The notes under the pieces: generated by a model
What the model was told of the DNA's origin: nothing
Database searches by the model: none
The model's input: the letters and a program-made list of their open reading frames with translations, nothing else
From: a virus
IMG/VR virus record: IMGVR_UViG_3300036979_000078
Location: 1-34,288 of that record
Reading direction: 5' to 3' (one strand)
DNA length: 34,288 nt
Made by a program: the position numbers and the translations under genes
Shown: positions 1 through 34,288 of the stretch, piece after piece
How the letters are laid out: every line of letters begins with the position of its first letter
Numbering within the stretch: the stretch's first letter is position 1

Positions 1-127
1 AGATCATCGATATAAAGCCCCGTTGATGGTTCAACCTGATTGCAATCTCTTAATCCAAGTAACGATTCAATGCACATCTGATGGTTATTTTTTTACAAAG
101 ATAAAAAAAGGGAGGCATAAAGCCCCC
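1..127. repeat. Terminal overlap, left copy (circular contig)
   Basis: These 127 bases are identical to the last 127 bases of the window (34162-34288). An exact 127-bp end overlap is what a de Bruijn assembler with k=127 leaves on a circular contig, so the unique genome is 34,161 bp. Positions 1-77 duplicate the first codons of the Cys-rich virion gene that starts at 34238; they are not a second gene. A true short terminal repeat is possible but less likely, because the segment runs from inside a coding region into a terminator. Confidence 0.93.
96..103 (-). promoter_or_regulatory. Promoter -7 box upstream of the Cys-rich virion gene
   Basis: TATCTTTG on the minus strand, matching the Bacteroidota TAnnTTTG element, 18 nt before the ATG at 77 (same as 34238; second copy of the box at 34257-34264). 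It abuts the T-run of the preceding terminator, so the -33 region would lie inside the hairpin. No clear TTTG is seen there. Confidence 0.65.
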
Positions 128-130
128 CCC
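103..130 (-). terminator. Rho-independent terminator after the major capsid gene
   Basis: Read on the minus strand: a G-rich arm, a short UUUAU loop, a GCCUCCC arm, then seven Ts (complement of 103-109). The stem is about 7 bp with one G-U pair. It lies ~85 nt past the capsid stop and ends where the next promoter begins. Confidence 0.85.
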
Positions 131-139
131 TCTTATTCG

Positions 140-210
140 GTTGATAGATAATCAACTCCGTCTTGGGTTAACAAATCCTGATCGTCTTGCGTGATCAAGG
201 CTGTTAACCC
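140..210 (-). other. Two hairpins in the capsid 3' UTR
   Basis: Between the capsid stop (213-215) and the terminator the transcript can fold two further hairpins. The first is long: GGGTTAAC at 203-210 pairs perfectly with GTTAACCC at 165-172, and inside it 191-200 pairs with 177-183 with one bulge. The second pairs 140-145 with 151-156 around a 5-nt loop. No open frame fills this stretch. A role in 3'-end protection or attenuation is inference. Confidence 0.6.
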
Positions 211-212
211 GA

Positions 213-1256
213 TTACGGGTTTACGATTGTAACGCAGTTTACGTAGTTCACACCTGAGAACTTATCGCCTGCCTCGTAGATGTCAGTTGGAAGCGTTACG
301 ATCTTGCCCGTTGTAGTCAATACAATAGACAAGTTACCGCAATCATCCTTCATCGTAAGATCACATGGCACTCCCGCAGGGGTGAACACCAAAGTCTTAG
401 AGTAGTTTGATCCTGCCGTTGGAGTGATGCCAGTGTTCCAATCTGCCAAGTTGAATGACAACCACTGGATCGCTCCTGCTGTTGTAACCAACGCTTTAGA
501 TTGAGATCCTTGTGCAGCAGCCAAGCGAGAATCGTAAGCGAATCCGAAGCCGTTTTGCTGAGTAATAGCCAATAGATCGATGCCGTACTGAGTGCAGCAT
601 CCCGCAGCCATCGCATTAGCGTAACGCTGCATAGCAGCACCACCGAAAGCAACTGGAGCAGCAGGATAGTTCGCCATTCTTGTCGCTTGCTGAATGTCAG
701 CGATAGCAAAAGCATTAGGCTCATTTGCTCCGTTCATTGTAGCTACTTGCAAACAATCGCTAGATACAGTGTAGAAACCTTCTACATCAGTACCCCAATT
801 ACCGATCTCAGCAACCGCTTGAACAGCAGCAGCAGAAGCAACCTTGCGATCAATTACATCCATCAAACGCATAACGCTTTCAAGAACATAACGGCTGTTC
901 TCTTGACAATGACGAGCAATGTCAGCAGCATTGATTCGTTGAGAAGCAACATACGTATCAGTAACATCAACTGTGTAAGTCGTTGTTGAATCACCGTATG
1001 TGTTAGTAGATGTACAAGTAAGGATATCTGCTCCCTCTTCTACTTCTGTTTCTGGCAAACGCTGAATCCAACGTGCTTGAACAGTCTTTAACTTACCGTT
1101 GCCAGGAGCAACTTCAGTGCGGATTAATTTTGAGTTTTCAGGTGAAAGCAAGAACTCCAAAAAAGGAAGTTGCTCACGCTGACCTACCTCAATGAATAGT
1201 TCGCCCAATGACATTTGCACATTAGGGCATTCAGATAGTATTCTTGAAATTGACAT
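213..1256 (-). CDS. Probable major capsid protein (347 aa)
   Basis: Most likely the major capsid protein. No diagnostic motif is visible; the call rests on size (347 aa), an alanine/threonine-rich composition with mixed alpha/beta pattern, and position downstream of portal, MuF-like and scaffold-like genes. It is preceded by a terminator (1376-1410) and its own promoter (1355-1362), has a leader of about 90 nt, and is followed by a second terminator (103-130). It is thus a single-gene transcription unit, as expected for the most abundant virion protein. The leader ends ACACAATTCAAATCATC before ATG, close to the leaders of two early genes. Fold (HK97 or other) cannot be stated from sequence alone. 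Alternative: another abundant structural protein. Confidence 0.75.
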   Translation of the reverse strand: MSISRILSECPNVQMSLGELFIEVGQREQLPFLEFLLSPENSKLIRTEVAPGNGKLKTVQARWIQRLPETEVEEGADILTCTSTNTYGDSTTTYTVDVTDTYVASQRINAADIARHCQENSRYVLESVMRLMDVIDRKVASAAAVQAVAEIGNWGTDVEGFYTVSSDCLQVATMNGANEPNAFAIADIQQATRMANYPAAPVAFGGAAMQRYANAMAAGCCTQYGIDLLAITQQNGFGFAYDSRLAAAQGSQSKALVTTAGAIQWLSFNLADWNTGITPTAGSNYSKTLVFTPAGVPCDLTMKDDCGNLSIVLTTTGKIVTLPTDIYEAGDKFSGVNYVNCVTIVNP

Positions 1257-1354
1257 GATGATTTGAATTGTGTAGTTAGCAGCGATTAATAGGCTTGCTG
1301 CATTCGCCTACATTGCCATTATAAGTGATGGCTCACTACATCATCATAGTGCCA

Positions 1355-1362
1355 CAAAGATA
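1355..1362 (-). promoter_or_regulatory. Promoter -7 box of the major capsid gene
   Basis: TATCTTTG on the minus strand, 98 nt before the capsid ATG. It follows directly on the AT-rich tail of the terminator at 1376-1410. No good TTTG is seen at -33; the upstream region is T/A-rich. The ~95-nt untranslated leader contains no competing long frame. Confidence 0.7.
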
Positions 1363-1375
1363 GTGATTATTATTA

Positions 1376-1410
1376 AAAATAAAAAGGGAGCGAGCATTGC
1401 TGCCACTCCC
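1376..1410 (-). terminator. Terminator between the 90-aa gene and the capsid gene
   Basis: On the minus strand, GGGAGTGG (1403-1410) pairs with CTCGCTCCC (1386-1394) through about 8 bp including two G-U pairs, followed by TTTTTATTTTT (1375-1385). It separates the scaffold transcript from the capsid unit. Confidence 0.85.
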
Positions 1411-1442
1411 CTTTATTTGTCTAACCTAAAACGACTGAGTTA

Positions 1443-1450
1443 CAAAGATA
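1443..1450 (-). promoter_or_regulatory. Promoter in the tail of the 90-aa gene
   Basis: TATCTTTG directly downstream of the stop codon at 1451-1453. A TTTG -33 box lies 20 nt upstream (1471-1474), followed by GCAGAATC as in the early promoters. Both boxes and spacing fit the Bacteroidota consensus. The terminator at 1376-1410 lies only ~35-60 nt downstream, so the product would be a short RNA unless there is read-through. Confidence 0.65.
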
Positions 1451-1723
1451 TTAAGGTAGATCGATTCTGCCAAAAAAAGGTTTGTCGCTCACTGACCGCT
1501 TGCCCTCACAACTCCACAACTGCCTCGCCCACCAATTAGCCGATCCTCTCGGAGATGGGATGCCATTGCTGCGAGCGCAGTATGAATTCCCTGCATCAGT
1601 GCCGGGATTGATTCGATAACCTTCCGCACCAAAATGGATCTCGTTACCTTCATCATCTACCGCCTTATATTTCTTACCGGAACGATCAGAGGATGTAACA
1701 TTGAAACCTTCATACATTGGCAT
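1451..1723 (-). CDS. Phage protein of unknown function near the capsid (90 aa)
   Basis: A small soluble protein starting 12 nt after the scaffold stop. It contains a KKYKAVDDEGNEIHFGAEGY stretch (residues ~17-36), then SYCARSNG and a Trp/Cys-rich C-terminus (WWARQLWSCEGKRS). This pattern resembles small proteins that often sit beside capsid genes in phages (DUF5754-like, from memory). Function unknown; a virion or assembly role is inferred from context only. The stop codon is followed at once by a promoter and then a terminator, so this is the last gene of the scaffold transcript. Confidence 0.75.
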   Translation of the reverse strand: MPMYEGFNVTSSDRSGKKYKAVDDEGNEIHFGAEGYRINPGTDAGNSYCARSNGIPSPRGSANWWARQLWSCEGKRSVSDKPFFGRIDLP

Positions 1724-1735
1724 GGCAGATCGTTT

Positions 1736-2557
1736 TTATTTTGTGTAGAATCTTGGATTGATACCTCTCATCTTTTTATCTGACTGAGGTTCGAGTTGTG
1801 GAATCACAGCACCTTGCCTTACCACTCGCTGCCCTGCTGATGGGTTCTTCATTATGATCCCTGCCGCTGCTGCTTCCTGCAATAGCACATCAGACAAGTT
1901 CAAGAATGATCCTGCTTTGTCTTTGCTCTTCAATCGCTCTCCGCTTGTCTTGTCTTTAACGATCATTGCCCCATCCTCTTCGATGTCGATTGCATACTTC
2001 TCGCCAATGGTAGCCTTGAATCCTTTGATAGTGTATTCATTCACAGTTGGATCAAGCTTGATGGCAGATAACTCACGCTCGAAGGTATTGCTGATCTTGG
2101 CTTGCTTCTGCTCCTCTACCACCTTAATCTTGAATTGATCGAACTGGTTGATCGCTTCTTGTCTTGCTGTGTCGATCTCAGTGAGTTTCTTTTCAAGTGT
2201 CTTGTGCTTCTTTTCCCATTCCTTCACAAGTTCATCCGATCCCGTTTGAGATGCTCGTTGCTGCCACTCCTCCTGCTGCTTCTCATAGTTCTCTCTTGCC
2301 CGATCTGCTGCTTGGCGGATCACATCCTGCGCTTTCTTGTCTTTGAAATCATCCTCAGTCAATAAAACTCCGAACGGTTCAAAGGCTCGTTTGGCTGCTT
2401 GATGGATCGTGCCGTTGATCTTGCCGATCTTATCATTCAACTCCTTAGAGTTAACCCATTGATCTTGGAATTTATCCTTCGCTTCTTCGAGGTTTTCTGC
2501 TTCGCTTAGGTTTAGGAAGTTCACTAATTCCAGTGCTTCCTCTGCTTTCATTGCCAT
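1736..2557 (-). CDS. Probable capsid scaffolding protein (273 aa)
   Basis: Charged, strongly helical protein with a central coiled coil (roughly residues 75-155, rich in E, K, Q) and a small basic C-terminus (KKMRGINPRFYTK). Highly charged coiled coil with a basic tail directly before the capsid gene is the usual architecture of phage scaffolds (GP20-like minor structural/scaffold families). No protease domain is recognisable, so maturation cleavage cannot be inferred. Its start lies inside the preceding 68-aa gene (86-nt overlap). It is probably transcribed from the promoter at 2686-2693 and ends at the terminator at 1376-1410 together with the 90-aa gene. Confidence 0.75.
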   Translation of the reverse strand: MAMKAEEALELVNFLNLSEAENLEEAKDKFQDQWVNSKELNDKIGKINGTIHQAAKRAFEPFGVLLTEDDFKDKKAQDVIRQAADRARENYEKQQEEWQQRASQTGSDELVKEWEKKHKTLEKKLTEIDTARQEAINQFDQFKIKVVEEQKQAKISNTFERELSAIKLDPTVNEYTIKGFKATIGEKYAIDIEEDGAMIVKDKTSGERLKSKDKAGSFLNLSDVLLQEAAAAGIIMKNPSAGQRVVRQGAVIPQLEPQSDKKMRGINPRFYTK

Positions 2558-2678
2558 ATAAATTAGGTGTTTCTATTGGTTTCAATTTGCACTCTCTACC
2601 GCCTTTCTTAATAAGGTAGTCAGCAACCAATTCAGTCGCATGCACTATACTACCATCGGCAAGTATTATGAATTTCAT
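2472..2678 (-). CDS. Small protein overlapping the scaffold start (68 aa)
   Basis: Starts 7 nt after a TATCTTTG box, so its mRNA has almost no leader. The N-terminus (MKFIILADGSIVHATELVAD) resembles small phage head-module proteins that begin with a beta hairpin and a 'DGT..V..T' motif; the C-terminus is basic (PKPKRSRKPRRSEG). The last ~29 codons overprint the scaffold N-terminus in another frame. Function unknown. The first 39 codons are convincing; the overlapping part is plausible because related proteins also end in Lys/Arg-rich tails, but this was judged from memory. Confidence 0.6.
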   Translation of the reverse strand: MKFIILADGSIVHATELVADYLIKKGGRECKLKPIETPNLYGNESRGSTGISELPKPKRSRKPRRSEG

Positions 2679-2685
2679 TCTCCCA

Positions 2686-2713
2686 CAAAGATAGCAATTA
2701 TTTGATTCTGCAA
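2686..2713 (-). promoter_or_regulatory. Promoter for the small gene and scaffold
   Basis: TATCTTTG (2686-2693) with TTGCAGAATCAAA (2701-2713) upstream; TTG-to-TA spacing is 17 nt. The -33 box matches the one used by three early promoters. It lies directly behind the stop codon of the MuF-like gene. Confidence 0.75.
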
Positions 2714-3625
2714 TCAGTCGATGAAGCCTTCAGCCCTCGCTCTTGCCTTGACTGATTCTGGAACTTTACGATCAGGGATAGGAATGAGATAGTGCCTGCA
2801 ATTCCAACCACCAACAAAAGTGAAGATTGACTTGCTATCAGTGCCATCGATTCGCCCTGCCCAAGTGCCATCTCTAATATCATTCAAGCCTCCGCTATTC
2901 TTGCCATCGCCCCAAGCCTCGATCTCGCCACGATGGTAGATACCATTCTCCCGATGAGCGCAGAAAGGTCTTGTCGTGTCGATCTCACCTCCTAAGTATT
3001 CAAACCACTCAACCCCTAACTCCTGATTGATGGCTGCGGAATATGATCGATCTGCCACCGCCTGCGCTGTTGTTGCAGTGGTCTTGATGTTAGCCAATAA
3101 CCGCCCATCGTTTGCCTCTGTTCCTATCACAATTCCTTCCAATGCCACCACTGCTTCTCTTAGTGGGGCACGAGCAGCGATGTTGGTTGTTAGCTGTTCC
3201 AAGAATGGTTGAGTAAATCTCTGATCCAAGCCACTCCCATAAAAGGCATTGATGGCATTCTGCTTTGATATTCTTAGTAGTTGCTTCTGTGCTTCTGTTG
3301 GCTCGAATGCCGATTCAAAAGTCTGAGCAATTTCATTTGTCAAAACCACGCCCTTGTCGATGGAATCTAAAAAGGCTTTCACTGCCTGCCGATAATCATC
3401 ACCCCCCAGAACAATGCGAAGTTGATCTGCTATCGTACCGATTCGCCTGATGTTATTCTCCGTCTGTTCGATGTTACCATTAGCATCCACATCCATCTCA
3501 TCAAGCAAAGGGCGGATAGTACGCCACGCCTCTGCCTGAGTTTTAACGGCTGCCGTTGCAAGCCTCTCAGGGGTTTGCTCGAACAGTTTAATCTTCTGCT
3601 TTACAAGTTCATCAAACGATGCCAT
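2714..3625 (-). CDS. MuF-like head morphogenesis protein (303 aa)
   Basis: N-terminal ~200 residues are helical. The C-terminal ~95 residues carry the pattern of the phage Mu F-like head morphogenesis domain: LGGEIDTTRPFCAHR, then HRGEIEAW, WAGRI, and a closing FVGGWNCRHYLIPI, with the paired Cys/His residues typical of that domain. Such proteins are minor capsid components, encoded next to the portal, that help assemble the head and may enter the cell with DNA. The start overlaps the portal stop by 14 nt in another frame, supporting coupled translation. Confidence 0.8.
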   Translation of the reverse strand: MASFDELVKQKIKLFEQTPERLATAAVKTQAEAWRTIRPLLDEMDVDANGNIEQTENNIRRIGTIADQLRIVLGGDDYRQAVKAFLDSIDKGVVLTNEIAQTFESAFEPTEAQKQLLRISKQNAINAFYGSGLDQRFTQPFLEQLTTNIAARAPLREAVVALEGIVIGTEANDGRLLANIKTTATTAQAVADRSYSAAINQELGVEWFEYLGGEIDTTRPFCAHRENGIYHRGEIEAWGDGKNSGGLNDIRDGTWAGRIDGTDSKSIFTFVGGWNCRHYLIPIPDRKVPESVKARARAEGFID

Positions 3626-5522
3626 TCAATAGGTCTTGCTGTGCTTGTTGGATAGGATCTAAAGTCTCAGCGATCTTCGCTGCTGCCAAGTTACGCAGTG
3701 CAATCACTTGCTCATTCATTGGTAGATCAGTGAACTTCTGAACATCGCCCGTAGGTATGAACTCCCTGATCAACTCCATCACTAACTGAGGTGCTGAATG
3801 GTGAAGTACATCCTGCCACTTCTCAACCGTTCCATTTGCCACCCTTGCCACGATGTCGGCACTACTCATTAGCAGTAACTCATCGGCATTGATGATAAGA
3901 TCGTAGATTGCACTGGTTTCTTCATCAGTATAATGGATCGCTCGGATGTAGTTGTAAACATTAGAGAAGGTAATCGATGGCGGTACTCCTGCTTTCACAC
4001 CTTCGCTGATCACTGCCAAGTAATCTGATGGGGTGCTGATGTCGAATGATGTTGGATAGACAAGATTAACACCTCCAAAGTTTTCACCGTAGCGCATCTT
4101 GCCCATTGTTACAAGGCAAAACTCATACAAAGTGAATATCTGATCGGAGATAGGCTTGATGAAAGCATACAATGATCTTAGCTTGTTAAGTGATCCCGTT
4201 GCAGTAGAAGCCTCGCCAATCGTTCCTGATTCATCTGATGATGGTAGGTGCAATATCCTTCTCGACTTAGCCATCTGTTGCTCGATCTCAGTGCGCAGGA
4301 AGTTGAGCGTGTCCATTGGCGGTGATACAAACTTTAAGTATTCGCCACTTAAAGAACTATCGCCATCGCTCAATGAAGTCTTAGGCTTAATAAGTAGCAT
4401 ACCGGTAGGAGAGAATCTCGACTTAACTCCCGATCCTGAGCAACTGCCACAAGTGCGATAGCCTCCATTGATTGCATCGAAGATCTGACCGTCTTGGCAT
4501 TTGTTACCTTCCCGATCAATAAACTCGCAGATCTCGCCTAATGCAACCATAAACGGGAACGCTGATGTTGCCTTGCTGATTTGCAAGTACGATTCATCAA
4601 GCACCACCTGATCCAACAAAGGCACTGCGGTGATAAATGGAGATTGAAAGGCAATGCTGTTGCCGATCATCTGCGGTGTACCTTCCAACTTATGACATGG
4701 CACATAGCCAAGATTGTGTTGGTAGTAAAGCACTGGCTCGGAGAACTCCATGTCAGACTTCTTGCCTACCTGATAAATCTTATAGATCGCCTCACTGTCG
4801 TAAAGTTCAAGCACAATACCAGACTTCTCAGTCTTGCTTCCAACCTTAATATCTGTGTAGTCATCGCTGATAACAAGATAGTAATGCCCAAAGTCTTGAC
4901 CGACAATCCGCTTGCAAGAATAATACTCTGGCATCGGGCGAATCAACTCATTAGTGATCACTCGTTCGCCATTCTCATCATCCTCATAATCTTCGCTGTA
5001 CTCAGGCTCGATGGCGATGATACCGTTTGGATCAATCAACTTCAAAGTCGGAACTAAGTTCTTAACGAACATTTCAAGTGAGCCAAACTTCTCGATCTCC
5101 ATGTTCACGTATCGCTCGAAGGTATCTTCACCAAAGATCGGCTCTACCTCCTGAGCATATCTGATCGACCAATTCTGATCTGCAAAAGCCCTGCTGATGG
5201 TAGCCTTAAAATCTTCAAATACTGACAAGGTTGTAGGCTTGTAGTTGGCTTTGATATAGGCTGCTTGTGCATCGGTTTGATTTGGCGCACGAACGCTTAA
5301 CAGATGCGATGGATAGATGTCAGGTCTTGCGTGAGGCAGGATTGAATCGTACATCTTAGCAGCGTAGTTGTAGCCCTCCCAATACTCAGGGTATTGAGTA
5401 ACACCCACTCGCTCCTTCGTGATTGGATTGATTGGTGATCTTGTCGACTGATTCTCCCACTGCTTGTGAAGCTTGGCGAATCGGTTAACGATCTTATTGA
5501 TCTCTTCGGTAGATAGTGCCAT
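3612..5522 (-). CDS. Portal protein (636 aa)
   Basis: Portal: the dodecameric ring at the capsid vertex through which DNA is packaged. Evidence is length, position directly before a MuF-like gene, and a portal-like mixed fold with a long helical region rich in Q, K and R (about residues 395-480). A Cys-rich insert near residues 325-365 (CEFIDREGNKC, then CGSCSGSG) looks like a small zinc-binding or disulfide knot; from memory this recurs in Bacteroidota phage portals. Start chosen at the ATG in TAATG, where the stop of the 25-aa gene overlaps by one base. Confidence 0.82.
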   Translation of the reverse strand: MALSTEEINKIVNRFAKLHKQWENQSTRSPINPITKERVGVTQYPEYWEGYNYAAKMYDSILPHARPDIYPSHLLSVRAPNQTDAQAAYIKANYKPTTLSVFEDFKATISRAFADQNWSIRYAQEVEPIFGEDTFERYVNMEIEKFGSLEMFVKNLVPTLKLIDPNGIIAIEPEYSEDYEDDENGERVITNELIRPMPEYYSCKRIVGQDFGHYYLVISDDYTDIKVGSKTEKSGIVLELYDSEAIYKIYQVGKKSDMEFSEPVLYYQHNLGYVPCHKLEGTPQMIGNSIAFQSPFITAVPLLDQVVLDESYLQISKATSAFPFMVALGEICEFIDREGNKCQDGQIFDAINGGYRTCGSCSGSGVKSRFSPTGMLLIKPKTSLSDGDSSLSGEYLKFVSPPMDTLNFLRTEIEQQMAKSRRILHLPSSDESGTIGEASTATGSLNKLRSLYAFIKPISDQIFTLYEFCLVTMGKMRYGENFGGVNLVYPTSFDISTPSDYLAVISEGVKAGVPPSITFSNVYNYIRAIHYTDEETSAIYDLIINADELLLMSSADIVARVANGTVEKWQDVLHHSAPQLVMELIREFIPTGDVQKFTDLPMNEQVIALRNLAAAKIAETLDPIQQAQQDLLNGIV

Positions 5523-5599
5523 TACGCAACTGCTTTAGTAGATGGTTTGTCTATGATGTTTGAGCCACAACTCTTGGATCTGCAATAGTTCGGTTTCAT
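5522..5599 (-). CDS. 25-aa microprotein in front of the portal gene
   Basis: A 25-codon frame that exactly fills the gap between methyltransferase and portal. Its ATG lies 1 nt after the methyltransferase stop and its TAA shares a base with the portal ATG (TAATG). The peptide begins MKPNYCRSKSCGSN, with a C-x4-C motif. No other frame explains this spacing. It could be a real virion microprotein or a coupling peptide that sets portal translation. Function unknown. Confidence 0.55.
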   Translation of the reverse strand: MKPNYCRSKSCGSNIIDKPSTKAVA

Positions 5600-5600
5600 G

Positions 5601-6167
5601 TTATCGTTGAATTAATGCCAAACCTCTGCCTTCGCTCGTGTTTAGCGTGATTACATTGTATTGATAGTGCTTTGTGTATTTCATCAACTCAGCTACATCA
5701 GGAATGTGGATTGCATCATGGTAAGCGATTACCCCATTCTTTGAGATGATACGCTCAACTTCTTTGAACTCAGGTAAGATGTTAGCCCATGAATGATCGC
5801 CATCAACAAAGATCAGATCAAAGAACTCATCCTCGAATTGGCTCATCACATTGATCGACATTCCCATCAATAGATCAACCACAACACCCGACTTTTTAAG
5901 AACGTGCTTGCGATAGTTGTTAATGTCATTGCCTACATAGTAGCTACCATTGGGCATCGCCTCAATCATCTTGATAGATGTTTCACCCTCGAACACTCCG
6001 ATCTCTAATACTCGCCTTGCTCCAGTCATTGAAATTAAGGCTGCAAGGAAATCAGCAACATCAACTTCACTATTCCAACCATGTCTTGCAACCTCATTGA
6101 ATGTTGGTGTAGTAACTATCTTTTTAGGTCTGCCCTTCTTAGGCTTGTTATCTTCGAGGATCGGCAT
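5601..6167 (-). CDS. Class I SAM-dependent methyltransferase (188 aa)
   Basis: Rossmann-type methyltransferase. Motif I is RRVLEIGVFEGETS (residues 51-64), the ribose-binding acid is D81 (YYVGNDIN), and the motif IV region is DLIFVDGDHSW (117-127) followed by GVIAYHD (145-151). This layout fits the Methyltransf_24 / sugar- or small-molecule O-methyltransferase group rather than a DNA methyltransferase: there is no (D/N/S)PPY motif and no target-recognition domain. The N-terminus has an AT-hook-like KPKKGRPKK. It overlaps the glycosyltransferase by 20 nt, suggesting the two modify the same substrate, for example a glycan. Confidence 0.85.
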   Translation of the reverse strand: MPILEDNKPKKGRPKKIVTTPTFNEVARHGWNSEVDVADFLAALISMTGARRVLEIGVFEGETSIKMIEAMPNGSYYVGNDINNYRKHVLKKSGVVVDLLMGMSINVMSQFEDEFFDLIFVDGDHSWANILPEFKEVERIISKNGVIAYHDAIHIPDVAELMKYTKHYQYNVITLNTSEGRGLALIQR

Positions 6168-7098
6168 GCTTGTTATCTGTGATTCTGTGAATAAAATATT
6201 TATGTAGTTTCCCTTCTTCTTTCATCCATGACTTGAGCATCCGATCCATCCAGTCGATATAGAATGTTGGAGTGAAGCCCTTGCCACCGTAGTAAGATTG
6301 GAAGTAGTATGCTTGTGTAACATCGCCAAAGGACAAGCCCCTGACCATTGCGAAGTGAATGTATCCGATCTCTGCGCTGCCGTTGTTGCCTACTTCAGTA
6401 ACCGCAGGATCAATGCCTAACTTAGCCATTGCGCAGTTCATGTATAACTCATCAGGCTGACCACCGCCCCACTTGCTGCGTAGCTTATTCAATGGGATCG
6501 GGTTATTAAGGAAGTAATCTTGTGCAATCTTATAGAGTGCCAATGCCTTTGCTGACTTCTCGATATATTGAACTGAACTATTGATTGCAGGCAATACCGT
6601 TGATTCATCAAACTTGTAATGCGCCCAGATATCATCAGCCCAAGCCCACTGCATTGAATCGATCTTGCGACCTTTGTCGATTGTGTGATATCCTACCGTA
6701 TGACTTGCATAAGGCTTACCAAGATTAACCAACTCGTCAATCATTGGTTGGATGTCCTTTAGTGCAACTGCATCAACATCGAGATAGATGTTCTTATCAA
6801 AAGGCAAGTAATCGTAAAGGTGAACTTTAGCCTTTGCAGGATCTAATTTCTTGTTAGTGTAAAGATGCTCGTGCTGAATCTCGATGAAGGTATCAATGAC
6901 CTCGTAAAGATCACCGCAATACTTATCAGCATCCTGCCTCGATTCAATCAGGCAAGCAATCTTAACATCCTTATTGAATCGCTTAATTGAATAAGCTAAG
7001 TTATAGGCTGCCCAATAATATTGAGGTCTGCCAAACGCCATAAGCACCACCCCAATCGAGGCAGTGCTTTGGCTTTGTGGTTGTGTTGCCTCTGTCAT
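6148..7098 (-). CDS. Glycosyltransferase, GT-A fold (316 aa)
   Basis: Nucleotide-sugar glycosyltransferase. An N-terminal Rossmann-like start (SIGVVLMAFGRPQYYWAAYN) leads to a DxD metal-binding motif in NIYLDVDAVALKD (D107, D109). The overall pattern resembles GT8-like enzymes, and a WGGGQPDELYMNCAM segment is typical of their acceptor side. The ATG shares one base with the stop of the probable tail tube gene (TAATG), and the 3' end overlaps the methyltransferase. Placement inside the virion operon rather than the early region argues for modifying virion proteins or the late cell surface, not phage DNA. Substrate unknown. Confidence 0.8.
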   Translation of the reverse strand: MTEATQPQSQSTASIGVVLMAFGRPQYYWAAYNLAYSIKRFNKDVKIACLIESRQDADKYCGDLYEVIDTFIEIQHEHLYTNKKLDPAKAKVHLYDYLPFDKNIYLDVDAVALKDIQPMIDELVNLGKPYASHTVGYHTIDKGRKIDSMQWAWADDIWAHYKFDESTVLPAINSSVQYIEKSAKALALYKIAQDYFLNNPIPLNKLRSKWGGGQPDELYMNCAMAKLGIDPAVTEVGNNGSAEIGYIHFAMVRGLSFGDVTQAYYFQSYYGGKGFTPTFYIDWMDRMLKSWMKEEGKLHKYFIHRITDNKHADPRR

Positions 7099-7637
7099 TA
7101 TCCGAAGATGCCCGCAGGGGCAGCATACTGTGAAGGAATCTCCTTATCTCTCCAAGAGAAAGTTACTTCATAACGCTGAAGTTCGTTGTTCTGCTCAGGG
7201 ATGATAAAGTTAGCCGATGTAGTAATGCCAACTGGAGGATTGATATAGATCACCTTACCTGAATCACAAGCATAAGCCAAGATCCAAGCGATGCGTCTAT
7301 TGTTCACATCATTCCAGAAAGTATTGTTTTCATCAGTTACGTTAGCATCGTAAAGAGTAGCAGTACGATCTTCGTTAATTCTGATTGATGTTCCGCAGCC
7401 GATAGGTGAGTCAACGGTAACTGGTGATCCCGCAGGAAGAGCGAAGCGAATGTCCTCAATGATCTTGGCAGTGCCAGCATCGATCAAGGCTTGTACTTCA
7501 ACAGCATCCGAAGGATCAACTAATTCCGTTCCACACGCTCCGACTAATATTGCTGATACACCGCCAAGCTTGTAGTCATTACAGTTGACTAAGTTGTGAT
7601 CGAGCAATGAGGAATCGCAATATGATACGCATCCCAT
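7098..7637 (-). CDS. Probable major tail tube protein (179 aa)
   Basis: Mostly beta-type protein with Cys near the N-terminus (MGCVSYCDSS, VNCNDY) and a C-terminal EVTFSWRDKEIPSQYAAP. No diagnostic motif is visible. The size suits a tail tube subunit, and it has its own promoter and an ~80-nt leader, a privilege shared only with the major capsid gene among virion genes, which suggests high expression. No other gene here is a better tail tube candidate. Alternative: another abundant virion protein. The downstream glycosyltransferase is coupled through TAATG. Confidence 0.5.
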   Translation of the reverse strand: MGCVSYCDSSLLDHNLVNCNDYKLGGVSAILVGACGTELVDPSDAVEVQALIDAGTAKIIEDIRFALPAGSPVTVDSPIGCGTSIRINEDRTATLYDANVTDENNTFWNDVNNRRIAWILAYACDSGKVIYINPPVGITTSANFIIPEQNNELQRYEVTFSWRDKEIPSQYAAPAGIFG

Positions 7638-7714
7638 AGTGTTGTAGAATTTTATTGTTATGATACCGATTCAATAGGATGGCATCAGAAGTCCTACGTC
7701 TATGATGATGATTG

Positions 7715-7722
7715 CAAATTTA
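7715..7722 (-). promoter_or_regulatory. Promoter of the probable tail tube gene
   Basis: TAAATTTG (TAnnTTTG) just after the stop of the 544-aa tail gene. The 90-nt intergenic gap to the ATG at 7637 is long for this genome. No convincing -33 TTTG is visible. Confidence 0.5.
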
Positions 7723-7727
7723 CAAAA

Positions 7728-9362
7728 TTATTCTTGATATAAGTTGTTGAGGTCTTGCGTAATGATTCGGTTATCATCCTGATAAAGCAAGAACGGCTCA
7801 TCCAAGTTCAGGATCGATGGCAGGCAGTCAGCATCCACTCCAACACATACGGTCTTGCGAACGATGCCCGTCTTTCTGATTAGGTCAATCGAGATCGATC
7901 CAAGATCATCGGCATCGTTATACTCAACTTCTGGGAATGAATCTTCCGCAGGGAAATGCGTTTCGCCATTAACATAAAAGTTATCGAAGTACACCAAGAT
8001 CGAAAGGAAGTCAAGCACATACTCAGGCAATCTGCCGAAGTAATAACTGTGTCTTTTCCTGCGATCCACATACGATGCGTGCCACCTACCTGATGAGTAT
8101 CTAAATAGGTCTGCATCGGTATCGTATTGCGGTTGGTATCTTCTACCTTCCAAGCGGATCGATGGTAGGAATGATGAGCCATAGAAAGCAAAGCCAAATT
8201 GATTCTCGCCATTGCAGCCCTCTAATTTGAAGTAATCGCATCCACTGTATTCGCCAACCGAGATCACATCGCTGTATCGGTCATATTGTACCGAAGTGTA
8301 GATTGCTCTTAGTGTTACCTTGCTTATGTCTATGTTAGATGACAAGCCTCCGAACTGCGATCCTAATAGACTAATCTCGCCAGATGATGTTGGAGTGAAT
8401 ACGATTGTCGTAGTGCCTACCGTTGTGATGTTTGAACCATAACTATCTCCATTAACTGTAAGTCGCAGCCTTGCGTTGCTAATGTCATCCACAGTGATTT
8501 CAATAGAATATTCAACACCCTCACATACTGTGGTAACTGATTCAAGGTATGCACTCTCGCCTGCACCAAAATTAATTGAGGCAAGGTTTGGATCGATTGT
8601 CCAGTTGGTAACTCCAGTACCAATGACTGAACTCCAACTCGGCACGCCTGATCCAGTGGCGTTGAAGTAAGGATTGACAATGAAGTATTGACCGCAAAGA
8701 TTGGAGCAATACTCCGCAATGGCTAACCGATAGCATCCTGCTGTTAAGGCAACATCAGTCATCGAGAAGCCTGCCGTAAGATATTGATCGATGGTTGTGA
8801 TCGTAGGATCAATCCTTGCGATAATGGTATTCACATCATCAGCATCCACCACGCCCAAGAACAGCCCACCGTTAGGTACGCCAACCAAGCTAACAAAAAC
8901 AAAGCTACCGATGAAGGTATTGCCCGATATTGTTACCGAGATGCTGCTGTTAGTCAGTAGGTGAGCAGTGTCAAAGTAAAGTGTATGGGTTCCTGCTGCT
9001 GTGATGGTTTGGCTAGATGCCCCCGTTACATTGACCACCAATGATCCAATGATGTCAGATACTTGCACCACCACTCTGATCACCCCATACATATCTTGCG
9101 GATAGAAGGTCTGACTAAAGAAGCCCGTTGGATCTGCTGCGGTTGATGTTATGGTCGATCCGCTTTCTGTCCAAGCGTTGACAGTGATAGCACTGCCGAA
9201 AGTTCCTGATTCATTGCATGGCGATGATTCGATCTGGAAAAATACCTCATCATCATAATCGACAAGTTGCTTAAAGCCATCACCACCGCAACCGCAGTCA
9301 GTAGATAACTGATTGCTTGGCTTGAATACTATTGGTTGATTAGGTATTGATTCGTAACTCAT
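7728..9362 (-). CDS. Tail-tip / host-recognition protein (544 aa)
   Basis: Large Thr/Ser/Gly-rich, beta-sheet-type virion protein with a CGCGGDG motif near the N-terminus and several Cys pairs (CSNLCG). Residues ~80-155 and ~230-350 look like beta-sandwich modules of the sort found in carbohydrate-binding domains; the second has a phrase common in such domains, VCEGVEYSIEITVDDIS. Located after the tape measure and the 663-aa tail protein, it is likely part of the tail tip or baseplate. Start in ATGA overlap with the upstream gene. Binding specificity cannot be read from sequence. Confidence 0.65.
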   Translation of the reverse strand: MSYESIPNQPIVFKPSNQLSTDCGCGGDGFKQLVDYDDEVFFQIESSPCNESGTFGSAITVNAWTESGSTITSTAADPTGFFSQTFYPQDMYGVIRVVVQVSDIIGSLVVNVTGASSQTITAAGTHTLYFDTAHLLTNSSISVTISGNTFIGSFVFVSLVGVPNGGLFLGVVDADDVNTIIARIDPTITTIDQYLTAGFSMTDVALTAGCYRLAIAEYCSNLCGQYFIVNPYFNATGSGVPSWSSVIGTGVTNWTIDPNLASINFGAGESAYLESVTTVCEGVEYSIEITVDDISNARLRLTVNGDSYGSNITTVGTTTIVFTPTSSGEISLLGSQFGGLSSNIDISKVTLRAIYTSVQYDRYSDVISVGEYSGCDYFKLEGCNGENQFGFAFYGSSFLPSIRLEGRRYQPQYDTDADLFRYSSGRWHASYVDRRKRHSYYFGRLPEYVLDFLSILVYFDNFYVNGETHFPAEDSFPEVEYNDADDLGSISIDLIRKTGIVRKTVCVGVDADCLPSILNLDEPFLLYQDDNRIITQDLNNLYQE

Positions 9363-11350
9363 CGCAGGATCTCTTTTGATTTAAGTACAAATTTAGCGTT
9401 TTGACGGGTAACGGAATCGACTTGCATAGTTTTAATGTAGCCATCGATCACAGCCAATGAATCCTCTGTGCGCCCTAACTCAATCGGTGATGATGTTTGG
9501 TTGATGATTGAAGTGATCTCATTCATTGACAATGGTCGCTCAAACTCATAAAGGAAGGTTCGCAAATCTTCAGTATTAACCGCTTCAAGTTCTTCAGGTG
9601 CTAATGGCAAACCTGATCCTTCAAAGAAGGTTGTTTCACTCATAAAACTTGATATGATTTTAATCGCAACTGTGCTACCATTACTCACTATCGCAGCCAT
9701 ATCAGCAACAACCCTATCACCTTGATTGGCAATGAATGTACAAGTAACTGTACAGCTTGATGTAGCACCATAAAGATTAACATCAATAGCGCCCTCGTAG
9801 CTATTGATAACATTCTCGTTTGAATCAAGATGCCGAATAACTGCGCCTTGAAAAACATTACCTACAGGAGTACCACCTACCCCAAGCCTGATCAATAAAA
9901 GCGAAAAGGTGTAAACGCCAGTGTAAGGAATCACATATCTTGTTGCGTTAAAGTTGTTGCCGTTATCAATTACCTCATCATCAAACTCAATGAAATCACC
10001 AGTGAATCCACTAAAGAATGTTACTGTGGTATCGTTAGCATCAAACTGCTCTACGGGCGATCCAGTTGTTTCAGCTCTGAACTCAGTCGTTACTGGATCG
10101 AATGGCTCTTCCAAGAATGAGAATAAGGAACTCGGATAGCCATTGAGCCATCTTGCTGATACTTCATCATTAGTGAATCCTCCGTTAAAAACATCTTGAC
10201 CAATGCCATAAGGATCGTACCTTCTCGTATTAAAGAACGGTGTAACACCTCCATTGTAATCAACTTGCAGAATGATATTGCTTAGGTCATGCGAGTTATT
10301 ATCGAAGCGGATGATGTCCTCGATCACATTGGTATCGAAGATGATCTCAGTGGTTTCTACGTTGAGAATGTTTGAGGTATTGCACTCGCCCGTGAAGCCG
10401 AATCGTTCCTTCCTGAAACCTCTGAATGGTGTCTGAGTGAATGTTAGCGATTGTGGTGGATCGCTCTGAGAGTTTGATTCATTTGACTCCAGAACGGGAT
10501 TGCTGCCGAACTGCACCGCTGCATAAATCTTTTGGCTGTCAAACTTAAAGTCAATGCTTGGCTGATCGATTAGCGATGCAGATGGATTGAGTTGATAAAA
10601 GTATTCAATCGGCTCGATCCTGATCGCAGGTCTATTGTTCGCCTGCTTAAAGAATCCAATGCCAAGATTATACTTGGCTTTCAATTCCTTGTATAGCTGC
10701 TCAAAGGTTACTACTACTTCAATGTCTGAGTCTGTTCTTATCGATCTGCCGTTGGTGATGCAAACTATATCAGATTGATCTGGCTCTGCATAAAAGAAGT
10801 CAGAAACAAAGTCAACAAGATTGTCGCTCATGCAGCCAACTAAGTGAGTAAAGGCATCGAACACTGTAACTCCTCGCCCCCGATCAAACACTCCGATTGG
10901 GCTTGCAGGATTAAACATCTTTATTAACCTACGGGCAGGAGGTACGATTGGCTGAAGGTTCTTTGTGATTACAGAACTCAGCGAGAATGGAATCCCTTTA
11001 TTGTTGTTGATCTTAGTCGAGAATGATTCATCGTATAGCTTGGTCTTAACCCTGCACTTATCAAGATCGAAGGATGTTTCAGTTACTACGATGTAGCCAT
11101 CAACCAACCTTTCCCAACTGTTCTGGCATCTGTACTGCACTTGAACTTTAACCAACTGGCAGAATGTACGGTCAACAACCTTGTTGAATAAATACTGATA
11201 GGCAGTACCATCAAAAAATAGATCGTTGTTGAAAGATACGATCCTTGATTCTATCGAATCATCCTCGTTGATGCTAAAGCCAAAGTCATCAGCATTTAAT
11301 GGCTGGCCTCTATCAATGCCGTCTAAAAGAAATTTGATTTCTATTGCCAT
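9359..11350 (-). CDS. Distal tail / baseplate protein with C1q-like insert (663 aa)
   Basis: Position directly after the tape measure is that of distal tail and baseplate hub proteins. Residues 1-300 look like a tail hub scaffold of mixed beta strands. Residues ~440-572 resemble a C1q/TNF-type jelly roll: FNATRYVIPYTGVYTFSLLL is the typical signature, followed by alternating strands ending near AIKIISSFM. The last ~90 residues return to a compact, probably structural domain. Start overlaps the tape measure stop by 10 nt. The jelly roll may display a receptor-binding surface on the tail tip; this is inference. Confidence 0.65.
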   Translation of the reverse strand: MAIEIKFLLDGIDRGQPLNADDFGFSINEDDSIESRIVSFNNDLFFDGTAYQYLFNKVVDRTFCQLVKVQVQYRCQNSWERLVDGYIVVTETSFDLDKCRVKTKLYDESFSTKINNNKGIPFSLSSVITKNLQPIVPPARRLIKMFNPASPIGVFDRGRGVTVFDAFTHLVGCMSDNLVDFVSDFFYAEPDQSDIVCITNGRSIRTDSDIEVVVTFEQLYKELKAKYNLGIGFFKQANNRPAIRIEPIEYFYQLNPSASLIDQPSIDFKFDSQKIYAAVQFGSNPVLESNESNSQSDPPQSLTFTQTPFRGFRKERFGFTGECNTSNILNVETTEIIFDTNVIEDIIRFDNNSHDLSNIILQVDYNGGVTPFFNTRRYDPYGIGQDVFNGGFTNDEVSARWLNGYPSSLFSFLEEPFDPVTTEFRAETTGSPVEQFDANDTTVTFFSGFTGDFIEFDDEVIDNGNNFNATRYVIPYTGVYTFSLLLIRLGVGGTPVGNVFQGAVIRHLDSNENVINSYEGAIDVNLYGATSSCTVTCTFIANQGDRVVADMAAIVSNGSTVAIKIISSFMSETTFFEGSGLPLAPEELEAVNTEDLRTFLYEFERPLSMNEITSIINQTSSPIELGRTEDSLAVIDGYIKTMQVDSVTRQNAKFVLKSKEILR

Positions 11351-13914
11351 TGGTAGCGTGAATCTGATCCGTTTATGTTAACTATCGTTGATCTGCCTTT
11401 AAGGTCTTTACGCAGCCCCTTAATCTCTTTCTCCATTGACTTGCTGTTTAGTGATGCGTTAACCGTTACGCTTGCGCCTTTGTTCTTATTGGCAAAGTCC
11501 ATCAATGCAGGGCGAACATAGCGATCATCGATGTACTTCTTAAATGCAACAGACGATCTGTTCATCGCATCGAGAGCATCTCTATGGCGAGCCACTGATG
11601 ACTTGTTAACCACAAACTCGCCCTTCTCTGCCTCGATCATTGTACCGCCTGCTTCGTGGCTTCTACCTCCAACTTCTCCACCCTTCTTAAACTTAGGTAT
11701 TGGAGTTGCTGCGATGGCTGCGATCTGCGCTGCTCCAGTTGCTGCTGCAAAGGCAATCAATAAAGGATTAGGGCTTGCTTTAGCGATTGCTGTGGCTGTG
11801 GATATAATTGCCTGAAACAATGCCAATGCCTTTTCTGCTTTTGCTTGCTTAGTTCTTTCTGCTGCGATTCTTTGCTGCGCCCTAAACTCAGCAGCCTCCC
11901 TTTGTCTTTTCTTGTTGCTTTCTAAGTCAGTGGTTTGGTTTATGGCTTCGATCTCTTTATCCCTTGTCGTTTCAATATTGGCAATTCGATTCTCCGATAC
12001 TTGCTGTTGAATATCCAAGATCCCTGCGAATACATCTGCTGTTAGCTTTGCAACTTCTAAAGCCTCATCAACCGCCTGCTTATTACTTTTCTGTCGCTCT
12101 GCTCGAATGGCTGCTTGTGTTTCAGCCTCATCAAGTTCAATCAGATTGTTAGCCTTTGCCTTATCTGATACGGTATCTCTTATATCTGCTTGTCGCTTCT
12201 TGGCTTCAAGTTCCAAAATATTGATTCTCCGATCAAGCGATGTTCCCTCTTCAACTTCTAACTTTTTAAGGAATGCAATTCTGCTTTCAAGTTGATTCTG
12301 GATTGAGGTATCTTCAAGATCAGCAGATTCAACAACTAATTTTTCAAGGTTCTTTTTTCTTTCTTCTGCAATATCCTTGTCTAACTGAAGTTGTAGTTCT
12401 GCCGTTTCTTTTCTAAGATTAGCAAACGCTTCACGCTCTGCTTTAGCTATTGCTTCCGCATCTTTTTTGGCTTGCTCAGCTCTTTCATCTGCTGCCTTCT
12501 TTGCCTCTGCATCTTTCTTGGCTTGCTCCTCAGATGCAAATGCTTGATTGATTCCTGCTATCGTAGTATTCTGTTGAATGTTTAATGCAGTTACCCTTGA
12601 TTGACTTGCCTTTAATTGAGATTCATTAATTGCTAATTGTTCTTTTAATCCTTTAGTGTCTTGAATCCTGATGTTATCTCTTGTGCTTTGAACTGCTAAT
12701 GCATTGGCAGCCTCAGCATCTGCAAGTTTCTTAGATAGTTTTTCACGCTCTAATACAAGCTTAGTTTGCGCACCAAGTTCTACTTTTAGATTATCCTGAG
12801 TTAGTTTAGTGCTTGCCTTTATTGCTTCCTGCTTATCAACTTCGGCTTGTGTTACCTGACCGCTTGCAAGTTTTATTCTTGTCGAAGAATCTAACTGGAT
12901 GTTCCTTAATTCTTGAATTGCCTTTCTTGATCCATCGGCTGCAAGTTTGGCTAACTCTAATGATCTATTAAATGATGCTTGGCTATCTCTCGCATCTTGC
13001 AGTTTAGTTACAAGCAAAGCAATAGCACCCAAGAACAGCCCGACTCCCGTTGCTGCCAATGCTACCTTGAATGCGCTGATCGCTCCAGTGCTTATCGCAG
13101 TGGCAACAGCAACCGCTTTCTGTCCTGCTGCTAACAATGCCAACTTCAATGGCCCTTGACCAGTTATCTGATTAGCAAGTTGATTCACTCCATTGGCAAT
13201 GGCTGTAACTGCCGTAGTCTTATTGATTGCTTCTTGTAGGTTCTTATTCTCTTCACCAAACAATGCAGCAGCACCTTGAGCAATTTCAAAGCCTGATGAC
13301 AAAGCACCAACAGCACCAACCGCAGCATCGAACTTGAAAGTGTCCGATGATAGCACTCTCACTCGCTCCCTTGTATCACCGATCTGATCTTCTAACTTGG
13401 CAGCCTCTATAGTTAGCTTTCTGAATTGATCAGAGTTATCCTGACCTGATTGCTCAAGCAATGTCAACTCCTGCTTCAATGCCCGTAGCTGACCAGTTAA
13501 AGACTTTTGCTTATTTGTTGTTTGATCGAAGGTGTCGTTTAACTGCTGCTGCTCGGCATTAACCTGACTGATCTGATTCTTTAGAACAAGTTGAGCCTTT
13601 GCATTATCTTGATATGCCTTGCTAACTCGATTGCCAGAAGCAACTAAAAGAACTTGCTCCTTTTGCAATTCCTTTAGATTGGCGGTTAGCTTATCTGATT
13701 CTTTATTGAGTTGATCAAGTGCAGCCTTTACTTGCTGACTGCCGAAAGCTGCTGCTGCTGCACCGCCAACCTTCTTAAATTCATCGGCAACCTTTTTAGA
13801 TGTGGCTGCTGCTCCTTTTACAAGTTCATCATTGACTTGTGTAATCTTGCCGACTGATGCTTCAAGGCTTGTAGCGTTAGCCTTGTAGATTATCTCAACT
13901 TCTGCTTGTGCCAT
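11341..13914 (-). CDS. Tape measure protein (857 aa)
   Basis: The longest helical protein in the genome, following the tail chaperone-like genes. Residues ~60-190 are coiled coil. Residues ~255-305 are hydrophobic and Gly/Ala-rich (for example ATGVGLFLGAIALLVTKL), the usual membrane-active part of tape measures. Residues ~320-700 are Lys/Glu/Ala-rich helices. Near the C-terminus a FKKGGEVGGRSHEAGGT and EKGEFVVNK stretch is typical of siphophage tape measures. At about 1.5 angstrom per residue the tail would be roughly 130 nm. Start overlaps the upstream frame (stop at 13895) by 20 nt. Confidence 0.92.
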   Translation of the reverse strand: MAQAEVEIIYKANATSLEASVGKITQVNDELVKGAAATSKKVADEFKKVGGAAAAAFGSQQVKAALDQLNKESDKLTANLKELQKEQVLLVASGNRVSKAYQDNAKAQLVLKNQISQVNAEQQQLNDTFDQTTNKQKSLTGQLRALKQELTLLEQSGQDNSDQFRKLTIEAAKLEDQIGDTRERVRVLSSDTFKFDAAVGAVGALSSGFEIAQGAAALFGEENKNLQEAINKTTAVTAIANGVNQLANQITGQGPLKLALLAAGQKAVAVATAISTGAISAFKVALAATGVGLFLGAIALLVTKLQDARDSQASFNRSLELAKLAADGSRKAIQELRNIQLDSSTRIKLASGQVTQAEVDKQEAIKASTKLTQDNLKVELGAQTKLVLEREKLSKKLADAEAANALAVQSTRDNIRIQDTKGLKEQLAINESQLKASQSRVTALNIQQNTTIAGINQAFASEEQAKKDAEAKKAADERAEQAKKDAEAIAKAEREAFANLRKETAELQLQLDKDIAEERKKNLEKLVVESADLEDTSIQNQLESRIAFLKKLEVEEGTSLDRRINILELEAKKRQADIRDTVSDKAKANNLIELDEAETQAAIRAERQKSNKQAVDEALEVAKLTADVFAGILDIQQQVSENRIANIETTRDKEIEAINQTTDLESNKKRQREAAEFRAQQRIAAERTKQAKAEKALALFQAIISTATAIAKASPNPLLIAFAAATGAAQIAAIAATPIPKFKKGGEVGGRSHEAGGTMIEAEKGEFVVNKSSVARHRDALDAMNRSSVAFKKYIDDRYVRPALMDFANKNKGASVTVNASLNSKSMEKEIKGLRKDLKGRSTIVNINGSDSRYQWQ

Positions 13915-14224
13915 CTTTGCGTTGGTGCTTTATGAATTGCTCAAATTTAAGCAAATAAAGCGACACATCGCCACGCATTAACTCATTGAACTCAACGATG
14001 TTGCCTGCTGCTAAACTCATCAACTGAGCCTTGAAATCTTCAATTACTTTCTTTGCCCTTTGTCGAGGTGAGAATCCAGATGCGTTAAGGCTTTGGTTAG
14101 GTTGCGCTGTGCCTCCACGTTGTACTCCCATAAGTTCTGAAACGTATCGGCTGACATAGTTAGTAATGGCATCAGCGGATCGATATCCAAGCGTGTAAAA
14201 AAATCGTGCGATGCCTCCTTGCAC
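13895..14224 (-). CDS. Probable tail chaperone extension (GT-like), reached by -1 frameshift
   Basis: This frame is open from 14224, but only its last ~50 codons (from ~14047, VIEDFKAQLMSLAAGN onward) look like real protein; the earlier part is the shadow of the 207-aa gene. It is the -1 frame relative to that gene and runs into the tape measure start. This is the lambda G/GT arrangement: a fraction of ribosomes slip to make a fused chaperone of about 257 aa. The end of the upstream frame reads AAA GGG CAA AGA AAG TAA. There is no canonical X-XXY-YYZ heptamer; A-AAG before the stop is the best candidate. Alternatively a 41-aa separate gene starts at 14020. Confidence 0.55.
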   Translation of the reverse strand: MQGGIARFFYTLGYRSADAITNYVSRYVSELMGVQRGGTAQPNQSLNASGFSPRQRAKKVIEDFKAQLMSLAAGNIVEFNELMRGDVSLYLLKFEQFIKHQRKDGTSRS

Positions 14225-14667
14225 ATCGCTTCAAACAACTCTAATTTCTTACTGTGAATATCAGGATCAACTACTGCCACATCTTCATCACTACGAACCA
14301 CCCAACAAGCAGCAAGGTTGAGCAATAGATCTCTGTGAATAACGGTGTCTTGTCTTTCTCTAATGACATGGATGTAGCCTGCCACCACTGCTGCATTCTT
14401 TGGATTCGATAGCCCTGCCGATAGTGCCTTCTCCATCCCTTGCAAGATGCCCTCCATCTCTGATCCACTAAGCCCCGATGATATGCGCTCCATCAATCCC
14501 ATAGACATCGCAAACCTCTCCAATGGTAGGTTCATCTCCTTTGGGAATCGATAGTATGTATAACCTTCGTGCTTGAACAGTTCCACCATTGGTCTCAATG
14601 GCTTGGTGTCTTTACTGCGCAAAAATATTGATCGCAGTCGATCTGCGAATCTTTTGGATGATTTCAT
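14044..14667 (-). CDS. Tail assembly chaperone (G-like) (207 aa)
   Basis: Gene upstream of the tape measure, with a -1 frame overlap at its 3' end: the position and layout of the siphophage tail assembly chaperone G. The protein has a basic N-terminus, then a HEGYTYYRFPKEMNLPLERF motif (residues ~33-52) and a helical body with GLSGSEMEGILQGMEKAL. From memory, similar N-termini ('..YYRF....N.PL.R') precede tape measures in other Bacteroidota phages. The long start (14667) overlaps the 82-aa gene by 56 nt; an ATG at 14589 would avoid overlap but would drop the basic N-terminus. Confidence 0.65.
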   Translation of the reverse strand: MKSSKRFADRLRSIFLRSKDTKPLRPMVELFKHEGYTYYRFPKEMNLPLERFAMSMGLMERISSGLSGSEMEGILQGMEKALSAGLSNPKNAAVVAGYIHVIRERQDTVIHRDLLLNLAACWVVRSDEDVAVVDPDIHSKKLELFEAMCKEASHDFFTRLDIDPLMPLLTMSADTFQNLWEYNVEAQRNLTKALTHLDSHLDKGQRK

Positions 14668-14860
14668 CTAATGAGTTATTTGTTTTGATTTCAGAATTGT
14701 CCTTCAAGATCACCACTGTTCCATCCTCATTATCCGCCTCGAAGCAATGGCTGATAAAGTCAACATTGACAATAGTATCGGCTAACTTTCGATTTACGCC
14801 AAGCACCTCATCAATCTCGTTGCTGTGATATACTGCTGAAACGATGATGAAGCCAGTCAT
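14612..14860 (-). CDS. Hypothetical small protein (82 aa)
   Basis: Not recognised. Starts at an ATG 5 nt after the stop of the zinc-ribbon gene. N-terminal beta strands (MTGFIIVSAVYHSNE), a central FEADNEDGTVVILKDNSEI beta hairpin and a C-terminal helix (NSLDEIIQKIRRST). The upstream extension of this frame overlaps the zinc-ribbon gene and looks non-coding, which decided the start. It lies in the tail module between terminase and tail chaperone; a virion or assembly role is only inferred. Confidence 0.6.
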   Translation of the reverse strand: MTGFIIVSAVYHSNEIDEVLGVNRKLADTIVNVDFISHCFEADNEDGTVVILKDNSEIKTNNSLDEIIQKIRRSTAINIFAQ

Positions 14861-14865
14861 GTGAT

Positions 14866-15075
14866 CTACCACCTTTGCACTGGACATTCTGCATCTGGCA
14901 CTCTTGTTTTGGCAGGAAGGAAGCACCCACATTCTTTGCAAGTGTTGGTTAACTTTTGATGGTAAGGGCAAACCACGCATTCCATCATCCGCTTCCTTGA
15001 TCGCTTTCTGCTTTCTTTTGAATCGAAGCACCACAGCATCCAACCGTGAAGGATCATTCTTAGCTTGGTCAACAT
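14866..15075 (-). CDS. Small zinc-ribbon-like protein (69 aa)
   Basis: Four to six cysteines arranged as zinc knuckles: C-VVC-PYH, then CKECGCFLPAKTR and CPVQRW. From memory the ending (CGCFL..KTR..DAECP...W) recurs in short proteins of Bacteroidota phages. Function unknown; zinc binding is inferred. The ATG overlaps the preceding stop by 7 nt. A different frame across the same bases (starting at 15043) was rejected in favour of this one because of the conserved Cys pattern. Confidence 0.7.
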   Translation of the reverse strand: MLTKLRMILHGWMLWCFDSKESRKRSRKRMMECVVCPYHQKLTNTCKECGCFLPAKTRVPDAECPVQRW

Positions 15076-15419
15076 TCGATGCAGTCGATTAAGTTAATCA
15101 CTCCAACATCTTCAGCATCGGCATTGCTATTCACTACCGAAAAGGTGATGCAAGTGTATTCAATCTCACAGATGGTAAACACCTCACAGCCTCTTAATGT
15201 GATCGTATAGCCTTGTAGTGGATCTATCTTCGCTCCGACAATGGTAAGCATACCATCGCCATCTGATTCGCTGCCGTAGAAGGTTTGGATCTTGCCCGTT
15301 GCATTGTGCTTAATGTCCACCACATAGTTAGCCTCAGCAGGCACAACTCCGAAGGTGATGCCCTCGTTGCAGTAGTCTACGATTATTCCTGAATCAAAGC
15401 ACGCTGTACATACGCTCAT
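15069..15419 (-). CDS. Small structural protein, unknown (116 aa)
   Basis: Begins MSVCTACFDSG, a CxxC motif near the N-terminus, followed by a beta-rich body (VVDIKHNATGKIQTFYGS, YTITLRGCEVFTICEIEYTC) and a C-terminal INLIDCIEC. The Cys content and beta pattern match other virion proteins of this genome, so a minor tail or connector role is plausible. Start chosen at the ATGA overlap with the terminase stop; a longer upstream frame only overprints the terminase. Confidence 0.65.
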   Translation of the reverse strand: MSVCTACFDSGIIVDYCNEGITFGVVPAEANYVVDIKHNATGKIQTFYGSESDGDGMLTIVGAKIDPLQGYTITLRGCEVFTICEIEYTCITFSVVNSNADAEDVGVINLIDCIEC

Positions 15420-16693
15420 AAGTAACGCTTTAGGATTGCGTTTACAAAGTAACGGAAACAATCTAAAAAGTCAGCACGCTCGGCTATGTTTTTTCGGTTG
15501 GTCTTAATGATGCCTCCATTGGCATCGCACTGCACTTGCTTGGCATCAAATACAAAGCCCTTGCAGCGTTTGGAGTTCGCCCTGATGTCTAACCGCCTTA
15601 GTGCTGAATTGCAATCTATTCGGCTGTTGTAATGCGTTGGATTGGCAGGAATTAAGAATTGACTATCGGTAAGCCCAAGCCTGCGCTTAATCTGAGTATA
15701 GGCTGATGAGTTATCTCTTTGCTGCACAGTGCCACCTTTGCCCATTGCATCGCCCGTTATTCTGATTAAGCCCATAGGAACATTGAGAGCAAGCACAGCA
15801 TCGCAGAAAGCATCCACGCTGCCCTTGTCGATCTTGATCTCATCCACCACCACAGCACCTCTGTTGATCTGTTGGATGACCAATGCACATAAAGGGTTAA
15901 TGTTGAAATCGACTGATACATAAACTGGCAAGTTAGAGTTTAGTTGGATGCTGTCATCAATGTGCTTGTCATCCTGCCACTCGTACAAGAATGGGTTGGT
16001 AACATCGTCCATCACATCCCAATCACCCTCAACGAATCTTTGGTACTGCACTGGCGGTAACTCCTTCAATGATTCCAGATACTCCGCAGGGATGTATGGA
16101 TTGTCAGTGATCTTCGAGGTGATGAACTTCCACTTATCGGGCAGCGTTCCTTCCTTATGCCGTTCGTAGATCACAGTCTTAACCCAATTATTTGCAGGGT
16201 TGCACGTAGCGAGGCAAACTATCGGAGGTGATCCTATTGCCTGATTCCAACTGCCGATCCTCTCCTGCACCTTGTAGAATGTCTGCTCCTGCAATTCGTT
16301 AACCTCATCAAGCCCTGCACCGTTAACCTCCAAGCCTTTGAATCTGTTGAGGTCTTTGTCATCATCAAATGACTCAGCCATGAAGATCAACTCCGATCCA
16401 TTGGCAAAACTTACCACGTTAGTATCTCGATTCCATGACTTCACATAATCGCCAATGCCGTCCGCTAAGATCGAAGTGAATGATGGGAAGGTAGTACGCT
16501 TTAGATCGGGCAAGGATCGCCTGATGATAACCCATCTCGATCTTGGATATTGCAGAGCAAGGTAAGTGATGGTGATCAGTAGCCAATAAGTTTTTCCGCC
16601 TCGAATTGCCCCTCCGAATACCACTACCCGATTGTGGTCAATGGTTACTGAGTTAAATGCTGTTGATTGTCGGGCTGTGAGGTTGAACTTCAT
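15416..16693 (-). CDS. terL: Terminase large subunit (425 aa)
   Basis: DNA-packaging ATPase and nuclease. Walker A is FGGAIRGGKTYW (residues 26-37), Walker B with catalytic Glu is GAGLDEVNE (125-133), and the coupling motif is LATCNPANNW (161-170). The C-terminal RNase H-like nuclease shows acidic residues at D262 (VSVDFN), D315 (TGDAMG) and D408/D411. Length and motif spacing fit the Terminase_3/6-type large subunits. Start is the ATG in TGATG, sharing one base with the stop of the 41-aa membrane protein. Packaging mechanism (headful or cos) cannot be told here. Confidence 0.95.
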   Translation of the reverse strand: MKFNLTARQSTAFNSVTIDHNRVVVFGGAIRGGKTYWLLITITYLALQYPRSRWVIIRRSLPDLKRTTFPSFTSILADGIGDYVKSWNRDTNVVSFANGSELIFMAESFDDDKDLNRFKGLEVNGAGLDEVNELQEQTFYKVQERIGSWNQAIGSPPIVCLATCNPANNWVKTVIYERHKEGTLPDKWKFITSKITDNPYIPAEYLESLKELPPVQYQRFVEGDWDVMDDVTNPFLYEWQDDKHIDDSIQLNSNLPVYVSVDFNINPLCALVIQQINRGAVVVDEIKIDKGSVDAFCDAVLALNVPMGLIRITGDAMGKGGTVQQRDNSSAYTQIKRRLGLTDSQFLIPANPTHYNSRIDCNSALRRLDIRANSKRCKGFVFDAKQVQCDANGGIIKTNRKNIAERADFLDCFRYFVNAILKRYL

Positions 16694-16818
16694 CACTCCT
16701 CCTCATCATCCATGTCGGGCATACAGTCGACCAAGTACCTTGCAGCTATCAGCACGATGAAGCATACCAATGTAACTGCTGCTGCTATCAGCCCGATGTA
16801 GATGCCTAACTTAATCAT
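16693..16818 (-). CDS. Small membrane protein between terminase genes (41 aa)
   Basis: 41 codons with a strong transmembrane helix (IGLIAAAVTLVCFIVLIAA, residues ~8-26) and an acidic tail (DMDDEEE). The ATG overlaps the small-terminase stop by 8 nt (ATGATTAA) and the TGA shares a base with the terL ATG, so the frame fits the operon without gaps. A membrane protein inside the packaging operon is unusual. Function unknown; a lysis-control or exclusion role would be a guess. Confidence 0.6.
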   Translation of the reverse strand: MIKLGIYIGLIAAAVTLVCFIVLIAARYLVDCMPDMDDEEE

Positions 16819-17125
16819 TGCCCTCTTTAGGTAGATCCTCAGCCCTTGTTACTATCACCAATGGCTCGAGCATATTGACGTTAGTGTCCATTGTTTGCTT
16901 GGCTTTGCCGTAGCCTCTATCGAGCAACATCTCGGCTGCTTTAATATCGCCTTTCAATGCTTTCTTTTCAATGGCTTTAAGGATCTGCTCGGCAATGGTT
17001 ACACCGTTCTGCTCATCGCCTAAAATGTTAGCCATGAGTTTATCGAGTTCGGGCAACTTGCGAGGTCTGCCTCCGCCATTGTTGCCTCCCGTTTTTAGCA
17101 AACCACCATTCCTGCCTTGTCGCAT
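16811..17125 (-). CDS. Terminase small subunit-like protein (104 aa)
   Basis: Gly/Arg-rich N-terminus (GGNNGGGRPRKLPELDKL) then helices with GVTIAEQILKAIEKKALKGD and AAEMLLDRGYGKAKQ. This layout is typical of short DNA-binding proteins placed directly before the large terminase in many phages, and is often annotated as terminase small subunit (DUF5681-like, from memory). Role would be recognition of the packaging site and recruitment of TerL. Confidence comes mainly from position. Confidence 0.72.
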   Translation of the reverse strand: MRQGRNGGLLKTGGNNGGGRPRKLPELDKLMANILGDEQNGVTIAEQILKAIEKKALKGDIKAAEMLLDRGYGKAKQTMDTNVNMLEPLVIVTRAEDLPKEGND

Positions 17126-17157
17126 AGCTTACGGGTTTTTTACGAGGTTAGTATTTA

Positions 17158-17301
17158 TCAATTCCTTGCTCTTGCTTTCTTGAATTTATCTGCCTCAGCG
17201 TAGGCGATGGCGATGGCTTGCTGTTCGTTGTAGCCCTCTTCGATCAGTTTGCGGATGTTCATCTGGATGATCTGATCACTGTCCCCTTGAAATAATGGCA
17301 T
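17158..17301 (-). CDS. Small phage protein, first gene of the packaging operon (47 aa)
   Basis: 47 codons between the promoter at 17327-17334 and the small terminase gene. The sequence (DQIIQMNIRKLIEEGYNEQQ then AIAIAYAEADKFKKAR) matches the general pattern '..I..NI..L...GY...QA.AIA...A' of a widespread family of very short phage proteins, judged from memory. Function unknown. It lies 33 nt upstream of the next ATG, and the 26-nt leader after the promoter is typical for this genome. Confidence 0.7.
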   Translation of the reverse strand: MPLFQGDSDQIIQMNIRKLIEEGYNEQQAIAIAYAEADKFKKARARN

Positions 17302-17323
17302 AGCTGTTATTGTTGATTCTGAA

Positions 17324-17695
17324 CTACAAAGATATTAAACTCTCGACAAAGTCTGATTCTCTTAGCTTGTTGATGCTTTCTCCTATGTCGACCATCTTCT
17401 TATACTGCGATGGATAGATCACTAACTTCCTGAGTTTACCGCAGATGTATGCCATTGTCGTGTAGATCTCGTTGCCATCCCGATCTTCTGCATTTACTAA
17501 GATGCCGAAGTTATATTGAGGCTGATCTGTTGACATGATCATCTTGTTGCCCTTGATAAACATCTGAAGATCCTTGTGCGAGAATGCCACCGCCACATCG
17601 TACTCCCATGATGCCCTCGATAGATAGCCGAAAAAAAAGTAGTTGCCCTCCATCTCTGCATCTACGAAGATCCCTGATCTGATTCTGATTGTCAT
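17324..17695 (-). CDS. Hypothetical protein (123 aa)
   Basis: Not recognised. Mixed alpha/beta protein with an aromatic stretch (EGNYFFFGYLSRASWEYDVA) and a C-terminal helical region (YPSQYKKMVDIGESINKL). No signal peptide or transmembrane helix. Starts just after the stop of the 119-aa gene; the last gene of the early block before the packaging promoter, which overlaps its 3' end. Confidence 0.65.
   Translation of the reverse strand: MTIRIRSGIFVDAEMEGNYFFFGYLSRASWEYDVAVAFSHKDLQMFIKGNKMIMSTDQPQYNFGILVNAEDRDGNEIYTTMAYICGKLRKLVIYPSQYKKMVDIGESINKLRESDFVESLISL
17327..17334 (-). promoter_or_regulatory. Promoter of the packaging/tail operon
   Basis: TATCTTTG overlapping the last codons of the 123-aa gene (ATA TCT TTG TAG). 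It is 26 nt upstream of the 47-aa gene. The -33 region has no clean TTG at 19-20 nt; a TTTG lies only 12 nt upstream. CAGAATCAACA, similar to the early -33 box, occurs downstream in the leader. Confidence 0.6.
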
Positions 17696-17698
17696 GGC

Positions 17699-18058
17699 TC
17701 AGTAGGTTAGATATTTGATGTATCGCATCTCCATCAAGTTGCTCTCGTTGTACAGATCCACGCAGTAATCGATGATGCCATCCATGCTCATCACAAAGGC
17801 ATCCTCTGGCGTTTCTGCTCCATGTGCTTCATCTTCGGGCAGCCATAGGTTATCTGATACCACCTCCTTAAATCTGGTGAAGATCCCGTTAAGCAGCGTG
17901 CTGTTATCTCGCCATGCTTCGGTAGTGAATTGAAGATCGAACTCCTCACGTAGGAATTGACGGAGGCAATCCCTTGAATTAAAGCCAATCTCTTGAAGCT
18001 TCATAACTTGCTGCTCGGTTAGCTTGCTGACAATGCTGATGCTGTTCATGCTTATCAT
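17699..18058 (-). CDS. Hypothetical protein (119 aa)
   Basis: Not recognised. Acidic helical protein (SIVSKLTEQQVMKLQEIGFN, later PEDEAHGAETPEDAFVMSM). Start at 18058, 4 nt after the stop of the 77-aa gene; a second ATG three codons on (18049) is equally possible. An upstream extension would overprint the direct repeat at the end of the 77-aa gene and is rejected. Confidence 0.6.
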   Translation of the reverse strand: MISMNSISIVSKLTEQQVMKLQEIGFNSRDCLRQFLREEFDLQFTTEAWRDNSTLLNGIFTRFKEVVSDNLWLPEDEAHGAETPEDAFVMSMDGIIDYCVDLYNESNLMEMRYIKYLTY

Positions 18059-18062
18059 CTGA

Positions 18063-18087
18063 TTAAAATGTTTGATAGGTGTCGATG
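18063..18087 (-). repeat. 25-bp direct repeat, copy 2
   Basis: Identical to 18298-18322 in the same orientation and the same reading frame; both copies encode the ending IDTYQTF plus stop. Flanking bases differ. The two copies bracket the 77-aa gene. Confidence 0.9.
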
Positions 18088-18296
18088 TAGTATTGTTCAA
18101 ATGATTGATAGATTCTTTTATTATCCTTCATGTGGCTGCATCCTTCAACAAACCAATCCTCACTTACTTTGTCCATCTGATCCTTCTCCATTGCTTTGGC
18201 TTGTTCAAACAAGTCTAAAAAAGATGGGCTGATTTCGTTGGTTAGTTTGTTGCTGATTGCTTCTTGTAGCCACTCAACTGCTGTTTGCTGCTTCAT
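18063..18296 (-). CDS. Small phage-family protein (77 aa)
   Basis: Helical acidic protein: TAVEWLQEAISNKL, FLDLFEQAKAMEKDQM and a C-terminal FEQYYIDTYQTF. The 'EQAKAMEK' and 'FEQYY..TY' phrases are common in small early proteins of Bacteroidota phages and prophages (from memory). Function unknown. The last eight codons including stop lie in a 25-bp repeat that also ends the neighbouring 128-aa gene; the gene is thus bracketed by direct repeats. Confidence 0.7.
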   Translation of the reverse strand: MKQQTAVEWLQEAISNKLTNEISPSFLDLFEQAKAMEKDQMDKVSEDWFVEGCSHMKDNKRIYQSFEQYYIDTYQTF

Positions 18297-18297
18297 G

Positions 18298-18322
18298 TTA
18301 AAATGTTTGATAGGTGTCGATG
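18298..18322 (-). repeat. 25-bp direct repeat, copy 1
   Basis: Identical to 18063-18087. It forms the 3' end of the 128-aa gene. Recombination between the copies would remove the 77-aa gene exactly and keep an intact ending on the upstream gene. Confidence 0.9.
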
Positions 18323-18684
18323 CGCTTCTTTACCATCTCGATAAATCGCTCCATCATTGAGTTATAGAATAGATTAAAATCCTGATGCCCTTCAGCATTA
18401 TGCTCGAATAGAATGTAAAGCACCGCCCGAAGTCGTTGGCTTGGTGTCTTGCTGCCCATCTCCTGAGCATCGATCTTCATTGACTGGAGCATCTGCTCAT
18501 CGTTGTAGTTGAACTGCTCACCCTTGAACGCCATCACTCCAACACCACCCATCCATTGATTCATCAACTCGGTCATCTGCTCAGGTGTTAACTCCTGCGT
18601 GCCGATGGTGATCTTGATAGACTTATCTCGCCTTGTCGATACCGATTCAATGGCGCAGGGGATGGTGAGGAGGTTAGTTGGCAT
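18298..18684 (-). CDS. Hypothetical phage protein (128 aa)
   Basis: N-terminal beta region with a common phage phrase (IPCAIESVSTRRDKSIKITI, then TQELTPEQMTELMNQW), a middle MAFKGEQFNYNDEQM and a helical C-terminus. From memory, similar proteins occur in replication/early modules of tailed phages; no function is assigned. The ATG overlaps the upstream stop by 11 nt. The end (KKRIDTYQTF) comes from the 25-bp repeat shared with the next gene, so the natural C-terminus may have been replaced. Confidence 0.7.
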   Translation of the reverse strand: MPTNLLTIPCAIESVSTRRDKSIKITIGTQELTPEQMTELMNQWMGGVGVMAFKGEQFNYNDEQMLQSMKIDAQEMGSKTPSQRLRAVLYILFEHNAEGHQDFNLFYNSMMERFIEMVKKRIDTYQTF

Positions 18685-18856
18685 TGCTGTTGGTGTTGGC
18701 TGTCATTGTTGAGAGATACTTCTTGACCATTGCTTTGATCTGATCTTTTTTTGATTGAGGTATTCTGAATGTGATGTTGATCGTTGGCTCTCCATACTTC
18801 AACTTAGATCCTGCTCCAGTGCGCCTGCCCCCTCGCTTGTTAGTCGATGCTTCCAT
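18674..18856 (-). CDS. Small basic DNA-binding-like protein (60 aa)
   Basis: N-terminal KRGGRRTGAGSK, then EPTINITFRIPQSKKDQIKA and a helix. This is the pattern of short proteins with a GGRR.GAG arm and a ribbon-helix-helix-like body (strand 'ITFRIP', then helices), so DNA binding is likely. The TATATTTG promoter box ends 4 nt before this ATG, so the mRNA should start at or next to the start codon. An ATG 5 codons upstream would lie in the promoter and is rejected. Confidence 0.7.
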   Translation of the reverse strand: MEASTNKRGGRRTGAGSKLKYGEPTINITFRIPQSKKDQIKAMVKKYLSTMTANTNSNAN

Positions 18857-18860
18857 TTCA

Positions 18861-18888
18861 CAAATATACACTTTTTTTGATTGTGCAA
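18861..18888 (-). promoter_or_regulatory. Early promoter, nearly leaderless
   Basis: TATATTTG (18861-18868) with the extended -33 box GTATTGCACAATCAAAA ending upstream; TTG lies at 18886-18888, spacing 17 nt. The -7 box ends 4 nt before the ATG at 18856. Confidence 0.8.
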
Positions 18889-18912
18889 TACATTGGGGGT
18901 TAAATTAAGTTT

Positions 18913-18931
18913 GGGCAGTGGTTAGCTGCCC
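18913..18931 (-). other. Conserved 3' hairpin of early cassette 2
   Basis: Stem GGGCAG/CTGCCC with loop CTAACCA, starting 7 nt after the TAA of the 64-aa gene. The same loop, position and stem length occur at 26336-26354 with GGGCGG/CCGCCC, a compensatory pair change. No T-run follows, so it is not a standard terminator. Confidence 0.8.
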
Positions 18932-18938
18932 GTTTGAA

Positions 18939-19133
18939 TTATAGGCTGTTGCAAAGTTGAATGTATTGATCTTCAGGCATTCTTTCGATTAGCAAATCCA
19001 TTACTAAGTCGTAAACTAATTCCGCCTCATTTGAAAAGTCATTAACTAATTTCTTAACCTCAACAATCAGGTCATTAGTAGATAGTTTGTTTAATTGTTC
19101 TGTTGCGGTTGTTTTGAATTGTGCTGTTGTCAT
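18939..19133 (-). CDS. Small early protein, cassette 2 (64 aa)
   Basis: Not recognised. Short helical acidic protein (TTATEQLNKLSTNDLIVEVK, then NEAELVYDLVMDLLIE). Start at the ATG after a 26-nt leader behind the promoter at 19160; a longer frame would read through the promoter. It shares promoter box, leader bases (ACCAAAAC, ACAATTCA) and 3' hairpin with the 65-aa gene at 26362, although the proteins are not clearly similar. Possible anti-host or regulatory early protein; function unknown. Confidence 0.65.
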   Translation of the reverse strand: MTTAQFKTTATEQLNKLSTNDLIVEVKKLVNDFSNEAELVYDLVMDLLIERMPEDQYIQLCNSL

Positions 19134-19159
19134 GGTGTGAATTGTTCGTTTTGGTATGG

Positions 19160-19189
19160 CAAACATACAACCTTATTTTGATTATGCAA
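19160..19189 (-). promoter_or_regulatory. Early promoter of cassette 2
   Basis: TATGTTTG (19160-19167) with GTATTGCATAATCAAAA upstream; TTG at 19187-19189, spacing 19 nt. Followed by leader bases CCATACCAAAAC and ACAATTCA shared with cassette 1. Confidence 0.85.
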
Positions 19190-19227
19190 TACTTAATCAA
19201 ATTATTTTCAATTATTTTTTTTAATGC

Positions 19228-19410
19228 TTACTCGGAAGGCTTACAGTTAAGATTAAACACAATGCACTTGATCTTCTGATCCCTTGTCAGGTAATCGAGT
19301 TTGGGAAAGTGATGCGATAGTTCGGCATCGGTCAGTTGGTTGATCTTAACTAAGAACATCAGGTTCTTATGAGTTACCTCAACAGATTTATCAGAATGGA
19401 TTATCGTCAT
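19228..19410 (-). CDS. Hypothetical protein after the helicase (60 aa)
   Basis: Not recognised. Begins inside the last codons of the helicase gene in another frame (20-nt overlap). Sequence has helices with KNLMFLVKINQLTDAELSHH and ends FNLNCKPSE. An AT-rich 60-nt gap follows before the next promoter; no terminator hairpin is seen there. Confidence 0.55.
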   Translation of the reverse strand: MTIIHSDKSVEVTHKNLMFLVKINQLTDAELSHHFPKLDYLTRDQKIKCIVFNLNCKPSE

Positions 19411-20794
19411 TGAATTGATTTGATACGTGGTTAAATGAAGTTGATTGGATCTCTACTGGAAGGTATGAACTCATCGGCTCTTGGTTGGCATCGTAGAAGC
19501 TTGTAATGGTTGCATTGTTTCTGAACTCCACAGTGCCGGTAGATCCTTGCCGATGCTTCTCAAATAAGTAAAATGTTTCGTTGGTGTAGGGCTGCCCGTC
19601 ATCATTGGATAGGTTGTAGTAAGATGGGCGCCAAACAAAGCAAACGGTATCTGCATCTTGCTCCAATGATCCTGACTCTCTGAGGTCGGATAGCATCGGC
19701 TTCTTATCGGCTCGTTGCTCAACTTGTCGATTAAGTTGGCACAATGCAATGATCGGAATCTGCAATTCTTTCTGTGCTGCTTTAAGTGTCCTGCTGATCT
19801 CTGCCACTTCCGCCTCCCGATTACCACCCTTGAAGCCCTCTAAGGTCATTAGTTGAAGGTAGTCGATGATTACCCACTTACACTGACCTTTCCTCACTTG
19901 TTGGCGAATCACTCGGATTGCTTCATGTACTCCGCATCTTGGCTTGTCGTAAATGGTAAATGGCATCTTCTCAACTTCGCCAATGGTAGATTCAAAGACA
20001 TGGAGTTCTGGTTGATTTAGGCTGCCATCTCGCAATCTTTTGGAGTCGATGCTGCCCGTAGCATTTTGCAGGATCAATCGCTGACAAAGTTGTGAAGGAT
20101 TCATTTCGAGGTTGAAGTAGATCCCTGCTTCTTTGGATTGGATGCCATGAAATAATGCGAGTGCTGTCTTGCCCATTGATGGTCTGCCTGCTAAGATGAT
20201 AAACTCAGGCTGCCATCCTCCAGTGAATCGGTTAAGTGCAGTAAGACCAGTGTCAACTCCTGAGGTCTTGCCTTGTCGATTTAGTTCCTGCCGTCTGAAG
20301 TATGCCTCTCGCTCATCCTTAACAAGATCGGCAGTGGTGATGATGTTGGATGCTACCATGCCAGTGTCCATTAGATCGTTCAATCGCTTGATCAGATCTG
20401 TGGCTGTGATGGCTGCATCGTGCCGATCATAAAGCCCGATTGACTCCTCTGTGATTATCTGATGGATCTGTGATTTAAGGTAGATGTTTTGAAGTTCTAA
20501 GATGATGGCTTGGTGAGGCTCAAAGAATGCTGATGTGATCTTGTCAAGTGATCTGCTGATTGTGATAATATCTGCTTGATCGAGAAGCTTGGCTGTTTTG
20601 TTCTCGGTGCTTAGAAATGCTAAGTCAACGTGCTGCTTCTTTTTGTGGAGGCGTTTGATGATCTCAAATGCTTTCTTGTATCTGTCAACTGTGAAGTGTT
20701 CGTCTTTAAGTTGAACGATGATCTCGTCCTTGTGCTGATTAGGGGAGAGGATGATAGCGATGATCTTCTCTTCAAGTTCTTGTGATGTAATCAT
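19391..20794 (-). CDS. Replicative DNA helicase, DnaB family (467 aa)
   Basis: Hexameric 5'-3' replicative helicase. N-terminal helical domain (1-~150) and RecA-like domain with Walker A GRPSMGKT (203-210), catalytic Glu in FNLEM (E230), Walker B WVIIDYLQL (307-315), the Q motif LCQLNRQVEQR (351-361), LSDLRESGSLEQDAD (368-382) and FEKHRQGSTG (411-420). All key residues are present and length is normal. It overlaps the initiator gene by ATGA, forming an initiator-helicase pair. The last residues, FNDDNPF, resemble the SSB C-terminal tip (DDDIPF), unusual for a helicase. Confidence 0.95.
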   Translation of the reverse strand: MITSQELEEKIIAIILSPNQHKDEIIVQLKDEHFTVDRYKKAFEIIKRLHKKKQHVDLAFLSTENKTAKLLDQADIITISRSLDKITSAFFEPHQAIILELQNIYLKSQIHQIITEESIGLYDRHDAAITATDLIKRLNDLMDTGMVASNIITTADLVKDEREAYFRRQELNRQGKTSGVDTGLTALNRFTGGWQPEFIILAGRPSMGKTALALFHGIQSKEAGIYFNLEMNPSQLCQRLILQNATGSIDSKRLRDGSLNQPELHVFESTIGEVEKMPFTIYDKPRCGVHEAIRVIRQQVRKGQCKWVIIDYLQLMTLEGFKGGNREAEVAEISRTLKAAQKELQIPIIALCQLNRQVEQRADKKPMLSDLRESGSLEQDADTVCFVWRPSYYNLSNDDGQPYTNETFYLFEKHRQGSTGTVEFRNNATITSFYDANQEPMSSYLPVEIQSTSFNHVSNQFNDDNPF

Positions 20795-21546
20795 TTGTAG
20801 TGTTCTGTTGATGATCGGTTGAATGATACTTGCTGTGGTTTGGAGGATGTGAATTTATTGTTTCGGTCAAACACTATGCTCGTCCAGTTATTCATCACTG
20901 ATGCCTGCATTGCTTCGATTGCCTTTGCTTTATTAGTTCCGCACTCCTCCCGTATTCTTTTAACTAAAAGTTTAATGGCGTTTTTAGATGGATATTTTTT
21001 TATGCTGATTCGGTGCTTAAGGTAATCATTGAATGCAATGTTGACTTCTGGATCATTGAAGATTTTTAGTTTGTCGATTTCATTCTGCTTTTTGAAGAGG
21101 TAGGATGATTCAAGATTTTCAAAGTTGAATGTTGGTATTGATTCGATAGAATCTTCTTTTAAGTCTTTATTGTCTTGTATAGTCTTAATAGTCTTATTAT
21201 GTGTCCAAGTGCTTTCCACGTGCTTTTCATTTGCTTTCCACGTGCTATCCACGTGCTTTTCATTTAGTGGAAGGCATATTACTCTGTTCTTATATTGGTT
21301 TGTAGTCTTTGATACAGTCTCAATAAACCCAAACTCCTCTAATCTTGCAAGCGTTTTTAACATCGTAGTTCTTGAATTGATACCACAAGTTTCTTGCAGA
21401 TCAATTAAGATGATTGCAAACCTATCTTTCCATCCTGATTTATTCGCTCGGTTAAGTAGTGCGAAGTAAACGGCAGTGATGTAAGGATCTACCTTGTCAG
21501 GGTTATTTTCTATCCAGTGATAGAAATAGTTGAAGTAATTAAACAT
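20791..21546 (-). CDS. Replication initiator, winged-helix (O/DnaD-like) (251 aa)
   Basis: Probable origin-binding and helicase-loading protein. Residues ~10-94 form a winged-helix domain (ITAVYFALLNRANKSGW, TTMLKTLARLEEFGFIE). Residues ~96-119 hold two 11-aa repeats (KHVDSTWKANE, KHVESTWTHNK) encoded by the iteron array at 21204-21269. The C-terminal part (KNAIKLLVKRIREECG, MNNWTSIVFDRN) resembles phage replication proteins that bind DnaB. Start chosen at 21546 because ATGTTTAA overlaps the HNH stop by 8 nt; a longer start at 21579 is possible. Confidence 0.78.
   Translation of the reverse strand: MFNYFNYFYHWIENNPDKVDPYITAVYFALLNRANKSGWKDRFAIILIDLQETCGINSRTTMLKTLARLEEFGFIETVSKTTNQYKNRVICLPLNEKHVDSTWKANEKHVESTWTHNKTIKTIQDNKDLKEDSIESIPTFNFENLESSYLFKKQNEIDKLKIFNDPEVNIAFNDYLKHRISIKKYPSKNAIKLLVKRIREECGTNKAKAIEAMQASVMNNWTSIVFDRNNKFTSSKPQQVSFNRSSTEHYK
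21204..21269. other. 11-bp iteron array, candidate replication origin
   Basis: Six head-to-tail 11-bp units in register on the + strand: TCCAAGTGCTT, TCCACGTGCTT, TTCATTTGCTT, TCCACGTGCTA, TCCACGTGCTT, TTCATTTAGTG. The main unit contains the palindrome CACGTG. It lies inside the initiator gene, and the next ~60 bp (21140-21203) are very AT-rich. Iterons inside the initiator gene next to an AT-rich stretch is the layout of the lambda origin. Confidence 0.65.
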
Positions 21547-22072
21547 TTGCTTGGCGTATTTTATTCCAACAGATTCCACAGAAATACTTTAGACTTTGAT
21601 GCTCATTCAATTTACTGCAGGAAGTTCTCATTGCTTCACAAACTTCAGTAAATCCAATTTTATCAATAAACATTTTTATGTCGGCTCTGAATTTTGGAGT
21701 AAGGTAATAATCAGGATAGAAGTCATTGTATGCAGCCTCAACCATATCGACTAACTGCAGATTATACTTTTCAATTTCTTTAATGTGCTTAAGATATTCC
21801 TTGTATTGTTCTGCTTTTGCTGCAGCTATCAAAGCCTTATCTTGAAGTGTTGCAGGTATATTCTGCAGACTTATGTTTGATTTGCCTCTGTTGCAATCAA
21901 AACAAGACGTGAGTAAATTCTCTAATACGTTTGATCCACCTTTGCTTACTGGCAATATGTGATCGACTTCTAAAACTGTGTTAGGCGGTTTAGTGCCACA
22001 ATAAGCACAAGTAAAATCATCTCGTTTGAATATTTCAAATCTGATCTTTTTAGATACTGCAGTTCTTTTCAT
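21539..22072 (-). CDS. HNH endonuclease (177 aa)
   Basis: HNH nuclease with a zinc-binding fold: C22/C25 (FTCAYCG), D37-H38 in VLEVDHILPVSKGG, N48/N52, and C57/C60-N61 in SCFDCNRGKSN. The C-terminal ~90 residues are helical and end with KYFCGICWNKIR, a phrase seen in HNH proteins next to phage replication genes (from memory). There is no RuvC domain, so it is not IscB/Cas9-like. It may nick DNA for replication or recombination, or be a free-standing homing enzyme. ATG at 22072 chosen; a TTG two codons upstream is unlikely. It has its own promoter and a structured leader. Confidence 0.85.
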   Translation of the reverse strand: MKRTAVSKKIRFEIFKRDDFTCAYCGTKPPNTVLEVDHILPVSKGGSNVLENLLTSCFDCNRGKSNISLQNIPATLQDKALIAAAKAEQYKEYLKHIKEIEKYNLQLVDMVEAAYNDFYPDYYLTPKFRADIKMFIDKIGFTEVCEAMRTSCSKLNEHQSLKYFCGICWNKIRQANV

Positions 22073-22086
22073 TACCAAAACAAAAA

Positions 22087-22190
22087 GCCCCTTACAAGCT
22101 GCGGTAGTAGCGGATCAACAGAATCAACTGTCTTTCCTCGCAGCCCGTAAAGGGCGATAAATTTCTTTTCAATTCAGGCTACTACCTCTG
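22087..22190 (-). ncRNA. Structured RNA leader with pseudoknot topology
   Basis: The ~125-nt leader of the HNH gene has no open frame but two long inverted pairings. Helix A: 22103-22111 with 22178-22186, 9 perfect bp. Helix B: 22087-22102 with 22140-22155, 9 bp plus 5 bp around a 2x2 internal loop, one G-U. The arms are interleaved and the left arms abut at 22102/22103, as in a coaxially stacked pseudoknot; or they are alternative folds. A small 4-bp hairpin (22118-22121/22128-22131) sits in one loop. The last helix B arm is followed by TTTTTG, so one fold may act as a terminator. Confidence 0.6.
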
Positions 22191-22198
22191 AACTTCCA

Positions 22199-22206
22199 CA
22201 AAGATA
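22199..22206 (-). promoter_or_regulatory. Promoter of the RNA leader / HNH gene
   Basis: TATCTTTG preceded by a T-run, 127 nt upstream of the HNH ATG and 18 nt after the stop of the 95-aa gene. No clear TTTG at -33. Confidence 0.65.
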
Positions 22207-22223
22207 AAAAAAATAAGAACAGT

Positions 22224-22511
22224 TTAGAAGTGATTTTCAAATGATAAAAATTGTGCGTAAGATCCACAGATTCTCAAATGATCAATTTCATCTTCATCCA
22301 GATTATGCTCGCCAACTGGCTCAATTAAAAATCTTAGATCAACTGGATAAGGAGGCTTGTCATCAACTTGAATGTAGTAACCAAGTATCTTGACCATAAT
22401 TGGATTTGAAAGTTGCATTCCAAATTCACCTTCTTGATCTTCGCTGTAATAATAACATTCTTTGCCAACTATATCTTCAATGCTGCAATAGTTAAAGTCC
22501 ATGTTCTTCAT
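22224..22511 (-). CDS. Hypothetical protein (95 aa)
   Basis: Not recognised. Acidic beta-rich protein (GKECYYYSEDQEGEFGMQLS, IMVKILGYYIQVDDKPPYP). The ATG at 22511 overlaps the preceding gene by 20 nt; an ATG at 22502 (overlap 11 nt) is equally possible. It is followed by the promoter and structured leader of the HNH gene. Confidence 0.6.
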   Translation of the reverse strand: MKNMDFNYCSIEDIVGKECYYYSEDQEGEFGMQLSNPIMVKILGYYIQVDDKPPYPVDLRFLIEPVGEHNLDEDEIDHLRICGSYAQFLSFENHF

Positions 22512-22833
22512 CGTTTTTAATTGATTGAATTACGCATTCACAGACATACTTTACATACTCAAAGAAGTCGAGTTCATCCTTAAACTTAAACTCTTCATCA
22601 TGCTGAAATACATTGTCTTTGATTCCTTCGTAAGTATTTCTAAGATAGTTCCAGATAAATCTCATTGCTTGACCATCTTGTATTCCTTCAATAGCCATCT
22701 CAGTCTTTTTAGTAAACTGATATTGATCAAGGATCAAGTCTTGAATGTAGTTCTTTAGATCGGTGTCGTTCTTAACGGCAATCAGTTTTAATTCCTTTAC
22801 GATCTCATCAGGAATGTCAATCAGTTTTCTCAT
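22492..22833 (-). CDS. Ribbon-helix-helix-type protein (113 aa)
   Basis: Residues 1-38 (MRKLIDIPDEIVKELKLIAV, then DTDLKNYIQDLILDQ) have the strand-helix-helix form of ribbon-helix-helix DNA-binding domains; the rest is acidic and helical. Such proteins are often autoregulators or antitoxins. No toxin gene is visible next to it, so an antitoxin role is not supported. A palindrome (GATATA-5-TATATC, 22856-22872) lies 23 nt upstream of the ATG and could be its operator. Confidence 0.65.
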   Translation of the reverse strand: MRKLIDIPDEIVKELKLIAVKNDTDLKNYIQDLILDQYQFTKKTEMAIEGIQDGQAMRFIWNYLRNTYEGIKDNVFQHDEEFKFKDELDFFEYVKYVCECVIQSIKNDEEHGL

Positions 22834-22855
22834 TTGCTTTTTCTTGCTAATATAC

Positions 22856-22872
22856 GATATATCTTGTATATC
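22856..22872. promoter_or_regulatory. Candidate operator palindrome
   Basis: GATATA, 5-nt spacer TCTTG, TATATC: perfect 6-bp arms in the only intergenic gap upstream of the RHH gene. Autoregulation is inference. Confidence 0.4.
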
Positions 22873-22891
22873 TTAATAGCTGATTTAGTTG

Positions 22892-23290
22892 TTAAAGTTT
22901 CTTGTTTATGTAATTGTCGATGATGTTGCAGCACTCATGGATTCCGATGGCAAAGGTGGCATAGTAACCTGCATCAGATAGCACTTTAAGGATGTTGTGC
23001 TGCCGTTCCAGATGCTCATCGGATAGCAAAGTGCCGTCCTTCTTAAACACCTTCTTTCCTTCAAGCTTGATCTCTAAGTACAGCCCTGCATACTTGCCGT
23101 TAGGATAGGCAATGAAAAGATCAGGATAGCCGATGTAATGATTCATGGCTTTGTGTAGCCTGCCCTGCCCGATACTCATCTTCATTCCTGCTGCGAAGTC
23201 GAAGCGATAAACGATGTTAGGGTATTGCAGTGCCATCATCTTGGCGATGGTGATGTAGATGTCGGATTCTCTGCGTTTGCGTATCTTCAT
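22892..23290 (-). CDS. VRR-NUC domain nuclease (132 aa)
   Basis: PD-(D/E)XK nuclease of the stand-alone VRR-NUC type: GYPDLFIA (G54-D57), LEIKLEG (E72-K74 region) and a conserved Gln in ERQHNILKVLSDAGY (~Q97). Length fits the family. Phage VRR-NUC proteins act on DNA structures in replication and recombination, with Holliday-junction-like resolution proposed for some. Overlaps the upstream gene by ATGA. With the exonuclease and SSB-like genes upstream it forms a DNA-processing module. Confidence 0.85.
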   Translation of the reverse strand: MKIRKRRESDIYITIAKMMALQYPNIVYRFDFAAGMKMSIGQGRLHKAMNHYIGYPDLFIAYPNGKYAGLYLEIKLEGKKVFKKDGTLLSDEHLERQHNILKVLSDAGYYATFAIGIHECCNIIDNYINKKL

Positions 23291-23544
23291 TTTGTGCTGA
23301 ATTTCATTCCTTTATTCCAAGCCCTTTGCCCTGCCTTGAACCTTGTCGGGATGCCTGCCTGCATAAGTCTGGTACCATGATGATCTCGCTTGTACTTAAG
23401 ATCCTTTTTAACGCCTCTTAAGTTGGCGATCTGATAAACAGCAGAACAAGTTAATCCTAACAAGATAGCGATGTGCTTAGTGGGCATATTGGCATAATTC
23501 TCCAATACATAATTGATCACTAGTTCACTGTGCTTGGCTCTCAT
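23287..23544 (-). CDS. HTH protein with NUMOD-like tail, no nuclease (85 aa)
   Basis: Residues ~15-45 form a helix-turn-helix (MPTKHIAILLGLTCSAVYQI). The C-terminus has RFKAGQRAWNKGMK, the 'F..G..PWNKG' motif (NUMOD-like) that in many phage HNH homing proteins stands between the HTH and the HNH domain. Here the protein stops right after the motif, with no HNH residues and no continuation in other frames. It may be a DNA-binding remnant of a homing endonuclease or a regulator. ATGA overlaps on both sides show it is still embedded in the operon. Confidence 0.7.
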   Translation of the reverse strand: MRAKHSELVINYVLENYANMPTKHIAILLGLTCSAVYQIANLRGVKKDLKYKRDHHGTRLMQAGIPTRFKAGQRAWNKGMKFSTK

Positions 23545-24134
23545 CGCTTCTCGTAGTTACCATCGAACTGCTCGATGAAGTTAATGATCAACTCCTTTGC
23601 GCTGTCGATCTCCTGCTGATTATGGCGGTATAAAAACAAGTCAGTAAACTTTCCCGACTTCTTAACCTTTGGAGTAACACCAATGTAGTAGAAGCACTTA
23701 GGATCTGTCCCCATTAGCAGGGAATACCATACCGCCTGAATGTGGTTGGCGTGCTTGATCATATCGGCTGCAAAAGCATCAATCGACTTGGCTGATGTAG
23801 TCTTAATATCAGCGATGATCTTCTGCTGCTCCCAATTCATGTCGATTGCACCCTTGCCCATTACGATCTTGCCTCCGATGTTAACCTCCGAAACAATCAC
23901 TTGCTCCTTGATCGACTCCTCAAACATCGTTGCCAATAGTGGCACTTCTTGAAAGGCATCGTAGACATTCTTTGCAGCACCGTTCATCTGCTCGACTTCG
24001 GTTTCTAAAAGGTCGAAGTGAAAGTTTGCCCCCTTGTCGAGGGCATTCTTCACGTAGGTAATATCGCCAGTATAGAATCGCTTGATGCGACTTGCTGAGA
24101 TGGCAGGATAGTTAATAAATTCTTCTCTTGTCAT
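23541..24134 (-). CDS. PD-(D/E)XK exonuclease (197 aa)
   Basis: Phage recombination exonuclease of the RecB/lambda-exo-like fold. GANFHFDLLE (H39), GKGAIDM (D98), IADIKTT (D109, K111) and HIQAVWYSLL (Q133, Y137) give the expected H, D, D-x-K, Q-xxx-Y order. No annealase of RecT/Erf type is recognised beside it, though an SSB-like gene is. Start chosen at 24134, where TGATG overlaps the upstream stop; five codons more (24149) are possible. Confidence 0.82.
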   Translation of the reverse strand: MTREEFINYPAISASRIKRFYTGDITYVKNALDKGANFHFDLLETEVEQMNGAAKNVYDAFQEVPLLATMFEESIKEQVIVSEVNIGGKIVMGKGAIDMNWEQQKIIADIKTTSAKSIDAFAADMIKHANHIQAVWYSLLMGTDPKCFYYIGVTPKVKKSGKFTDLFLYRHNQQEIDSAKELIINFIEQFDGNYEKR

Positions 24135-24547
24135 CAGATCTCCTCCCATCCTTCCGTTCTTCTCATAACTCTGTAACCTTCAGCCTTAATTCTCGTGATC
24201 ATTTGTTGAATACTCATCACTCCGTAGATTGGCTTTTCGATCTTCACTGGTGCTTCGATCTTGTCAGGCTGCTTGTCTAATTCAATTTTGAGTTGTTTAG
24301 GTTCTGCATCAACAACAGCCTTAGCAATATTCTCAAAAGATTTTTTGCTGAACCTTTGGCTGCCAATTACAAGGTTAGTGTAAACCTTATAACTGTAACC
24401 TGATGCGAGTGATAAACTTACTTTGTTGAGTTTTGTCTGCTTGCGCTTAGTTTCAATAAACTCGATAAGTTCTTGATGTGTTAATGGTGTCCACTTGTAA
24501 CGATTGCCGTACTTGTTGATTCCGTAGTTTGCGTTTGCTGATTCCAT
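24134..24547 (-). CDS. HTH-like protein (137 aa)
   Basis: Helical N-terminal half (LTHQELIEFIETKRKQTKLN, then KKSFENIAKAVV) with spacing of an XRE-like helix-turn-helix; a Pro/Lys linker (~90-105) and a C-terminal helix (SIQQMITRIKAEGYRVMRR). Function unknown; DNA binding is inferred from charge and helix pattern. It lies between a coiled-coil protein and the exonuclease. Confidence 0.55.
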   Translation of the reverse strand: MESANANYGINKYGNRYKWTPLTHQELIEFIETKRKQTKLNKVSLSLASGYSYKVYTNLVIGSQRFSKKSFENIAKAVVDAEPKQLKIELDKQPDKIEAPVKIEKPIYGVMSIQQMITRIKAEGYRVMRRTEGWEEI

Positions 24548-24568
24548 GATGTTAAATTGATTAAGTGA

Positions 24569-25243
24569 TTAAACTGTTTGGGTTTTGATTTCAACTATTT
24601 TGATTCCACTGATTTCGTTAACTCCTGCCATCTGCATCGCTCTTGGCAAGTGTCTAAGAAGATCCTGATGGCGCAGATGATCGGTTGAGAATAGAACCTC
24701 GATGATTGTTAGCCAGTCAACATTGCCATCGACTTCAGCCTTGTAGATTGTTCTGATGTTCTTGGTCTTTGCCATATCAACAGAACTTACATAAAGATCA
24801 TCGACCATATTAGCCAGAACATCCATTTCCTTAAAGTGTCCTTTGAGCGACATCTTAGCCTCTGCTTCGGCTTTGATCTTAGCCTCTGCCTCCTTATGCT
24901 GTCTTTCAACTTCATTGTGGTAGTCGAGCATCTTAACCTTAGCCGATGCGATGAAGGTGTTGAGCCTATCAACTGTCTGCCTCTCCAGTGCGATCAATTC
25001 TTTTTTGAAGTGATCAACGGGTGCGGTTACTTCCTTACGTGCTGATTCCACGATCTTAATGGCATCATTAACTTGCTTGATGGCTGCTGCCATGCTGTTG
25101 TATTCGGTTACATTTCGTACGCTGTTAGCCTCATCAGCTACACTGTTGCGTTCAATGATTGACTGTGCGTTGAGTACATCAGCAGAATTGATGGCTGCAT
25201 AAATCTTCTCAACGGGAATTGTTATCTTTGCGATGCTGTTCAT
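24569..25243 (-). CDS. Coiled-coil protein of the recombination module (224 aa)
   Basis: Long central coiled coil (residues ~55-135: KIVESARKEVTAPVDHFKKE, then EVERQHKEAEAKIKAEAEAK). The C-terminus IRTIYKAEVDG...ISGIKIVEIKT matches the ending of a common group of phage early proteins ('W..EV......IPGVRI', DUF1351-like, from memory) that sit beside recombinase or SSB genes. Molecular function unknown. It follows the SSB-like gene after a 60-nt gap holding a strong hairpin. Confidence 0.65.
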   Translation of the reverse strand: MNSIAKITIPVEKIYAAINSADVLNAQSIIERNSVADEANSVRNVTEYNSMAAAIKQVNDAIKIVESARKEVTAPVDHFKKELIALERQTVDRLNTFIASAKVKMLDYHNEVERQHKEAEAKIKAEAEAKMSLKGHFKEMDVLANMVDDLYVSSVDMAKTKNIRTIYKAEVDGNVDWLTIIEVLFSTDHLRHQDLLRHLPRAMQMAGVNEISGIKIVEIKTQTV

Positions 25244-25261
25244 GTTTATTTTAGGTTGATT

Positions 25262-25290
25262 AAAGGCAGGAGATTACCCCTGCCTTTTTT
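25262..25290 (+). terminator. Strong hairpin, terminator-like on the + strand
   Basis: AAAGGCAGG (25262-25270) pairs perfectly with CCTGCCTTT (25279-25287), with two more pairs inside and a 4-nt loop. On the + strand six Ts follow (25285-25290); on the minus strand only TTTAAT follows. No + strand gene is visible, so it may act as a weak attenuator for the minus-strand operon or stop antisense RNA. Confidence 0.55.
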
Positions 25291-25302
25291 GGTTGTTGTT
25301 GG

Positions 25303-25989
25303 TTAGAATGGATCTTTGTCGTTTGATGTTCCGAACAGTGCATCAAGATCATCAGTCAATCCTGCCCCGTTAGTGTTAGCCGTTTGGAAGTTATTAGTCG
25401 GATAGTTAGGCTTGCTCCAACTTGTCGCAGATTGCGATTGTCTTGCCAACCACTCATCGCTCTTTTTAATATCCTCCTGCATAAACTCAGGGAGCATGAT
25501 GAACACTTGCTCATCATGTGCTGTGGTGTCGTAGCACATCGGCATGTTAACCGCAGGAGGGCATTGCATACCTTTCGGCATTGGAGATATGCTCATAATG
25601 TTGGCATAGGTACGATCTTCTTTGCCGTTGTGAACTACGTTGATCATGCAGGCTGCACCGATCAAAGTGAAGATCTCAAAATCTGCTGCTTGCTTGTCGG
25701 TCATCTTCTTGCCGAACCATGATTCAATGAACTTGCGCAGTGATGCTTTCTCACCCATGCTCAGGTTGAACACTGTCTTTACATAGAAAGGCTGCTCGCC
25801 TTTCTCCTCGTTGAATACTGCCAACTCCATCGGCAGTTCAAACATGAATTGGATCTTGCGCTTGCGATTCTGCCACTTCTCATCGAAGGTTGTGCCCTTG
25901 TCAATGATCTGGTAGCATCTTGCTACGTGAGTGCCCTCAGGGGCGATTTGCTTGTTTGCGGATGATCCGCTGTTAACTGGTGCTTTCAT
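25303..25989 (-). CDS. SSB-like OB-fold ssDNA-binding protein (228 aa)
   Basis: Belongs to a family of phage early proteins thought to bind single-stranded DNA: HVARCYQIIDKGTT, KRKIQFMFELPMEL, FYVKTVFNLSMGEKASLRKF, FTLIGAACMINVVH, then a low-complexity Gln/Asn/Ser linker (~190-210) and an acidic tail ending DDLDALFG...NDKDPF. The tail mirrors the SSB C-terminal tip (acidic plus PF), which recruits replication proteins. It starts a DNA-processing series with exonuclease and nucleases downstream. Assignment is by pattern memory and tail, not by search. Confidence 0.75.
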   Translation of the reverse strand: MKAPVNSGSSANKQIAPEGTHVARCYQIIDKGTTFDEKWQNRKRKIQFMFELPMELAVFNEEKGEQPFYVKTVFNLSMGEKASLRKFIESWFGKKMTDKQAADFEIFTLIGAACMINVVHNGKEDRTYANIMSISPMPKGMQCPPAVNMPMCYDTTAHDEQVFIMLPEFMQEDIKKSDEWLARQSQSATSWSKPNYPTNNFQTANTNGAGLTDDLDALFGTSNDKDPF

Positions 25990-26014
25990 TGCTGAAATAT
26001 TAAAGGATTAAAGA

Positions 26015-26305
26015 TTACGATTGTAAAGATTCGACAACTACCTCATGCATGGTGTCCACTGCTGCACAATAGGCTTGATGATACTCTTCGATGGAGCAAG
26101 ATTCAAATAGTCTAATCTCGCTTGGAACGCCATATCTGAACTCCTTGTGGAATTCTCTCGGCAGTGCTGATGCTTGGCTGTCGCATCTTGTCATAATGCC
26201 CTTACGGCATCCGTCATTGATTACGATTGTCAGCACTCCTGCGAGGTGATCGTAGTGGAAGAACTCGGTAGATTCGATGTTGCGGAATAATGTTTTTGCT
26301 GTCAT
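26015..26305 (-). CDS. Hypothetical early protein (96 aa)
   Basis: Not recognised. Contains FHYDHLAGVLTIVINDGC and a helical C-terminus (SIEEYHQAYCAAVDTMHEVV). No membrane segment. ATG directly after an A-rich stretch. Lies between cassette 1 and the SSB-like gene, probably read from the promoter at 26596. Confidence 0.6.
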   Translation of the reverse strand: MTAKTLFRNIESTEFFHYDHLAGVLTIVINDGCRKGIMTRCDSQASALPREFHKEFRYGVPSEIRLFESCSIEEYHQAYCAAVDTMHEVVVESLQS

Positions 26306-26335
26306 TTTTTTAAGTTGTTAAGGGTGGGAAAATAT

Positions 26336-26354
26336 GGGCGGTGGTTAGCCGCCC
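26336..26354 (-). other. Conserved 3' hairpin of early cassette 1
   Basis: Stem GGGCGG/CCGCCC, loop CTAACCA, beginning 7 nt after the TAA of the 65-aa gene. Same loop and spacing as 18913-18931 with a compensated base pair. Weak T content downstream (ATATTTTCCC). Confidence 0.8.
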
Positions 26355-26361
26355 GATTGGG

Positions 26362-26559
26362 TTATGCTGATTTATTTTCTTTATTGCAAAACTCGTTAGC
26401 GAAAAACATCAAAAGTCCTGCACGATTCTCATTCCACTCTTTTGCAGTTACGCCTAATTTTTTTGAAACTTCGATACAAGATTTTACAAATTCAGAATTT
26501 TCGATTAGATCAGTTCTGCGTTTCCATTCTGATTCGATTGTGATTGTTGAGTTGTTCAT
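26362..26559 (-). CDS. Small early protein, cassette 1 (65 aa)
   Basis: Not recognised. Helical (SEFVKSCIEVSKKLGVTAKE) with a C-terminal GLLMFFANEFCNKENKSA. Start at the ATG 36 nt downstream of the promoter box; a longer frame would read through the promoter. Probably the first gene of the early operon. It shares promoter, leader and 3' hairpin with the 64-aa gene at 18939, suggesting a common regulatory cassette. Confidence 0.65.
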   Translation of the reverse strand: MNNSTITIESEWKRRTDLIENSEFVKSCIEVSKKLGVTAKEWNENRAGLLMFFANEFCNKENKSA

Positions 26560-26595
26560 GGCTTGAATAGGTTTGAATTGTGTGTTTTGGTTTGA

Positions 26596-26625
26596 CAAAT
26601 GTAAAACCATTTTTTGATTCTGCAA
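26596..26625 (-). promoter_or_regulatory. Early operon promoter (cassette 1)
   Basis: TACATTTG (26596-26603) with GTATTGCAGAATCAAAA upstream; TTG at 26623-26625, spacing 19 nt. Leader has CAAACCAAAAC and ACAATTCA, shared with cassette 2. The preceding gap to the membrane-protein gene (26641-26708) is AT-rich with no convincing terminator. Confidence 0.85.
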
Positions 26626-26708
26626 TACATTAAACAACAAAATAACAAACTACCTGCATCGAATTACATAACTCGCTGATAATCAATTCAATTAATTTCA
26701 ATAAATCT

Positions 26709-27377
26709 TTAAGGAGTTGCGAGCTTCATCACCCCGAAGCCGATCAATATGCCTGCCCCGATTTTGGCAGCAGTGGTTTGATGCCACTTTTTATCTTGCC
26801 TCACCACTACGTTACGCATACCAGTTAGATTGATATTGGGATTGTCCACGCCAATACGAACTACGGGATCTGTTCTTTTTAGGATCTTTGAAATAAAGCC
26901 ATCTCGCAGCGTATCTCCGATTGCAACGGTATAAGATGCAGGAATGATTAAAGAATCGATCTGAATGAAGCCTAAGCGGTTAATTCGCCCTCCTATCTCT
27001 AACCACCTATCGATCTTGTGGAACGTGCGAGGTAGTTTGATATGCGGAAAACTATCGACATAGACCACTTCACCCACCTTGAACTCAGTCTTATAGATGG
27101 TTCTTGTTTCAATCTTCACCGCCTGATCCACCTTAGCCATCTCTAACTGTTCCTTGACCTGATCAAGTTCACGCTCTGATGCGTTGATCTGCAAGGCTTG
27201 GGTGTAGATGATAAGCGAATCATCAGTTTTGCGCTTAATGAAGATCTGATTCGTTTCAAAGGCATCAGCATTGAGGCTCTTTAATTCTCGGTTGTAACTG
27301 CAAGACCTAAGCAATAAAAAAAGCAACAGCCCGATGATAGTTAGCATTACTGCTGTCGATGGCTTTACGTTATCCAT
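26709..27377 (-). CDS. Membrane-anchored coiled-coil protein, DUF6549/spanin-like (222 aa)
   Basis: N-terminal transmembrane helix (residues ~8-24), a coiled coil (~30-90: KSLNADAFETNQ, ERELDQVKEQLEMAKV), a beta-rich domain (~95-190) ending NPNINLTGMRNVVV, and a second hydrophobic C-terminal segment (AAKIGAGILIGFGVMKL). From memory this matches the DUF6549-type proteins of Bacteroidota phages. A coiled coil between two membrane segments in a lysis region suggests a spanin-like role; this is inference. Start at 27377 (ATGGATAA overlaps the upstream stop). Confidence 0.65.
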   Translation of the reverse strand: MDNVKPSTAVMLTIIGLLLFLLLRSCSYNRELKSLNADAFETNQIFIKRKTDDSLIIYTQALQINASERELDQVKEQLEMAKVDQAVKIETRTIYKTEFKVGEVVYVDSFPHIKLPRTFHKIDRWLEIGGRINRLGFIQIDSLIIPASYTVAIGDTLRDGFISKILKRTDPVVRIGVDNPNINLTGMRNVVVRQDKKWHQTTAAKIGAGILIGFGVMKLATP

Positions 27378-27567
27378 AGTTGACAAGTTGAATGAGTTTG
27401 TTGATGTGAATAAGCATACAGCCTTGATCCCTGATGTTATCATTCAAGATATTAATCGCCACATTAAAGGGCATACCTTTCTCGATCACATAAGAAGCAA
27501 CAACAGCAATCAGCCTCTCATCGCATTCTCGGTCAGTCTTAGGCAAGTCAATCAATGATTCAATCAT
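27370..27567 (-). CDS. Hypothetical protein (65 aa)
   Basis: Not recognised. Helical, with ECDERLIAVVASYVIEKGMP and a C-terminal INKLIQLVNYG; no transmembrane helix. ATG 10 nt after the stop of the PAS-HisKA gene; the longer frame upstream overprints that gene. Downstream it overlaps the membrane-anchored gene by 8 nt, so the three genes are probably co-expressed. Confidence 0.55.
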   Translation of the reverse strand: MIESLIDLPKTDRECDERLIAVVASYVIEKGMPFNVAINILNDNIRDQGCMLIHINKLIQLVNYG

Positions 27568-27577
27568 AATCGAATTG

Positions 27578-28144
27578 TTATAGCTGTCGAGTTGCTTTCT
27601 TGACAAGCAATTTAATTGATTCATCCAATCGCTGCACACTGTCAGCAATCATATTCATAATCTCCTGCTTCTCTCTATCTGTTGCCTCCTTATGCTCCAT
27701 CATCATGCTCACCAAGCCACCAATGGAAGTCAATGGCTGTCTAAGTTCGTGCGATAGAATAAAGCGGAACTCTTCCAAAAGCATCTTCTGTCGTTCGTAG
27801 TCGTGGGCAGTGATGCTCGTAACATCAACTAAAGGTATGCCTATAAAATGCAAAGAACCCAATATAGAATAAACATTCCACATTGAGTACCTCTCAGATC
27901 CGATCTTCTGTTTGGATCGCACATACACCCGTAAAGCATCGGGCGATTTAGTCTTAGCCTTTTCAATGATTGTCAAGAACTCATCCCGATCACTATCATT
28001 GGAGGCAATGTCGAGAATGTTACTTGGCTTTAGATGGCTGCAATATTCCCTGAATAAATCATTCGATGTGAGTATTAACCCCTGCTCATCAGATATAACG
28101 TAGAATAAATCTATTGAAGATTCAAGAATGTGCAGAGATGCCAT
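27578..28144 (-). CDS. PAS + HisKA protein without ATPase domain (188 aa)
   Basis: Residues ~1-112 look like a PAS sensor domain (LFYVISDEQGLILTSND, IGIPLVDVTSI). Residues ~118-185 are a histidine-kinase dimerisation domain with the H-box RFILSHELRQPLTSIGGLV (phospho-acceptor H132) and a second helix ending VQRLDESIKLLVKK. The gene then stops: there is no HATPase domain (no N, G1, G2 boxes) and none in neighbouring frames. So it could form dimers with host kinases, accept or drain phosphate, or act as a decoy. It lies in the lysis region, one gene past the holin-like genes. Confidence 0.82.
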   Translation of the reverse strand: MASLHILESSIDLFYVISDEQGLILTSNDLFREYCSHLKPSNILDIASNDSDRDEFLTIIEKAKTKSPDALRVYVRSKQKIGSERYSMWNVYSILGSLHFIGIPLVDVTSITAHDYERQKMLLEEFRFILSHELRQPLTSIGGLVSMMMEHKEATDREKQEIMNMIADSVQRLDESIKLLVKKATRQL

Positions 28145-28171
28145 GCTGTAAAGTTACAACATAACGATTTA

Positions 28172-28576
28172 TCAAGCCATCTCCTTGCGAATATTATCTA
28201 TCAATGACCTCCAAGCACCTTGACTTGAAACAAGATATTGAACGGTGATAGCCATCGTAAAGGCAAGCACGATTCCGTTGATCGGTATATCTAAATTCAT
28301 AGGCATTGGCTCATTCTTTTGATTCGTTCTTACATCGACAAAGGTCAACGGCTCTGCTTTAACTGAGGTGATCAATGATATGTTACAAGGTTGTATAGAA
28401 TCAAATGCAGTTAACTCAGGTTTGTCAACTACTGACTTGTCAATCTTTGGCACTTCAACAACAGCAACAACCTCAACAGCCGAATCAACAACTGATCCAG
28501 CAGTTACCGAAGTATCGAAACTTATTGTTCTGTGCGTTACCTTATACACCGTATCTCTAACCGTTTGCTGATTCAT
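28172..28576 (-). CDS. Protein with C-terminal transmembrane helix (134 aa)
   Basis: Thr/Val/Ser-rich soluble part (TSVTAGSVVDSAVEVVAVVE) followed by one transmembrane helix (IVLAFTMAITVQYLV, residues ~102-117) and a short basic tail. It overlaps the holin candidate by 20 nt. A lysis role (holin partner or spanin component) is suggested by position only. Topology with one C-terminal TM does not fit a normal i-spanin. Confidence 0.6.
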   Translation of the reverse strand: MNQQTVRDTVYKVTHRTISFDTSVTAGSVVDSAVEVVAVVEVPKIDKSVVDKPELTAFDSIQPCNISLITSVKAEPLTFVDVRTNQKNEPMPMNLDIPINGIVLAFTMAITVQYLVSSQGAWRSLIDNIRKEMA

Positions 28577-28766
28577 CGCTCTTAGCTTTAGGTATGTAGC
28601 CTGCTGCGATCAGTGCTGCCACAATCGCTGCCATCGTTTCCGTAGTTATGACCTTGAAGATTAATAAGTAAATCGATACTAAGATCATCAGCGAGCCAAT
28701 GGTTGAACGCCAGTGCTTAATGATGATATTGAATATCTTTTTAGACTTATTAACTCTTGCTGCCAT
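28557..28766 (-). CDS. Holin candidate (69 aa)
   Basis: Two transmembrane helices (IGSLMILVSIYLLIFKVI, ~22-40; TMAAIVAALIAAGYI, ~44-58), a basic N-terminus (NKSKK) and a polar C-terminus with KAKSDES. This is class II holin topology. It directly follows the lysozyme gene, which has no signal or anchor of its own and so needs a pore. The gap upstream (28767-28812) has a weak TATCTTTA box only. Confidence 0.7.
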   Translation of the reverse strand: MAARVNKSKKIFNIIIKHWRSTIGSLMILVSIYLLIFKVITTETMAAIVAALIAAGYIPKAKSDESANG

Positions 28767-28812
28767 GATTAAAGATACGATTGCAGCCTGATAATGTTTG
28801 ACAAGATTGGCG

Positions 28813-29271
28813 TTAATCTTTACACGCCTTGAAGTATAACTTAGCCTCGTCTGCCCGTCTTGTGGTTAGCCCTGCCAATGGCTTTCCTGCTGCCTTATTC
28901 CACCGCATAAACTCATCGAGGATGCTTGGATCATTGGCGTTCACCTTTGCCTTACGTATCAATGTCGATTTAGAAAGTGCTGAAGATCCTATGTTGTAAC
29001 ACAAACTTACAAGAGCATCGAATTGGCACTGGTTGATATTGGGCAGAAGATTGTTGACCGTCTTTTCAAATGCTGCAAGGGTTAATAATAGCAGCGATGT
29101 TGCAACCGATTCATCCTTTAGCTTATCTTTCATCTCAACCCTCTTGCCGTTTGGATAGCGAGTTGATCCGTAGCCGATTGTTGCCACTCCAGCAGGGCAA
29201 AGATAGGCAGTCAATCGAAGCCCCTCGTACTTCTTAATCAATGCCAACCCTGCTGCTGATGTGGAGCGCAT
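28813..29271 (-). CDS. Endolysin, T4-type lysozyme (GH24) (152 aa)
   Basis: Muramidase that cleaves MurNAc-GlcNAc bonds. The catalytic triad has E-8aa-C-5aa-T spacing: E16 in KKYEGLRLTAY, C25 in LCPAG (Cys replaces the T4 Asp, as in a known GH24 subgroup) and T31 in GVATIGYGST. FDALVSLCYNIG and RWNKAAGKPLAGLTTRRADE are the conserved C-lobe motifs. Length is standard. There is no N-terminal membrane anchor, so export depends on a holin. Start directly follows the upstream stop (TAAATG). Confidence 0.93.
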   Translation of the reverse strand: MRSTSAAGLALIKKYEGLRLTAYLCPAGVATIGYGSTRYPNGKRVEMKDKLKDESVATSLLLLTLAAFEKTVNNLLPNINQCQFDALVSLCYNIGSSALSKSTLIRKAKVNANDPSILDEFMRWNKAAGKPLAGLTTRRADEAKLYFKACKD

Positions 29272-29775
29272 TTAGATAATTACATATTGAAGCATTGCAA
29301 CCAAATATTGAAAGGTAATTCCATTTGATAATGAACCTACACTAATTTGTATTTGATTTCCTGCAACATCAGCACCAATAGCAAAAGATTGAAACTCGCC
29401 ATCGCCTATTTCTGTATATGAAACAATACCAAAAGCATCCTTAACATTTGTAAAATTAGAAGCAATAGGCAAGTCTAATGTAAACTCAGCAAAACTTTCA
29501 GCAGCATCCATCTCTACTTGAAAAAACAGTGAGCAAGTTACCACATCACCAACACGAGAATAGTTGCCTCGAGGAATAGTAACTATTGGATTAGTGCCTC
29601 CCGTATTTGTTGGCGTTGGATTCCAAGCACCGCTTTCGATGTCGGGAATACCGCCAAAAATATCTTGAACCTCAATCTGCTTAGATGTATTGGTTGAGGT
29701 GTCCACAATGTAGAACACATCGTCTGATGCTGCTGCTCCTAATACGGGGAGATCGGTAACTTTAATGCCTGCCAT
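29272..29775 (-). CDS. Small tail fibre/spike-like protein (167 aa)
   Basis: N-terminal MAGIKVTDLPVLGAAASDDV resembles virion-binding ends of phage fibres ('..I..LP......D......'), followed by a beta-rich domain with WNPTPTNTGGTNPIVTIPRG and a run of strands (YSRVGDVVTCSLFFQVEM) seen in many tail fibre C-termini. It directly precedes the lysozyme gene. Probable receptor-binding or tip-attached protein. A TAAATTTG box lies at 29794-29801, 19 nt before the ATG. Confidence 0.65.
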   Translation of the reverse strand: MAGIKVTDLPVLGAAASDDVFYIVDTSTNTSKQIEVQDIFGGIPDIESGAWNPTPTNTGGTNPIVTIPRGNYSRVGDVVTCSLFFQVEMDAAESFAEFTLDLPIASNFTNVKDAFGIVSYTEIGDGEFQSFAIGADVAGNQIQISVGSLSNGITFQYLVAMLQYVII

Positions 29776-29793
29776 GATTGCTTAGTTTTTTTA

Positions 29794-29801
29794 CAAATTT
29801 A
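29794..29801 (-). promoter_or_regulatory. Possible promoter of the 167-aa fibre-like gene
   Basis: TAAATTTG overlapping the end of the 74-aa gene; no TTG at a proper -33 spacing, so weak. Confidence 0.35.
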
Positions 29802-30023
29802 CAAAGAATTAAGATACTCGATAGCTTCAACCGCATCATTAAATTGATTGCCGTTAAAAGTGAATTGCTCCAAGTTAATCAGCCATACTCCCTGATCGGT
29901 TGGGACGTGCATTGACTTATCATCAACAAAGTCAATCTCAATGCGATGATAGTTGGTAGAAATATCTCCGATCACTGATGAGGTGTAGGATAGTTGACTT
30001 GCATCAATAGTTATGTCGATCAT
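29799..30023 (-). CDS. Hypothetical protein after the fibre (74 aa)
   Basis: Not recognised. Beta-rich (IDITIDASQLSY, HRIEIDFVDD) with a C-terminal helix (NDAVEAIEYLNSL). Start at 30023 chosen from the ATGA overlap with the fibre stop; a longer upstream frame overprints the fibre. Possible fibre chaperone or tip protein by position only. Confidence 0.6.
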   Translation of the reverse strand: MIDITIDASQLSYTSSVIGDISTNYHRIEIDFVDDKSMHVPTDQGVWLINLEQFTFNGNQFNDAVEAIEYLNSL

Positions 30024-32635
30024 GTAATGATTATTGAGATTAACGAAATCAAAGATGAATCTGCTGCATTGGTGTTTTGAACCGTTCCGATTATGTATTT
30101 GTCGGTTGTCCAATCAACAGCGATTGCGGAAAATGTAGTATTTTGAAAGTCACTTGCGACATTGCTTGTACTTGCTAACAACATATCAGTGTTAGTAGTA
30201 GCGTTTTTAACTGCTGCGGTTCTTGTCATTTGTAATGATAACCCTTGTGTCAATGGACTAGTATAAGTTGCAAGTAGCAAAGGAGAGCCGATTAGATTAT
30301 TGGTAGTATTTGAATAAAGTCGAATAGTGTAAATTGCATTACCTCCCGTCTTTCTACCTCTTAACTTAAACTCAATAACACTTCCTAAAACTACTGAGTT
30401 AGCAGGAACAAGCACCGATTGACTGAATGTATTAGCGACTCCACTTGATGCAGCACCGTCAGTTGTATTCTTAAAAATCAACGGTACTGTCGGGAATGTA
30501 GCCAATGATCCATCGCCTCGAACATACTGAGCAGTCGTGCCTGATGGAGTGTTAAATTTGCCGTTGAATGTAGTCCAATCCCCCGAACTTAGCGCACCTC
30601 TATTGGTCGCGCTTGCCGTTGGTAGGTTGAAAGTATGCGTATCTGTTGCTGATGTTATACCAAAGTCAGTTCCCGATGTGCCTGTTGCAAAGTTCTGCAC
30701 TTGTGCGGTCAAGCCGTTTAGTGCGTTTAGCCCTGTGGTGAAGGTGGTGATTACTTGACAGAGGTTGTTATCTTCAGTATGCAGCGTAATGGTTCGCCCC
30801 GATGTCGTTACGAAAATGCGTACTGCGAGCCTATCGGTTGCAAGCAAAACCGTGCTTGGTACTGCAATTGCACTAACGTATAAATCGACCACCGTGCCGC
30901 CTGTAATCGCTTCGGGGTTTGTAGCACCTGAGGATATGAGCGTAAAGGTTGCGCCATCGTACTTGTACAATTCAATGTAGAAGCTCGGATTGCCACCACC
31001 ACTTGAAGCATTGAAGTATGTTTCAAAGTTCCAATTCCCTGAAGGGATTGCCAAAAGATTCGGATCGCCTGCATCGGTTAGGAATTGCGCAATGTAGCCA
31101 TTACCCTGCGCATTAGTTCGTGTGAAGTTCGTACCACCACCAAGCACAGGCACGCGGCTCATTTCAAAGTATTGGTTGCCGCCTATTGTACCCTGACTGA
31201 TTGAGCCGTTCAGGTAGTAATTAACCGATGCACCACCACCGCCTCCAAGCGGAAAGTTAGCAAGGCTGCCATCGCCACGCACGTATTGGCTCACTACTCC
31301 GTTGGCTGTGATGTCCACGCTCGGAGTAGTGGTATTGTTCGGCACGTTAACGCTGAACGCAGGGTTAGTCGGGTTAGGAACGGTTGCCGCTACTGATGTA
31401 ACCGTTCCATTTGTCAAAGTTGGAAACAAGGTAGGCGTTCCCGTTCCATCGAGATAGTCAGCATTCGTGCCAGTTGGCACATCGAACTTGTTAAAAAAGG
31501 AAGTGAAGTCTGCTGATGTAAGATAGCCGTCATCAAATAAATTGGCAGGCTGAATTGATATATCAGGAGTTGCACCACCGCTTGAAAAGATCGGAGATGT
31601 TGCGGTTACATCCTCAACAATAGTAGCAGGCAAAACTGGAATCGTTGGCTTGTTTAATATCTCTGCCACTCCACTCGAAGCATTCCAATCAGAATTTACT
31701 TGGGCAGCAGGGATGGTTGGCTTGTTTAATATCTGATTGTTGCCACTTGTAGCGTTCCAATCTGATGGTCTTTCAACCGCCTGAAAGCCTGCACCAAGAT
31801 TAACCCAATAGATTGCATTCGTTGGCAGGATAGAATCGTTGTTTGCGATGCAGCGGTAAACATTGCCAAGATACCACACTACATTCCCGATAGTATAAGG
31901 ATTGCCCGTTAAGGTTAGATGGTCAGTAGAGAAAGGCAATGCCACCAAGATACCACCGCCACCACCGCCTCCGATAGCGATCAATGGATCTGCTTCTGTA
32001 CCATTTCCAATAATGGTAATGCCATCCACTGCAACCTCAGTCAAGCAAGGTGTACAAGGAATCAGATCAGGCAATGGAATATCGCCACTGCCACAAGTAT
32101 CGTAGCAGCCATCCTCAGAAGGTGAAACTACATTCACATCAACGTCAATGGTTACACAAGCGAACTCATAATTGGCAGTTAATGACTTCACCTCGTTGGC
32201 ATATCCATTAGGTATAACCTCGTAAGATACCACCCCGATCGAAGTCTTGAATAGTGGATCAGTACCCGATACCAACCTCAGCACTCTTGAAGCCAACCAA
32301 TCCTGAGCATCGGCAGCATCGCAAGGCAAGTGAGATTTACGAGCAACAGCATAAGCCGATAGTGTGAACTTCGTTTCATACAATGCCTTGCAGCCTGATA
32401 GCTTGATTGAATCAACTTTCTGCACTGTGATCTTGCCACGCTTCGCCCAGAAGATTGTCGCTTGATGAGCATCGAAGTTAGTAACTGGCACAGCCTGACC
32501 GTTGCCGATATAGTGTACCCAAGCCTTATCATTGCCATCGGCAGAAAGTTCGGATAGACCGTAGATCTGATCGAAGATATTGCCTGCACCAATGCGCTGA
32601 TTAAGCCTTTCAATAATTTGGGAAAGTAGATTCAT
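30020..32635 (-). CDS. Tail terminator-like domain fused to tail fibre (871 aa)
   Basis: Two parts. Residues 1-~172 resemble tail-terminator/head-tail proteins (AWVHYIGNGQAVPV, then ANYEFACVTIDVDVNVV), in the correct place after the completion protein. After a Cys-rich hinge (CYDTC, CTPC) and an eight-Gly stretch (~221-228), a fibre follows, with repeats SDWNASSGVAEILNKP-type (two copies), QYVRGDGSL (two copies), LNGLTAQVQNFATGTSGTDF and a C-terminal tip from ~725. ATGA overlaps on both sides. Either a true fusion of two usual genes or an N-terminal fibre anchor that imitates a terminator. Confidence 0.75.
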   Translation of the reverse strand: MNLLSQIIERLNQRIGAGNIFDQIYGLSELSADGNDKAWVHYIGNGQAVPVTNFDAHQATIFWAKRGKITVQKVDSIKLSGCKALYETKFTLSAYAVARKSHLPCDAADAQDWLASRVLRLVSGTDPLFKTSIGVVSYEVIPNGYANEVKSLTANYEFACVTIDVDVNVVSPSEDGCYDTCGSGDIPLPDLIPCTPCLTEVAVDGITIIGNGTEADPLIAIGGGGGGGILVALPFSTDHLTLTGNPYTIGNVVWYLGNVYRCIANNDSILPTNAIYWVNLGAGFQAVERPSDWNATSGNNQILNKPTIPAAQVNSDWNASSGVAEILNKPTIPVLPATIVEDVTATSPIFSSGGATPDISIQPANLFDDGYLTSADFTSFFNKFDVPTGTNADYLDGTGTPTLFPTLTNGTVTSVAATVPNPTNPAFSVNVPNNTTTPSVDITANGVVSQYVRGDGSLANFPLGGGGGASVNYYLNGSISQGTIGGNQYFEMSRVPVLGGGTNFTRTNAQGNGYIAQFLTDAGDPNLLAIPSGNWNFETYFNASSGGGNPSFYIELYKYDGATFTLISSGATNPEAITGGTVVDLYVSAIAVPSTVLLATDRLAVRIFVTTSGRTITLHTEDNNLCQVITTFTTGLNALNGLTAQVQNFATGTSGTDFGITSATDTHTFNLPTASATNRGALSSGDWTTFNGKFNTPSGTTAQYVRGDGSLATFPTVPLIFKNTTDGAASSGVANTFSQSVLVPANSVVLGSVIEFKLRGRKTGGNAIYTIRLYSNTTNNLIGSPLLLATYTSPLTQGLSLQMTRTAAVKNATTNTDMLLASTSNVASDFQNTTFSAIAVDWTTDKYIIGTVQNTNAADSSLISLISIIIT

Positions 32636-33192
32636 TGTTTGTTCATTGCATTAATGATTTGTTCTGCTATCAATAGCGCATGCTCCTCTAACATCTGCTC
32701 CTGCTCAAATGCAGTAGGCTGAAAGATTATTCCGTATTTTAATTCAAGCCCATCGACCTTTCCTGATTCTGATGCAGGCAAAGCGATGGCAGCCTCCAAG
32801 CCCTCAGTGATTACTTCCTCAGACAAGAACCCACCTTTCAATCTTCCCGTTAACTCTAAAGGTAACTTTGCCGATGTTTCAGATTTGATCTGAGCATAGC
32901 CATTAGGAAAGTAAAGCGATTCAATAGGATTTCCCGTTTTGCCTACCTTGAATTTCGATGGTGCGTTTCTGAGCGATCTTGGAGAAACGTATATCGGAGT
33001 TGTGCTGTAAGGTTTAGTCGGTAGCTTCTGCCCTTCGCTATTCGTGCCACCCGATGATCCAGTGCCAAAGATGCGCTTGAACATTAACCGCTTCATCTCT
33101 CGAACGGGCAAGTACAAAGGTGTGAACTTAGAGATCCACCCCTCCAATAAAACATTAAGGCTCTGTTGTACTTGATCGGGAGTTGATGCCAT
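32632..33192 (-). CDS. Tail completion / HK97 gp10-like protein (186 aa)
   Basis: Contains ELTGRLKGGF (~residues 112-121), the 'L.TGRL..S' motif of phage virion-morphogenesis/HK97 gp10-type proteins, and an upstream KPYSTTPIYV strand. Such proteins close the head-tail joint. Start set at 33192, where TAATG overlaps the previous stop by one base, removing 15 N-terminal codons that would overprint the previous gene. Confidence 0.68.
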   Translation of the reverse strand: MASTPDQVQQSLNVLLEGWISKFTPLYLPVREMKRLMFKRIFGTGSSGGTNSEGQKLPTKPYSTTPIYVSPRSLRNAPSKFKVGKTGNPIESLYFPNGYAQIKSETSAKLPLELTGRLKGGFLSEEVITEGLEAAIALPASESGKVDGLELKYGIIFQPTAFEQEQMLEEHALLIAEQIINAMNKQ

Positions 33193-34238
33193 TACGGTAG
33201 TGCTGTTACATACTTCATATTCCTGCGACAATCCCAACAGTGTGAATCGTCAGGCATCCTCATATTCTGAAGCATCGCTCCTAACTCTTCATTGTATCTT
33301 GTCGCTGCTATATCACGAGCAGCCACAATCCCCTCAACTGCATCGGCAGTGGCAAAAGGTTTCTGCCCTCTGTTAACTGTTACGGTAGTGTTTACTCTTT
33401 GGTTAGGTGATGCAGTTAGAGCATAGTTGTAAATCTCGACTGCCGTTGCATAAGCCAAAGGCAAAGCCATCAGCCCACCGATTGAACAGAGCCATCCTTG
33501 TCGATCACAGTTAACATTGTAGTTGATGCTCATCCCTGCGGTGTACTTGCTTGTAATGGATGATAGCACATCAGTTCCGTTGGTAGTCAAGTCGATGCCG
33601 ATTGCATCCACAAACGGGCAGATGTGCGCCTCTCTAACTCCACCACCACAATCGAAGCAATGACCTTTTTTAGTTACCATCTTCGCTGAATCAAATGTCG
33701 ATTCGTAAACGATGGCGATGTCAAGTTTCCGCCTTGCACTGGCGAATGTCTTACCAAGAAACTGATCAAGCCCTCCCGTTGCATAGGTAAAAGTTTCAAT
33801 CAACTTCAGTGTTGACATATCGAAGATCAGGATCGGCACGTTCACATTCGCAGCATCCACCGCCAAGTTAATATCGGCTAAGTAGAAGTTAAGGAATGAC
33901 AATGACTGCGGATCGATCTTTAATCGGATGCCCGTATATCGCCCTGCTCCTGCTGCGGTTTGCACATTGGAATAGTTACTCACCAACTGACCAACTCTTT
34001 TGCCCTCAATGACGGTGTCTGCTTTCATTACGGGAGCAAGTCGAGTCAATACATCAGAAGATAATTTGCGCCACGCAAACGCTCTCTTAGCTGTGAACAA
34101 CTCGCTGCCTTGCAGATATTGATCGGTAATTAATTGACCTAAGAATGTGGTGTTGATTCCAAGATCATCGATATAAAGCCCCGTTGATGGTTCAACCTGA
34201 TTGCAATCTCTTAATCCAAGTAACGATTCAATGCACAT
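33192..34238 (-). CDS. Cys-rich virion protein, possible head-tail adaptor (348 aa)
   Basis: Begins MCIESLLGLRDCNQVEPSTG, then LYIDDLGI, a start common in Bacteroidota phage virion genes located next to the capsid gene (from memory). Cys pairs CFDCGGG...HICPF (~192-206) and CWDC (~336-339) suggest zinc or disulfides. Position between capsid and completion protein suits an adaptor or neck protein. It has its own TATCTTTG promoter (34257-34264). The first 77 bases also appear at the start of the window because of the terminal overlap. Confidence 0.7.
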   Translation of the reverse strand: MCIESLLGLRDCNQVEPSTGLYIDDLGINTTFLGQLITDQYLQGSELFTAKRAFAWRKLSSDVLTRLAPVMKADTVIEGKRVGQLVSNYSNVQTAAGAGRYTGIRLKIDPQSLSFLNFYLADINLAVDAANVNVPILIFDMSTLKLIETFTYATGGLDQFLGKTFASARRKLDIAIVYESTFDSAKMVTKKGHCFDCGGGVREAHICPFVDAIGIDLTTNGTDVLSSITSKYTAGMSINYNVNCDRQGWLCSIGGLMALPLAYATAVEIYNYALTASPNQRVNTTVTVNRGQKPFATADAVEGIVAARDIAATRYNEELGAMLQNMRMPDDSHCWDCRRNMKYVTALP

Positions 34239-34288
34239 CTGATGGTTATTTTTTTACAAAGATAAAAAAAGGGAGGCATAAAGCCCCC
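34162..34288. repeat. Terminal overlap, right copy
   Basis: Exact copy of bases 1-127. It contains the 5' end of the gene starting at 34238, the TATCTTTG promoter at 34257-34264, and the beginning of the hairpin terminator that is complete only at the left end (103-130). The gene at 33192-34238 and the major capsid gene are therefore neighbours on the circle. Confidence 0.93.

Follow-up and report, generated by a model that had tools for sequence, protein, structure and literature searches.

A conserved pseudoknotted RNA element with a fast-changing but always matched helix upstream of replication genes in environmental phages

This study analyzed a 34,288-nt stretch of viral DNA (IMG/VR record IMGVR_UViG_3300036979_000078, positions 1 to 34,288; hereafter the window). 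Three minus-strand genes of a replication module follow the RNA described here: an HNH endonuclease gene (21539-22072; 177 aa, phrog_14314), the first downstream gene, with its start codon at 22072; a replication initiator-like gene (20791-21579; phrog_270); and a gene for a DnaB-like replicative helicase (19391-20794; phrog_19). Because all neighbouring genes lie on the minus strand, the RNA was assigned to that strand and read as the reverse complement of 22077-22206. The ORF list (ATG, GTG, or TTG starts; at least 50 aa) contained no minus-strand frame inside 22079-22223. Elsewhere in the window, at 27578-28144, a 188-aa phage protein matched the HisKA (histidine kinase dimerisation) domain (E 6e-9), an odd find in a phage.

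Upstream of the RNA lies the putative promoter box TATCTTTG (22199-22206), which is of the Bacteroidota -7 type (TAnnTTTG) and recurs in relatives. A first-pass annotation had credited the stretch with its own promoter and no open frame, and both claims agree with this box and with the ORF list. The compact RNA that would be transcribed from this promoter is encoded at 22193-22077 and is approximately 115 nt long (117 nt in close relatives). It opens with hairpin P1, formed by GTTCAG (22188-22193) and CTGAAT (22172-22177), and the 10-nt P1 loop contains A1 (GGTAGTAGC, 22178-22186), the first strand of helix A. An A-rich linker (22156-22171) connects P1 to B1 (GCCCTTTACGGGCTGCG, 22139-22155), the 5' arm of a terminator-like stem. 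Hairpin P3 (22112-22137) sits between B1 and A2 (GCTACTACC, 22103-22111), the second strand of helix A; B2 (CGCAGCTTGTAAGGGGC, 22087-22103), the 3' arm of the terminator-like stem, comes next and is followed by TTTTTG in a T-tract (22077-22086) that would mark the RNA 3' end. P3 frequently retains a 2x2 internal loop rich in purines (AA/GA type; alignment columns 75-76 with 93-94), a possible protein or tertiary contact site.

The arm order A1-B1-A2-B2 causes helices A and B to cross. Helix A comprises 9 bp (-13.8 kcal/mol), and helix B comprises 17 consecutive pairs including G-U (-30.4 kcal/mol). The P1 3' arm abuts A1 directly, and A2 abuts B2, with base 22103 common to both. Because both joints lack a spacer, P1, A, and B could stack as one rod. 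These results confirmed the two strong, crossed pairings with abutting arms that the first-pass annotation had read as a pseudoknot; the 9+5 bp pairing reported there is helix B, in which G-U pairs join the two parts into 17 pairs, and hairpins P1 and P3 extend that description. The nested fold alone reached -48.9 kcal/mol, compared with -32.9 +/- 3.5 kcal/mol for shuffled sequences (z -4.5), and helix A given B had a p of approximately 0.02 in the single window sequence. With two crossing helices, each supported by compensatory changes in relatives, the RNA qualifies as an H-type coaxial pseudoknot. The GC-rich stem B and the T-tract behind it have the makeup of an intrinsic terminator, although the 35-nt loop is unusually wide, and stem B is predicted to end transcription.

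The same annotation had offered an alternative in which A and B are mutually exclusive and switch the terminator; a riboswitch would be one example. A terminator directly upstream of a gene start would suit such a device, but the helices overlap by a single base and both are kept in all members; moreover, no conserved antiterminator pairing was noticed in a non-systematic look, and the hypervariability of A argues against a ligand site. We therefore regard a switch as highly improbable.

An exact-spacing pattern search of viral contigs yielded 25, then 61 and 67 relatives, and 50 distinct members from this search were aligned. Standard pairs occupied 95.1% of the alignment cells, and 25 of the 40 pairs exhibited changes on both sides (11 of 16 in B, 6 in P1, 5 of 8 in P3, and 3 in A); the covarying P1 pairs included CAG/CTG, CGA/TCG, and TTTGA/TCAAA, among others. 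The covariation score was 0.378, compared with 0.153 for shuffled and 0.04-0.073 for slid controls. Helix A was paired in all 50 members, with A1 Watson-Crick to A2 in every relative. GCGAG is invariant, and the A-rich linker contains an invariant A column. The lack of covariation that had been named in advance as evidence against the structure was thus not what the relatives revealed.

Because the search patterns fixed some flanking bases, we took a second, RNA-blind sample of 54 loci, which were found through a nearby VRR-NUC-like protein independently of the RNA; the family name is our reading of a phrog_824 / Holliday-junction-resolvase match. Of the 54 loci, 52 gave a plus-strand match to the covariance model of the RNA. 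Overlapping minus-strand hits, which occur because of the inverted-repeat nature of the RNA, were ignored. The two loci without it were one that ends inside the gene (L357) and one that is short (L308). In this sample, all 28 distinct upstream sequences contained a TANNTTT[GA] box, against a background of 3%, and the position of the box varied by no more than 1 nt; all 28 distinct sequences finished with a run of at least four T. The promoter type suggests that the carriers, all known from metagenomes, are environmental viruses probably infecting Bacteroidota. Away from an HNH gene, a weak covariance-model match at L041 464-577 (22.5 bits; GAGGTGAGA...TACCGC) is possibly a diverged member.

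The first-pass annotation could name no RNA family for the stretch, and our searches gave the same result. Rfam 15, including C4, HEARO, GOLLD, ROOL, and the group I intron, produced no hit at the gathering threshold in the window and 20 relative loci, and only chance-level matches up to E 10. A tRNA or tmRNA identity was also considered, without a match. Among sequenced phages, DNA comparison returned only chance matches of 25-45 nt, and no description of the RNA was found in open-licence papers. GOLLD and ROOL are structured phage RNAs with kissing interactions and no assigned function (PMC12286853); they span hundreds of nucleotides and lie near tRNA islands, in contrast to the approximately 115 nt observed here.

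We then considered the relationship of the RNA to the HNH gene, whose leader it had been taken to be. Two relatives (L212 and L217) carry a 117-nt RNA that is 98-99% identical to that of the window, A-rich linker included, but lack the HNH gene and have an unrelated gene downstream; their upstream coding DNA is only 80-83% identical to that of the window. Other members precede small ORFs or methyltransferase-like or replication-initiator-like genes (names assigned by eye from translations), often followed by a DnaB helicase. Conversely, phrog_14314 is the first gene of replication operons (HNH, initiator, and DnaB or helicase loader) in sequenced phages of widely differing hosts (Pseudomonas, Vibrio, Escherichia, and others), where it abuts the previous gene and leaves no gap able to hold the RNA. 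Because the downstream gene changes between relatives and near-identical RNAs stand before unrelated genes, the HNH-leader reading was ruled out. HEARO and OMEGA RNAs likewise adjoin an HNH gene; nevertheless, the 177-aa protein here had only HNH-type Pfam matches above the cut-off, the RNA persists without it, and Rfam HEARO did not match. The RNA thus has no constant HNH partner and is usually located ahead of the replication genes, before several different genes of that module.

The near identity of the whole RNA between phages with unrelated downstream genes, linkers included, would also be expected of a stand-alone RNA whose role is to bind or sequester a protein of the host or the phage, such as RNA polymerase, a nuclease, or a defence factor, with the pseudoknot as a rigid scaffold and variation in A as evasion. 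Its own promoter box and terminator and the invariant GCGAG and A-rich linker are consistent with this explanation. However, a helix that changes freely on an invariant scaffold would fit a protein that recognizes only the scaffold; we consider protein binding unlikely.

Layouts resembling this one were also found upstream of sequence-dissimilar HNH relatives. Of 42 such terminator stems, 17 were accompanied by a significant A helix formed with a segment upstream; among 1,151 control terminators taken from the same set of contigs, the share was 4.8%. When a loop of at least 14 nt and an A2 within 4 nt of B2 were required, the counts were 11 of 35 HNH-upstream stems and 8 of 1,006 controls; the HNH-upstream set includes a few near-duplicate loci (L008/L009 and L031/L039). 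Many of these loci have a good sigma-70 promoter (in L020, TTGACA-17-TAAAAT) or a Bacteroidota box just upstream. The layouts share no common sequence and may be convergent. Together, the covariation and the control terminators reject a chance origin of the RNA structure.

Helix A differed from the remainder of the RNA in its manner of change. The 41 distinct RNAs of the RNA-blind sample contained 15 different A sequences, yet pairs 2-9 were Watson-Crick in 41 of 41 with no G-U, whereas B and P1 held many G-U pairs. Between A classes, the median number of mismatched positions is 4 of 9, and positions 3, 7, and 9 are nearly fixed. Mapped on a tree, A1 changed 13, 8, 13, and 8 times at its four variable pairs, and A2 gave identical counts. 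Changes per site averaged 10.5 in variable A; the corresponding means were 7.3 (linker), 3.2 (B1), and 4.7 (B2). The variable A pairs thus change about as fast as the unpaired linkers and faster than B. On a scaffold-only tree built without A, the A class switched at least 17 times. Close pairs show the same pattern: L179 and L271 differ at 1 of 107 scaffold positions and are approximately 95% identical in their flanks, but 2 of 8 A pairs have changed; L249 has almost the same scaffold as the window RNA and another A class. A search of the same contigs for other targets of A revealed none above chance (10 extra 8-mers seen, 12 expected); because the pairs used for these extra-target statistics were chosen for differing A, the contrast in them is overstated, a selection that does not apply to the RNA-blind pairing and the tree counts. 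On one 52-kb contig (record G427), two replication modules each have their own RNA copy (L303 1011-1132 and L304 1096-1222); the copies differ in A class (GGTGGAATC and GGTCGAAGC), and the first has a changed B top (TTTACG/CGTAAA).

Free variation combined with perfect matching is confined to A, which makes a self-recognition code its most likely role. We tentatively favour, with somewhat less than even confidence, the reading that the element is a regulatory RNA of the replication module that stands alone and ends in a terminator, that its variable A helix distinguishes self from non-self, and that it acts in cis and perhaps in trans. The main rival is neutral drift in a purely cis-acting pseudoknotted attenuator, in which the sole task of A is folding of the terminator, leaving the A sequence free to drift, perhaps with templated repair between the inverted repeats. 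The coaxial geometry with its zero-nt joints, the constant perfect pairing of A, and a rate of change in A that is similar to, and not far above, that of the linkers are all compatible with this rival. Nevertheless, the 41 RNAs show double changes in A at no less than the single-site rate and not one intermediate with a G-U or mismatched pair, B and P1 do show G-U pairs and mismatches, and positions 3, 7, and 9 of A are nearly fixed; we judge the rival somewhat unlikely. Several points weigh against the self-recognition code: the nearest partner of A1 is A2 of the same molecule, which would compete with pairing in trans; the fast evolution of A could be neutral if only complementarity matters; and it could arise by templated copying between inverted repeats.

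A regulatory RNA with such a code might operate as follows. A discrete RNA of approximately 115 nt would be made from its own promoter and end at its own terminator, stem B. On the nascent chain, P1 would form, and its loop strand A1 would capture A2; the stacked A helix would then help the wide-looped stem B to close. A small stable RNA would be released, and few polymerases would reach the replication genes. Because the RNA is located before these genes, it would hold down read-through into them. Accumulated RNA might use A1 or A2 to pair with transcripts newly made by the same type of phage and so damp the replication operon, and the targets in trans may include sibling genomes. The outcome would be control of copy number or timing and possibly interference with superinfecting phages of the same type.

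Small RNAs that control replication operons are known from plasmids, in whose copy-control RNAs the loop sequence defines the compatibility type. ColE1 RNAI acts on such an operon, and pIP501 RNAIII attenuates repR in the leader (PMC4981023), a mode that we propose here as well. Those RNAs are antisense and come from the opposite strand, so that their complementarity is automatic; in the present element, both halves lie in one sense RNA, the promoter box and T-tract share a strand with the replication genes, and selection must keep the halves matched. Among phages, P4 CI RNA terminates transcription of the replication genes prematurely by pairing with seqA and seqC (PMC4825925). As with P4 CI RNA (seqA-seqB-seqC) and P1 C4 RNA, a small RNA with complementary segments in one leader heads a phage replication operon here; the difference lies in the single contiguous pseudoknot with a terminator, with no Rfam match and no integrase. 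The resemblances to P4 CI RNA and pIP501 RNAIII are analogies rather than membership.

Immunity RNAs of the P4/P1 type are carried by temperate phages and act from the prophage. No tyrosine integrase was present in 44 records, many of which are fragments, and a pre-filtered search of 395 Bacteroidia genomes identified no prophage carrying the RNA. A search for hosts carrying two prophages that differ in A class found no prophage, and the HNH protein led to none. One RNA pattern run across the genome contigs returned only chance matches without the P1/B/T-tract context. Because neither a tyrosine integrase nor a prophage was found in these records and genomes, classic lysogenic (prophage) immunity is unlikely.

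Pairing between molecules could also serve assembly rather than regulation, with A1 and A2 joining RNAs into rings or chains and the variation of A keeping rings to one type. Two complementary loops in a single phage RNA of approximately 115 nt, variable yet complementary, recall the pRNA of phi29, which is approximately 120 nt long. The loops of that RNA form 4 bp and its role is packaging, whereas the helix described here has 8-9 bp, stacks contiguously, and is joined to a terminator at a replication locus. The phi29 pRNA multimerises through its two complementary loops (PMC7357161). In the present RNA, the zero-nt joints favour intramolecular pairing, and the RNA sits with replication and not packaging genes, which makes self-assembly very unlikely.

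The RNA is nearly universal in this environmental phage group and absent from Rfam, and it exhibits an uncommon behaviour: on a scaffold that is otherwise conserved, one helix changes repeatedly and yet never mismatches. It is possible, though on balance doubtful, that it represents a new class of phage RNA whose hypervariable, perfectly self-complementary code mediates self/non-self recognition and interference at replication among virulent phages, and that dissimilar analogues precede replication modules in phages unrelated to these. Use of the code in trans would give virulent phages a compatibility system based on RNA and resembling the incompatibility of plasmids. If confined to action in cis, the RNA would still constitute a new family of pseudoknotted phage attenuators, for which a covariance model is ready.

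Follow-up and report, generated by a model that had tools for sequence, protein, structure and literature searches.

The virus record IMGVR_UViG_3300036979_000078 (the window, analysed at its full length of 34,288 nucleotides) encodes what appears to be new: a conserved phospho-acceptor protein without an ATPase domain. Its gene is a constant part of the lysis module in a widespread clade of uncultivated phages, whose hosts are probably Bacteroidota. The protein, here called PAS-DHp, joins a PAS-like sensor domain to a DHp hairpin bearing an acceptor histidine (H132), and the variation in its coding sequence indicates an old gene under purifying selection. The reading to which we incline, tentatively and with somewhat less than even confidence, is that PAS-DHp takes part in a host two-component pathway as a phosphoryl acceptor. 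No description of a phage PAS-HisKA protein was found in the open-access literature. The features of the locus are collected in Table 1.

Table 1. Features of the PAS-DHp locus and the surrounding lysis module (positions in the window)
Feature	Position	Strand	Details
Endolysin	28813..29271	-	Phage_lysozyme PF00959, E 1.6e-36
Holin-like protein	28557..28766	-	69 aa; phrog_565 holin at E 0.059 only; hydrophobicity and synteny
Tail-anchored protein	28172..28576	-	134 aa; C-terminal transmembrane segment; no family match
Candidate promoter -7 box	28149..28156	-	TAACTTTA; at -12 from the PAS-DHp ATG
PAS-DHp protein	27578..28144	-	188 aa, ATG start; HisKA without HATPase_c
PAS-like sensor domain	27809..28114	-	Residues 11-112; AlphaFold2 and Foldseek; not recognised by Pfam
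DHp hairpin	27584..27808	-	Residues 113-187; Pfam HisKA and AlphaFold2 model
H-box SHELRQPLTS	27725..27754	-	Residues 131-140, invariant; H132 codon 27749-27751
Three-helix protein	27370..27567	-	65 aa; always directly downstream of PAS-DHp
Spanin-like protein	26709..27377 (listed ORF starts 27443)	-	222 aa; no family match

A preliminary description had taken the open reading frame for a PAS-HisKA protein with a phospho-acceptor histidine and no kinase domain, and this observation is confirmed by Pfam, by the predicted fold and by a genome-wide domain search. Pfam HisKA (PF00512) spans residues 130-177 (E 6e-9, 36.3 bits against a cut-off of 26.9) and is matched in all 18 members of the phage family that were compared. 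In the AlphaFold2 monomer model, which is of moderate confidence (mean pLDDT 75), a PAS-like alpha/beta domain at about residues 14-104 precedes the two-helix hairpin of the DHp (residues 113-150 and 156-187), so that H132, in its SHELRQPL box, and both DHp helices are intact, as had been claimed. The best PDB matches found by Foldseek are LOV/PAS-histidine kinases and PAS domains (probability 1.00, best E 4e-6); the whole-length superpositions have a high rmsd and support the domain order, not the exact geometry. By sequence, the closest solved chain is the sensor kinase 3a0r_A (E 1.7e-6), aligned over both PAS and DHp. Pfam PAS gives a weak match in one of the 18 family members, and the PAS assignment is based on the fold, in which the modelled domain lies N-terminal to the DHp. 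No membrane segment is obvious in the protein.

A PAS domain ahead of a HisKA domain with the HExxxP box is also the arrangement in HisKA sensor kinases (PF00512 + PF02518), such as the Thermotoga protein 3a0r_A. Unlike these, PAS-DHp lacks the ATPase domain and is thus no kinase on its own. HATPase_c (PF02518) has no match at E<=1 in the whole phage genome, whereas the same search gave matches in 14 of 14 control genomes; the absence that had been noted for the vicinity of the gene extends to the entire genome, which also rules out an ATPase domain split off onto another open reading frame. With no HATPase_c in the protein or in the genome, PAS-DHp does not qualify as a sensor histidine kinase. 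The two ends of the record share a direct repeat of 127 bp (1-127 = 34162-34288), and the genome of about 34.2 kb is therefore probably complete, either circular or circularly closed, or permuted, which means that the missing domain is not an artefact of a contig edge. No receiver domain over the cut-off was found in the phage genome, which points to a host protein as the partner. The sole receiver candidate, a sub-threshold antisense match of 15.9 bits, was taken as chance.

IMG/VR was searched with separate baits, namely the PAS-DHp protein, the neighbouring lysozyme and a profile. These searches yielded 80 distinct phage proteins found independently of the H-box, and SHELRQPLTS, including H132, is present in 80/80. 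A scan for the H-box DNA pattern returned, among the loci examined, solely members of the phage PAS-DHp family; its matches were kept out of the conservation count because the scan itself selects for the H-box. With them, the family comprises at least 119 distinct homologues of 185-189 aa, all of which stop just past DHp helix 2 and none of which has a kinase domain. The preliminary description had staked its reading on a conserved H132 and on the lack of phage homologues with a complete kinase, and on both counts it held. The first 83 coding sequences all specify proteins of exactly 188 aa, and their mean dN/dS is about 0.085, falling to about 0.05 around the H-box; all ten H-box codons vary synonymously and none changes its amino acid. 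DHp helix 2 varies across the family, whereas the H-box does not. Recent decay from a complete histidine kinase would agree with the end of the protein, which lies where HATPase_c would begin, but the near-constant length of the homologues, the purifying selection and the lack of any full-length phage relative refute this explanation, which keeps next to no credence.

Within the group of relatives that share the lysozyme, the PAS-DHp gene was found in every one whose contig covers the locus. The isolated-phage collection gave no credible relatives, only five records at E 0.3-0.9, four of them from Listeria. The earlier remark that histidine kinase parts are rare in small phage genomes thus stands for isolated phages, among which the protein was unseen, but not for its own uncultivated clade, in which it is common. 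A scan of 84,980 species genomes revealed no close homologue and no prophage copy, only distant kinases and kinase-like proteins.

The residues around H132 bear on what the protein may do. According to a published alanine scan of the HisKA domain of the kinase CrdS (PMC3510030), autophosphorylation is lost when H, H+1 (E) or H+2 (I) is replaced by alanine and is weakened by changes at H+3 (basic), H+5 (P), H+6 (L) and H+9 (I). The phage family has equivalents at all of these positions (H, E+1, L+2, R+3, P+5, L+6 and I/V+9). The H+4 residue of CrdS, N375, is needed for phosphatase activity, and the N375Q protein was devoid of phosphatase activity and lost about 40% of kinase activity (PMC3510030). 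This position is Q in all phage family members, so that the T or N of the HisKA phosphatase motif (E/DxxT/N) is absent. Because the residues for autophosphorylation are kept and H+4 is Q, the pattern speaks for a protein that accepts phosphoryl groups in concert with host proteins, be it in a mixed dimer, as a sink or in a relay, rather than for a phosphatase. Two qualifications apply. In the HisKA_3 kinases, another DHp subfamily, it is Gln that catalyses the phosphatase reaction, and by this analogy Q at H+4 is not strictly at odds with phosphatase activity; selection, for its part, may preserve the autophosphorylation residues for something else, for instance docking of a receiver or packing of the helices.

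In the mechanism that we propose, PAS-DHp would be a cytosolic, probably dimeric protein made from the phage lysis module. It is unable to burn ATP itself, and H132 would be phosphorylated within a mixed dimer by the ATPase domain that a host histidine kinase contributes or, alternatively, by back-transfer from a host receiver domain. The phosphoryl groups would then be drained or passed on to a receiver domain, and the PAS domain, perhaps together with the 65-aa partner, would set when the protein is active. That the protein dimerises and is phosphorylated on H132 is inferred, and the same holds for the host, the host partner, the direction in which phosphate moves and any consequence for lysis. 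The mixed dimers or phosphate draining envisaged in the preliminary description are consistent with the residue pattern, and its interpretation is supported in part, as regards a PAS-DHp acceptor without a kinase that is kept by selection. A selected, apparently phosphorylatable DHp in a small phage genome without ATPase or receiver domains implies a specific host signalling partner. If this were confirmed, the phage would tap or drain host two-component signalling directly, using a piece of the pathway itself.

Several known systems resemble parts of this proposal. Dimeric histidine phosphotransferases of the Spo0B/ChpT type have a DHp-like dimer that relays phosphate and does not autophosphorylate, and ChpT resembles a histidine kinase. 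These proteins keep a degenerate ATPase-like domain; PAS-DHp, in contrast, has no ATPase-like domain of any kind and carries a PAS domain. RetS is a hybrid kinase and a membrane protein that, unlike the phage protein, keeps its ATPase-domain region and receivers. Its likeness to PAS-DHp lies in the proposed mode, a mixed DHp dimer that blocks and siphons phosphate: RetS binds GacS, blocks GacS autophosphorylation and siphons phosphate from it (PMC12189002). Another phage protein aimed at host histidine kinases, PIT4 of phage LSL4, binds several of them (PMC10714779), although it does so in trans and is not described as a kinase-derived DHp protein. By analogy, RetS-GacS and PIT4 show precedent for the mode and the motive of a phage phosphoryl acceptor.

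The representatives that were read share one gene order: lysozyme, holin-like protein (67-69 aa), tail-anchored protein (about 130-145 aa), PAS-DHp, small helical protein (52-69 aa) and spanin-like protein (214-244 aa). The position between holin-like and spanin-like genes, as first described, stands, but PAS-DHp is adjacent to neither, since the tail-anchored and the small helical open reading frames intervene. The order is kept even where PAS-DHp is only 56% identical (the divergent lineage of L255), bar one inserted gene. In this lineage (L255, L257, L283 and L298), a gene for a 258-aa secreted-looking protein lies between the lysozyme and holin-like genes. The spanin-like protein is hydrophobic at both ends, with a conserved Cys after the N-terminal hydrophobic segment, which makes it a candidate one-piece spanin. 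The start of the small gene overlaps the PAS-DHp stop codon (ATGA) in 72 of 119 loci. Its 65-aa product, predicted to form three helices (pLDDT 85) with no significant PDB structural match (best E 0.98), is a possible partner of PAS-DHp.

Of 78 distinct regions upstream of PAS-DHp, 75 contain the sequence TAnnTTTG, which has the form of the Bacteroidota -7 element, exactly 12 nt ahead of the start codon. The lysozyme, holin-like and tail-anchored genes are not preceded by it, and in the divergent L255 lineage it is missing from the PAS-DHp -12 position. As a -7 box alone, with no -33 element established, it suggests a separate, nearly leaderless transcript from PAS-DHp. A scan of the region for sigma-70 promoters and terminators gave results at about chance level. 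The box, together with a distant match of the terminase to Flavobacterium phage 11b, leads us to infer a Bacteroidota host. In some lineages the 65-aa gene, too, has a box similar to TAnnTTTG in front of it. Elsewhere in the window, sites resembling TTGCAnAATCAA and then TAnnTTTG occur on the minus strand at 19189, 26625, 2693 and 18868, and may represent an early promoter motif of the phage.

The position of the PAS-DHp gene, conserved across divergent lineages, makes a role in lysis timing possible, and through it a connection between the physiology of the host and lysis time could be put to the test. The fuller version, in which H132 taps host two-component phosphate flow and thereby times holin or spanin action, perhaps via the 65-aa partner, seems to us quite unlikely. 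Less likely again is that the DHp serves only as a four-helix dimer, with PAS-DHp and the 65-aa protein acting on the holin or spanin as a scaffold or timer and playing no part in host signalling. The fixed position between holin-like and spanin-like genes, also in the divergent lineages, and the 65-aa gene that always follows would agree with such a role; a mere dimer, however, needs no invariant phospho-acceptor box, the protein shows no obvious membrane segment, and the conserved TAnnTTTG box suggests that PAS-DHp has its own transcript. It is unlikely, although less so than these, that PAS-DHp is a dominant negative in the manner of RetS, blocking a host kinase in mixed dimers while itself staying unphosphorylated. 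The DHp is a dimerisation domain, RetS-GacS provides a precedent, and PIT4 is an example of a phage protein that binds several host kinases of this type. Pure blocking, however, requires neither the invariant histidine nor the acidic H+1, and helix 2, which is also part of the dimer bundle, varies while the H-box is constant. Rather unlikely, too, is a stand-alone DHp phosphatase that acts on a host response regulator and shuts down a host response during infection. Phosphatase activity has been described for the isolated DHp domains of EnvZ and NtrB (cited in PMC3510030), and the phage protein has exactly that truncated architecture. Against this stand the Q at H+4 of all family members, the very substitution that abolished the CrdS phosphatase, and the H+1 position, where an acidic residue matters for CrdS kinase activity and whose invariance a pure phosphatase leaves unexplained.

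The phosphoryl acceptor that we favour also has to be set against a cellular counterpart. The best match in species genomes is a 389-aa PAS-PAS-HisKA protein of Filimonas zeae (L193) that stops right past the DHp. The comparison exposes a large and apparently undescribed class of cellular ATPase-less DHp proteins in Bacteroidota (L210-L239, L193-L208), of which no description was found in the open-access literature. At least one such protein occurs in 56 of 395 genomes at E<=1e-12, with up to 11 copies. Like the phage protein, they consist of PAS and DHp, stop directly past DHp helix 2 and lack the ATPase domain. They are, however, mostly 330 to more than 1000 aa long, with a LREIAWxQSH signature and often with receivers, whereas the phage protein is minimal, at 188 aa. 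The phage family always has E at H+1 and Q at H+4; in the cellular class, acidic H+1 is not conserved (11 of 32 proteins), and T or N at H+4 never occurs in these 32.

PAS-DHp might be a functional member of this class, forming a DHp-receiver relay with host single-domain receivers as a mimic or competitor, which we consider about as improbable as the phosphatase. The class exists, and a profile-profile comparison matches the phage family to it at 98.9%. In a tree of only 72 alignment columns, the phage clade lies beside it (98/93), and the AU test does not reject a clade joining the two (p-AU 0.45). On the other hand, the LREIAWxQSH signature is absent from the phage family, and the phage DHp scores a mean of 63.8 bits on the profile of ATPase-bearing host proteins against 56.6 on the ATPase-less one, with 8 of 68 preferring the latter; the class itself has no known function. 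The phage family thus shares the architecture of the class, but the sequence tests of membership disagree, and filing it as a plain member was dropped because the profile scores conflict with the tree. Among the 32 distinct cellular proteins inspected, all end 0-23 aa past the DHp profile, and 18 carry a receiver domain or lie next to one, REC, REC-PAS-DHp, REC being a frequent arrangement.
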